Positions 1-43,655 of a stretch of 43,655 nt of DNA are shown one piece after another (position 1 is the first letter of the stretch; each line of letters opens with the position of its first letter). Source of the DNA: an uncultured Alphaproteobacteria bacterium (GTDB taxonomy: Bacteria > Pseudomonadota > Alphaproteobacteria > HIMB59 > GCA-002718135). Position numbers and translations under genes: made by a program. The notes beneath the pieces were generated by a model. It had not been told where the DNA came from. It did not search any database and saw only the letters and a list, made by a program, of their open reading frames with translations. The DNA is taken from NCBI GenBank assembly GCA_902574475.1, contig CACGNZ010000011.1:1-43655 (forward strand), given 5' to 3'.

Positions 1-293
1 AATTGATGTATTTGTTTAGATAATAGTAACCGTTGTTTTTTTGATAAATAATAATTATCTAAACTAAGCAAAAGTATTTTCTTATTATAAAATTTTTCAA
101 TAGTTTTAGAGATGATATTTATAAATGATGATTTTCCGATACCTTGAGAGCCTCCAAATAGGAATTTTTTTGATTTACTAGAGCAAATATAATTTATGAT
201 TGGAATTAATTTATTTTCTATGTACTTTTTGGAATATTTTTTATTATATGTTTTGTGTATTTCTATTTGAATATAGTCTATTAATGCAATCAT
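1..293 (-). CDS. P-loop kinase, D-glycerate 3-kinase-like (N-terminal part; cut by window edge)
   Basis: The gene reads leftwards from an ATG at 291-293 and runs off the window after about 97 codons. About 38 residues in there is a Walker A loop, GGSQGIGKSS, followed after a lysine-rich stretch by LLLSLDNYYLSKKQRLLLSK. This arrangement (P-loop, then SLDDFYLxxxxR with a Leu/His-rich continuation) is characteristic of the plant/bacterial D-glycerate 3-kinase and uridine-kinase-like group, which phosphorylates glycerate with ATP in the cytoplasm. The conserved D-D of the 'DDFY' motif appears as D-N here. The gene is divergent from the HAD gene, with only 32 bases between start codons, so the promoters must overlap. 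Without the C-terminal substrate-binding part the kinase family is fairly clear but the substrate is not. Confidence 0.72.
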   Translation of the reverse strand, partial: MIALIDYIQIEIHKTYNKKYSKKYIENKLIPIINYICSSKSKKFLFGGSQGIGKSSFINIISKTIEKFYNKKILLLSLDNYYLSKKQRLLLSKQIHQ

Positions 294-325
294 TTAATAT
301 TTATTTATAAACAAAATACTTATAC

Positions 326-919
326 ATGAAATTTCTTTTTGATTTAGGCGGTGTTTTTTTTGATTGGGACCCCAATCATTTCTTTAAAAATGTGTTTGGT
401 GATGATGAAGAAAGAAAATATTTTTTAACTGAGGTGTGTAATGATCAATGGAACTTCCAACAAGATGCTGGTAGATCTATTGCAGAAGCAGAGTCAGAGC
501 TTATTCCTAAATTTCCGCATTATGAAAATGAAATTAAAATGTATTACAAAAACCATCGTAAAATGATTAGAGGTATTTTTGAGGAATCAATTGAAGTATT
601 AAGACAACTTAAAGATAAAAATTATAAATGCTATGTTTTATCTAATTGGTCAGCAGAAACCTTTGAAGGAATACCAATAGATTATCCTTTTATGCAGTTA
701 TTTGATGGGCTGCTTATATCTGGCGAAGATAAACTTATAAAGCCTGATCAGGCTATTTATGAATTAGCGAAAAAACGCTTTAATTTAGATCCAGAAGAAA
801 CTGTATTTATTGATGATAAGTTAGAAAATATCGAGGCTGCGCAAAAAATGAATTTTAAGACGATACATTTAACAAATCCAAAAAATATTGAAATGGAAAT
901 TAAAAAATTTCTAGTTTAA
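326..919 (+). CDS. HAD-superfamily hydrolase (YihX/HAD-IA type phosphatase)
   Basis: This is a 197-residue soluble protein with the four HAD motifs in order. Motif I is FDLGGVFFDWDP (nucleophile Asp6; the usual second Asp is Gly, as in the YihX/epoxide-hydrolase-like branch). Motif II is VLSNWS near residue 106, motif III a lysine in KLIKPD near 137, and motif IV FIDDKLENIEAA. An alpha-helical cap lies between motifs I and II. The family dephosphorylates small sugar phosphates through an aspartyl-phosphate intermediate with Mg2+. It precedes the GlpD-like gene by 23 bases on the same strand, so co-transcription is likely and a phospho-sugar or glycerol-phosphate substrate would be in keeping, but this is inference. 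Length is normal for the family. Confidence 0.85.
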   Translation: MKFLFDLGGVFFDWDPNHFFKNVFGDDEERKYFLTEVCNDQWNFQQDAGRSIAEAESELIPKFPHYENEIKMYYKNHRKMIRGIFEESIEVLRQLKDKNYKCYVLSNWSAETFEGIPIDYPFMQLFDGLLISGEDKLIKPDQAIYELAKKRFNLDPEETVFIDDKLENIEAAQKMNFKTIHLTNPKNIEMEIKKFLV

Positions 920-942
920 TACTTCAGTGGTTTTTTTAATAT

Positions 943-2094
943 ATGAAAAAGATGTTTGATATTTTTATTATTGGCGGAGGTATTAATGGAGCAGGAATTG
1001 CACGAGATGCAAGTGGCAGAGGTCTTAAAGTTTATTTAGCAGAAAAGGGTAAGGTGGGATCTGCCACGTCTTCTTGGTCTTCAAAATTAATACATGGTGG
1101 ATTAAGATATTTAGAAAATTATGAGTTCAAACTTGTAGCTGAGTCTCTTAGAGAAAGAGAAGTAATTACACAAATTGCCCCATCAATTACAAAGCCTTTA
1201 CCATTTGTTATTCCGCATACTAAAAAATTAAGATCTAAATTGTTAATTAGACTAGGATTATTTTTATATGATAACCTTGGTGGTAAAACAAAAATTCCTA
1301 AATCATCCAAAGTAATTTTTGCAAAGCAATATCAAAATATTTTACAGTCTAAGTTTACAGAGGGTTTTAGATATTATGATGTTCAAGTAGATGATAAGAA
1401 ATTAGTAGAAATGAATATTGATGATGCAAAAAAAATGGGTGCCATTATTACAGAAGATACAAAAGTAATAAATGCAAACAGAATAGATAATTATTGGGAG
1501 ATAACGCTTAACAATAATGAAAAAATTAAATCAAAAATATTAATTAATGCAGCAGGACCATGGATCAATGAAACTGTAAACAATGTTCTCAAAATTAATG
1601 CAAAAAAATCTATCAGATTAGTAAGAGGTAGTCATATCATTACAAAAAAATTATATGAAGAGGAAGTTGCGTTTACTTTGCAAAATGAAGATAATAGAGT
1701 TGTTTTTGTAATTCCTTATAAAGGTGAATATTCTCTTATCGGTACAACTGAAGTTGATGTTGATACACCGGAAAACCCCTCTATATCAAATGAAGAAAAA
1801 ATTTATCTAATTAATACTATTAATAATCATTTTATTAAGCAAATCTCTCAAGAAGATATAGTTGAGACTTACTCTGGAATACGTCCTTTAATTGAAGATT
1901 TTAAAGATGCGACAAAAGTTACGAGAGATTATATATTTGACTTAAATGAGGATGACTCTAAGGCCCCGCTACTAAGTATTTACGGAGGAAAGCTCACAAC
2001 ATATAGAAAATTAGCTGAAAATGTTCTTCTTGCTCTTAATAAATATATTCCAGTTAATAAAAAAAACTCATGGACTGCTAAGCAAAAACTATAA
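943..2094 (+). CDS. glpD: FAD-dependent glycerol-3-phosphate dehydrogenase, lacking the C-terminal domain
   Basis: The N-terminus has the FAD-binding Rossmann motif FIIGGGINGAGIARDASGRG (residues about 8-27), followed by SSKLIHGGLRYLENYEF, the GlpD signature. Further on are INAAGPW, VRGSHII, VIPYKGEYSLIGTTEVD and SGIRPLI, all typical of aerobic GlpD, which oxidises sn-glycerol-3-phosphate to dihydroxyacetone phosphate and passes electrons to quinone at the inner membrane. The protein stops at 383 residues, just after GGKLTTYRKLAE and a segment ending SWTAKQKL. Family members continue there with a Pro-Gly-Gly motif and a C-terminal helical domain to about 500 residues. No frame downstream restores that motif, so this is a real 3' truncation, not a simple frameshift. 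The catalytic FAD domain is intact, so it may be functional or a decaying gene. Confidence 0.85.
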   Translation: MKKMFDIFIIGGGINGAGIARDASGRGLKVYLAEKGKVGSATSSWSSKLIHGGLRYLENYEFKLVAESLREREVITQIAPSITKPLPFVIPHTKKLRSKLLIRLGLFLYDNLGGKTKIPKSSKVIFAKQYQNILQSKFTEGFRYYDVQVDDKKLVEMNIDDAKKMGAIITEDTKVINANRIDNYWEITLNNNEKIKSKILINAAGPWINETVNNVLKINAKKSIRLVRGSHIITKKLYEEEVAFTLQNEDNRVVFVIPYKGEYSLIGTTEVDVDTPENPSISNEEKIYLINTINNHFIKQISQEDIVETYSGIRPLIEDFKDATKVTRDYIFDLNEDDSKAPLLSIYGGKLTTYRKLAENVLLALNKYIPVNKKNSWTAKQKL

Positions 2095-2128
2095 TTGGTA
2101 TCCCTCTTAAATAACTTTTCAAATTTGG

Positions 2129-2210
2129 TGGGCAGAAAAGTTTTATAAGAGGAATACTTCTTATAGGAGGAAATAATATGAACCCTCTGCCCATTATTAT
2201 TTTAGTTTAA
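2129..2210 (+). other. Structured element with a strong ribosome site and a 10-codon ORF
   Basis: TGGGCAGA at 2129-2136 is an exact inverted copy of TCTGCCCA at 2186-2193. Inside lies a second hairpin, TATAAGA (2144-2150) against TCTTATA (2159-2165). Directly after it is AGGAGG at 2165-2170, seven bases before an ATG that opens MNPLPIIILV and a TAA (2178-2210). The outer pairing would include codons 3-6 of the mini-ORF and could hide the start region. I do not recognise this as a known RNA family. It lies between truncated glpD and the agl terminator, with no downstream plus-strand gene it could control, so it may be a self-standing small RNA or peptide, or the 3' UTR of glpD. Confidence 0.4.
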
Positions 2211-2238
2211 ATTTATGATATTTCTTGAAAATTTTTAA

Positions 2239-2275
2239 AAAAGGGACGTATTGCCCCTTATATTAGGGGCAATAA
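2239..2275 (-). terminator. Rho-independent terminator of the agl operon
   Basis: A perfect 9-bp stem, ATTGCCCCT (2250-2258) and AGGGGCAAT (2265-2273), encloses a 6-base loop. Read on the minus strand it is followed by CGTCCC and a run of T. It lies just past the stop of the ATPase gene at 2290, so it ends the minus-strand transporter operon. Confidence 0.85.
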
Positions 2276-2289
2276 TCAATACGATTCTA

Positions 2290-3369
2290 TTATTTAAATG
2301 CTTGTCCTGAACTATCAAATAATTGGCATCTTCCAGCAGGGAATCCAACTTTTACAGTATCACCAACTTTTATTTCTGAATGCCCTTCAGTTTCTGCAAC
2401 TAATGGCTCACCATCTTTTTCAAGGTATAGATAAGTAACGTCACCAAGTTTTTCGACAACAAATACTTTACTCTCCCACGAACCATCTGAATCACCATTT
2501 ACCACTAAGTGTTCCGGTCTAATACCTAATGTTACTGCATCACCTTCAGAAGAAGATGCTGACATTTTAGAGACTGATATTTTTGACATTCCCATAATAT
2601 CAACTTCCGTAGCATCAGAACTTTTGCTTAAGATCTTACTTGAAATAAAGTTCATTTTTGGTGATCCAATAAATCCACCTACAAACATATTATTTGGTCT
2701 ATCATAAAGTTCCAATGGAGATCCTTTTTGTGAAACGATACCTGTATCAAGAACAACAATATCATCAGCTAAAGTCATAGCTTCTGTTTGATCGTGTGTA
2801 ACATAGATCATTGTTGCTTCTAGTTCATTATGAAGTTTAGCTAATTCAACTCTCATTTGAACCCTTAATGCAGCATCAAGGTTTGAAAGCGGTTCATCAA
2901 ATAAGAAAACTTTTGGCTTTCTCGTAATTGCTCTTCCAATAGCAACACGTTGTCTTTGACCACCGGAAAGTTGTTTTGGTTTTCTATGAAGGTAATCTTC
3001 TATTTGAAGAATTCTTGCTGCTTCATTCACTCTTTCATTAATTTCATCTTTTGATCTTTTTTCTAATTTCAAACCAAAAGCCATATTATCAAATACAGTC
3101 ATGTGAGGGTATAATGCATAAGATTGAAACACCATTGCAATATTTCTTTGCTTTGGCGGTAAATCATTAACTACCTGACCATCAATTGAAATTGTACCTG
3201 AATTGATATCTTCAAGTCCTGCTATCATTCTTAACATAGTTGATTTACCACAACCACTTGGTCCAACTAGAACTGTGAATGATTGACTTTTGATGTCTAG
3301 AGATACGTCTTTAATTACGTGGACGTCTCCAAAATATTTATTAACAGTATTTATATTTATATCTGCCAC
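2290..3369 (-). CDS. aglK: Sugar ABC transporter ATP-binding protein (AglK/UgpC/MsmK type)
   Basis: This is the cytoplasmic ATPase of a CUT1 sugar importer. Walker A is GPSGCGKST (residues 36-44), the Q-loop MVFQSYALYPHMTV, the signature LSGGQRQRVAIGRA, Walker B VFLFDEPLSNLDA, and the H-loop THDQTEAMTLAD. A C-terminal OB/TOBE regulatory domain (about 240-359) contains the conserved GIRPEH. I place the start at the GTG at 3369, because AAAGGAGG lies five bases upstream and MADIN-type N-termini are normal for the family. An in-frame ATG at 3420 would add 17 atypical residues. It is the last gene of the aglEFG operon, 102 bases after aglG, and has its own strong ribosome site. UgpC/MsmK ATPases are known to serve several importers, which matters because the CUT1 system at 33.7-36.8 kb has none. 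Confidence 0.92.
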   Translation of the reverse strand: MADININTVNKYFGDVHVIKDVSLDIKSQSFTVLVGPSGCGKSTMLRMIAGLEDINSGTISIDGQVVNDLPPKQRNIAMVFQSYALYPHMTVFDNMAFGLKLEKRSKDEINERVNEAARILQIEDYLHRKPKQLSGGQRQRVAIGRAITRKPKVFLFDEPLSNLDAALRVQMRVELAKLHNELEATMIYVTHDQTEAMTLADDIVVLDTGIVSQKGSPLELYDRPNNMFVGGFIGSPKMNFISSKILSKSSDATEVDIMGMSKISVSKMSASSSEGDAVTLGIRPEHLVVNGDSDGSWESKVFVVEKLGDVTYLYLEKDGEPLVAETEGHSEIKVGDTVKVGFPAGRCQLFDSSGQAFK

Positions 3370-3471
3370 TTCATCCTCCTTTGAGCGATCTTTCAAGTGT
3401 ATGAATACATCATCATACAAATATGGTTATATTTAACGATAATTTAAAGGAAAAATCAATAGTTTTTAATA

Positions 3472-4611
3472 CTAGCCCTTAACTGATCCTGCTACTAATC
3501 CTCTTATAAAATATCTTTGTAGGGCGAAAAAGATAAATAAAGGGACTGTCATTGAAACAAAAGCTCCTGTCGTTAATATCTCCCAGTTTTCCCCTCTTGA
3601 TCCAAGTAATTCTTTTAGTTTAGCAGTTAAAATTATTTCACTTGGAACCTGGTCTAAAAATACTAAACCAACTAATAAATCATTCCAGCACCATAAAAAT
3701 TGCAATATAAATATTGAAGCAAATGCAGGTATTGATAAAGGAATAATTATACGTAAAAAAATATCATAGTGGGAAGCGCCATCAACTTTAGCAGCCTCCA
3801 TCATTTCATTAGGCAAGCTTTTTAAGAAATTTCTCAATAAGAAAGTAGTCGAAGCTAATCCAAAACCAGTATGTGCCATCCATACTCCAGGATATGATTT
3901 TGCTGCTACACCAAATAATGCACCAAAATCATTATAGATTGTTAGGATTGGTATTAAAGACATTTGAAGAGGAACAACAAGAGACGCAATTATTATCGCT
4001 AAAAGAGTATCTCTTCCATAAAATCTCATCCAAGTTAAGGAATAGGCAAAAAAGGAACATATTATTAATGGTATCAATGTAGAAGGTAGGGCAACAGCCA
4101 TTGTATTGATAAATGCTCTTCCAATTCCTTCTTTAAATAAAACTTCTCTATAATTTTCAAAAGTAAATGAAGGTGGGCTTAAAGATGTAGTAAATAATCT
4201 TTTGCCTTTTTTCTTTTGAAATTCACTTTTTGATCTCCATTCATAATTTCCATTTTCATCTAGTATGACTTCACTTTCATCTTTAAAAATAGCAATATCA
4301 CCAATCTTGAATTCATTTATTTTTTTAGAATTTATACCAAAGCTTTCAATTTTTTTCCCCGAATTTTCTTCAAACAATGTTCCTTTAATTTTAAAATAAC
4401 CATCTTCCTCAATTTGAGATTCCATTCCCGACATTCTATAAATTTCATTTATTTCAGTTGTAGTTAAAGCTGTCCACCAGCCACTTATTGCTAACAAATC
4501 TTTATCTCTTAAAGAGCTTATAAAAAGTCCAAAAGTCGGAATGATCCATACAATCACAAAAAACAATAACAATAATTGTGATAAGATTGATGATAATGAA
4601 ATTTTCTTCAT
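3472..4611 (-). CDS. aglG: Alpha-glucoside-type ABC transporter permease AglG
   Basis: This inner-membrane permease has 379 residues, about 100 more than ordinary MalG-type proteins. The excess is a hydrophilic, presumably periplasmic, insert between the first membrane helix and the core (about residues 35-150). It contains SLRDKDLLAISGWWTAL and KIKGTLFEEN, a layout characteristic of AglG from rhizobial alpha-glucoside transporters. The core has the EAA coupling loop, EMMEAAKVDGASHYDIFLRI, which docks on the ATPase, and ends in FIRGLVAGSVKG as in MalG-like proteins. Its ATG overlaps the aglF stop (TAATG), so translation is probably coupled. Substrate is inferred from family resemblance: trehalose, maltose, sucrose or similar alpha-glucosides. 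Confidence 0.88.
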   Translation of the reverse strand: MKKISLSSILSQLLLLFFVIVWIIPTFGLFISSLRDKDLLAISGWWTALTTTEINEIYRMSGMESQIEEDGYFKIKGTLFEENSGKKIESFGINSKKINEFKIGDIAIFKDESEVILDENGNYEWRSKSEFQKKKGKRLFTTSLSPPSFTFENYREVLFKEGIGRAFINTMAVALPSTLIPLIICSFFAYSLTWMRFYGRDTLLAIIIASLVVPLQMSLIPILTIYNDFGALFGVAAKSYPGVWMAHTGFGLASTTFLLRNFLKSLPNEMMEAAKVDGASHYDIFLRIIIPLSIPAFASIFILQFLWCWNDLLVGLVFLDQVPSEIILTAKLKELLGSRGENWEILTTGAFVSMTVPLFIFFALQRYFIRGLVAGSVKG

Positions 4612-5594
4612 TAAATTTTTTGCTCCTGTCTATGTTTGTATAAATTCCAAGCTAGGATTGGTATTACCCCAATCATAATGACAATAGCTAATACACTTCC
4701 TCTTCCAGAATCTCCACCACCCCTAAACATCCAATCGTACATTAAATTAGCTAATACTCCAGTTTGCCATTCACCATTGGTCATAGCAAAAATAATATCA
4801 AAAATTCTTAGAACAATAATTGTAATTAGAGTCCAAATGACAAGAATTGTTTGTTCTAAATAGGGTATGATAATTGAAAAAAATATTTTTAATTCGCTCG
4901 CTCCATCAATTCTCGCAGCTTCCAACATTTCTTTAGGTATACTTCTTAAAGCTGCACTAAATATTACAAGAGCTAGTCCAGTCTGTATCCAAATCATTAT
5001 TGCCATTAAAAAAAAATTATTCCATATTGGAATTGTTAACCATGCCTGAGGTTCATAACCAAGTGAAACTATTATTGCATTAAGTAAGCCAATTTGTGTA
5101 TTATCTGGTCCTCTATACTCGTAAATAAACTTCCAAATTACGCCTGCTCCAACAAATGAGATTGCCATAGGCATGAATATTATTGATTTTGCAATTGAAC
5201 CCCACCAAATTCTATCTGCTAGGTTTGCTATAACTAAACCAAAAAAAGTACTTAATGTTGGGACAACAAGCAACCAAACAAGATTATTTAAAATACTTCT
5301 TCTAAATTCAGGATCACCAATAGCCCATTTATAATTATATAGACCAACAAATTCTCTTCCAAATTTATCGTAAAAGCTAAGCCGAACAGTTTCAAAAACT
5401 GGATATAAAATAAATATAAATAAAACAATAAAAGCAGGGGCAATGAAAATAATTACTCTTATTGAATTTTCAAAATTATATCTTCTTACACTTTTTCCAC
5501 CATAAGCATCTAGGGCTAAATTAGAAATATGAAAGTAACTTACAAAAAATAATATTCCTAAAAAAACAATGAATAATAAATTTAGGATGGTCAT
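4611..5594 (-). CDS. aglF: Alpha-glucoside-type ABC transporter permease AglF
   Basis: This MalF-type inner-membrane permease (327 residues) begins with an extra N-terminal helix, LLFIVFLGILFFVSYFHI, then a second at IIFIAPAFIVLFIFILYPV, and five further hydrophobic segments. The EAA loop is EMLEAARIDGASELKIFFSI near residue 228. AglF proteins characteristically carry this additional N-terminal helix. It pairs with AglG to form the transmembrane channel. It lies 66 bases after the binding-protein gene, and that gap holds a strong terminator-like hairpin, so permease levels should be well below those of the binding protein. Confidence 0.88.
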   Translation of the reverse strand: MTILNLLFIVFLGILFFVSYFHISNLALDAYGGKSVRRYNFENSIRVIIFIAPAFIVLFIFILYPVFETVRLSFYDKFGREFVGLYNYKWAIGDPEFRRSILNNLVWLLVVPTLSTFFGLVIANLADRIWWGSIAKSIIFMPMAISFVGAGVIWKFIYEYRGPDNTQIGLLNAIIVSLGYEPQAWLTIPIWNNFFLMAIMIWIQTGLALVIFSAALRSIPKEMLEAARIDGASELKIFFSIIIPYLEQTILVIWTLITIIVLRIFDIIFAMTNGEWQTGVLANLMYDWMFRGGGDSGRGSVLAIVIMIGVIPILAWNLYKHRQEQKI

Positions 5595-5610
5595 TAATGA
5601 TTAAATATAT

Positions 5611-5647
5611 AAAAAAAACAGGCGAACAAGTTAATTGTTCGCCTGTT
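5611..5647 (-). terminator. Intrinsic terminator/attenuator between aglE and aglF
   Basis: A perfect 13-bp stem (5617-5629 with 5635-5647) with a 5-base loop GTTAA. Read on the minus strand it is followed by a run of eight T. It sits inside the operon, so it should act as a partial terminator or as a stabiliser of the aglE mRNA 3' end, raising binding protein over permease. Confidence 0.85.
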
Positions 5648-5660
5648 ATTAAGGAGGTAG

Positions 5661-6968
5661 TTATTTAATTGCGTCCCAACTGTCTTGGATTGCATCAGCA
5701 ACATCTTTAGCAGATTTTCCATTGGTATAGTCAACCATACCAGTCCAGAAAGTTCCTGCACCAATTGCACCAGGCATTAGATCTGATCCATCAAATCTAA
5801 ATGTAGTTGCTCCTAAAAGTATGTCATGAAGACCTTTAAATGTCTCACTTGAGTATTTATTTTTATCAACGCCTTTATGAGGTGTTAAGAAACCACCTTT
5901 TTCCATAAATCTTTCATTTGGTTCAGGGTGTAATAAAAATTTCATGAACTCAATAGTTGCAGCATTATCGTTTGTTGCAGCAACAAGAGTACCAGCACCT
6001 AGAACTGGCTTTCCAAGATCTTTTCCAGCGAAAGCAGGGAAGTAGAAGAAGTCATAATCAACTCCTGCCTCTGATCCTTCAGGAAAGAATGCTGGAATAA
6101 AACTAGCTTGTCTGTGCATCATACATTCAGCTGGAGATGTAAATAATCCATTTGGAGCATCTCTAAAATCTGTTGTTGCAACAGCTTTACTTCCACCATT
6201 TACATAATCATCATTTAAAGCAAATGAACCAAAAGTATCCATAGCTTCAATTACTCGTGGATCATTAAATGGCATTTCATTTGAAACCCACATGTCATAT
6301 ACTTCTGGTGAATGAGTTCTAAGCATTATATCTTCCATCCAGTCAGTTGCAGGCCAACCAGTAGCTGCACCAGAACCGAGACCAATACACCAAGGTGTAT
6401 TGCCATCTGATGCCATTTGATCAGTTAAAGCAATTAACTCTTCCATTGTTCCTGGAATTTCATAACCATTATCTTCAAAGTTATCTGGAGAGTACCAAAC
6501 TAAACTTTTTACATTGACTCTAAAAAATACGCCCATGAATTGATCTGTACCATTTTCATCTGCATATGTTGTTAGATCTACCCAAGATTGTCCAGCAGCG
6601 TAATCATCTAAAACCATTTGTTTTATATCATCACCAAGAGGAACCAATCCTCCCATAGCTGCAGCGTTAGCTGCTAATCCAGGTTGCGGGAATATAACTG
6701 CATCTGCAGCACTTCCAGCCTTTAAGTCTATCATAACCTGTTGCTCAAAACTGTCAGAGCCACCGTATTCAACAGTTGCTCCAGTTGCTTTTTCAAAGAT
6801 TGAAACAACATCTCTAAAGTCATCATCTTGCGGTGCTAACCATGGACCAAAAACAGTAATTTTTTGCCCGCTTAAATCTGGTCCTGTATAGTGTCCACCA
6901 GCTGTAGCTGAAAAACTTAAAAGAAATGTTGAAATAGATAAAAATAAAATTTTAAAAATATTTTTCAT
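5661..6968 (-). CDS. aglE: Alpha-glucoside-type periplasmic substrate-binding protein AglE
   Basis: A 435-residue extracellular solute-binding protein. The first 24 residues form a clear Sec signal peptide (basic MKNIFK, hydrophobic core, SATAG cleavage region). The mature part begins with GQKITVFGPWLAPQDDDF, as in AglE-like family 1 binding proteins, and contains typical lobe motifs such as DAVIFPQPGLAANAA and FMKFLLHPEPNERF near the C-terminus. It captures the sugar in the periplasm and delivers it to AglFG. It is the promoter-proximal gene. GGAGG lies seven bases before the ATG, and a LacI-type operator lies about 50 bases upstream. Sugar identity is by resemblance only. Confidence 0.9.
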   Translation of the reverse strand: MKNIFKILFLSISTFLLSFSATAGGHYTGPDLSGQKITVFGPWLAPQDDDFRDVVSIFEKATGATVEYGGSDSFEQQVMIDLKAGSAADAVIFPQPGLAANAAAMGGLVPLGDDIKQMVLDDYAAGQSWVDLTTYADENGTDQFMGVFFRVNVKSLVWYSPDNFEDNGYEIPGTMEELIALTDQMASDGNTPWCIGLGSGAATGWPATDWMEDIMLRTHSPEVYDMWVSNEMPFNDPRVIEAMDTFGSFALNDDYVNGGSKAVATTDFRDAPNGLFTSPAECMMHRQASFIPAFFPEGSEAGVDYDFFYFPAFAGKDLGKPVLGAGTLVAATNDNAATIEFMKFLLHPEPNERFMEKGGFLTPHKGVDKNKYSSETFKGLHDILLGATTFRFDGSDLMPGAIGAGTFWTGMVDYTNGKSAKDVADAIQDSWDAIK

Positions 6969-7016
6969 TATTCCTCCATATTTTTAATAAGATAAAATAT
7001 ATAGTTTTATATTTTA

Positions 7017-7030
7017 CCAAAACGTTTTGG
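7017..7030. promoter_or_regulatory. LacI-family operator between aglE and its regulator
   Basis: CCAAAACGTTTTGG is a perfect 14-bp palindrome with the central CG typical of LacI/GalR-family operators. It lies 49 bases upstream of the aglE ATG and 36 bases upstream of the regulator ATG, so one bound dimer could control both directions. I saw no second copy in the window by eye. Confidence 0.82.
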
Positions 7031-7065
7031 TTGTCAATTCATTATTTCTCAGTTATTCATGTATT

Positions 7066-8079
7066 ATGAACATTAAAGAATTGGCAAAAAAACTAGGTTT
7101 ATCAATAACCACAGTTTCAAGAGCCCTTGGAGGCTATTCAGACGTTAGTGAAAAAACTAGAGAAAGAGTGAAAAAATATGCCAATAAGTATCAATATAGC
7201 CCTAATCCTTACGCCAGTACTTTGGCATCTGGAAAAGTAAAAACTGTTGGATATGTTCTTCCGATATATGGATCCAATACCAGCACTCTTAACCAAGGAA
7301 ATTTTTTTCAATTTATTTCAGGTATGTCAGAAGAATTATTATCTGAAAGTATACAGCTTCAAATTTCATTTGCTAAAAGTGAGAACGAAGAATTAATAGC
7401 TTATGAAAAACTAATCACTGAACATAAAATAGAAAATATTGTTTTACAAAACATTAAGACAAAAGATAAACGAATAGAAATTCTTAATAAATATAAAGTT
7501 AATTATGTAGCTTGGGGAAAAACTAAAAGTAAAAGAAATTATTCTTGGGTTGATTTAGATAATGATAATGCAATAAAAATTATTATTAATTATTTAATTA
7601 AAAAAAATCATACTCATATTGCTTATATTAATATTTCAGAAAAATATAACTTTGCTAATGAGCGAAAATCATCTTTTCTTAAAAATTTAAAATTAAATAA
7701 AATAAATTTTAATCCTAATTACTATGCCTCAGTAAAACTAGAAGAGCCAGAAAATAGTTTTGAAGTAATAAAGAAAATGCTTACAAAAAACAAAAAAATT
7801 TCTGCAATAATTTGTTCAACAGAATTTTCAGCACTAAGTGCAGTAAAAGCGTGTAATGATTTAAATTACAAAATAGGAAAAGACATATCTATTATTACTT
7901 TTGATGGTGCTCTAGTTAGAGATTTAAGCTCACCTCCTATTACTGCCGTATCTTTTCCAGTTAAAGAATTAGGTAAAAGAGCAATAAATATTTTATTAGA
8001 TAAAAATAAAAATCAAACAGTTAATTATTTAGCGAAATCAGAAATTATTGAAAGAGGCTCTGTTCATATTGTAAGTTAA
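7066..8079 (+). CDS. LacI-family transcriptional regulator of the agl operon
   Basis: The protein (337 residues from the ATG at 7066) opens with a LacI helix-turn-helix, MNIKELAKKLGLSITTVSRA, then the hinge segment KKYANKYQYSPNPYA. A periplasmic-binding-like effector domain follows, containing IAYINISEKYNFANERKSSF and IITFDGALVRDLSSPPITAV. An upstream TTG could extend the frame to 7027, but that would overlap the operator and add residues not typical of the family, so the ATG is preferred. It is divergent from aglE with a perfect LacI-type palindrome between, so it probably represses the transporter and itself until the sugar binds. AglR-like is the best guess. The effector is unknown. Confidence 0.9.
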   Translation: MNIKELAKKLGLSITTVSRALGGYSDVSEKTRERVKKYANKYQYSPNPYASTLASGKVKTVGYVLPIYGSNTSTLNQGNFFQFISGMSEELLSESIQLQISFAKSENEELIAYEKLITEHKIENIVLQNIKTKDKRIEILNKYKVNYVAWGKTKSKRNYSWVDLDNDNAIKIIINYLIKKNHTHIAYINISEKYNFANERKSSFLKNLKLNKINFNPNYYASVKLEEPENSFEVIKKMLTKNKKISAIICSTEFSALSAVKACNDLNYKIGKDISIITFDGALVRDLSSPPITAVSFPVKELGKRAINILLDKNKNQTVNYLAKSEIIERGSVHIVS

Positions 8080-8096
8080 TACAATTATTTCTTATT

Positions 8097-9092
8097 TTAA
8101 GAAGCAATTTCTTTACGAATATAATAACTATTATCTTTATGTTGTTTAATTATGGCTGGTATTATTTCTTTATAAGCGTCAAATAAGCTTGTGTTAGCTT
8201 TAGGTAGCTGATCTTTTATTAATTTACTTAGTTTTGGTAAATTATAAGAGGGTACAGATGGGAACATATGATGTTCAACATGATATTCCATGTGCCAATA
8301 CAAAAAGCTAAATATAGGATTAAATCGTACTGATCGAGTTGTGTATCTATGATCTTTAATGTCTTCAGGAAGCCCTAGATGCTGAGTCATATTAAATATA
8401 TTGATTATGTTACCCCAGTATCTTGGGAAGAATATTAATAGTGCTGGAAGAGGGTTCATTAAATAGAATGATAAAGCAAAAGATGCAATCCATAGTAAAA
8501 CATGTATTCTAGAAATGAGTCGGCATTTTGCTATTTCATTTTGAGGTATACAATCTCTCATAACAGGAGTGGTAAATCCTAATGCATGTTTTATGATTTC
8601 GTACTTAAATGAATGTTTAAAATATATTAATTCGTAAAATGGAACAAAACTAAATAAAAAACTTTTTAAGCTTGGGTATTGATGAAATAAAGCAGCTTCG
8701 AAATCATGAGGATCACTCACTGAAGACGTATTACTGTGATGTCTGAAATGACTCCAAGTCCATCTTGTGGGTTCAAAGTCGGTCATGAAAGAACCAATTT
8801 GGTAAAAAATTTCATTTAAATATTTCGACTTAAAAGCCGTTCTATGACCGCACTCATGCCAAATTGGATTACTAGAATAAAAAAGAACACCATAAAGCCA
8901 TAGCCACAAGACTGTCCACCAAGTTCCCCATGTTGTTACTGACATGTAACCAAAGAAAAATAAAAGAATGAAATATAGAGTTACGTGTTGTAACCCTTTT
9001 AAATCACTTTTTTTTGATAATTGTTTTAGATCTTTTTTACTTATTTCAGCTCTAAACCACTTGTCATCAACATTATCTAGCTTTTCATTCAT
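8097..9092 (-). CDS. MocD-like membrane di-iron oxygenase (fatty acid desaturase superfamily), copy 1
   Basis: The 331-residue integral membrane protein has the three histidine boxes of the desaturase/hydroxylase superfamily: HECGH (79-83), HFRHH (115-119) and HVEHH (271-275), which hold two irons. Membrane segments lie around 38-75 and 185-215. The surrounding words (WHECGHRTAF, RWTWSHFRHH, NMTQHLGLPEDIKDHR, NPIFSFLYWHMEYHVEHH, DAYKEIIPAI) fit the MocD branch, named from rhizopine (3-O-methyl-scyllo-inosamine) catabolism, better than lipid desaturases. MocD works with a Rieske ferredoxin (MocE) and a reductase (MocF); neither is in this window. It is the last gene of an eight-gene minus-strand run and a paralogue of the gene at 15339. 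A lipid desaturase role remains possible. Confidence 0.82.
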   Translation of the reverse strand: MNEKLDNVDDKWFRAEISKKDLKQLSKKSDLKGLQHVTLYFILLFFFGYMSVTTWGTWWTVLWLWLYGVLFYSSNPIWHECGHRTAFKSKYLNEIFYQIGSFMTDFEPTRWTWSHFRHHSNTSSVSDPHDFEAALFHQYPSLKSFLFSFVPFYELIYFKHSFKYEIIKHALGFTTPVMRDCIPQNEIAKCRLISRIHVLLWIASFALSFYLMNPLPALLIFFPRYWGNIINIFNMTQHLGLPEDIKDHRYTTRSVRFNPIFSFLYWHMEYHVEHHMFPSVPSYNLPKLSKLIKDQLPKANTSLFDAYKEIIPAIIKQHKDNSYYIRKEIAS

Positions 9093-9153
9093 GTTTTCAA
9101 AATAAATGTTGTTTTAAAAAAATTAAAGTTAAAAATTAACAATTTTGACACAC

Positions 9154-10221
9154 TTAAATGTCTAACCACTTTCCAGAATCACTACTTTCGTAACATTTAT
9201 CTAGGATTTGCTGAATTTCAGCTCCTCTTTCAAAATCAGGCTCATGACTTGTATTGCTTTCAATAGACTCAATAAATCTTTCAAAATTAGTAGGCGAAGG
9301 AGGGCATTTAATTTCCTCCCATTCTAATTTATCTTCCTTACTTGAAAATTCTCTTTCAGTATCATTGGTAAACATAAACTTATTACCTTCATTAATAGGA
9401 TCATCAAATTCAATTTTAACTGCACCTTTATCTCCAAATATTCTTAGCTCTAATCTATTTGAATAACCAGTTGCAAATCTAGTTGCATTGATAGTACCGA
9501 TTGCACCATTATCAAATTCTACCATAGATAAAAAAGTATCATTTGCATCTAAAATATAATCTTTAATTTTTTCTCCCTTTGAATGAAAAGTTTTTAGAAA
9601 AGAATTCAGTCTTTTGATCTTTCCAATCGGCCGAGAAGCAAAATCAAATATATGAACACCAATATCACCTAATGTTCCTTTGCTGCCATGATTTGTCGAT
9701 AATCTCCAAAGCCATTTATCTTGTTCTTTCCAATTGCCCCAGTAGTTTGATGTTAGCCAAGATTGATTGTAATTTGCATCCATATGCATAATATTACCTA
9801 TTTTACCTTCTTTAACCATCTTGCAAAGTTCTTGATACCCAGATGAATTACGATAACTAAAGTTAACCATGTTAATAAGGTTTTTACCTTTAAGTGCATC
9901 ACACATTAATTGCGCATCAGCAAAATTTTCAGCTAGCGGTTTCTCACAAAAAATATGTTTATTTTTTTCTATTGCTTTAATTGATATTTCTTTATGAAAA
10001 GCATCAGGTGTTGTATTTGAAATTGCATCTACATCTGACTTTTCTAAAAGTTCATCGACACTATTATATCTATGATCAATATTAAATTTATCACAAAACT
10101 CATTTAATCTATCATTGTTTACATCACATGCTGCAACAACATCTGAATTTTTATTATCTGTAAAAGCACTTGCATGCCATTCAGCTATTCCACCTGTACC
10201 AACAATGCCAACTTTAATCAT
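9154..10221 (-). CDS. Gfo/Idh/MocA-family NAD(P)-dependent oxidoreductase (ThuB/MocA-like)
   Basis: This 355-residue protein starts with a Rossmann motif, VGIVGTGGIAEWHASAF. It carries the family hallmark EKPLAENFADA near residue 93, whose Lys contributes to catalysis. The C-terminal half is the alpha/beta substrate domain, with LGDIGVHIFDFASRP (the conserved Asp/His pair near residues 187-190). Members oxidise sugars, cyclitols or 3-keto intermediates in the cytoplasm. Its ATG overlaps the stop of the ThuA-domain gene (ATGA), which recalls thuA-thuB, where ThuB oxidises disaccharides to 3-keto sugars. It equally recalls mocA of rhizopine catabolism. The neighbouring binding protein and MocD-like genes suggest that it oxidises the imported sugar or cyclitol. 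Confidence 0.88.
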   Translation of the reverse strand: MIKVGIVGTGGIAEWHASAFTDNKNSDVVAACDVNNDRLNEFCDKFNIDHRYNSVDELLEKSDVDAISNTTPDAFHKEISIKAIEKNKHIFCEKPLAENFADAQLMCDALKGKNLINMVNFSYRNSSGYQELCKMVKEGKIGNIMHMDANYNQSWLTSNYWGNWKEQDKWLWRLSTNHGSKGTLGDIGVHIFDFASRPIGKIKRLNSFLKTFHSKGEKIKDYILDANDTFLSMVEFDNGAIGTINATRFATGYSNRLELRIFGDKGAVKIEFDDPINEGNKFMFTNDTEREFSSKEDKLEWEEIKCPPSPTNFERFIESIESNTSHEPDFERGAEIQQILDKCYESSDSGKWLDI

Positions 10222-11003
10222 TTTTTATAATTATGATCTACTTTATATCCTTTAACTTCAATAGGTTCGATTGGAGTTTTTCTTTCCATATAATCAATAC
10301 CCTTAGCAATTCTATCAACCCATAGACCAGATGTTTTTTCAGGACAAACCCAATGAACAGAATTTTTTATTACCCTTTGAACATCTTTATTATAATAAAC
10401 GGGGTATGACTCGTGACCTGGTCTAAAATAAAATATTTTACCATTACCTCTTTTATAACAAAGGCCTGATCTAAAAACTTCACCACCTTCAAACCAACTT
10501 ACAAATACTGTTTCATCTGGTGCTGGAACTTGAAAAGGTTCTCCATACATCTCAGTCATATCAATTTCAAAGTATTCTCCCAAACCTTCTGCGATTGGAT
10601 GTCCTGGGTTGCAAACCCAAACTCTTTCCCTTTCTCCTCTTTCTGCCCATCTAATATTTGCAGTTGTACCCATCATTCTTCTAAAAATTTTAGAGTGATG
10701 CCCTGAATGCAAGACCAAAAGGCCCATACCTTCTAAAACTCTTTGTTGAACTCGGTCTACAATTCTATCCTCAACTAATTTATGAGCTTTGTGACCCCAC
10801 CATATTAAAACATCAGTTTTTTCTAGTAATTCTTCAGTTAACCCATGATCTTTTTCTTCCAGAGTTGCTGTTGAGATATTAAGACTTTTATCATCTGATA
10901 AAAATTCTTTGATACAACCATGAATACCATTTGGATATATTGATTTTACATGTTCATCTTCTTGTTCATGAACAAATTCATTCCATATAACTAAATTAAC
11001 CAT
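10218..11003 (-). CDS. ThuA-domain protein (trehalose-utilisation type)
   Basis: The 261-residue protein belongs to the ThuA family, which has a class I glutamine-amidotransferase-like fold. Typical pieces are VTIWNE-like NLVIWNEFVHEQEDE at the start, YPNGIHG, TDVLIWWGHKAHKLV, GLLVLHSGHHSKIFRRMMGT, NPGHPIAEGL and IFYFRPGHESYPVY. There is no signal peptide, so it is cytoplasmic. In rhizobia ThuA acts with ThuB in 3-keto-disaccharide metabolism; its exact chemistry is unsettled. It is translationally coupled on both sides: its ATG overlaps the permease stop and its stop overlaps the dehydrogenase start. That tight packing makes a shared pathway with the transporter and the Gfo/Idh/MocA enzyme likely. 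Confidence 0.88.
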   Translation of the reverse strand: MVNLVIWNEFVHEQEDEHVKSIYPNGIHGCIKEFLSDDKSLNISTATLEEKDHGLTEELLEKTDVLIWWGHKAHKLVEDRIVDRVQQRVLEGMGLLVLHSGHHSKIFRRMMGTTANIRWAERGERERVWVCNPGHPIAEGLGEYFEIDMTEMYGEPFQVPAPDETVFVSWFEGGEVFRSGLCYKRGNGKIFYFRPGHESYPVYYNKDVQRVIKNSVHWVCPEKTSGLWVDRIAKGIDYMERKTPIEPIEVKGYKVDHNYKK

Positions 11004-11977
11004 TATCTAACTCTTTCACCATGTAGACGATGCCCTAATAATGCTAATAATATTATTAATCCATTAAAAAACTGTCTCCATTCACCACTCCAACCTATTG
11101 CTATTATACCAATTTCCATATACGCAATTATTCCTACACCAAAAACTGCCCCAATGATTGTACCCAATCCCCCCCAGTAAGGAGTGCCGCCAACAAACAC
11201 TGCCGCAAGAGCTAATAACAAATATCCAAAACCTTGAGTTGGAAAAAAAGTATACGTAATCATAGTAGTAAATATTCCACCTATTGCTGCACCAACACCA
11301 ACAAACATAAAAGCTTTTATTTTAACAGCATTTACATTAATTCCCATTTGTTCAGCACTTACTGTATTATCTCCAACGTGTTGAATATGGATTCCAAAAA
11401 CATGTTTATTAAAAAAATAGTAACAAAAAATTACAAATAATGCTGCCCAAAATATTTGCATTGGGAAGCCATAAAAATTGCCTACTAGTAAAGGATAAAT
11501 CCAATGATTTTCAACTTCCATAATTGTAATTGATCGACTATTCGTTAATAAAAGTATTACACCTCTTAGTAAAAATAACATTCCAAGAGAGGCCACAAGA
11601 GATGAAAGTCTAAAAACAACTATTAAAGTGCCTACTAATGCTCCTATAGCAGCTCCAGTTAAAATTCCTAAAACAAAACAAATTCCAGGATCTACACCAT
11701 TTTTTACAAGTAATGCAAAAACGTAAGCTGCCACTGCATAAGTAGAGGCAAAAGAAAGATCTATTTCACCTGATGCAACTAAAAAAACTAAAGGAATAGT
11801 TAAAAAAATTAAAGTAGGCATCATTACAAATACAGATTGATGAAGATTAGGCCTTATCCAAGCTTCCGGTGCACCGATAAAAAAAATCACCATTAATAGT
11901 ACAAAGTATCCTATACTTCCTAAAGCTCTTCCGTTTCTGTGAAAGTAGTTACTTAAATATGAATTATTATTGCTCAT
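11003..11977 (-). CDS. CUT2 (ribose-type) ABC transporter permease
   Basis: The 324-residue inner-membrane protein has about nine or ten hydrophobic segments and RbsC/FrcC-type landmarks: LVFLVASGEIDLSFA, where the conserved GxIDLS lies, GTLIVVFRLSSLVASLGMLFLLRGV, VGDNTVSAEQMGINV, and the C-terminal GGTPYWGGLGTIIGAVFGV. CUT2 permeases form homodimers, so one permease gene suffices. They import monosaccharides or cyclitols (ribose, fructose, myo-inositol, rhizopine). Start and stop overlap the flanking genes (TAATG on both sides), indicating coupled translation with the ATPase and the ThuA protein. The substrate cannot be told from the permease. Confidence 0.9.
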   Translation of the reverse strand: MSNNNSYLSNYFHRNGRALGSIGYFVLLMVIFFIGAPEAWIRPNLHQSVFVMMPTLIFLTIPLVFLVASGEIDLSFASTYAVAAYVFALLVKNGVDPGICFVLGILTGAAIGALVGTLIVVFRLSSLVASLGMLFLLRGVILLLTNSRSITIMEVENHWIYPLLVGNFYGFPMQIFWAALFVIFCYYFFNKHVFGIHIQHVGDNTVSAEQMGINVNAVKIKAFMFVGVGAAIGGIFTTMITYTFFPTQGFGYLLLALAAVFVGGTPYWGGLGTIIGAVFGVGIIAYMEIGIIAIGWSGEWRQFFNGLIILLALLGHRLHGERVR

Positions 11978-12723
11978 TAGTGTGTCTTTATTGTATCTCT
12001 CATTATTTTCATTAGTTCTTCTGGTGTAGATATATCATTTTTATTTAGTTGATGCACAACTTCTCCTCTATCTAAAATTACAAATCTATCTGAAATATCG
12101 TAAACATGATAAATATTGTGACCAATAAATAGAACTGATCTATTTGATTTTTTAACATTTAAAACAAAATCAAAAACCTTCTGTGTTTCGTTCAAAGATA
12201 GATTATTTGTTGGCTCATCAAGTACAATTAATTCTGCATTATTATAAATAGCTCTTGCTATTGCTACACCTTGTCTTTCACCTCCAGACAAATTACCAAC
12301 AGGAGATTCAGCATTTATTAATTTAGATGTAAAGCCTATTTCTCTGATTAACCTATTTGCTTCATAAATTTGTTCTTTTTCTTTTATAAATCCAAATGGA
12401 TATCTTAATTCTTTACCCATAAAAATATTTTTAACTATTGATTGTTGTGGTGTTAAAGCTCTATCTTGGAAAACTGTTTCGATGCCTGACTCTCGTGCTT
12501 TTAATGCATTCCAATTAATAATTTTATCTCCTCTTATAAAAATTTCTCCTTCATCGGGGCTATACACACCAACTAATGTTTTAATTAATGTTGATTTACC
12601 TGCGCCATTATCACCGATTAGACCGACTACTTCTCCTTTAGTTACTTTTAAAGATGCTCTGTTTAAAGCAGTAATTCCACCAAATCTTTTCGTAACTTTC
12701 TTTAACTCAATGATATTTTCCAT
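11977..12723 (-). CDS. CUT2 ABC transporter ATP-binding protein with a single nucleotide-binding domain
   Basis: The 248-residue ATPase has one set of motifs: Walker A GDNGAGKST near residues 37-45, signature LSGGERQGVAIARA, Walker B LIVLDEPTNNLS and a histidine switch LFIGHNIYHVYD. RbsA and MglA have two fused ATPase halves of about 500 residues. FrcA-type CUT2 ATPases have one, as here, so it is likely a natural single-domain subunit, not a truncation. Both ends are clean: it starts 55 bases after the binding-protein gene and its stop overlaps the permease ATG. It energises import together with the permease and the binding protein encoded at 12779. Confidence 0.9.
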   Translation of the reverse strand: MENIIELKKVTKRFGGITALNRASLKVTKGEVVGLIGDNGAGKSTLIKTLVGVYSPDEGEIFIRGDKIINWNALKARESGIETVFQDRALTPQQSIVKNIFMGKELRYPFGFIKEKEQIYEANRLIREIGFTSKLINAESPVGNLSGGERQGVAIARAIYNNAELIVLDEPTNNLSLNETQKVFDFVLNVKKSNRSVLFIGHNIYHVYDISDRFVILDRGEVVHQLNKNDISTPEELMKIMRDTIKTH

Positions 12724-12735
12724 AAATTTCTGAAC

Positions 12736-12759
12736 GCTAACCCATTTAAATGGGTTAGC
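12736..12759. terminator. Perfect 24-bp inverted repeat between binding-protein and ATPase genes
   Basis: A 12+12 base perfect palindrome without a spacer: GCTAACCCATTT followed at once by its reverse complement. In RNA it would fold into a hairpin of about 10 bp with a tight loop. Lacking a long T-run, it is more likely an mRNA 3'-end stabiliser or attenuator than a full terminator. Its position after the binding-protein gene matches the hairpins at 5617 and 35000. A protein-binding operator is the alternative. Confidence 0.7.
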
Positions 12760-12778
12760 AATATAATTATCTATCTAT

Positions 12779-13774
12779 CTATCTTAAACCTGCATCAGCA
12801 AGAGCTTTTACAGCTTGATAATTATTTGTATCAACAAATCCTGCACCAGTATCTTGGTTTATAGCACCAGTACCAAGTACAGCTGTTTGACAAAGTGATA
12901 AAACTGGAAGATACCCTTGAAGGAAAGGTTGTTGATCTGAAGTTAGATGAACATATCCTTTTTCAAAAGCTGACATTATTTGTGGACTCGTATCAAAACC
13001 AATTTGAAGTAATTCACCAGGCCCATAACCTGCAGCTTTAGCAATACCTTCAGCAACATTCATAATATCACTTCCTGAATGAACAATAACTTTTGTTTCA
13101 GGATTTGCATTAAGCGCTGCTGAAAAAATTGGAATAGTCATATTAGGATCTGAGGCATATTTAGGATCACCATCAAGAACAGTAACTGTCATACCATGCT
13201 CTTCAAATATGATTCTTGCACCATCTTCTCTTTGAGCTCTAGCATAGTCACCAAGGGGAACCATTACTATAGCGTGATCTCCTGCTTCAAAACCAAATTG
13301 TCTAATTGCCTCTCTTGCAAGCGCTTTACCTTGAGTTGCTAAATTTGCACCAACGTATCCACCACCGTATTTTGCTCTTACACCTGATGGATCAACGTTT
13401 TGATATGTCATCAATATACCATTATCAGCAGCTTGTCTCGCTAAAGGCATAAGTGCTTCATCTCCTGGATGTCCCATCATTGCAATAGCGTCAACACCAA
13501 GACCAACGGACTCTCTAAGTTGACGAACCATTTTTTCAAAATCCCATTCTGAATAAATAATTTCTGCATCTGCACCAGTGTCTCTAATTGCATTCATTGC
13601 CCCTGCTGCAACTATGCCAGCAAAGCCCCCTGCTTCAGGACCACCAGCATAAAAATGCATTTTTACATCTGAGCACCATTTATCACCTAGGTCTTGTCCA
13701 GTTGGAGCAGCATAAGCTTGCATAGAAACTGGAAAAATAAATAAAGTAATAAGAAGTAATTTAATAATTTTCAT
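12779..13774 (-). CDS. CUT2 periplasmic sugar/cyclitol-binding protein (RbsB/MocB-like)
   Basis: A 331-residue type I periplasmic binding protein. A signal peptide (MKIIKLLLITLFIF through AYAA) is followed by FYAGGPEAGGFAGIVAAGAM, VDAIAMMGHPGDEALMPLARQA, GYVGANLATQGKALAREAI and GFDTSPQIMSAFEKGYVHLT, typical of the ribose/galactose/inositol-binding group. I start at the ATG at 13774, because GGGAGG lies five bases upstream. A GTG four codons earlier would place the ribosome site inside the gene. It is the third gene of the eight-gene run, 81 bases after the aldehyde dehydrogenase. A perfect palindrome follows its stop. MocB of rhizopine catabolism is in this family, but the ligand here is unknown. 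Confidence 0.9.
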   Translation of the reverse strand: MKIIKLLLITLFIFPVSMQAYAAPTGQDLGDKWCSDVKMHFYAGGPEAGGFAGIVAAGAMNAIRDTGADAEIIYSEWDFEKMVRQLRESVGLGVDAIAMMGHPGDEALMPLARQAADNGILMTYQNVDPSGVRAKYGGGYVGANLATQGKALAREAIRQFGFEAGDHAIVMVPLGDYARAQREDGARIIFEEHGMTVTVLDGDPKYASDPNMTIPIFSAALNANPETKVIVHSGSDIMNVAEGIAKAAGYGPGELLQIGFDTSPQIMSAFEKGYVHLTSDQQPFLQGYLPVLSLCQTAVLGTGAINQDTGAGFVDTNNYQAVKALADAGLR

Positions 13775-13855
13775 ATTTCCTCCCACGGATTTATTTTTAA
13801 ATCTAATATTAAATAATAATAATAAAGTTTAACTAAAATTACTTGTAAATGTCAA

Positions 13856-15292
13856 CTAGTAGAGTCTTTTACTTATTCTCTTTGTTTGTCCATGACTATA
13901 AACACCATCTACGCCGCCATCTCTTCCATAACCTGATCTTTTGTAACCACCACCTGGAAGATTATTTCCATCAACAAACCAATCGTTTTGCCAAATTATT
14001 CCCGCCTGTATTCTATCAGCAGTCCATTTTGCTTTTTGATCATCTGAGGTAAATACTCCAGAAGCAAGACCATATTTTGTTGAATTTGCTATACTAATTG
14101 CCTCTTCTTCATCTTCAAAATCAAATATTGATGTTACTGGACCAAATATTTCTTCTTGAGCAATTGTTGCATCAACTTTTACATTATCAAAAATAGTTGG
14201 TTGATAAAAATTTCCATCATTTCTCTCAGCTTTATCTCCGCCTATTGTTAAGGTGGCTCCAGATTGTACGCCAGATTTTACATAATTTGAGACTCTTTGC
14301 ATTTGATCAGTTGATATTAAAGGTGTTACTTCAGTTCCTTCCTCATCACCTGCGCCTATTTTTAATTTTTGCGTTTTTGCAACTAGCTTTGTCATATATT
14401 CATCTTTAATTTTAGGATGAACAATAACTCTAGACATTGCTACACATATTTGTCCTGCATTTGGTTTAAAAATTCCCTTAACTGTACTTTCAACAGCTTT
14501 ATCGATGTCAGCATCAGGATAAATTATTGCTGCAGATTTCCCGCCTAATTCAAAATGTGTTGGGACAATTCTATCTGCTGTCTCTTTTAATATCTCTGAA
14601 GCAACTTCAGGTGATCCAGTAAAGACAATATAATCACTTCCAGGATGTTGAACTAATTTTCGACCAGTTGTTTCTCCATAACCATGAACAATATTTATAA
14701 TTCCTTTTGGAACACCAACATCTTCAAATATTTGACCATAAAAATTAGAAGATATAGGACAAAGTTCGGGAGGTTTTATAACTATGGTATTTCCCACAAT
14801 CCAATTCTGCGCAACCATTCCTGAAAATATAGAAACAGGATAATTCCATGGAACTATTTGAAGCGCAACTCCAAACGGTTCTAAAACAACATAATTTAAA
14901 GTATCATGACCAGATGGAATTAATTTATTTTCAATTTTATCTGTTAATCCTGCATAAAAATCAAACGTGTCCGCAGCACCTTTAAATTCATCTACACATT
15001 GTTTTATAGTTTTTCCATTTTCTTGACTTAGAAGTTTTCCACCTTCATCTTTTCGCTCTCGTAATTTTTGAGCAATAGCTCTCATCATATTTGATTTATC
15101 TTTTGAATCCATATCGACTAAAATTCTTTTATCGAATGCATTTTTCGCTGCTTCAAAAGCTAAATCAATTTCTTGATCTAATGCTTCATCAATATTTCCT
15201 ACAATTTTTTGATTTGCAGGATTTAGAACAGGAATATTTTTTTTTGATAATGAATCAATAAATTTACCGTCTATAAAATTTCTCAGTTCCAT
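13856..15292 (-). CDS. NAD(P)-dependent aldehyde dehydrogenase
   Basis: A 478-residue member of the aldehyde dehydrogenase superfamily with all key residues: Asn150 in PWNYP, Lys173 in VIKPPE, Glu248 in FELGGKS and the catalytic Cys283 in AGQICVAMSR. It also has the late EEIFGPV and the C-terminal GGYKRSGYGRDGG motif. Length is normal. It oxidises an aldehyde to an acid in the cytoplasm. It sits 46 bases after the second MocD-like gene and before the CUT2 binding protein. It may therefore take an aldehyde produced by the oxygenase step (for O-demethylation, formaldehyde or a sugar aldehyde). The betaine-aldehyde/gamma-aminobutyraldehyde branch looks closest, but specificity is not assigned. 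Confidence 0.92.
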   Translation of the reverse strand: MELRNFIDGKFIDSLSKKNIPVLNPANQKIVGNIDEALDQEIDLAFEAAKNAFDKRILVDMDSKDKSNMMRAIAQKLRERKDEGGKLLSQENGKTIKQCVDEFKGAADTFDFYAGLTDKIENKLIPSGHDTLNYVVLEPFGVALQIVPWNYPVSIFSGMVAQNWIVGNTIVIKPPELCPISSNFYGQIFEDVGVPKGIINIVHGYGETTGRKLVQHPGSDYIVFTGSPEVASEILKETADRIVPTHFELGGKSAAIIYPDADIDKAVESTVKGIFKPNAGQICVAMSRVIVHPKIKDEYMTKLVAKTQKLKIGAGDEEGTEVTPLISTDQMQRVSNYVKSGVQSGATLTIGGDKAERNDGNFYQPTIFDNVKVDATIAQEEIFGPVTSIFDFEDEEEAISIANSTKYGLASGVFTSDDQKAKWTADRIQAGIIWQNDWFVDGNNLPGGGYKRSGYGRDGGVDGVYSHGQTKRISKRLY

Positions 15293-15338
15293 ATTATTAA
15301 GTAATTAAAGCTAAAGTGTAAGATGTGTCAAGAACAGT

Positions 15339-16352
15339 TTAGTTATTTGGAACTTGAACTGGAATAAAATAATCAGGATTTTTAGACTTCTTTATGATCG
15401 CAGGTATAATTTCTTTATAAGCTTGATATAAAGTTTGCGGTTCTGGCATTTGGTCTTTTATAACTTCATATAATTTTGGAAGATTGTATGAAGGTATCAT
15501 AGGAAACATATGGTGTTCAATGTGGTACTCCATTTTCCAATAAATAAAGCTAAAGATTGGATTAAGTCTCACTGATCTTGTTGATAGTCGATGATCCTTG
15601 GCGTTTTCTTTTAGACCTATATGTTGTGTCATACCCCAGATTACATTAAAATTGCTAAATAACTTTGGAATTAAAAATAACAATATTGGAAGAAGTGTGA
15701 AAAAGTAAATTGAAAAAGCTATAATTGTAATCCATAACAAAACAAAAATTCTAGAGCTATTAATACAATCTTTTATTTTGTCCTCTGGAATGCAATCTTT
15801 CATTACATTAGTTTTAATTCCTAAGGCATGTTTTATAATTTCTACATAAAGGGATTTATGAATTGTAAAGAAACCAGTTCCAGGAACAAAATTTAAAATA
15901 AAACTTAAAAATGTATGTTTAGCAAAAATACTTGAATCTACTTCATAGTCATGAGGATCAATTGAAGCAGTATAGCTATGATGAAGAGAATGGCTCCACT
16001 TCCATCTAACAGGTTCAAAATTATTCATAAAACTAGCAATGTTATAAAAGAACTTATTTAACTTTCTATTCTTGAAGGCAGTTCCATGACCACACTCATG
16101 CCATATAGCATCAGCTCCGCCCCACATCATGCAATAAGCAAGGTACACAGGTACAAACCATAAAGTTTGCCATGTATAGATTGATAATACGCATAAAGCA
16201 GTTAATGATATTGTATAAATAATTATATGTTTCCAACCTTCAAAATCTGATCTTTTAGAGAGTTTTTTAAGTGTTTTTCTATCTATTTTAGCTCTAAACC
16301 ATTCCTCGGAAATATTATTTATCCCTGTTTGTACTTTTTTAGTTTCTGACAT
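15339..16352 (-). CDS. MocD-like membrane di-iron oxygenase (fatty acid desaturase superfamily), copy 2
   Basis: This 337-residue paralogue of the gene at 8097 has boxes HECGH, HSLHH and HIEHH. Shared words run throughout: EEWFRAKI against DKWFRAEI, HALGIKTNVMKDCIPE against HALGFTTPVMRDCIPQ, NPIFSFIYWKMEYHIEHHMFP, and YKEIIPAIIKK. WHECGHGTAF is the form usual in the MocD group. It is the first gene of the eight-gene minus-strand run, so the two oxygenases bracket the transporter and dehydrogenases. The pair may act on two positions or two related substrates. It is divergent from ugd, and the 117-base AT-rich gap between them holds both promoters; no clear operator is seen there. Confidence 0.82.
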   Translation of the reverse strand: MSETKKVQTGINNISEEWFRAKIDRKTLKKLSKRSDFEGWKHIIIYTISLTALCVLSIYTWQTLWFVPVYLAYCMMWGGADAIWHECGHGTAFKNRKLNKFFYNIASFMNNFEPVRWKWSHSLHHSYTASIDPHDYEVDSSIFAKHTFLSFILNFVPGTGFFTIHKSLYVEIIKHALGIKTNVMKDCIPEDKIKDCINSSRIFVLLWITIIAFSIYFFTLLPILLFLIPKLFSNFNVIWGMTQHIGLKENAKDHRLSTRSVRLNPIFSFIYWKMEYHIEHHMFPMIPSYNLPKLYEVIKDQMPEPQTLYQAYKEIIPAIIKKSKNPDYFIPVQVPNN

Positions 16353-16469
16353 AATAACGATATAAATAATAAAAAATTAGGTTTTTTCCAGTAAAAATCT
16401 AGTATTTATTTTATAACAAATGATAAATATTTAGGTTATTGAGACAGAAATTTTAATAAATTCTGGAAT

Positions 16470-17768
16470 ATGATGAATCTTACAATCGTTGGTACCGGTT
16501 ACGTTGGTTTGGTAACGGGAGTTTGCTTTGCTGAATTTGGATATTCTGTAACATGTATCGATAAAGATACGAAGCGTCTTGAAAAACTCAAATCAGGTAC
16601 GTGTCCATTTTTTGAACCTGGAATGGATAAGCTTTTAGATAAGCATATTAATAAAACAAAATTATTATCTTTTGCTTCAAGCATAAAAAATAGTTCAGAA
16701 AATACAGATATTTTTTTTATAACTGTTGGAACTCCAACAAGAAGGTTAGAAGATGAAGCCGATTTAAGTTTTGTATGGCAAGTTGCAGATGAAATTTCAG
16801 AAAGTATAAAAAAATATTGTTTAGTTGTAACTAAATCCACCGTACCAGTTGGAACGACAAGTGAAGTAAAAAAAATTATATCAAAAAAAGTTGATCAAAA
16901 ATTTTTTGATGTAGTTTCTAATCCAGAATTTTTACGAGAAGGATCTGCTATTGATGATTTTATTAGACCAGATAGAATTGTAATAGGAACAGATAATAAA
17001 AAATCTGAAAATATAATGAGAGAACTTTATAGACCCTTATTTCTTAAGGAAACTCCAATTGTGGCTACATCAATAGAAACATCAGAAATTATTAAATATG
17101 CATCTAATAGTTTTCTGGCAACTAAAATTGCATTTATTAATGAGGTTGCAGACTTATGTGAAGTAGTAGGAGCTGATGTTCAGCAAGTAGCACATGCAAT
17201 GGGTATAGATAAACGTATTGGCTCTAAATTTTTAAATGCAGGACCTGGATTTGGCGGTTCATGTTTTCCTAAAGATGTAAAAGCATTCGCTTCGACAGCT
17301 AAAAAGAAAAATATTGATTTATCCATAATTAATGCAGTGAATAAATCTAATCAAGATCGTATAATTAAAATTTCTAATAAAATTAGTTCAAAAATAAAAA
17401 ATAATTCTACAATCACTTTTCTTGGCTTAAGTTTTAAACCTAATACGGATGATGTAAGAGATTCTACATCGATGAAAATTGCATCATCACTTTTTGAACA
17501 AGGATTTAAAATTCAATGTTATGATCCTGAGGCAATGGGTAATGCTAAAAAAGAAAATACTAATCTTGTTTTATTTAATTCTGCATACGAAGCTTGTGAA
17601 GGATCGTCTGCAATCATTATTGGAACAGAGTGGAACGAATTCAGAGCCTTAAATTTTGAGAAAATATCTAAATTATTAAAAGACAAAATAATTTTTGATT
17701 TAAGAAACATTTATATTCCAAAAGATTTAAAAGAAATGGGCTATGAATACTATGGAACAGGTAAATAA
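16470..17768 (+). CDS. ugd: UDP-glucose 6-dehydrogenase
   Basis: Ugd oxidises UDP-glucose to UDP-glucuronate with two NAD+ in the cytoplasm, feeding surface polysaccharide. The 432-residue protein opens with the NAD motif IVGTGYVGLVTGVCFAEFGY. It contains VGTPT, KSTVPVGT, NPEFLREGSAIDDF and EIIKYASNSF, and the catalytic Cys265 in GFGGSCFPKD. The C-terminal UDP-binding domain has GLSFKPNTDDVRDS and GTEWNEF. Two adjacent ATG codons at 16470 and 16473 could start it; the second gives MNLTIVGTG and is equally good. The next gene, a phosphohexomutase, overlaps its end by 26 bases, so the two are coupled. Together they supply nucleotide-sugar precursors. Confidence 0.95.
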   Translation: MMNLTIVGTGYVGLVTGVCFAEFGYSVTCIDKDTKRLEKLKSGTCPFFEPGMDKLLDKHINKTKLLSFASSIKNSSENTDIFFITVGTPTRRLEDEADLSFVWQVADEISESIKKYCLVVTKSTVPVGTTSEVKKIISKKVDQKFFDVVSNPEFLREGSAIDDFIRPDRIVIGTDNKKSENIMRELYRPLFLKETPIVATSIETSEIIKYASNSFLATKIAFINEVADLCEVVGADVQQVAHAMGIDKRIGSKFLNAGPGFGGSCFPKDVKAFASTAKKKNIDLSIINAVNKSNQDRIIKISNKISSKIKNNSTITFLGLSFKPNTDDVRDSTSMKIASSLFEQGFKIQCYDPEAMGNAKKENTNLVLFNSAYEACEGSSAIIIGTEWNEFRALNFEKISKLLKDKIIFDLRNIYIPKDLKEMGYEYYGTGK

Positions 17769-19158
17769 ATTGGAAATTGAGAATTTCGATAAAGAGGTTT
17801 TAAGAGAGTATGATATCCGAGGTGTAGTTGGTAATAATATTAATCAAAACACTGCATATACTATTGGAAGAACATTTGCATACACAGTATTTAATCGATT
17901 AAAATCTAATATAATTGCTACAGGTTACGATGGAAGATTAACATCACCAGATTTACATAAAGCTCTATGTGAAGGTTTAAAAGACTCAGGTGCTAAGGTA
18001 ATTAATATTGGTATGGGGCCTACACCAATGACTTACTTTGCTCATTACCATCTTAATGCAGATGCAGCTATTATGGTAACAGGCTCTCATAATCCTTCAG
18101 AATACAATGGTTTTAAAATGGTTTTAAATAAGCATTCTTTTTATGCTGAAGACATTCAAAGTCTTCAAAAATTAATTGATCAAAATGATTTAAAATTTAT
18201 CGAAGGTGAGGTCATTAATCAAGATATTAAAAAAGATTATAACGAAAGATTATTACAAAATATTAATCTCAATAAAAAAATAAAAATTGCTTGGGATATT
18301 GGTAATGGTGCGATGGGAGCTGTCATTAAGGAAGTTACAAACAATTTAAATAATTCTGAAAATATATTAATTAATGAAGAAGTTGATGGAAATTTCCCTA
18401 ATCATCACCCAGATCCAACTGTTCCAAAAAATATGGAGCAATTAATAAAGTCAGTCAAAGAAAACAAATGTGACATAGGTCTAGCTTTTGATGGAGATGG
18501 AGATCGTCTAGGTGTTGTAGACAACTTAGGCAATTTAGTTTGGGCGGATCAGTACATGTTATTACTATGCACTGAAATTGCTAACTTATACGATAACCCA
18601 AAAATAATTATGGATGTTAAATGTAGTAAAGTTTTTTTTGATGAAGCAAAAAAACTTAATTGTGATCCTATTATGTCTAAAACCGGTCACTCTCCAATAA
18701 AAGAAAAAATGAAAGAATTAAAATCCCCTTTATCAGGAGAAATGAGTGGTCATGTATGTTATGCAGATGATTTTTATGGTTACGATGATGCAATGTACGT
18801 TGCATTACGCTTATTGCGAATATTATGTAATCAAGAGAAATCCTTGAATGAGTTAATTAATATATATCCAAAAACTTATTCAACCCCTGAAACAAGGTTT
18901 GATGTAGATGAAACAAAAAAATTTTTAATTATTGAAGAAATAAAAGAAAGAATAAAAAATACTGAGGGTAAAATAATAGATATTGATGGCATAAGAGTTG
19001 AAAATGATGATGGATGGTTTCTAATGAGAGCTAGTAATACCCAAAACCAACTAACTTGTAGAGCAGAGTCTACTTCTAAAGAAGGTCTTAAGTCTTTGAT
19101 AGCAATTATCGAAAATCACTTATCTCTAAGCGGTGTAAATTATAAGTTTACAATCTAA
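17743..19158 (+). CDS. Phosphomannomutase/phosphoglucomutase (AlgC/ManB type)
   Basis: This 471-residue alpha-D-phosphohexomutase has YDIRG near residue 23, the phosphoserine loop TGSHNPSEYNGFKM (Ser115), the Mg2+ loop AFDGDGDRLGV (Asp250, 252, 254), the sugar-specificity loop GEMSGHV, and a C-terminal phosphate-binding RASNTQNQL segment. It interconverts hexose 1- and 6-phosphates and would supply glucose-1-phosphate or mannose-1-phosphate for surface sugars, in line with the coupled ugd gene. The start overlaps ugd. A second ATG three codons on (17752) is an alternative, and no ribosome site decides between them. Its 3' end overlaps the convergent carboxypeptidase gene by 11 bases. Confidence 0.93.
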   Translation: MNTMEQVNKLEIENFDKEVLREYDIRGVVGNNINQNTAYTIGRTFAYTVFNRLKSNIIATGYDGRLTSPDLHKALCEGLKDSGAKVINIGMGPTPMTYFAHYHLNADAAIMVTGSHNPSEYNGFKMVLNKHSFYAEDIQSLQKLIDQNDLKFIEGEVINQDIKKDYNERLLQNINLNKKIKIAWDIGNGAMGAVIKEVTNNLNNSENILINEEVDGNFPNHHPDPTVPKNMEQLIKSVKENKCDIGLAFDGDGDRLGVVDNLGNLVWADQYMLLLCTEIANLYDNPKIIMDVKCSKVFFDEAKKLNCDPIMSKTGHSPIKEKMKELKSPLSGEMSGHVCYADDFYGYDDAMYVALRLLRILCNQEKSLNELINIYPKTYSTPETRFDVDETKKFLIIEEIKERIKNTEGKIIDIDGIRVENDDGWFLMRASNTQNQLTCRAESTSKEGLKSLIAIIENHLSLSGVNYKFTI

Positions 19159-20260
19159 CAAAACAATCACGATTATATTTTTTTAGTCTTTTACAGGCTG
19201 TATACGCTTCTTTTTTAGAAAAATTTTCAAATCTAGATTCATAAAGTTGTTTACCGCTAACTTTTATTAGCACAACATTTGAAATTTTATCTTTAGTAGA
19301 AACTGGATATTTACTTTTAATTAATTTGATTTGTTTTTCTGCATTATTTCTATACTTAAATGTTCCAACCACAATGGAATAGGCATTTTTTTTCTTTTCA
19401 ATTTTTTGTTTTGGAGTCTCATCTTTTTTAACTATTTTTTTATTAATACTTTTTGTCTTAATATTAAATTCAGCAAATTCTTTATCCATAATTATTTTTA
19501 AAGATTTGTTCCGTTGGCTTCCTGTATCACCTCCAAAAATAATTCCTATTAATCTCTTATTATCTCTAACAGCTGAAAATGCTAACTGAAAACCAGATGC
19601 TTTTATATATCCAGTTTTAATTCCATCAGCACCATCATAGCTTAACATTAATTTATTATGCGTTTTGTACGTCTTACCCTTATAAGTAAATTTTGTTTTA
19701 CTAAACAATTTATACTCTTCTGGAAAATTTGAAATTAGTGCATGTGAAAGTTTTGCTATATCTCTTGCAGTTGTTAATTGCGCTCTATTGGGCAGACCTG
19801 ACGCATTTTTAAATGTTGTATTATTCATACCTAAATTTTTCGCATAGCTTGTCATAAGTTTAGCAAATTCTTTTTCACTTCCTGAAATATTTTCTGAAAC
19901 TACAGTTGCTACATCATTTGCTGATTTAATTATAAGAGCATTAATTGCATCTCTAACTTTGATACTTGATCCTGCTTCTAAATAAAGTTTGCTTGGTGAT
20001 CTTGAAGCGGCAATATTTGATACGCTCAATTGACTATCATAACTAAGTTTTCCTTTTTTAATATAATCAAAAACTATGTATAGAGTCATTATTTTCGTTA
20101 AGGATGCAGGATAATTCCTCGTATCTGCATTAACTTCGAATAGTACTTCTTCTGTATCAAAATCAATAACGATTGCTGCTTTTTTAGCAAAAATATTTGA
20201 TGAAAAACTTAATATTAAAAAGCTATTTAAAATAATGATTAATAATAAATTTTTTTTCAT
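19148..20260 (-). CDS. D-alanyl-D-alanine carboxypeptidase with C-terminal SPOR domain
   Basis: A 370-residue penicillin-binding protein of the PBP5/6 (peptidase S11) family. A signal peptide ends near residue 25. The active-site motifs are SLTK (Ser53-Lys56), SAN (113-115) and KTG (215-217). It trims the terminal D-Ala from peptidoglycan pentapeptides in the periplasm. After a lysine-rich linker (about 265-292), residues 293-370 form a SPOR-like domain (YSIVVGTFKYRNNAEKQ to CKRLKKY), which in other proteins binds denuded septal glycan. It replaces the usual PBP5 C-terminal beta domain and amphipathic anchor. This D-Ala carboxypeptidase-SPOR design is found in alphaproteobacteria. It is divergent from clpS. 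Confidence 0.93.
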   Translation of the reverse strand: MKKNLLLIIILNSFLILSFSSNIFAKKAAIVIDFDTEEVLFEVNADTRNYPASLTKIMTLYIVFDYIKKGKLSYDSQLSVSNIAASRSPSKLYLEAGSSIKVRDAINALIIKSANDVATVVSENISGSEKEFAKLMTSYAKNLGMNNTTFKNASGLPNRAQLTTARDIAKLSHALISNFPEEYKLFSKTKFTYKGKTYKTHNKLMLSYDGADGIKTGYIKASGFQLAFSAVRDNKRLIGIIFGGDTGSQRNKSLKIIMDKEFAEFNIKTKSINKKIVKKDETPKQKIEKKKNAYSIVVGTFKYRNNAEKQIKLIKSKYPVSTKDKISNVVLIKVSGKQLYESRFENFSKKEAYTACKRLKKYNRDCFVRL

Positions 20261-20343
20261 TTTTTCTTGATTAACATAAGATTTTCGATGCTTTCAAACA
20301 GAAAAATACTTTAAAATATTTTAAAACATATTATTTAATATAT

Positions 20344-20679
20344 ATGGCAAATGAAGATCAAAATAGTAACAATAATAAGGACGATTTTCAAAGAGGCCTC
20401 TTATTAGATACAAAGCCTAAGACAAAGAAACCATCAATGTATAATGTTTTGCTCTTAAATGATGATTATACACCAATGGAATTTGTTGTTATGGTGTTAG
20501 AAAAAATATTTAATAAAAAACAAGAGGAGGCTACTCAAATTATGTTACATGTTCACAAAAATGGTATTGGTGTTTGTGGAACATTTACTTATGAGGTGGC
20601 TGAGTCAAAATGTAAATCAGTAATGGATATGGCAAAAAAAAATGAACATCCTTTACAATGCACAATGGAAAAAAGTTAA
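20344..20679 (+). CDS. clpS: ATP-dependent Clp protease adaptor ClpS
   Basis: ClpS binds N-degron substrates and hands them to ClpA for degradation by ClpAP. The 111-residue protein has a flexible N-terminal tail (about 1-28) that inserts into ClpA. The core motif [20 protein letters not shown] carries the Asn-Asp and Met residues that recognise the N-terminal amino acid, with [19 protein letters not shown] following and a conserved carboxy-terminal C-T-M-E. Length is typical. Its stop overlaps the clpA start (TAATG), so the adaptor and unfoldase are translated in step, an arrangement common in proteobacteria. The 83-base AT-rich gap upstream is shared with the divergent carboxypeptidase. Confidence 0.97.
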
Positions 20680-22952
20680 TGCTGTCACAAAATTTAGAAA
20701 AAACATTAAGAGAAGCATATCAACTAGCAACTACTTATAAGCATGAGTATGTAACTCTAGAGCATTTATTATTTTCTCTTTTGGAAGACCAAGATGCAAT
20801 TAGTGTTCTTAAAGCGTGTGCAGTAGATATTTCAAATTTAAAAGAAAGTGTTGAGAAATTTATTATTAATGATTTAGAAAATCTTAAAGAGAACTTTACT
20901 GGAGAGCCAAAATTAACAAATGGTTTTCAAAGAGTTTTACAAAGAGCTGCTATTCACGTGCAATCGAGTGGAAGAGAGAGTGTTACAGGAGCTAACATGA
21001 TTGTAGCTTTATTTTCTGAGAAAGAAAGTCATGCAGTATATTTTCTTCATCAACAAAATATGAGCAGATTAGATGCTGTTCAATATATTTCACACGGTAT
21101 TTCTAAAAGTAATGAAAGTTTTGAAAATGAAGAATTTGTAGATAGTCAAACAAATGACAATAATGAACAACAAAAACCGAAAAGTGCTTTAGGTCAATTT
21201 TGTATTAACTTAAATGAAAAATCAAAAGATGGTAAAATTGATAAGCTAATCGGAAGAAGCAAAGAACTAGATAGAACAATTCAAATTTTATGCAGAAGAC
21301 AAAAAAATAATCCTTTATTTGTTGGAGACCCTGGTGTTGGGAAAACAGCAATTGCTGAAGGATTGGCAAAAAGAATTACAGAAAAAAAAGTACCTAAAAT
21401 TATGGAGGATGCAATTATATATTCACTGGATATGGGCGCTCTACTTGCAGGTACAAGATACAGAGGTGATTTTGAAGAGAGATTGAAAGCAGTTCTTAAA
21501 GAATTACAAAAAAAAGACAAAGCTGTTTTATTTATAGATGAAATCCATACTGTTATTGGTGCAGGAGCTACCAGTGGAGGATCAATGGATGCCAGTAACT
21601 TATTAAAACCTTCTCTAGGCAATGGTACTCTTAAATGCATTGGGTCAACTACTTATAAAGAGTTTAAAAACTATTTTGAAAAAGATAGAGCTTTGGTTAG
21701 AAGATTCCAAAAAATTGACGTTAAAGAACCTTCAAAAGATGAGACAATCAAAATCCTTGAAGGGTTAAAAACTTACTATGAAGAACATCATAATATTAAA
21801 TATTCACCTGAAGCAATTATTAGCGCTGTTGAATTATCAAATAAATATATAGGTGATAGGAAACTTCCTGATAAAGCCATTGATGTCATTGACGAAGCAG
21901 GTGCATCACAATATTTATTGCCCGAAGAGAAAAGAAAGAAAATTATTCTATCAAAAGACATAGAAGCAGTTGTTGCCTTAATGGCAAGAATTCCAACAAA
22001 ATCTGTTAATCAAAGTGATAAGAATAGTTTAAAAAATTTAGAAAGAGATTTGAAAAATTTCGTATTTGGTCAAGACAAAGCTATTGAGGAACTTTCATCT
22101 TCTATAAAGTTAGCAAGAGCAGGGCTTAGAGAAGATGGTAAACCAATAGGCTCCTATTTATTTTCTGGACCTACTGGAGTTGGAAAGACTGAGGTAGCTA
22201 AACAATTAAGTAATACTCTTGGAATTAAACTTCTTAGATTTGATATGTCAGAATATATGGAACGTCATACCGTTAGTAGACTTATTGGAGCTCCTCCAGG
22301 TTATGTTGGTTTCGATCAAGGGGGATTATTAACAGATGGTGTAGATCAAAATCCTCATTGTGTACTGCTTTTAGATGAAATTGAAAAAGCTCATTTTGAT
22401 TTATTCAATATACTACTTCAAGTAATGGATTATGGAAAACTAACTGACCATAATGGCAAGACTATAGATTTTAGAAATGTTATACTAATTATGACAACAA
22501 ATGCTGGTGCAATTGATGTATCTAAAAACAAAATAGGATTTAATGCAAAAAGATCTAACGATGATAGTAGTGATGCAATTAATAGAATTTTTTCACCAGA
22601 ATTTAGAAATCGAATTGATTCAATAATTCATTTTAATCATTTATCTAAAAATATAGTACTTTCTATCGTAGATAAGTTCATCATAGAAATTGAGGCTCAA
22701 CTTGAAGATAAAGGTGTTTCATTATCAATTAATAAGGAAGCAAAAGAATTATTAGCCGAAGAAGGTTATGATGAGGTTTATGGTGCAAGAGAATTGGGAA
22801 GAGTAATACAAGAAAAAGTCAAAAAACCTATGGCTGAAGAACTAATTTTTGGAAAATTATCTAAGGGTGGTCATGTAGAAATAACATGCAAGGATAAAAA
22901 AATTAGCTTTGAATTTTCAAATAAGCAAGAAGTTAAAAAAGAACTTGCTTAA
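20679..22952 (+). CDS. clpA: ATP-dependent Clp protease ATP-binding subunit ClpA
   Basis: ClpA is the AAA+ unfoldase that feeds the ClpP peptidase. It has an N-terminal repeat domain (HEYVTLEHLLFSLL), then D1 with Walker A GDPGVGKT and Walker B VLFIDEIHT, and D2 with GPTGVGKT and LLLDEIEKAH. The C-terminal part contains YGARELGR. Its 757 residues are normal. I take the ATG at 20679, which overlaps the clpS stop as TAATG and begins [14 protein letters not shown]; an ATG seven codons upstream lies inside clpS. The last four bases overlap the convergent FemAB-like gene. Confidence 0.97.
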   Translation: MLSQNLEKTLREAYQLATTYKHEYVTLEHLLFSLLEDQDAISVLKACAVDISNLKESVEKFIINDLENLKENFTGEPKLTNGFQRVLQRAAIHVQSSGRESVTGANMIVALFSEKESHAVYFLHQQNMSRLDAVQYISHGISKSNESFENEEFVDSQTNDNNEQQKPKSALGQFCINLNEKSKDGKIDKLIGRSKELDRTIQILCRRQKNNPLFVGDPGVGKTAIAEGLAKRITEKKVPKIMEDAIIYSLDMGALLAGTRYRGDFEERLKAVLKELQKKDKAVLFIDEIHTVIGAGATSGGSMDASNLLKPSLGNGTLKCIGSTTYKEFKNYFEKDRALVRRFQKIDVKEPSKDETIKILEGLKTYYEEHHNIKYSPEAIISAVELSNKYIGDRKLPDKAIDVIDEAGASQYLLPEEKRKKIILSKDIEAVVALMARIPTKSVNQSDKNSLKNLERDLKNFVFGQDKAIEELSSSIKLARAGLREDGKPIGSYLFSGPTGVGKTEVAKQLSNTLGIKLLRFDMSEYMERHTVSRLIGAPPGYVGFDQGGLLTDGVDQNPHCVLLLDEIEKAHFDLFNILLQVMDYGKLTDHNGKTIDFRNVILIMTTNAGAIDVSKNKIGFNAKRSNDDSSDAINRIFSPEFRNRIDSIIHFNHLSKNIVLSIVDKFIIEIEAQLEDKGVSLSINKEAKELLAEEGYDEVYGARELGRVIQEKVKKPMAEELIFGKLSKGGHVEITCKDKKISFEFSNKQEVKKELA

Positions 22953-24082
22953 TTTTTGAACGGGAGAAAATCATCTAGTCTTTCTTTCTGACTATCAATT
23001 AACTGACTTTCATTATCAAGAAAATTTTGAATTGCCTTGCTAAATTCTTGATCTTTAATCCAATGCGTACTCCATGTTTTAGTAGGAACATATCCTCTCT
23101 GCAACTTATGTTCTCCTTGAGCACCAGCTTCAACTATTTTAACATTATTTCTAATGGCATATTCTATTGCTTGATAGTAACAGAGCTCAAAATGTAAAAA
23201 CGGAACTTCGTATTTTGACCCCCATAAACGACCATATAAATGAGTTTTACTTATAAAATTAATTGCAGAGGCAACCATTTTGTCTTCTTGGAAAGCCATT
23301 ATAAGCAAAATGTTATTTTTGAAATTATCTAATATTTCAAAGAAAAATTCTTTAGTTAAATACGTGGATCCCCATTTTCTTCCAGTAGTATCTAAGTAAC
23401 AATCGTAAAAAAAACTTATATGCTCTTCTTTAATATCATCACCATTAAGTAATTTTACTTGTAAATTATTTTTTTCAATACATTGTCTTTCCCGTTTAAT
23501 TATTTTTCTTTTTCTGGAAGATAAATCATTTAAAAAATCATCAAATTTTTTATATTCATTATTATGCCAATGAAACTGTATCCCTGATCTAATCATTATA
23601 TTCTCAACATCATTCCAATTAGAAGCATCATTAACAAAATTAAAATGCAGAGAAGAAACATTTATTTTTTTAGCTTCTTCTATAATATTCTTAATTACTT
23701 GAACGTGTTTTTTCTTTTTATCTTTAACTGACTTATTTAAAACAATTCTATCACCAGTAACGGGTGTAAACGGAATTGCAGATTGAAGTTTTGGATAATA
23801 ATTTATTCCATATCGATGATAAGCATCAGCCCAAGAATGATCAAAGATATATTCTCCAAACGAATGGTTTTTTATGTAAAGAGGACATAATGAAATAATT
23901 TTATCATTTTCTTTTTCTATGTAATGATATGGTTGCCAACCTGTTTTGGTATTTGCACTTTTACTTTCTTCTAATGCGTGAAGAAATTCATATTGCAAGA
24001 ATGGATGATCATTTCCAACACATTCATTCCAGTCAGATTTTTTAATATCATTAAGAGAAGAGCAAAAAAAATATTTACTCAT
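22949..24082 (-). CDS. FemAB/GNAT-like acyltransferase (COG3146-type 'peptidogalycan biosynthesis/recognition' protein)
   Basis: The 377-residue soluble protein matches the FemAB-like family PF04339, with a doubled GNAT fold. Recognisable segments are NDHPFLQYEFLHALEESKS, GWQPYHY, CPLYIKNHSFGEYIFDHSWADAY, GRKWGSTYL, RLWGSKYEVPFLHFELCYYQ and VEAGAQGEHKLQRGY. The family is widespread in proteobacteria, often described as possible aminoacyl- or acyl-transferases, but no substrate is firmly known. It has no signal or membrane segment. It lies 11 bases downstream of the RidA gene on the same strand and probably shares its transcript. The pairing suggests general metabolism, not a dedicated pathway. 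Confidence 0.85.
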   Translation of the reverse strand: MSKYFFCSSLNDIKKSDWNECVGNDHPFLQYEFLHALEESKSANTKTGWQPYHYIEKENDKIISLCPLYIKNHSFGEYIFDHSWADAYHRYGINYYPKLQSAIPFTPVTGDRIVLNKSVKDKKKKHVQVIKNIIEEAKKINVSSLHFNFVNDASNWNDVENIMIRSGIQFHWHNNEYKKFDDFLNDLSSRKRKIIKRERQCIEKNNLQVKLLNGDDIKEEHISFFYDCYLDTTGRKWGSTYLTKEFFFEILDNFKNNILLIMAFQEDKMVASAINFISKTHLYGRLWGSKYEVPFLHFELCYYQAIEYAIRNNVKIVEAGAQGEHKLQRGYVPTKTWSTHWIKDQEFSKAIQNFLDNESQLIDSQKERLDDFLPFKN

Positions 24083-24092
24083 ATTAAATTTA

Positions 24093-24557
24093 TTATTTGA
24101 TTTTAATGATGGCGTCTATTTCAACAGAAATATTTAAAGGAAGTGCGTTTGAACCAACTGCAAATCTTGAGTGTCTTCCTTTATCACCAAAAATATTCAC
24201 TAATAAATCTGATGCTCCATTTATGATTTTTGGTTGATCGGTAAAGTTATCATTGCAATTTACAAAACCTCCAAGTTTTAAAAAAGAATCTAGTCTGTCC
24301 CAATCACCATCTATCGATGTTTTAAGAGCTGCAATAATATTAATGCAACAAGTTTCAGCAGCTTTTATTCCTTCTTCTTCAGAAATATCTACACCAACTT
24401 TTCCACTATAAAGAATTTTACCATCAATTACGGGCCCTTGACCAGATACATAAACGGTATTATCTGCAACCTTAAAGGGTACGTAATTTGCAATTGGTGT
24501 TGGCATATCTGGAATTTTTAGATCTAATTTCTTGATATTTTCTTCAAAGATGTGCAT
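24093..24557 (-). CDS. RidA/YjgF/YER057c/UK114-family protein
   Basis: This is a 154-residue member of the longer RidA subgroup (COG0251). Family features are YVPFKVADNTVYVSGQGPV, GIKAAETCCINIIAALK, FVNCNDNF and HSRFAVGSNALPLNISVEID, with the conserved Arg that binds the carboxylate of enamine/imine substrates in active RidA proteins. RidA hydrolyses reactive 2-aminoacrylate-type intermediates made by PLP enzymes. I start at the ATG at 24557 (MHIFEENIKKL). A frame open up to 24599 would overlap the ribosome-site region of the divergent cyclophilin gene and adds no family-like sequence. Only about 44 bases separate the divergent starts. Confidence 0.88.
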   Translation of the reverse strand: MHIFEENIKKLDLKIPDMPTPIANYVPFKVADNTVYVSGQGPVIDGKILYSGKVGVDISEEEGIKAAETCCINIIAALKTSIDGDWDRLDSFLKLGGFVNCNDNFTDQPKIINGASDLLVNIFGDKGRHSRFAVGSNALPLNISVEIDAIIKIK

Positions 24558-24601
24558 TACATATATATAAAACAATTTGGGTGAAGGTAAAGAAAACAAA
24601 T

Positions 24602-25168
24602 ATGAATAAACTTAAAAAACTATTTATTTTCATCTTCATATTCTCAATATTCTTAAAAGGGGGGATTTCAATGGCTGATGAAAAGAAAGATACTATTCAT
24701 ATGACACTTAAAGATGGTGTTGTTGTAATAGAGACAAAACCAAACGTAGCACCAAAACATGTAAAACAAATCAAACAACTTATTGAAGAAGGACAATATG
24801 ATGGAGTTGTTTTTCATAGAGTTATAGATGGCTTTATGGCTCAAACCGGTGATGTAGAATTTGGAAATTCAAGTAATAATAATTTCAACTTATCAAGAGC
24901 AGGCACAGGTGGATCAAAACTTCCAGATATTGAAGCAGAATTTTCTTCTGAGAATCATGGAAGAGGGGCAGTATCAATGGCAAGAGCTCAAAATCCAAAT
25001 AGCGCCAATAGTCAATTTTTCATTTGTTTTAATGATTGCTCTTTTTTAGATGGTCAATATACCGTTTGGGCTCAAGTTACTGAAGGTATGGAATATGTTG
25101 ATAATATCACAAGAGGCGAACCACCTGCTGATCCAGATAAAATAATTAAAATGGAGATTGTAAAATAA
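24602..25168 (+). CDS. Peptidyl-prolyl cis-trans isomerase, cyclophilin type
   Basis: The cyclophilin core covers most of the 188 residues: VVFHRVIDGFMAQTGDVEFG (with the catalytic Arg of FHRVI and the FMxQTGD loop), GRGAVSMARAQNPNSANSQFFICFNDC and LDGQYTVWAQVTEGM, with the substrate-binding Trp. It isomerises prolyl peptide bonds. Taking the ATG at 24602 gives MNKLKKLFIFIFIFSIFLKG, a signal-peptide-like start that would export it. However, a second ATG at 24671 (MADEKKDTIHM) has an unusually strong ribosome site, AAAAGGGGGG, six bases upstream and would make a cytoplasmic form. Both forms may be produced. A still earlier ATG at 24581 is possible but weaker. The dipeptidase gene follows after four bases. 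Confidence 0.93.
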   Translation: MNKLKKLFIFIFIFSIFLKGGISMADEKKDTIHMTLKDGVVVIETKPNVAPKHVKQIKQLIEEGQYDGVVFHRVIDGFMAQTGDVEFGNSSNNNFNLSRAGTGGSKLPDIEAEFSSENHGRGAVSMARAQNPNSANSQFFICFNDCSFLDGQYTVWAQVTEGMEYVDNITRGEPPADPDKIIKMEIVK

Positions 25169-25172
25169 TTAG

Positions 25173-26255
25173 ATGTTTGTTGCTGACTTGCATAATGATC
25201 TTGTGCAAAGAGTTATTGAAGGTGAAGATGTTACAAAGCTAACATCGCATGGGCATACGGACATACCAAGGTTACTTAAATCTGAAATTGATTTAGAGAT
25301 TTTAATTATTTGGGTATCTAGCAATGCTAAAGAACCAAATTTTTTTAAGAGAGCTGATAAAATGTATGATGAGATTGAAAGAATTTCATCACATGAAGAA
25401 ATTATCATCCCCAAAAAAATCTCAGACATTAATGAAGGAATAGATAAAAATAAGACAATGTTTCCAATTTCAATGGAAGGTGGAGAGGGCTTAGAAAATG
25501 ATATCAATAATTTATATCATTTTATTGAAAGAGGGCTTTTCTATTTTGGCCCAACTTGGAATCATTCTTTGGATTGGGTTTCATCAAATTATGATGAGAC
25601 ATACAATTTGTCAAAACTTAAAAGCCATGGCTTAAATGAATTTGGGAAAGAGGTTATTTACATTTGCCAAGATAATAATGTGTTAATCGATGTTTCTCAC
25701 ATTGGAGAGAAAAGTTTTTGGGACATTGCATTAATAAGTACCAAACCTTTTATTGCCTCACATTCTAGCGTGTATAATTTGTGTCCACATTTTCGTAATT
25801 TAAAAGATGATCAAATTGAAGCTATCAAAAAATCAAAAGGATTAATTGGTTTAAATCCATATCCTTTTTTTATTGATAAATCTTTTAAAGAAAGAGAATC
25901 AAAAGAAAGGAATAAATATCTTGATGAATTAAATTCTATTGAAAGAAAATATTCCAATAAAACTTCTCAATGGATAGCAAAACAACATTTTCTTCAAAAA
26001 AAATTAGCAGAAATATGCCCAAGTATAGAAGTATTTGTTGATCATATTGAATATGTAATTAATCAAATAGGTATTGATTATGTAGGAATAGGCAGTGACT
26101 ACGATGGACTTGATTGTTTGCCCCATTCATGGAATGATTGTTTAGATCATATGATAATTCAAGAGTGTTTAGAAAAAAGAGGTTATAAATATATAGAAAT
26201 TGAAAAAATTATGGGAAAAAATATTTTAAGAGTTTTAGAAGAAATCTACAATTAG
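25173..26255 (+). CDS. Membrane dipeptidase-type metallopeptidase (peptidase family M19)
   Basis: The 360-residue protein is a renal-dipeptidase-like amidohydrolase. Zinc ligands are visible: His7 and Asp9 in ADLHNDL, Glu in SMEGGEGL (near 109), His in DVSHIGEKS, His in ASHSSVYN, and Asp in GIGSDYDG near the C-terminus. Family words such as CPHFRNLKDDQIEAIKKSKGLIGLN are present. It hydrolyses dipeptides, often with a C-terminal D-residue. No signal peptide is seen, so it is probably cytoplasmic despite the family name. It lies four bases after the cyclophilin gene and is likely co-transcribed. Its last 21 bases overlap the convergent LysE-type exporter gene. Confidence 0.93.
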   Translation: MFVADLHNDLVQRVIEGEDVTKLTSHGHTDIPRLLKSEIDLEILIIWVSSNAKEPNFFKRADKMYDEIERISSHEEIIIPKKISDINEGIDKNKTMFPISMEGGEGLENDINNLYHFIERGLFYFGPTWNHSLDWVSSNYDETYNLSKLKSHGLNEFGKEVIYICQDNNVLIDVSHIGEKSFWDIALISTKPFIASHSSVYNLCPHFRNLKDDQIEAIKKSKGLIGLNPYPFFIDKSFKERESKERNKYLDELNSIERKYSNKTSQWIAKQHFLQKKLAEICPSIEVFVDHIEYVINQIGIDYVGIGSDYDGLDCLPHSWNDCLDHMIIQECLEKRGYKYIEIEKIMGKNILRVLEEIYN

Positions 26256-26843
26256 CAAAATACCAATTAAAACTAAAATAAATCCTGATATTTTTTGTAT
26301 TATACCTTGCCTTTTTTGGAAAAAATCATTCATTCCATAACTTGTCACAACAACGGAAACAATAATGTACCAAATACCATCAATAACGGAAGCAGTTACA
26401 ACAAGAATTGAATGAGAATAAAAGGAGGCATCAATTTTTACAAATTGAGAAAAGACAGCTGAAAACCATATAAGAATTTTGGGATTAAAAATCGCTATCA
26501 AAAATCCTTGTAGGAAAGAATTAATACTTTTTTGTTCCTTAATTTTATCTATTTCCTCATTTTTTTTAAATATAAATTGAAAACCTAAATATAATAAAAA
26601 AAGAATTCCAATTATTTGAATTAATTTAAATAATAATTCATTTGCTGTTAAAATTATTGATAATCCAGTAACTGCAAATACAGCGTAAACACCCATTCCT
26701 AATCCATGACCAACAGCAGTCATAAAGCCAGCAAATCTATTAATTGTAATGCTATTTCTTATAATTAACGCTAAACTTGGACCTGGTGACATTGCCCCTG
26801 CAACACAGACAGTAGCAAACTGAAGCCAAAATATAAAAGTCAC
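26235..26843 (-). CDS. LysE/RhtB-family amino acid exporter
   Basis: The 202-residue inner-membrane protein has about six hydrophobic segments and the family's N-terminal motif GAMSPGPSLALIIRNS, followed by GHGLGMGVYAVFAVTG. A cytoplasmic loop separates helices 3 and 4 (KKNEEIDKIKEQKS), then FLQGFLIAIFNPKILIWF, the NPK motif typical of RhtB/LysE proteins. They export amino acids or homoserine-like compounds. The start abuts the stop of pdxJ without a gap, so it is the second gene of a pdxJ-led pair, following the GST gene upstream. The 3' end overlaps the dipeptidase gene. Substrate not assignable. Confidence 0.92.
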   Translation of the reverse strand: MTFIFWLQFATVCVAGAMSPGPSLALIIRNSITINRFAGFMTAVGHGLGMGVYAVFAVTGLSIILTANELLFKLIQIIGILFLLYLGFQFIFKKNEEIDKIKEQKSINSFLQGFLIAIFNPKILIWFSAVFSQFVKIDASFYSHSILVVTASVIDGIWYIIVSVVVTSYGMNDFFQKRQGIIQKISGFILVLIGILLIVDFF

Positions 26844-27578
26844 TTAATTATTTGTTAGGGTTAAATATTTTTTTATTGTTTCTTGTAAGCCAAATTCAAA
26901 ACTATCACAGATGAGGGCATGACCAATAGATACTTCTTTAATATTATTTATATTATCTAAAAAAAACTTTAAATTTTCTAAATTTAAATCATGACCAGCA
27001 TTTAATTCAATTTTTGGAAACTCTTTTTTTAGATAGTTTGTTACACCAATATAATCTTTAATTGCTTTTTCCTTATTTTCATTAAAGTTATGAGCATAAT
27101 CAAAAGTATAAAGTTCTACTCTATCAGCTTGTATTACTTTTAAATTTTCTAGTGTTTTTATAGATGGGTTAATAAATATTGAAACGCGAATATCATTTTT
27201 TTTAAATTCACTAACTATGTCTGTTAATAAATTTTTGTTAATTTCACAGTCCCAACCAAAAGAAGAGGTTAATACGCCAGGTGGATCTGGGACTAAAGTT
27301 ACTTGATCTGGTTTAACTTCAATTACTTTTTTGACAAAAAAATCTGATGGATATCCCTCTACATTAAATTCCTTATTTTCAAATTTTGATAATAAATTTT
27401 TTAAGGGTTCAAGGTCAGAAAATTTTGCGTGTCTTTCATCAGGACGCGGATGTACTGTAATTCCATCAGCACCGTAGTTTAAACATTTATTACTAATATC
27501 AATTAAGTTTGGTATATCAGCTCCTCTAGCATTTCTTACTAAAGCAAACTTGTTAACATTAACACTTAGTGCAGTCAT
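26844..27578 (-). CDS. pdxJ: Pyridoxine 5'-phosphate synthase PdxJ
   Basis: PdxJ joins 3-amino-2-oxopropyl phosphate with deoxyxylulose 5-phosphate to form pyridoxine 5'-phosphate, the last ring-forming step of de novo vitamin B6 synthesis. The 244-residue TIM-barrel protein begins MTALSVNVNKFALVRNARG, with LSVNVDHVATLRNAR-like spacing although the usual His of NVDH is replaced (NVNK). It then has GADGITVHPRPDERHA, FNVEGYPS, TLVPDPPGVLTSSFGWD, VSIFINPS, ELYTFDYA, ELNAGHDLN and EVSIGHALI. The altered first motif, Asp-His to Asn-Lys, is worth noting, since the His is part of the active site in characterised enzymes. It lies 9 bases after the GST gene. Confidence 0.93.
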   Translation of the reverse strand: MTALSVNVNKFALVRNARGADIPNLIDISNKCLNYGADGITVHPRPDERHAKFSDLEPLKNLLSKFENKEFNVEGYPSDFFVKKVIEVKPDQVTLVPDPPGVLTSSFGWDCEINKNLLTDIVSEFKKNDIRVSIFINPSIKTLENLKVIQADRVELYTFDYAHNFNENKEKAIKDYIGVTNYLKKEFPKIELNAGHDLNLENLKFFLDNINNIKEVSIGHALICDSFEFGLQETIKKYLTLTNN

Positions 27579-27587
27579 TCTTAATAA

Positions 27588-28244
27588 CTAAATAACTTTT
27601 CCATATGTCTTTATCATCCATTCATTGACTTTTGGATGATTGTAGATTTCTTCTCTCAATTTTTTTAACTTTTCATAAGGTTCTAAAATATTAGTTGGTA
27701 CACCATCTAAAAGTCCAGAGGTAAGCCAACCAAGCAGTCTCCATATTGCCAAATCGGCAATAGAAATTTTGTTACCAACAAAAAAATTATAGTCTTTATT
27801 TTTTGCAAGTAGATTTTCAAGAAATTGAAACCATTTTGGCAAATGTTTTGTTGCTAATATTTTTCTAGCTAATTCTAATCGTTCCTTTTCTTTATCTCTA
27901 CCAGACAGAGTTACGAGATAGTTAATGTCTTGCGCTGTATCAATAATTTGATCAATTTGTGCTGCTTCAAAATCATTATCTTTTGGATACAAGCCTGATA
28001 ATTTTCCACAATATCTAGCAATAGCACCTGTTTGGGCAATTATTTTACCATCAACATCTAATACGGGTAATTGTTTAAAAGGAGCAATTTGATTATTGGG
28101 TAATAACCCTGTTGCTTTTAAGTCATCAATTTCTTTTCCTTCTACACGATAATCATTAAAAGGAATATCTCCTATAAATAAAGCCAGTCTTGTTACTTCT
28201 GCTCTCCAAAAAGGTATTTTAAAATAGTATAATGTAATTTCCAT
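27588..28244 (-). CDS. Glutathione S-transferase-like protein
   Basis: The 218-residue protein has a thioredoxin-like N-terminal domain starting MEITLYYFKIPFWRAEVTRLALFIGD, with KQLPVLDVDGKIIAQTGAIARY, the cis-Pro and Gln-Thr/Ser that bind glutathione (residues about 58-75). An all-helical C-terminal domain has ISIADLAIWRLLGWL. The Tyr near residue 7 is in the position used by alpha/mu/sigma-type GSTs. Conjugation or reduction of small electrophiles in the cytoplasm is the likely role, substrate unknown. It is the first gene of the GST-pdxJ-LysE minus-strand group and is divergent from a small membrane protein across 35 bases. Confidence 0.9.
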   Translation of the reverse strand: MEITLYYFKIPFWRAEVTRLALFIGDIPFNDYRVEGKEIDDLKATGLLPNNQIAPFKQLPVLDVDGKIIAQTGAIARYCGKLSGLYPKDNDFEAAQIDQIIDTAQDINYLVTLSGRDKEKERLELARKILATKHLPKWFQFLENLLAKNKDYNFFVGNKISIADLAIWRLLGWLTSGLLDGVPTNILEPYEKLKKLREEIYNHPKVNEWMIKTYGKVI

Positions 28245-28279
28245 ATTGATTATTTATTTTTTTTACATGATACACAGAT

Positions 28280-28681
28280 ATGTTCAAAAAAAATATAGAT
28301 AATTTAATCATTATTATTAATATTATTTTCTTCTCCTACTACGCTATTCAACTTTTAGTATTTACTGATGAATTTGCTTTGAACAACTTAGGTTTTTTTA
28401 ATCATGCCGTAGCAGGATTATCAGAAATTATAGGAATAATTTTTATCTCCTTTGTAATATCTTACACAATAATAATTTTTAGAGGAGCAGAAAAGCAACT
28501 TCCGTTCATGTTTGTAATATTTTTATTTCAGCTTTTAGCTGCATTAAATTTTTGGCGATATGTTTTGACTGATAGCCCAGGCGAAACAAGTTTAAATGTT
28601 ATAACAATAAACGCTATATTTTTTTCTATATTAAGTGTTTTAAATTTTTTGTTTATTTTGAGAAATTTAAAAAAAATTTAA
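28280..28681 (+). CDS. Four-helix membrane protein of unknown function
   Basis: I do not recognise this 133-residue protein. It has four evenly spaced hydrophobic segments (about residues 8-29, 43-66, 74-97 and 105-127), short charged loops, and a basic C-terminus (RNLKKI), consistent with an inner-membrane protein with both ends inside. No conserved metal or catalytic motif stands out. The ATG is close behind the divergent GST gene start. Its stop lies five bases from the end of the convergent DUF4174 gene. It appears to be a single-gene transcript. Real coding status is supported by the regular helix pattern and absence of overlap. Confidence 0.72.
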   Translation: MFKKNIDNLIIIINIIFFSYYAIQLLVFTDEFALNNLGFFNHAVAGLSEIIGIIFISFVISYTIIIFRGAEKQLPFMFVIFLFQLLAALNFWRYVLTDSPGETSLNVITINAIFFSILSVLNFLFILRNLKKI

Positions 28682-28686
28682 ATTAT

Positions 28687-29073
28687 TTAACATTTATCAT
28701 TAATCATTTCATTTTTTCTCAAAGGCATAGAGTCAATTAAACTAAATAAGCCTAAATATATTTTATCATCTTTACTATAATCCTTGATTGCACCATCATA
28801 GCCTAGTAACCATATTCCCAGTTTATTAAAAATAAAATTTGGTGCTTCATATTCACTATTTTTAAATTTTTCATAAAATATAAATTCTAAGTTTCTATCA
28901 TTTATTGAACATTCATTTTCTCTAATAAATTTTTGTGTAGACAAAAATATTTTATCCACCTTCTTTTCAAATGAGATAACAACCAATCTTTTTTTCCAAT
29001 TTAATTCAGATATTTGTTTAGCCATTGTTTCAAAATTTATAAAACAAATTAAAATAATTGTAATGTATTTCAT
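28687..29073 (-). CDS. DUF4174-domain periplasmic protein
   Basis: From the ATG at 29073 the product is 128 residues: a signal peptide (MKYITIILICFINFETMAKQ) followed by a small thioredoxin-like domain matching DUF4174 (PF13778). Typical pieces are LNWKKRLVVISF, RNLEFIFYE, GIWLLGYDGAIK and the C-terminal SLIDSMPLRKNEM, nearly the family consensus. Its function is unknown. Homologues are common in proteobacteria as secreted proteins. The reading frame stays open 16 codons further upstream, but those codons lie inside the tRNA gene and must be rejected as the start. Expression may come from read-through of the tRNA promoter, since the tRNA ends only five bases before the ATG. Confidence 0.85.
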   Translation of the reverse strand: MKYITIILICFINFETMAKQISELNWKKRLVVISFEKKVDKIFLSTQKFIRENECSINDRNLEFIFYEKFKNSEYEAPNFIFNKLGIWLLGYDGAIKDYSKDDKIYLGLFSLIDSMPLRKNEMINDKC

Positions 29074-29077
29074 TGTA

Positions 29078-29152
29078 TGGTGCTGATACCGAGAATCGAA
29101 CTTGGATCTGACCGTTACCAACGGCCTGTAATAACCATTATACTATATCAGC
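29078..29152 (-). tRNA. tRNA-Thr (anticodon GGT)
   Basis: The minus strand folds as a 75-base cloverleaf with CCA encoded. Acceptor GCTGATA pairs with TATCAGC, and the anticodon stem GGCCG/CGGTC holds the loop TTGGTAA, giving anticodon GGT (Thr). The T-loop is TTCGATT. The acceptor and anticodon arms resemble alphaproteobacterial tRNA-Thr. Odd points are an A-C mismatch in the T-stem (CCAAG/CTCGG), a T-T mismatch at the inner end of the D-stem, and a short 4-base variable loop. It is probably functional. Confidence 0.9.
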
Positions 29153-29273
29153 TTATTGTTAGTAATATCAGAAATTATACTAATGAAAAGATTTGAAAAA
29201 ATTAATTCCTATTTAAAAGATAAAACTGGAATAGTAATTTATTAATAGTTAATATAATTATATTGTCTTTGAA

Positions 29274-30119
29274 ATGGAAAAAATTACACTAGGATATTGG
29301 AGTACAAAAGGACTTGGTTCTGCATCAAGACAAATGATTATTTATGCAGGTGTTCCTTTAATAGCAAAAATTTATAAAGTACTTCCTAAAGAAGAGAAAA
29401 ATCAGATTATATATGAGGGAAGCTCATGGCATGATAATGATAAAATTGATTTAAAGAAAAAAAATAGTTTAATTAATTTACCATACTTAAAATATTTAAA
29501 GGATGATAAAGAATTCATAATATCTCATTCCAATACCTGCCTTACTTTTTTGGGCAAAGAATTTGGTATGTTTGGTGAGACGCAAGAGGAAGAGCTAGAG
29601 TGTGAGCAGCTACTTCAAGAAACTGTAGATTTAAGATCAATTGTAACAAGATTTGCTTACACTCATTTTAATTCTAAAGATGAAGAATTACTAGCGGCTA
29701 AAGAAGTTTACAATAACGCATTTGAAAATTCTAATTCCGGTAAACTTCAGAAATTTGAACATTGGCTTTCTTCAAAAGATGAAAGCAAAACAAAATTATT
29801 TTTAGTAGGTAATAAAATTTCTTCTCCAGATTTTAATCTTTTTGATACTTTAGATCTTTATTGTGAGTTTTTACTTTATTATAATTTTGTTGAAAATGCA
29901 GAAAAAAATAATGTTTTTGCTTTGCTTAAATATCCTCTTATTTCAGATTTTTTTAATAACTTTAAACAGCTTCCCAAAATGCAAAAATATTTTGAATCTG
30001 AATTATACAAACTTCCATTTACAAACAAAGGTGCAAAATTTGGATCAGGTAAAAGTGGTATTACGTGGAACCCAAGTATTGATACTGATACAACACCGGA
30101 TGAAATAATTGTTGAATAA
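29274..30119 (+). CDS. Glutathione S-transferase resembling the mu class
   Basis: The 281-residue protein follows the pattern of animal mu-class GSTs from end to end. LGYWSTKGLGSASRQMIIYAGVP matches the LGYWDIRGLAHAIRLLLEY region, including the catalytic Tyr. LPYLKYLKDDKEFIISHSNTCLTFL carries the cis-Pro and the Gln/His-Ser of the glutathione site. FGETQEEELECEQLLQETVDLR corresponds to CGETEEEKIRVDILENQ, and LVGNKISSPDFNLFDTLDL to AGNKITFVDFLVYDVLDL. The C-terminus is longer than the usual 218 residues by an inserted loop around 35-55 and a Thr/Asp-rich tail. It would conjugate glutathione to an electrophile. Such a close match in a bacterium is unusual. Confidence 0.85.
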   Translation: MEKITLGYWSTKGLGSASRQMIIYAGVPLIAKIYKVLPKEEKNQIIYEGSSWHDNDKIDLKKKNSLINLPYLKYLKDDKEFIISHSNTCLTFLGKEFGMFGETQEEELECEQLLQETVDLRSIVTRFAYTHFNSKDEELLAAKEVYNNAFENSNSGKLQKFEHWLSSKDESKTKLFLVGNKISSPDFNLFDTLDLYCEFLLYYNFVENAEKNNVFALLKYPLISDFFNNFKQLPKMQKYFESELYKLPFTNKGAKFGSGKSGITWNPSIDTDTTPDEIIVE

Positions 30120-30145
30120 ATATATAAAATTTATAAAGTAATTTT

Positions 30146-30751
30146 ATGAAAGAGGTAAATTTTTGGTTTTCAATAGGAAGTACGTATACTTATTTAACAG
30201 TCAATAGGTTGCATGATGTTGCAGAAAAAGAAAACATTAAATTTAATTGGCATCCTTTTAGTGTAAGAAAAATTATGATGGATATGGATAACATTCCATT
30301 CACTCCACCAGCAAAAAAAATCAAATCAGATTACATGTGGAGAGATATTGAAAGACGCGCAAAATTTTATGGTTTTGAAGCAAAGGTACCTGCACCATAC
30401 CCATTAAAAGAGTTCGATTTGGCAAATCAAATAGCAATTCTTGGAATGAATGAGGGATGGGGTGTCGATTATGTTTACAAAACATATCAAAGATGGTTTC
30501 AACAAGGAAAAGAACCAGCTACACAGCCAAACTTAAACGAAATATTTAAAGAGCTTAACCTAGATTCAGAAGAAACTATAAAGAAAGCTAATGCACAGGA
30601 AATAAAAGATAAATATCTAAGCAATACTGAATATGCCTACAAAAAAGGAGTTTTTGGGAGTCCTTCGTTTATATATGAAGGTAAAGAAGTATTTTGGGGA
30701 GATGATAGACTTGAAGATTGTATTAAATGGATTAGGTTAAAGGGTAAGTAA
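30146..30751 (+). CDS. DsbA-family 2-hydroxychromene-2-carboxylate isomerase-like (kappa-class GST fold)
   Basis: A 201-residue protein of the HCCA isomerase/GST-kappa family. It starts VNFWFSIGSTYTYLTVNRL, with Ser10 at the glutathione-activating position (family FxSPxSYLA), and continues with WHPFSVRKI, GWGVDYVYKTYQRWF and GVFGSPSFIYEGKEVFWGDDRLE, the cis-Pro loop and dimer region. Bacterial members isomerise a ring-cleavage product in naphthalene breakdown with glutathione, but most are of unknown substrate. It lies 26 bases after the mu-like GST and before a mini membrane protein and the ABC-F gene, all on the plus strand, so a shared transcript is likely. No other aromatic degradation gene is nearby. 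Confidence 0.9.
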   Translation: MKEVNFWFSIGSTYTYLTVNRLHDVAEKENIKFNWHPFSVRKIMMDMDNIPFTPPAKKIKSDYMWRDIERRAKFYGFEAKVPAPYPLKEFDLANQIAILGMNEGWGVDYVYKTYQRWFQQGKEPATQPNLNEIFKELNLDSEETIKKANAQEIKDKYLSNTEYAYKKGVFGSPSFIYEGKEVFWGDDRLEDCIKWIRLKGK

Positions 30752-30757
30752 ATTATT

Positions 30758-30874
30758 ATGAAGTTCCTAAATTTTATTTTTCCAAAAGGTCAATGGTCAT
30801 TAACTAGAGTGGCAATACTATTTCTGATATTTATGATCCTTGATTTTATTGTTGTTTATTACAAAATTATATAA
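30758..30874 (+). CDS. Small single-span membrane protein (38 residues)
   Basis: An ATG at 30758 opens a 38-codon frame that fits exactly between the isomerase stop (7 bases upstream) and the ABC-F start (11 bases downstream). The product begins MKFLNFIFPKGQWSLTRV and then has one hydrophobic helix, AILFLIFMILDFIVVYY. The gap-filling position and clean transmembrane pattern support a real gene. I see no recognised family and no strong ribosome site, so it could be translated by coupling with the upstream gene. Confidence 0.55.
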   Translation: MKFLNFIFPKGQWSLTRVAILFLIFMILDFIVVYYKII

Positions 30875-30885
30875 GACTTAAATTA

Positions 30886-32700
30886 GTGGCTAGTGATTTA
30901 TTATTTTCTCTAAGAGATGTAGAAATCAAATTTGGCAAAAAACTTATTTTTCAAGATCTAAACTTAAATTTACACAAGGGTGATATGATTGCGCTTGTTG
31001 GCAAAAATGGTGTTGGCAAAACTACCTTAATGAAAACTATTTACGGTGATCAAGATTTAGATGCAGGAGAATTATGGAATTACCCAAATCTCAAAGTTGG
31101 ATACTTCAATCAAAAATTTGAAAAATTAAATAACAAAACCATTGAAGAGAATTTTGCAGATTTACTTAATGAACAAAATAAACATTTTGTTGATATATTT
31201 TGCAATAAACTCAATTTAGATAAACTTGCTAATGTTGAAGATCTTTCAGGAGGTCAAAAAAGAAAAGTTTATTTAATTCGATCTTTATTAAAAGACTCAG
31301 ATGTTTTGTTATTAGATGAGCCAACCAATCATCTAGATTTGCAATGCATCGAATGGCTAGAAAGTTATTTACGCAATTTAAATAAGACAATTATATGTGT
31401 AAGTCATGATAGAACTTTTCTCAGTAACTTTACTAATAAGGTTTTTTGGATAGATAGAGGAAAATTACGGGTAAGCCCAAGAGGATTTAAGGATTTTGAT
31501 AAGTGGTCAGAGGAGTTACTCGATCAAGAATATAGAGAATTAAGAAATAGAAAGCAATTTGTTAATATTGAACTCGAGTGGGCAAATAAAGGAGTAAAGG
31601 CTCGAGTTAAGCGAAATGAAAAAAGATTAAAAAGAGCAAAAGAATTAAAAGCACAATTAGAAAAGGATGAAGCTTCTTATAGAAGTGCAATCAAATCTTT
31701 AAGACCGCAAGTTTCTAAAAAATCTAGTGATCAATCTAAGTTTATTGCTGAACTTCAAGAAGTGTTTGTGAAATATCAAAATCAAAGTGAATTTGTTTTT
31801 AAAAATTTATCCATTAAAATTTCAAAAAATGATCGTATCGGTCTGTTAGGGAATAATGGAAGTGGTAAATCAACTTTTCTTCGAACAATTCTCAATGAAA
31901 TAAAAATTTCTAAAGGTAAAATCAAGCTGAAAAAAAATTTAGAATTTTCTTATTTTGATCAAATGCGTAATGATCTTAATGGCAGAAAATCTATTAAAGA
32001 TATCTTAGTGCCCTCTGGAGGAGACTATTTAAAAGTTCAAGGAAGAGATAGGCATGTCTGTAGCTATGTGAAAGATTTTCAGTTTGATCCTAAAAATGTT
32101 AACCATACGATACAAACATTATCAGGAGGAGAACAAAATAGATTACTTTTGGCAAAAGTTTTAGCTAATCCCAAAACTGGACTTATATTAGATGAGCCAA
32201 CAAATGATCTAGATTTAGAAACGCTAGATCTGTTAACTGAAATGCTATCAAATTATAATGGAACGTTATTAATAGTATCGCATGACCGAGATTTTTTAGA
32301 TCAAACTGTAAATAAGATTTTACATTTTAAAGAGGATGGAGATGTATCATTGTTTTTTGGTGGATATAGTGATTTTTTGAAATCTGAAAATCAACAAGTA
32401 GCTAGAAATAGAGAAACTAAAAAATCAATTACAGAAAACAATAAAGTAAAGAATTCAAAATCTAAATTATCATATAAGTTTCAATATGAATTAGAACAAC
32501 TTCCAAGCCAAATAAAAAATATTCAACAAGAATTAGAAGATATTAAAAATGAATTGAAGGATACAAACTTATATTTAGAAAATTTTGAACGCTATCAAGA
32601 AATAACTTCAAAAATGGAAATTCTTAATAGCGATCTAAATACAAAAGAAAATCGATGGTATGAATTAATTAAAATGGAAGAAGATTTAGTTAGTAAATGA
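30886..32700 (+). CDS. uup: ABC-F family ATPase (Uup-like)
   Basis: The 604-residue soluble protein has two ABC ATPase domains and no membrane segment. First Walker A GKNGVGKTT (about 39-47), signature LSGGQKRKVYLIRS, and DEPTNHLDL. Second Walker A GNNGSGKST, LSGGEQNRLLLAKVL, and DEPTNDLDLETL. The P-site linker between them is rich in Arg/Lys (KGVKARVKRNEKRLKRAKEL). A C-terminal coiled coil (about 505-600) is the mark of Uup-type proteins. ABC-F proteins bind the ribosome E site and affect translation or, for Uup, DNA and ribosome assembly. The start is GTG. It converges on the aldolase gene with a 7-base gap. Confidence 0.92.
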   Translation: MASDLLFSLRDVEIKFGKKLIFQDLNLNLHKGDMIALVGKNGVGKTTLMKTIYGDQDLDAGELWNYPNLKVGYFNQKFEKLNNKTIEENFADLLNEQNKHFVDIFCNKLNLDKLANVEDLSGGQKRKVYLIRSLLKDSDVLLLDEPTNHLDLQCIEWLESYLRNLNKTIICVSHDRTFLSNFTNKVFWIDRGKLRVSPRGFKDFDKWSEELLDQEYRELRNRKQFVNIELEWANKGVKARVKRNEKRLKRAKELKAQLEKDEASYRSAIKSLRPQVSKKSSDQSKFIAELQEVFVKYQNQSEFVFKNLSIKISKNDRIGLLGNNGSGKSTFLRTILNEIKISKGKIKLKKNLEFSYFDQMRNDLNGRKSIKDILVPSGGDYLKVQGRDRHVCSYVKDFQFDPKNVNHTIQTLSGGEQNRLLLAKVLANPKTGLILDEPTNDLDLETLDLLTEMLSNYNGTLLIVSHDRDFLDQTVNKILHFKEDGDVSLFFGGYSDFLKSENQQVARNRETKKSITENNKVKNSKSKLSYKFQYELEQLPSQIKNIQQELEDIKNELKDTNLYLENFERYQEITSKMEILNSDLNTKENRWYELIKMEEDLVSK

Positions 32701-32707
32701 GTGACTA

Positions 32708-33496
32708 TTAATATGCGCTAGTATTATCAGATTTAGTATCCACATCTTTCAATTCTTTTAATAAACTTTCGGCATGAGATGTCATCATTCTAAAATCGGA
32801 AAGTAAAGTGGTAAATTGAAAACCATATTCCATCATTTCTTTCATATACTTTACTGATCCATTATGGATACCTGCAATCTTTCCTTTTTCTTTTGCTTTT
32901 TTTGCAATCATTTTAATGTTTGAAAATACTGGATCTTCACGAACATCAAATTTAGGCGGTAAGCCATAAGAAGAACTCATGTCTGCAGGCCCAATATAGA
33001 TACCAGTCAAATTTGGAACTGAAAGAATGGCATCTAGGTTCTCCACTGCTTGTTTCGTTTCGATCATTGCCAAACTAACAATATTATCATTTGCGTGTTG
33101 ATAGTAATCTGAACCATAAACTACTTGAGCCCTCATTGGACCAAAACTTCTTTGACCTATTGGAGGATAATAGCAATATGAAACAAACTTTTCACAGTCC
33201 TCTTTAGTATTAATCATTGGGGCGATAATTCCTTGAACACCTAAATCTAACATTTTCATAATTATACCTGGCTCGTTCCATGGAACTCTTGTCATAGGAA
33301 CAGTATTGCTATTCGATAATCCCTGCACCATTGCTATTGCAGTAGAATAGTCATTTTGACCATGCTGCATATCAATAGTAACTGAATCCCAACCCATTTT
33401 ACCAAATGCTTCAGCAGTAAAAGAATTTGGTATCGATAACCAAGCATTTATAGATGCTTCATTTTTAGCCCATATATCAAAGAGATTATTTTTCAT
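32708..33496 (-). CDS. HpcH/HpaI-family aldolase
   Basis: The 262-residue class II metal-dependent aldolase begins MKNNLFDIWAKNEASINAWLSIPNS. It contains AFGKMGWDSVTIDMQHGQND, VPMTRVPWNEPGIIMKMLDLG, GVQGIIAPMINTKEDCEKFV, SLAMIETKQAVENL (metal-binding Glu) and GIYIGPADMSSSYGL (metal-binding Asp). Such enzymes split 4-hydroxy-2-oxo acids (for example 2-keto-3-deoxy sugar acids) to pyruvate and an aldehyde. An open frame reaches 33595, but the upstream 33 codons are low-complexity and unlike the family, so the ATG at 33496 is chosen. It is divergent from the CUT1 binding-protein gene, which suggests it finishes breakdown of the sugar imported by that system. Confidence 0.9.
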   Translation of the reverse strand: MKNNLFDIWAKNEASINAWLSIPNSFTAEAFGKMGWDSVTIDMQHGQNDYSTAIAMVQGLSNSNTVPMTRVPWNEPGIIMKMLDLGVQGIIAPMINTKEDCEKFVSYCYYPPIGQRSFGPMRAQVVYGSDYYQHANDNIVSLAMIETKQAVENLDAILSVPNLTGIYIGPADMSSSYGLPPKFDVREDPVFSNIKMIAKKAKEKGKIAGIHNGSVKYMKEMMEYGFQFTTLLSDFRMMTSHAESLLKELKDVDTKSDNTSAY

Positions 33497-33659
33497 AATA
33501 ACTAAAGGATACTTAATACTTTTTAAGATTAATACTATTAAATTTAACTTATAAAAATATAATTTATTTGTTTGTTTAGTCGTATTTTGACACACTTTTA
33601 GATATAAACTTGAAGTGATCTATATTTCCTTTAAAAAGTAGTTATTAAATGGAGGAATT

Positions 33660-34988
33660 ATGAATAAAACCATAATAAGTTTTGTAACTTCAATAGTTTT
33701 ATCTGTATCTTTTTCTGCATTCTCTAAAACCAAGGTTACTTGGTCAATGGAATCAAATGCTGATAGAGATCCTATATTTTTAGAAAAATTACAAAATGCA
33801 TACAACAATGCTCAAGATAATTATGAATTAGAAATACAATTTGAGCCAAACGAAACAAGAATTGAATCACTTAGAACTTCTATGTTAGCTGGTATGGGTC
33901 CAGACATCGTAGAAACCCCTGGCCCTTCTTATGTTAAAGAATATCAAGAAGCAGGTATGTTAGAGAATCTTGATTCCTATGCTGCAGAATTTGGATGGAA
34001 AGATAAATTGATTCCTTGGGCATATAGTTCAGGAGTTTTTGAAGGCAGCTTATATGCAATTCCAAAAACACATGAATCAATGGTAATGCTTTACAATAAA
34101 ACTCTTTTTGAAGAAAATGGTTGGACAGTTCCAACTACTCGTGAAGAATTGGAAGATGTAGCAGCAAAAATCAAAGCTAAAGGGATGGACGTATACACAT
34201 ATGGTTCATCAGGATGGCAACCAACACATGAACATTTGGTAGGTATTTATCTTAATAACTATGCAGGACCAGAAGCAGTCTATGAAGCTATTACTGGCGA
34301 AAGAGAATGGACTGATCCAGTTTTTATAGAAGCTTTAGAACTTCTAAAAAAACATATGGTTGATGAAGGTTGGTGGTCTGGTAGTTTAGAAAACTACTAC
34401 GCTATTGGATGGGATGATTTCCATGCACAGTTTGCTACTCGTGGAGCAGCTATGATGACAATAGGAACTTGGACTTTTCAAGCTACAAGTCTAGGTATTG
34501 GAGCATCTGATGATGAATGGGGATGGGCTCCTCTACCATCATTATCCTCTAATTCTACTGGTCCGAACTTTATGATTGCTATCGGCACAACAATGTCTGT
34601 TAATGCTGCCGCAAAAAATAAAGATGGAGCAATTGACGTCTTAAACTGGATTATGTCCAATAAAGATGTAGTAATCGATATTGCTAGTGACTTTGAATTC
34701 GGAGAATTTGTTGTACCACTTCTTCTTGATGAAAGTGATATTCCAAGCTCAATCTCACCACAAGTAACAAGCTATTTAAATGAATATGCTAGAATTACTG
34801 GTGAAGGAAACTACGGATATTGTACATGGACTTTCTGGCCAGCAGAACCTGGAGTTCATATCTGGAAAGATATGGAAGTAGTATGGGCTGGTGATATATC
34901 AGTTGAAGACTTCATGTCTGACCATCAAAAAATGTGGGATAAGGCTAGAAAGAAAAATGAAACTTTGCCAGTTCCATTAAGAGACTAG
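33660..34988 (+). CDS. CUT1 ABC transporter periplasmic sugar-binding protein
   Basis: This 442-residue family 1 solute-binding protein has a signal peptide (MNKTIISFVTSIVLSVSFSAFS), then KVTWSMESNADRDPIFLEKL and motifs of sugar-binding proteins such as ETRIESLRTSMLAGMGPDIVETPG, GSLYAIPKTHESMVMLYNKTLFEENGW, FATRGAAMMTIGTW and a Trp-rich C-terminal WTFWPAEPGVHIWKDM. GGAGG precedes the ATG by six bases. The 163-base gap upstream, shared with the divergent aldolase, must hold the promoters; no palindromic operator is evident. A strong hairpin follows the stop. It delivers sugar to the two permeases downstream. The high number of aromatic residues fits a glycan or glycoside ligand, but this is speculative. 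Confidence 0.9.
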   Translation: MNKTIISFVTSIVLSVSFSAFSKTKVTWSMESNADRDPIFLEKLQNAYNNAQDNYELEIQFEPNETRIESLRTSMLAGMGPDIVETPGPSYVKEYQEAGMLENLDSYAAEFGWKDKLIPWAYSSGVFEGSLYAIPKTHESMVMLYNKTLFEENGWTVPTTREELEDVAAKIKAKGMDVYTYGSSGWQPTHEHLVGIYLNNYAGPEAVYEAITGEREWTDPVFIEALELLKKHMVDEGWWSGSLENYYAIGWDDFHAQFATRGAAMMTIGTWTFQATSLGIGASDDEWGWAPLPSLSSNSTGPNFMIAIGTTMSVNAAAKNKDGAIDVLNWIMSNKDVVIDIASDFEFGEFVVPLLLDESDIPSSISPQVTSYLNEYARITGEGNYGYCTWTFWPAEPGVHIWKDMEVVWAGDISVEDFMSDHQKMWDKARKKNETLPVPLRD

Positions 34989-34999
34989 TATAAAATATA

Positions 35000-35026
35000 A
35001 AACGAAGCTCGTTGAGCTTCGTTTTT
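35000..35026 (+). terminator. Intrinsic terminator/attenuator after the CUT1 binding-protein gene
   Basis: AAACGAAGCTC (35000-35010) and its exact inverse (35014-35024) form an 11-bp stem with loop GTT, followed by two further T. It lies between binding-protein and permease genes. It is the plus-strand counterpart of the hairpins at 5617 and 12736, so differential expression within the operon is likely. Confidence 0.82.
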
Positions 35027-35049
35027 CCAACAATTATTTCGGAAGTATA

Positions 35050-35925
35050 ATGAATTTTTTATCAAATAAAAGTTACATAGCCTGGTACTTTGTTATACCC
35101 GTAGTATTTATTCATCTTTTTGTTATTGGAATTCCATCGATCTTAAGTCTTGCTTTATGCCTTACAGATTGGAGTGGTTTAGGTAAAATAAATTATGTTG
35201 GTTTTGAGAATTTTATTGAATTATTTGATGATAGATATTTTAAGAAAGCTATCTTTCATAATATATTATGGACAATTATTTTTTTAACTGTGCCAGTTTG
35301 TATTGCACTTATGTGTGCATACTTACTAACTGGAATAAAACGTGGACAAATGTTTTACCGTTTAGCATTTTTTTTCCCTTACATGCTTGCAAGTGTTGTT
35401 AATTGCCAAATTTGGAAATATCTTTTTCATCCTATTCATGGGCTAGGTGGTTTTTTTGAATCAATTGGAATTGAAGCTTTAGCATCATCACCTTTTACAA
35501 CAAAAGATACATCTCTTTATGCAGCAGCTTTTGTAGATGGTTGGCACTTTTGGGGCTTTTTAGTTGTAATCTATTTAACAGGTATGTACCAGGTTGATAA
35601 CCACTTATATGAAGCTGCAGATATTGAAGGTGCAAGCAAGTTTCAAAAATTTAGATATATCACCCTACCAATGATTAGACCTATATTTATCTTTAGTCTA
35701 ATGATCATTATCATTTGGTCAGTTCCTGTTTTTGACTATGTTTACATACTTACAGGAGGTGGACCAGCTTATAGCTCTGAAGTAGTTGCTAATTATCTCT
35801 ATACTCATGCATTTGTTAGATTTAACGTTGGATACGCATCTGCAGTTGGTACGTTAATGTTTTTCTATGTCATATTCATTGTAGGTATTTTTGGGTTATT
35901 AAGAAGATTAGGGTGGGAAATATAA
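35050..35925 (+). CDS. CUT1 ABC transporter permease (MalF/UgpA type)
   Basis: The 291-residue inner-membrane protein has six hydrophobic segments, the first at WYFVIPVVFIHLFVIGIPSI. The coupling (EAA) loop is HLYEAADIEGASKFQKFRYITLP near residue 190. The region ILTGGGPAYSSEVVANYLY is typical of MalF/UgpA-like subunits. It forms the channel with the next permease. It lies 61 bases after the binding protein, past the hairpin, and its stop is directly followed by the second permease ATG. No ATPase gene occurs in this operon, so the energising subunit must come from elsewhere. Confidence 0.92.
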   Translation: MNFLSNKSYIAWYFVIPVVFIHLFVIGIPSILSLALCLTDWSGLGKINYVGFENFIELFDDRYFKKAIFHNILWTIIFLTVPVCIALMCAYLLTGIKRGQMFYRLAFFFPYMLASVVNCQIWKYLFHPIHGLGGFFESIGIEALASSPFTTKDTSLYAAAFVDGWHFWGFLVVIYLTGMYQVDNHLYEAADIEGASKFQKFRYITLPMIRPIFIFSLMIIIIWSVPVFDYVYILTGGGPAYSSEVVANYLYTHAFVRFNVGYASAVGTLMFFYVIFIVGIFGLLRRLGWEI

Positions 35926-36762
35926 ATGTTAGTTTCTAATTTTAGAAGAAAAGAAGCAATACCAAATCATTTTATATTAATATTGTTTGCACTTTTGGCT
36001 GTATTACCAATTTTAGTTTTATTTTTTAATTCAATAAAACCTTTTAGTGAATTTGGTCTAAATCCTCTTGGGCCACCATCAGAAGTTAGATTACAAAATT
36101 TTCCAGATGCATGGATTGCTGGAGAATATACAAAAATTTTTTTTAATTCATCAAAACTAGTTTTTGGCTCTGTAATATTATGCTTAGCTGTTTCTTTATT
36201 AGCAGGTTTTAGTTTAGCTAAATTAAATCCAAAAGGGTCAACCGTCATAGCCATATATTTATTAGTAGGAATTAGTATACCTGCTCAACTTTATATTCTT
36301 CCACTTTTTCTATTATGGAAGGAATTAAGTTTGTTAAACACGCATATTGGTTTAATTATCATATACTCAGCTTTGAATGCACCTTTCGCAACATTCTTAA
36401 TAAGATCTTATATGATTAGGTTACCAGATGAATTATTTGATGCGGCAAAACTTGATGGAGCAAATACTTTTCAAATTTTTTTTAGAATTGCTCTTCCTTT
36501 ATCTTGGCCTGTAATTTTAACTGCTGGATTAATAATTGGTTTAGCTGTTTGGAATGAGTTTTTATTTGCTCTTACCTTTATAACTGATCCAAATTTTAAA
36601 CCAATGGCAACAATTCTCTTTTCTTTTCAAGCTAGATTTGAAAATAATTATGCTTTACAAAGTGCAGCTGCAATAATGATGGTTGCTCCAATAGCATTAC
36701 TATTCATGCTATTCCAAAGAAGATTTATTTCTGGGCTAACCAGTGGAGGATTAAAAGAGTAA
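35926..36762 (+). CDS. CUT1 ABC transporter permease (MalG/UgpE type)
   Basis: A 278-residue inner-membrane protein with six hydrophobic segments. Its EAA loop is ELFDAAKLDGANTFQIFFRIALP near residue 172, and the end, QRRFISGLTSGGLKE, is the MalG-type C-terminus that contacts the ATPase. An N-terminal FILILFALLAVLPILVLFFNSIKPF is the standard first helix. It begins the base after the stop of the first permease and ends the base before the glycohydrolase-like gene ATG. The three are therefore tightly coupled, which ties the enzyme to the imported substrate. No alpha-glucoside-style insert is present, unlike AglG. Confidence 0.92.
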   Translation: MLVSNFRRKEAIPNHFILILFALLAVLPILVLFFNSIKPFSEFGLNPLGPPSEVRLQNFPDAWIAGEYTKIFFNSSKLVFGSVILCLAVSLLAGFSLAKLNPKGSTVIAIYLLVGISIPAQLYILPLFLLWKELSLLNTHIGLIIIYSALNAPFATFLIRSYMIRLPDELFDAAKLDGANTFQIFFRIALPLSWPVILTAGLIIGLAVWNEFLFALTFITDPNFKPMATILFSFQARFENNYALQSAAAIMMVAPIALLFMLFQRRFISGLTSGGLKE

Positions 36763-38925
36763 ATGACGTTTAAGTTAGATAAAAATTATGAAGAAAAAGT
36801 TTATGCTGGAGTTTTAGGTAAAATCATTGGCGTATTCTTAGGAAGGCCATTTGAAAACTGGTCATACGAGAGAATAATGAAAGAATTGGGACCTATTAAT
36901 TATTATGTAAATGATAAGTTAGATTTTCCATTACCTGTCTCCGATGATGATATTACAGGCACCTTTACTTTTTTGCGTACTTTTAGAGAATGTAATTATA
37001 ATAAAAATATAACTGCAAAAGATATTGGTAAAACTTGGCTAAATAATATTATTGAAGATAAAACAATATTATGGTGGGGCGGAAAAGGGCATTCTGCAGA
37101 AGATACTGCCTTTCAAAATTTGAAACAAGGTATAGACGCACCACATAGTGGATCTATTGAGACTAATGGTAAAGTTATCGCTGAACAAATTGGAGCACAA
37201 ATATTCATTGATGGTTGGGCAATGGTTTCGCCAGGGGATCCAGAAAAAGCTGCACATTATGCTAAACTTGCTGCAAGTGTTAGTCATGATGGTGAAGCAA
37301 TATATGGCGCACAAGTTGTAGCTGCTTTAGAGTCAATGGCTTTTGTAGAAAATGACTTAACAAAGTTAGTGGATCAAGCTAAAAAAATTGTACCAGATAA
37401 TTCTGTAATATTTAGACTCATTTCAGATATTCAAGAATGGAGATCTGGAAATTTAGGTTGGGAACAGGCAAGGGAAAAAATTGTCGAGAATTATGGATAT
37501 GATAAATATTTAGGTAATTGTCATATGGTGCCTAATCATGCATTGATAATTATGGCTTTACTATTTGGTGAAGATGATTTTCAAAAAACAATGATGATTG
37601 TTAACACTGCTGGTTGGGATACAGATTGTAATTCTGGAAATGTAGGATGTATATTAGGAATAAAAAATGGTATTGATGGTCTTAAAAAAGGACCCGATTA
37701 TTTATCTCCTATAAACGATATATTATATTGTCCATCTGCTTCAGGCGGTGAAACTCTTACCGATGCATTAACAGAAACTTATAAAATAATTAATACAACA
37801 AGAAAAATAAATGGACTTGAAGAAAGATTACCTAAAAATGGAGCTAGGTTTCATTTTGATATTAAAGATTCCACTCAAGGTTGGAGAACTGGAATTGGTG
37901 ATCAATTTTGTGAAACAAAAATAAGCAATATTAAGTATAAATCTAATATAGGTCAGAGGGCTCTTAAAATTTCCTATAATAATCTTTCAGTAGACAATAT
38001 TTCAGAAGTATATGTTGAAACATTCTTTCCTGAAGTTATTCTTCAATTAGAGGGAAAAAAGAGAAAAGACTTTTTTCATTATGATTATATTTCTTGTCCT
38101 ACAATTTTTTCTGGACAAACAGTAAAAATTGAAATTGAAAACATTTCGCCTCATAAAGTTTCAATTGCATTATTTTCTAAGCATTGGGGTAAAGATGACA
38201 AGCTGGAAAAAATTACTTCAAATAGTTTTGAATTAAATAAAAATGAAAAAAAAGAAATATCTTGGGAAATTCCAAATACTGACTCAAATCCTGTTGGTCA
38301 AATTGGAATAGATATTATCTCAAAAAATAATCAATCTGGTGAAGTTATGCTTAATTATGTTAACTTTGAAGGAGAACCAAAACAAATCTTTAAGAGACCT
38401 GAGCACATCGAAAGTTATAAAAGAGGTATATCAAAAAAAGAAGGTTACTATGGTCAAATCTGGAGAAATGCTTGGGTACAGACTTTAGATAAATGGGAAG
38501 AAAGAGGAAAGAATTTTAGAATTTGTCAAAACATTGGAAGAGAAATTCTGTTTACAGGAACTAATTTATGGAACGATTATTCAATTTCATCTAATATTCT
38601 TTTACAATCCTGTAGTTCTGGTGGACTAGTTTCAAGAGTGCAGGGAGTAAAAAAATACTACACTTTAGAGATTTGTAGAGATAATAAATTGAAAATTGGC
38701 AAGATGAATAATGATTACACAATATTAAAAGAAGTAGATTTTGAAGTAGAGTTTTTTAAAGAGTATAATATGAAAATGACAGTCCAAAAAAATAAAATTA
38801 TTGGACACATAAATGATAAAGTTATTATTGAAATTGAAGATAATGACTACCCATTACTTCATGGAGGTTCAGGTCTAGTTGTTGAAAATGGAACTTTAGT
38901 TACAGATCAGATAACAATAAGTTAA
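36763..38925 (+). CDS. ADP-ribosylglycohydrolase-family protein with two extra C-terminal beta domains
   Basis: The 720-residue protein has no signal peptide. Residues 1-350 are an ADP-ribosylglycohydrolase (DraG/ARH) domain: GVLGKIIGVFLGRPFE, the metal motif VSDDDITGTF (Asp61-63), SHDGEAIYGAQVVAAL, and the second metal motif GWDTDCNSGNVG (Asp286, Asp288, Asn290). The di-metal site is thus intact. Residues about 355-540 look like a galactose-binding or immunoglobulin-like beta domain. Residues about 565-720 resemble a concanavalin-like/DUF1080 lectin fold (NDYSISSNILLQ, GLVSRVQGVKKYYTLEICRD, GGSGLVVENGTLVTDQITI). It is fused without a gap to the sugar permeases, so it probably cleaves an imported N- or O-glycoside; true ADP-ribose removal is less likely. 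Substrate unknown. Confidence 0.85.
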   Translation: MTFKLDKNYEEKVYAGVLGKIIGVFLGRPFENWSYERIMKELGPINYYVNDKLDFPLPVSDDDITGTFTFLRTFRECNYNKNITAKDIGKTWLNNIIEDKTILWWGGKGHSAEDTAFQNLKQGIDAPHSGSIETNGKVIAEQIGAQIFIDGWAMVSPGDPEKAAHYAKLAASVSHDGEAIYGAQVVAALESMAFVENDLTKLVDQAKKIVPDNSVIFRLISDIQEWRSGNLGWEQAREKIVENYGYDKYLGNCHMVPNHALIIMALLFGEDDFQKTMMIVNTAGWDTDCNSGNVGCILGIKNGIDGLKKGPDYLSPINDILYCPSASGGETLTDALTETYKIINTTRKINGLEERLPKNGARFHFDIKDSTQGWRTGIGDQFCETKISNIKYKSNIGQRALKISYNNLSVDNISEVYVETFFPEVILQLEGKKRKDFFHYDYISCPTIFSGQTVKIEIENISPHKVSIALFSKHWGKDDKLEKITSNSFELNKNEKKEISWEIPNTDSNPVGQIGIDIISKNNQSGEVMLNYVNFEGEPKQIFKRPEHIESYKRGISKKEGYYGQIWRNAWVQTLDKWEERGKNFRICQNIGREILFTGTNLWNDYSISSNILLQSCSSGGLVSRVQGVKKYYTLEICRDNKLKIGKMNNDYTILKEVDFEVEFFKEYNMKMTVQKNKIIGHINDKVIIEIEDNDYPLLHGGSGLVVENGTLVTDQITIS

Positions 38926-38928
38926 AAT

Positions 38929-39912
38929 ATGAAATACAGAAAATTTGGTTCTTTAAATTGGAATGTATCTGAAATAGGATTAGGTTGTTGGCAGATTGGT
39001 GCTGATTGGGGTAATGTAAGTGAAGATAAGGCTAAAGAAGTATTAAAATCATCATTTGAAAATGGTGTAAACTTCTTTGATACTGCTGATGTCTATGGCA
39101 TGGGTAGAAGTGAAAAATTTGTAGGTGAATTCATTAAATCAGTATCTGAAAGAATTTATGTAGCAACTAAAGCTGGAAGACAAATCAATCCTCATGTTGC
39201 TGAGGGGTATTATGATAAAACTTTAATGGAAACTTATGTAGACCAATCTTTATCAAATCTTAATGTTGAAACAATTGATCTTTTACAAATGCATTGCCCT
39301 CCAACAGAAGTGTATTCATCTGATAAGACATTTGAAATGTTAGATTATTTAGTCAGTAAAGGAAAAATTCAAAATTATGGATTTAGCGTTCAAACAGTTG
39401 ATGAAGCATTAGAATGTATAAAGCGTCCTAATACAAAATCTATTCAAGTTATATTCAATATTTTTAGACAAAAACCTTCTGAAAAATTATTTCAAATAGC
39501 AAAAGAAAAAGAAATTGCTATTATTGTAAGGGTCCCTCTTGCAAGCGGATTATTAACTGGGAAGTTTAATAAAGATTCTTCTTTTAGTTCCGATGATCAT
39601 AGAAACTATAATATAAACGGTGATGCATTTGATGTTGGAGAAACATTTTCAGGTGTTAACTTTAATAAAGCATTAGATGCAGTTGAGGATTTAAAAAGTA
39701 TTTTACCAACTGATATAACTTTATCACAATTATCGTTAAGATGGATTTTGATGCATGATGCAGTTAGTGTTGTTATTCCTGGCGCTAAAAATAAAGATCA
39801 TGTTAATTTGAATACTTCTTCTTCAAATATTAATGAAATTTCTTCTTTGATGGAAAAAATTAGTAATATTTACAGAGAGTACTTTTTTGATGATGTACAT
39901 AATCGTTGGTAA
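38929..39912 (+). CDS. Aldo/keto reductase
   Basis: This 327-residue NAD(P)H-dependent oxidoreductase has the catalytic tetrad: Asp51 and Tyr56 in FFDTADVYGMGRSE, Lys81 in VATKAGR and His122 in LLQMHCPP. Family words include IGLGCWQIGADWG at the start and LSLRWILMHDAVSVVIPGAKNKDHV near the cofactor site. It resembles the sugar/galactose-dehydrogenase-like aldo/keto reductases of catabolic operons and would oxidise or reduce a sugar carbonyl in the cytoplasm. It lies three bases after the glycohydrolase-like gene and overlaps the region of the MFS start, so it belongs to the same operon and may process the sugar that enzyme releases. Confidence 0.93.
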   Translation: MKYRKFGSLNWNVSEIGLGCWQIGADWGNVSEDKAKEVLKSSFENGVNFFDTADVYGMGRSEKFVGEFIKSVSERIYVATKAGRQINPHVAEGYYDKTLMETYVDQSLSNLNVETIDLLQMHCPPTEVYSSDKTFEMLDYLVSKGKIQNYGFSVQTVDEALECIKRPNTKSIQVIFNIFRQKPSEKLFQIAKEKEIAIIVRVPLASGLLTGKFNKDSSFSSDDHRNYNINGDAFDVGETFSGVNFNKALDAVEDLKSILPTDITLSQLSLRWILMHDAVSVVIPGAKNKDHVNLNTSSSNINEISSLMEKISNIYREYFFDDVHNRW

Positions 39913-39920
39913 AAAATTTT

Positions 39921-41066
39921 GTGTCAGAAGAAAAAACAATTTTTAGAAGAGCTACGCTTGCATCAGTAATTACCTCTACTTATCCAATGATAGTTGTAGG
40001 TTGTTATTTTGGAATAACACCATGGAATATGAATAGGCTCTCTATTGATGAATCAGATTTAAGCTATGCAATGTTACTCTTTGGGACATTTTTTATTATA
40101 TCCAATCAAATAGCTGGAAGAATACTTGTTCCAAAATATGGAACAAAGTCAGTAATGGTATTTTCTTTTCCTCTTATTGCTTTTTCAACTTTTTTATCAA
40201 TAATTTCACCATCATATTTTTATTTTTTATTATCTTCAATACCAACAGGTATTGGATGGGGCGCTTCTGGACCAATAGGAGGAATACATACACAATTGGT
40301 CGAAAAAAAATTTAAAAAGATTGTAACTCCTTATTATGCAATGGGTTTTAGTATAGGTATGCTTGTAGGTGGAACTTTAGCTGGTTTTATTATGAGAAAT
40401 AATTATGAACCATATATTTCATTCGCTTTTTTATCTGCATTTTCTATTTTAGTTGCAATGCTTGTTTATTATTTGGGATTGCCAAGAGATCTCGATTTTA
40501 AAGGTGAGGGAGAAAAATTCAAGATACCAGAAGGCAAAATTCTTTTATTTGGTTTTCTTCTTTTTTTTGTATTTGGCTCAAGTGGTATTATAATGGATTG
40601 GTCAACATTATGGTTATCTAAAGACCTTGGAGCACCATTACACCTTGCGAGTACAGGATTAATTTTTTTGAGTGTTGGGTCAATTTTTGCCAACTTATTA
40701 TCGAATACCTTGATTGATATTTTTACAGAAAAAGTTGTTGGATGTTATTTTATAATGTTTGGTGCTATAATTATGTTTTTAGTTTTACTAACAAATAATT
40801 TTTATATCATTCTAGTAATGTTTGGTATTTATGGTTTTTCTTCAGCAAATTTTGTCCCTATAATCATTAGACAAGCTGTTAAACAATCTAGTGAAAGCAT
40901 TCCTATGACTGTAACAAATTTAATTACAATTGGTTTATCTTCTACAATGATTTTGCCTGCTGGAATTGGTTTTCTTGCTGAAACATATTCATTAACATTA
41001 AATATGTATTTATTAACATTTGTTGTATTTATTTGTGCGGTTATATTTTTGTTAAAATATAAATAA
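39921..41066 (+). CDS. Major facilitator superfamily transporter
   Basis: The product (381 residues from GTG 39921) is a polytopic membrane protein with about 12 hydrophobic segments in two halves joined by a charged loop (GLPRDLDFKGEGEKFKI). The first half has GRILVPKYGTKSVMV, an MFS motif A-like loop, and SIPTGIGWGASGPIGGIHTQLVE. The second half has GSSGIIMDWSTLWLSKDLGA and FGIYGFSSANFVPIIIRQAV. It resembles YbjJ/fucose-permease-like MFS proteins. A TTG at 39906 could extend it by five codons, overlapping the reductase gene, but the GTG start is simpler. In this operon it may export a by-product or import a related sugar. Confidence 0.88.
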   Translation: MSEEKTIFRRATLASVITSTYPMIVVGCYFGITPWNMNRLSIDESDLSYAMLLFGTFFIISNQIAGRILVPKYGTKSVMVFSFPLIAFSTFLSIISPSYFYFLLSSIPTGIGWGASGPIGGIHTQLVEKKFKKIVTPYYAMGFSIGMLVGGTLAGFIMRNNYEPYISFAFLSAFSILVAMLVYYLGLPRDLDFKGEGEKFKIPEGKILLFGFLLFFVFGSSGIIMDWSTLWLSKDLGAPLHLASTGLIFLSVGSIFANLLSNTLIDIFTEKVVGCYFIMFGAIIMFLVLLTNNFYIILVMFGIYGFSSANFVPIIIRQAVKQSSESIPMTVTNLITIGLSSTMILPAGIGFLAETYSLTLNMYLLTFVVFICAVIFLLKYK

Positions 41067-41071
41067 AAATA

Positions 41072-41878
41072 ATGGATAAGCTTAGAATATCTCAAATTCA
41101 ATTTTCTGCTAGTCACATACCAAATTTAAATGCAAAAATTTTAGAACAAAATTTTAAAAAAACATTAAAATTTAAACCTCATTTAATTTGTACACCGGAA
41201 TGCTCAAACATTATTACCAATGATAAAAATTTTTTAATATTAAATGCATCATATCAAAATACCTGTCCAGTTTTGAAAATGGCAAAAGATTTTGCTAAAA
41301 AAAATAAAGTTAATATAAATTTAGGTTCCTTACTTTTAAAAGTAAACAATAATAGAAAGCTCGTTAATAGATCTTTTTTTATTGATCATCATGGAGTGAT
41401 AAAAAAAACATATGATAAAATTCATATGTTTGATGTCAAAATTAATAATAAAGAAAAACATCAGGAATCTTCACTGTTTAAAGCAGGCAGGAAAATCATT
41501 TATACAAAAATTAATAATATTAAATTAGGAATGACAATTTGTTATGATCTTAGATTTCCTAATTTGTATAGGCAACTTGCTAAAAAAGATTGCGCAATCA
41601 TTTTAGTTCCAGCTGCTTTCACTAGACCAACTGGCAAAGAGCACTGGGAGATTCTGAACCGATCAAGAGCCATAGAAAATAATGTATTTATTGTGGCAAC
41701 AGGGATGTGTGGAAATCATCATATGAAAAGAAAAACTTATGGATACTCTCTCTTAGCAGGTCCATGGGGGAACATTGTAAATAGTACCAAAAGTAAACCT
41801 GCAATTCTTAACTCAACCATTAATATTTCTGATGTTAAAAAAATAAGAAAAAAAATTCCTTCTCTAAAATATGACTAA
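41072..41878 (+). CDS. Nitrilase-superfamily C-N hydrolase (deaminated-glutathione amidase/Nit type)
   Basis: The 268-residue amidase has the triad Glu43 (CTPECS), Lys116 (KTYDKIHMFDV) and Cys158 (MTICYDLRFPNLYRQL), with VPAAFTRPTGKEHWEILNRSRAIEN following. This signature is that of Nit1/YbeM-type enzymes, which repair deaminated glutathione, and related omega-amidases. Length is normal. It follows the MFS gene by five bases and overlaps the methyltransferase gene by eight. Nit-type genes are commonly found next to glutaredoxin and methyltransferase genes in alphaproteobacteria, so this pair is probably backbone and not part of the preceding sugar operon, although read-through is possible. 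Confidence 0.93.
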   Translation: MDKLRISQIQFSASHIPNLNAKILEQNFKKTLKFKPHLICTPECSNIITNDKNFLILNASYQNTCPVLKMAKDFAKKNKVNINLGSLLLKVNNNRKLVNRSFFIDHHGVIKKTYDKIHMFDVKINNKEKHQESSLFKAGRKIIYTKINNIKLGMTICYDLRFPNLYRQLAKKDCAIILVPAAFTRPTGKEHWEILNRSRAIENNVFIVATGMCGNHHMKRKTYGYSLLAGPWGNIVNSTKSKPAILNSTINISDVKKIRKKIPSLKYD

Positions 41879-42494
41879 TTTTAAATCATTAGTTTCAGGT
41901 GTCGGAAATTTAAATAAAACTAAAAAATATTATGATGATTGGTCAGAAAAATATGATGCAACACTCAAGTTATGGAAGTATCAAGCACCTAAAAAAAGCA
42001 TTAAATTTTTAAAAGAAACAGCTAATTTTAAACCAAAAAATATCTTAGATTTAGCCTGTGGAACTGGCCTATTTGGTGCTGAATTAAAAAAAGTTTATCC
42101 AAAAAGTCATATTTATGGCTCAGATATTTCAAAAAAAAGCCTAAAAATTTCATTAGGAAAAAAAATTTATACAAAATTACAAATAAAAAACTTTGAACAA
42201 TTACATCACTATAAAATAAAATTTGATCTTATTTCTCTGATAGGTTCTATGACGTACTGTAAAAACTTTGATAAACTTTTTGCCAATATTAATAAAAACA
42301 TTAAAAATAATGGCTTTGTATTATTTACTCATAGAATAGATTTATGGCATCAGCAGGATTTTTTAAGTATTTTAAAAAAACATCAAAAATCATTAAAAAT
42401 TAGTAAAATTTCTAGACCTGTAAATTATTTACCTTTGAACAAAGATTTCAAAAATAAAATAAAAATAAAAATTATTTTATTACAAAAATATTAA
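41871..42494 (+). CDS. Class I SAM-dependent methyltransferase
   Basis: A 207-residue methyltransferase with a Rossmann core: motif I ILDLACGTGLFGAELKKVYP (residues about 62-81), the acidic motif II IYGSDISKKSLKIS, and a later IGSMTYCKNFDKLF and NGFVLFTHRIDLW. An N-terminal segment KKYYDDWSEKYDATLKLWKYQAPK is typical of UbiG/BioC-like and Williams-Beuren-type (methyltransferase-like 27) proteins. The acceptor is unknown. Its ATG lies inside the end of the C-N hydrolase gene (8-base overlap), so the two are coupled. It is the last gene before a convergent boundary marked by a strong terminator at 42590. Confidence 0.88.
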   Translation: MTNFKSLVSGVGNLNKTKKYYDDWSEKYDATLKLWKYQAPKKSIKFLKETANFKPKNILDLACGTGLFGAELKKVYPKSHIYGSDISKKSLKISLGKKIYTKLQIKNFEQLHHYKIKFDLISLIGSMTYCKNFDKLFANINKNIKNNGFVLFTHRIDLWHQQDFLSILKKHQKSLKISKISRPVNYLPLNKDFKNKIKIKIILLQKY

Positions 42495-42554
42495 TATTTA
42501 GGCTTTTTAATTAAAAAATTTGAGCCGAAACCGAGAATCGGGTATTTATTAATT

Positions 42555-42621
42555 AGGTTTATTTTCTATACATAAACCAAAGATGAAAGGAAGGGATATT
42601 CGCCGTGTCCCTTCTTTTTTT
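42555..42621 (+). ncRNA. Candidate small RNA ending in a rho-independent terminator
   Basis: Between the methyltransferase stop and convergent mntR, a promoter-like TTGAGC (42520-42525), 17-base spacer and TATTTA (42543-42548) precede two hairpins. The first is GGTTTAT/ATAAACC (42556-42562 with 42572-42578). The second is the terminator. The predicted transcript is about 67 bases. No known family is recognised. It could equally be just the 3' UTR of the methyltransferase mRNA. Confidence 0.35.
42586..42621 (+). terminator. Rho-independent terminator
   Basis: GAAGGGA (42590-42596) pairs with TCCCTTC (42608-42614) around an 11-base loop and is followed by seven T. The stem extends outward through a G-T and A-T pairs to 42586. 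It ends the plus-strand genes before mntR. The A-run on its left is short, so it is a weaker terminator for the opposite strand. Confidence 0.9.
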
Positions 42622-42658
42622 ATACACTAGATAAAATTGATTTGGCAACAAATTAAAT

Positions 42659-43063
42659 TTATTTCTTTGAGTTAAAATTATCCATTTTTCGAAGTGTCTT
42701 TTCACTAACATGATGCTCTATTCCTTCAGCATCTTCAGAGGCCGTATTCTTGTCTAAACCAAGATTTAGTAAAAAATTGTATACAATATTATGCCTTTTT
42801 TTTGATTCACTTGCTATTTTTTGACCTTTAAAAGTTAAAAAAATTGATCGATAAGGTTCTCTTTTAATGAAACCCTGTGTTTGTAATCGTTGTATTGTTT
42901 TATTGGCCGTGGCTTGTGCAATACCCAAGCTTTCAGCAATATCTACTATACGAGCTTCCCCTTTGGAATTTAAAAGTTCTGCAATTAGTTCTAAATAATC
43001 TTCAGTATTTTCTGTTTTATGAGCATTTCGGACTTTACTGAATGACATTCTTTTTCTTAACAT
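42659..43063 (-). CDS. mntR: Manganese-responsive regulator MntR (DtxR family)
   Basis: The 134-residue protein (ATG 43063) has a winged helix-turn-helix (VDIAESLGIAQATANKTIQRLQ, then a wing at YRSIFLTFKGQKIA) and the DtxR/MntR dimerisation helices. Mn2+ ligands of MntR are all recognisable: Asp and Glu in TEDYLELI, His in KKRHN, and Glu-Glu-His in EGIEHHVSE. The SH3-like domain of DtxR is absent, as is normal for MntR. A TTG at 43072 could add three residues; a third Met at 43048 is another choice. It is divergent from a PF11449-like metal transporter across a palindrome matching an MntR box, so it probably controls that gene and itself in response to Mn2+. Confidence 0.93.
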   Translation of the reverse strand: MLRKRMSFSKVRNAHKTENTEDYLELIAELLNSKGEARIVDIAESLGIAQATANKTIQRLQTQGFIKREPYRSIFLTFKGQKIASESKKRHNIVYNFLLNLGLDKNTASEDAEGIEHHVSEKTLRKMDNFNSKK

Positions 43064-43087
43064 AATAATCAATAAAAATTAACAGAA

Positions 43088-43107
43088 AATGTAGCCATAG
43101 CTACATT
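43088..43107. promoter_or_regulatory. Likely MntR operator
   Basis: AATGTAGC and GCTACATT form a perfect 8+8 inverted repeat around CATA, centred 21-41 bases before the transporter start and 24-44 bases before the mntR start. The TAGC-N4-GCTA core is like known MntR boxes. A partial half-site, TTAGCTATATATACATT, follows at 43109-43125. Confidence 0.8.
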
Positions 43108-43128
43108 TATTAGCTATATATACATTCA

Positions 43129-43655
43129 ATGAACGCATTAATTAACGCTATTAATGAAAAAACTAAGATCATTCTTGAAAATGATGGAAGGTTATTAAAG
43201 AAATCTTTCTTTGGTCTATTATTACTTTCTCTTGTTTTTCAAGGAGGAGAGTTTGGAGAAGTTATAAGATCATCAATGATAGATGCTTATATCCAGGTAT
43301 CTGTTTTTGTAGGATTTACTCTTTTTGTTTTTATTGGATTGGACAGTTTAACAAAGTTTGATGTAAAGAATTTTTTATCTAAAACACAAAAGTTCCATGT
43401 CGGTATAGCTGCTTTTTTAGGTGCAATACCTGGATGTGGTGGAGCTATAATAGTTGTGACGCAATATATTCAGGGCCGTATTTCTTTTGGATCCTTAGTT
43501 GCTGTGTTAACAGCAACAATGGGCGATGCAGCTTTTTTAATACTTGCTATTGAGCCCACGACTGGATTGTTAATATTTGGAATTGGAATAATTGTTGGGT
43601 CAATTTCTGGTTATATAATAGATTTTATCCATGGCATAAACTTTATGCAATCAGA
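43129..43655 (+). CDS. Putative manganese/heavy-metal exporter (PF11449-type), cut by window edge
   Basis: The open frame starts MNALINAINEKTK at 43129 and runs 175 codons to the window end without a stop. Hydrophobic segments lie near residues 28-46, 60-77, 93-118, 124-148 and 151-170. The first half carries GAIPGCGGAIIVVTQYIQGRISFGSLVAVLTATMGDAAF, written here only as landmarks GAIPGCGG and TMGDAAF, which fit the ten-helix 'putative manganese transporter' family. Family members are often next to mntR or under a manganese riboswitch. Export of excess Mn2+ is inferred from that pairing and from the operator between the genes. Confidence 0.85.
   Translation, partial: MNALINAINEKTKIILENDGRLLKKSFFGLLLLSLVFQGGEFGEVIRSSMIDAYIQVSVFVGFTLFVFIGLDSLTKFDVKNFLSKTQKFHVGIAAFLGAIPGCGGAIIVVTQYIQGRISFGSLVAVLTATMGDAAFLILAIEPTTGLLIFGIGIIVGSISGYIIDFIHGINFMQS

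What the first reader, a model, noticed from the sequence alone, without database searches (positions are those of the whole stretch)
8097..16352. Eight-gene cluster with two MocD-like oxygenases bracketing a CUT2 importer: candidate new sugar/cyclitol catabolic system
Seen: gene order MocD-like, ALDH, binding protein, ATPase, permease, ThuA, Gfo/Idh/MocA dehydrogenase, MocD-like, all minus strand with coupled starts in the middle. Known: MocA, MocB and MocD act in rhizopine breakdown, where MocD with a Rieske ferredoxin removes an O-methyl group; ThuA/ThuB act in 3-keto-disaccharide metabolism. Inference: the cluster imports and oxidises an O-methylated or otherwise modified sugar or cyclitol, with the ALDH taking the released aldehyde. 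The combination of MocD pair plus ThuA is one I do not know as a described pathway.
Basis: partly seen in the sequence, partly recalled or inferred. Interest (0 to 1): 0.82.

Follow-up and report, generated by a model that had tools for sequence, protein, structure and literature searches.

The report
Sugar-demethylation gene cluster, oxygenases plus importers
A small-genomed ocean bacterium carries an eight-gene set that probably imports a methyl-decorated sugar and oxidises the methyl off; it is one of several such sets in its genome, and related sets often sit beside an unusual relative of a folate enzyme that may catch the released carbon.

Summary
The eight genes are real, at the stated coordinates, and conserved: 31 of 48 contigs examined carry all eight in order, 19 without insert. 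The lineage is inferred to be AEGEAN-169, order HIMB59. Both oxygenases fall in the MocD clade and miss the acyl-lipid-desaturase cut-offs. The unit is larger than claimed: this 1.30-Mb assembly holds seven MocD-like genes in five loci, but one MocE-type Rieske ferredoxin, in an operon on another contig. In three relatives the cluster is interleaved with the neighbouring CUT1 importer. A PanB paralog (PanBL) lacking PanB's metal and keto-acid residues lies within 5 kb of MocD in 69 of 104 cases, about 3 expected; of nine other stretches read, five have PhyH within 5 kb, a family with a proven ribose O-demethylase. Best reading: oxygenative O-demethylation of imported sugars or cyclitols, the carbon going to folate. 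Substrate and chemistry are unproven. Against: 19 of 22 HIMB59-family genomes with MocD have no MocE, and most PanBL outside the order have no such neighbour.

The parts
15339..16352 (-). oxygenase A, MocD-like membrane di-iron oxygenase (FA_desaturase superfamily)
   Evidence: Pfam FA_desaturase 128.2 bits; HECGH, HxxHH, QH and HxEHH motifs, His invariant among 14 MocD-like proteins; MocD clade
13856..15292 (-). aldehyde dehydrogenase, closest to betaine-aldehyde dehydrogenase models but under cut-off
   Evidence: Aldedh 492 bits; BADH 432.8 of 668.6
12779..13786 (-). periplasmic sugar-binding protein of a CUT2-type importer (GTG start as listed; an ATG four codons in is possible)
   Evidence: Peripla_BP_4; best NCBIfam rhizopine SBP 64.6 of 420 bits
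11977..12723 (-). single-domain ABC ATPase (248 aa) of the importer
   Evidence: ABC_tran 119.1 bits
11003..11977 (-). CUT2-type permease
   Evidence: BPD_transp_2 124.1 bits
10218..11003 (-). ThuA-family protein
   Evidence: ThuA 114.5 bits
9154..10221 (-). Gfo/Idh/MocA dehydrogenase
   Evidence: best NCBIfam levoglucosan dehydrogenase 167.5 of 650 bits, IolG 135.9 of 355
8097..9092 (-). oxygenase B, MocD-like, 51% identical to A
7027..8079 (+). LacI-family regulator between the two importer operons (listed TTG start; HTH begins at residue 15)
   Evidence: found in the same place in some relatives, such as L044, L063, L075, L077
5661..6968 (-). CUT1 substrate-binding protein, same locus
   Evidence: beside the cluster in many relatives
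4611..5594 (-). CUT1 permease 1
   Evidence: beside, or interleaved with, the cluster in relatives
3472..4611 (-). CUT1 permease 2
   Evidence: beside, or interleaved with, the cluster in relatives
2290..3420 (-). CUT1 ATPase (MalK type)
   Evidence: ABC_tran + TOBE_2; the CUT2 cluster lies between CUT1 permease 2 and this gene in L041, L043, L080

Best explanation
The locus (about 2290-16352) imports one or more glycosides, sugars or cyclitols through a CUT1 and a CUT2 ABC importer. MocD-type di-iron oxygenases A and B then hydroxylate an O-methyl (or similar) substituent, which falls off as formaldehyde. The Gfo/Idh dehydrogenase and ThuA oxidise and process the ring, and the ALDH oxidises an aldehyde product. 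Electrons for A and B probably come from the one MocF-like reductase and MocE-like Rieske ferredoxin found, on another contig. The released carbon enters the tetrahydrofolate pool, possibly with help from PanB-like proteins. Shown: gene content, conservation, clade membership, the single MocE/MocF operon found, the PanB-like association, no over-cut-off glutathione formaldehyde dehydrogenase and a formate-THF ligase in three genomes. Inferred: substrate, O-demethylation, electron route, PanB-like function, order of steps.
For: Both oxygenases are in a 40-row clade (100/100) with the MocD of a rhizopine-type cluster (L176: annotated rhizopine-binding protein, inositol 2-dehydrogenase, xylose isomerase, Rieske ferredoxin, ferredoxin reductase), apart from 8 other FA_desaturase rows. 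The MocE-type Rieske of the own genome lies between a Reductase_C-type ferredoxin reductase and PanBL + MocD on C30; its G022 ortholog scores 136.0 of 136.15 bits on the MocE model. The seven MocD-like genes found lie with ABC importers or, on C30, sugar-acid genes. In L042, L043 and L080/L170 PanBL lies inside the window-type cluster, and in L042 and L080 a MocE-type ferredoxin adjoins oxygenase A. PanBL within 5 kb of MocD: 69 of 104, 3.3 expected. Rhizobial MocD-MocE-MocF-PanBL operons are followed by purU in L180 and L182. PanBL also lies by PhyH genes; the bacterial PhyH FJS removes a ribose O-methyl as formaldehyde (PMC12709175, abstract and passages). Glutathione formaldehyde dehydrogenase over cut-off in 0 of 3 genomes, FTHFS in 3 of 3.
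Against: No substrate or activity is known for these genes; that MocD demethylates is recalled, resting on pathway genetics. The window has no MocE, MocF or PanBL among the genes of this locus. In the HIMB59 family, 19 of 22 genomes with MocD have no MocE-type Rieske, so MocD need not use MocE. Outside the order, 10 of 16 class-sample PanBL loci show no MocD, MocE, PhyH or FA_hydroxylase match in the stretch read (only these families were looked for; some stretches end at contig ends). Two MocDEF clusters have no PanBL nearby (L176, L179). Binding protein and dehydrogenase miss all substrate-specific cut-offs. PurU is not over cut-off in the three genomes; other formaldehyde dehydrogenases were not searched.
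Confidence: 0.47

Rival explanations
1. The MocD-like enzymes hydroxylate or desaturate the sugar or cyclitol skeleton (or another polar substrate) rather than removing a methyl group; the cluster degrades a non-methylated compound.
For: The best NCBIfam match of both is the guanitoxin arginine hydroxylase model GntB, 58.2 and 35.5 of 380 bits. Two oxygenases in one cluster fit two ring oxidations. No methyl-specific gene is in the window.
Against: The nearest clade with pathway evidence is MocD, and recurrent neighbours PanBL, purU and PhyH fit C1 release.
Confidence: 0.3
2. PanBL is a 2-keto-acid aldolase or other sugar-acid enzyme of a Dahms-like pathway, unrelated to C1; its link with oxygenases reflects shared sugar catabolism.
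For: PanB does aldol-type chemistry (recalled). PanBL lies with SMP-30 and an IlvD/EDD-type dehydratase in the C30-type locus; L227 has PanBL with SMP-30-like and dehydratase-like ORFs and no oxygenase seen (judged by eye). Deleting E. coli panB and ltaE did not change growth on formaldehyde (PMC7073904, passages), so ordinary PanB does not do the C1 capture.
Against: The 11 PanBL aligned lack the D84, K112 and E114 equivalents and the stretch holding D45/S46, the Mg2+ and keto-acid site (residue roles recalled). purU follows PanBL in L180 and L182.
Confidence: 0.3
3. The oxygenases are lipid desaturases or hydroxylases that happen to sit by sugar genes.
For: Pfam calls them FA_desaturase.
Against: DesA/DesB models 24-52 of 500 bits; MocD clade; conserved order with importers. 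No biochemically characterised lipid desaturase was in the tree, so the tree alone does not exclude this.
Confidence: 0.05

Closest known systems
Rhizopine catabolism (mocABCDEFR of Rhizobium and Sinorhizobium)
   Same: MocD-type oxygenase, Gfo/Idh/MocA dehydrogenase, CUT2 importer with rhizopine-type binding protein; MocE/MocF-like pair in the genome
   Different: LacI next door and no MocR seen; no MocC-like gene in the cluster; MocEF on another contig; ThuA and ALDH added; two oxygenases; equivalog cut-offs not reached
ThuAB trehalose utilisation / 3-keto-glycoside pathways
   Same: ThuA directly followed by a Gfo/Idh dehydrogenase, near a CUT1 importer, as in Aureimonas L119 and L127
   Different: I recall no oxygenase there; CUT2 importer here; 3-dehydrogenase equivalog cut-offs not reached
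P450 demethylation of 6-O-methyl-galactose from porphyran (PMC10033563, passages)
   Same: marine bacteria removing a sugar methyl ether with an oxygenase, ferredoxin and reductase, giving formaldehyde
   Different: cytochrome P450 in Flavobacteriia, not a MocD-type enzyme; no PanB-like protein in the passages read
PhyH-family 2'-O-methyl nucleoside demethylase FJS/PHYHD1 (PMC12709175, abstract and passages)
   Same: oxygenative removal of a sugar O-methyl; PhyH genes neighbour PanBL and MocD in this order
   Different: 2-oxoglutarate enzyme; no importer cluster or PanBL in the passages read
Ketopantoate hydroxymethyltransferase PanB (for the PanB-like partner)
   Same: Pfam family, conserved H136 and E181 equivalents
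   Different: below the TIGR00222 cut-off; metal and keto-acid residues lost

Membership tests
MocD oxygenase | FA_desaturase superfamily with conserved histidine boxes | tested here: met
MocD oxygenase | groups with MocD of a rhizopine-type cluster, apart from other desaturases | tested here: met
   the comparison set held no biochemically characterised desaturase, and three of the 8 outside rows (L203, L205, L206) also have a MocE neighbour, two of them a PanBL
MocD oxygenase | mocE and mocF in the same operon | tested here: not met
   no MocE or MocF among the genes of 2290-16352; one MocE/MocF pair found, on contig C30
MocD oxygenase | O-demethylating activity | not testable with these tools
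   needs enzyme assay
Rhizopine catabolism system | binding protein of the rhizopine equivalog (NF052284, cut-off 420) | tested here: not met
   64.6 bits; note that the annotated rhizopine-binding protein of L176 scores only 39.6
Rhizopine catabolism system | mocC and mocR in the locus | tested here: not met
   the regulator is LacI-type and the eight genes include no MocC-like protein
ThuAB pathway | ThuA followed by a Gfo/Idh dehydrogenase | tested here: met
ThuAB pathway | glycoside 3-dehydrogenase equivalog score | tested here: not met
   62.9 of 750 and 52.9 of 650 bits
CUT2 sugar importer | Peripla_BP_4 + BPD_transp_2 + ABC_tran | tested here: met
CUT2 sugar importer | tandem-domain ATPase of about 500 aa, as in most CUT2 systems (recalled) | tested here: not met
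   single domain of 248 aa
Acyl-lipid desaturase | DesA or DesB equivalog cut-off (500 bits) | tested here: not met
   24-52 bits
PanB ketopantoate hydroxymethyltransferase (partner protein) | TIGR00222 cut-off 207.55 | tested here: not met
   102-131 bits for three PanBL; the genome's true PanB 230.5
PanB ketopantoate hydroxymethyltransferase (partner protein) | D45, D84, K112, E114 (E. coli numbering; roles recalled) | tested here: not met
   absent or replaced in 11 of 11 PanBL aligned

The most novel reading that the evidence does not exclude
PanB-like proteins are an unrecognised family of tetrahydrofolate-dependent formaldehyde (hydroxymethyl) acceptors. They serve oxygenative sugar demethylases of unrelated folds (MocD-type di-iron, PhyH 2-oxoglutarate, perhaps FA_hydroxylase). 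AEGEAN-169 bacteria, with up to seven MocD paralogs fed largely by one Rieske ferredoxin, use this to live on methylated sugars in the open ocean and to draw C1 units from them.
Probability: 0.2. Interest if true: 0.85.

Novelty: new variant of a known kind. Interest (0 to 1): 0.6.

Why it matters
Seven paralogs of an oxygenase that is rare in the class sample, in a streamlined 1.3-Mb genome, imply a nutrient class that this ocean lineage depends on. AEGEAN-169 is known for broad sugar transport (PMC10308909, passages read); 'desaturase' and 'ThuA' do not occur in that paper's main text. [quoted passage not shown] The C1-auxotrophic E. coli strain of that paper makes the idea directly testable.

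Tried and rejected
Lipid desaturase reading: DesA/DesB/CrtR/CrtW scores are far below cut-off and the tree groups both enzymes with MocD. A search for DesB members in 120 genomes found none over cut-off and ten outgroup proteins reached no NCBIfam cut-off, so the tree has no characterised lipid desaturase. Two long rows (L207, L208) of the first, quick tree were left out of the careful one.

Solved structures: no PDB sequence matches the MocD profile at E up to 1. AlphaFold models of a PanBL and of oxygenase A, from shallow alignments, had mean pLDDT 53.8 and 55.7; no fold search was run on them.

One Rieske ferredoxin for every MocD: fits the own genome, fails for the HIMB59 family.

PurU as the general C1 outlet: beside PanBL in two rhizobial plasmids, not over cut-off in the three genomes searched.

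Promoter/terminator scan: no more sites than in shuffles.

Literature: in searches on MocD/MocE/rhizopine, PanB with demethylation, ThuA 3-keto, AEGEAN-169 and methylated sugars no title or abstract start listed joins MocD, PanB-like proteins and sugar demethylation. Lists were capped and the library holds open-licence papers only.
Full report
What is there. The host assembly is 1,303,962 bases in 59 contigs, 84% complete. Close relatives of the cluster lie in single-cell genomes (AG-numbers), among them AG-337-I02, whose contig L097 carries the same eight genes. AG-337-I02 is used as the name of an AEGEAN-169 genus of order HIMB59 (PMC8692485, passages); that the window belongs there is inferred from this. 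The second family of the order (f2) includes a one-contig genome of 1,410,127 bases, G037, which I take to be HIMB59 from its size (recalled, not tested).

Conservation. Across 48 contigs all eight genes occur in order in 31 (19 without, 12 with an insert); 10 are cut near a contig or locus end, and 7 are subsets otherwise, of which L064 also reaches its contig end. True subsets include relatives with oxygenase A but no B at the locus (L041, L043, L071, L080) and two marine 'Deltaproteobacteria' contigs (L101, L106) with SBP-NBD-TMD-ThuA; in L106 a PhyH and a PanB-like gene follow. Inserts read: a CUT1 importer with PhyH and PanB-like genes (L063, L066, L067; L065 has the same spacing), a PhyH-like ORF (L076, by eye), and a beta-lactamase-family ORF between oxygenase A and ALDH in L062, with similar ORFs in L064 and L066. 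In L041, L043 and L080 the CUT2 cluster lies between CUT1 permease 2 and the CUT1 ATPase, so the neighbouring CUT1 importer, and probably the LacI gene, belong to the locus.

Oxygenases. A and B are 51% identical; the His residues of the four boxes are invariant in 14 MocD-like proteins from this order and from Rhizobium, Marivivens and Burkholderia. NCBIfam desaturase and carotenoid models stay far under cut-off. In a careful tree of 48 rows, 40 MocD-type rows separate from 8 others with 100/100 support. All rows of this order in the tree but one divergent copy (L053) form one clade of 25 (100/97), which holds A, B and four of the other five own paralogs (the fifth, on C2, was represented by its ortholog L200). 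So the expansion probably happened inside the order. The outer 8 rows are not plain lipid desaturases: L203, L205 and L206 have MocE neighbours, L203 and L206 also PanBL. In a class sample of 385 genomes, matches of 298.9 bits or more occur in five listed order members and in 9 of the other 380, at most two each there (at most five candidates per genome were scored). The own genome has seven.

Electron supply. Pfam Rieske gives two hits in the own genome: one of 39.9 bits in a 175-aa frame, likely the bc1 subunit (not tested further), and one at C30:803-1066. The latter lies in a run of ferredoxin reductase (cut by the contig start), Rieske, PanB-like, MocD, FA_hydroxylase, SMP-30 and dehydratase. 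In G022 the longer locus also has a second MocD and a divergent CUT2 importer (L054). The G022 Rieske scores 136.0 against the MocE cut-off of 136.15. Six of the seven MocD genes found lie on other contigs. The assembly is incomplete, so further copies of any of these may be missing. Against a strict rule: in family f2, 22 of 24 genomes have MocD, but a small MocE-type Rieske occurs only in G046, G055 and G056, each beside an extra divergent MocD (coordinates).

The PanB-like protein (PanBL). It is a PF02548 protein below the panB equivalog cut-off. Against the genome's own true PanB, the 11 PanBL aligned lack the segment with the VGDS motif and the equivalents of D84, K112 and E114, and keep H136 and E181 (E. 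coli numbering, residue roles recalled). Of 104 PanBL loci in 61 genomes (own included), 69 lie within 5 kb of a MocD hit; random placement with assumed genome sizes gives 3.3. These are related genomes, so the count is not of independent events. In f2, 21 genomes have both, G041 has MocD only, none has PanBL only, G045 and G050 have neither (Fisher p 0.011). Outside the order, 6 of 16 PanBL genomes have a MocD-like match of 200 bits or more against 11 of 364 others (p 2e-5; at 290 bits 3 of 16 against 6 of 364, p 0.004); two of the 16 (G082, G347) score no higher than the own true PanB, so their class is unsure. Direct neighbours there: MocD or MocE in 4 of 16 (G281, G088, G347, G176), PhyH in 2 (G179, G250), none of the families looked for in 10. 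In the order, 35 of the 104 are not near MocD; 11 of these, in nine stretches, were read. PhyH lies within 5 kb in L167, L220, L221, L225 and L226 (Pfam-checked in L220, L225, L226; 4.4 kb away in L226), FA_hydroxylase in L224; no oxygenase seen in L227 and L228, and L223 is cut by its contig ends. L222, near a MocD, has PhyH and MocD together. Rhizobial operons read MocD-MocE-MocF-PanBL (L174, L175, L180; by similarity also L177 and L182), with purU next in L180 and L182. A rhizopine-type cluster (L176) and a Burkholderia one (L179) have MocDEF without PanBL, so PanBL is not required for every MocD.

C1 chemistry. A glutathione-dependent formaldehyde dehydrogenase over cut-off is absent from the own genome, G220 and G037 (84, 96 and 99% complete); other formaldehyde dehydrogenases were not searched. 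Formate-THF ligase is present in all three, PurU over cut-off in none. The bacterial PhyH protein FJS turns 2'-O-methylcytidine into cytidine and formaldehyde, and PHYHD1 demethylates similar nucleosides (PMC12709175, abstract and passages), which makes the PhyH-PanBL pairing meaningful. [quoted passage not shown] in the same work deleting E. coli panB and ltaE made no difference, so ordinary PanB is not the missing enzyme (PMC7073904, passages). PanB has a proposed folate-cleaving side reaction (PMC4814558, passages). None of this shows what PanBL does.

Mechanism offered. Import; hydroxylation of an O-methyl group by A and/or B with electrons from MocF/MocE; loss of formaldehyde; oxidation at a ring carbon by the dehydrogenase; ThuA processing; ALDH on an aldehyde fragment. 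MocDEF and mocBA/mocC are the described rhizopine genes (PMC10107442, passages); that MocDEF removes the methyl group is recalled, and 'demethyl' does not occur in that paper. Which oxygenase does what, and the substrate, are open.

Verdict. A real, conserved, probably catabolic locus of a known kind in a new arrangement. The wider pattern (seven MocD paralogs, one Rieske supply found, PanBL beside oxygenases of different folds) is the more interesting part.

Noticed in passing
8097-16352 and relatives L061-L080: Cassette mosaicism: importer alleles (SBP/NBD/TMD about 95% vs 72/81/65% identical) and ThuA/dehydrogenase alleles (93/90, 93/58, 85/82, 65/50%) switch independently between relatives.
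   Followed up: partly
L008 (C7) 9804-11878: A tandem MocD pair sits among CUT1 importer genes with a GH127 beta-L-arabinofuranosidase and a PanB-like gene.
   Followed up: partly
L010 (C2) 3524-14190: MocD with CUT2 importers, MocA-type dehydrogenase, PhyH and two sulfatases, suggesting a sulfated and perhaps methylated substrate; G115 (L190) also has MocD genes near a sulfatase hit.
   Followed up: partly
L167 (C16) 7814-11954: Two tandem PanB-like genes flanked by three PhyH-like ORFs, with BNR-repeat-like ORFs nearby, no MocD (families judged by eye and from the similar locus L225).
   Followed up: partly
L050 11485-12627: In G037 a 380-aa Rieske oxygenase gene lies divergently beside the MocD/PanB-like pair; Rieske hits lie near MocD in G038, G044, G052, G057 and G059 too.
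   Followed up: no
L072 (G031:C24:3845-4849): Oxygenase B of G031 has one in-frame TAA, perhaps a decaying gene.
   Followed up: no
L234: Cluster with CUT2 importer, a MocE-like ferredoxin and a PanB-like gene but no MocD match in the 16 kb read.
   Followed up: no
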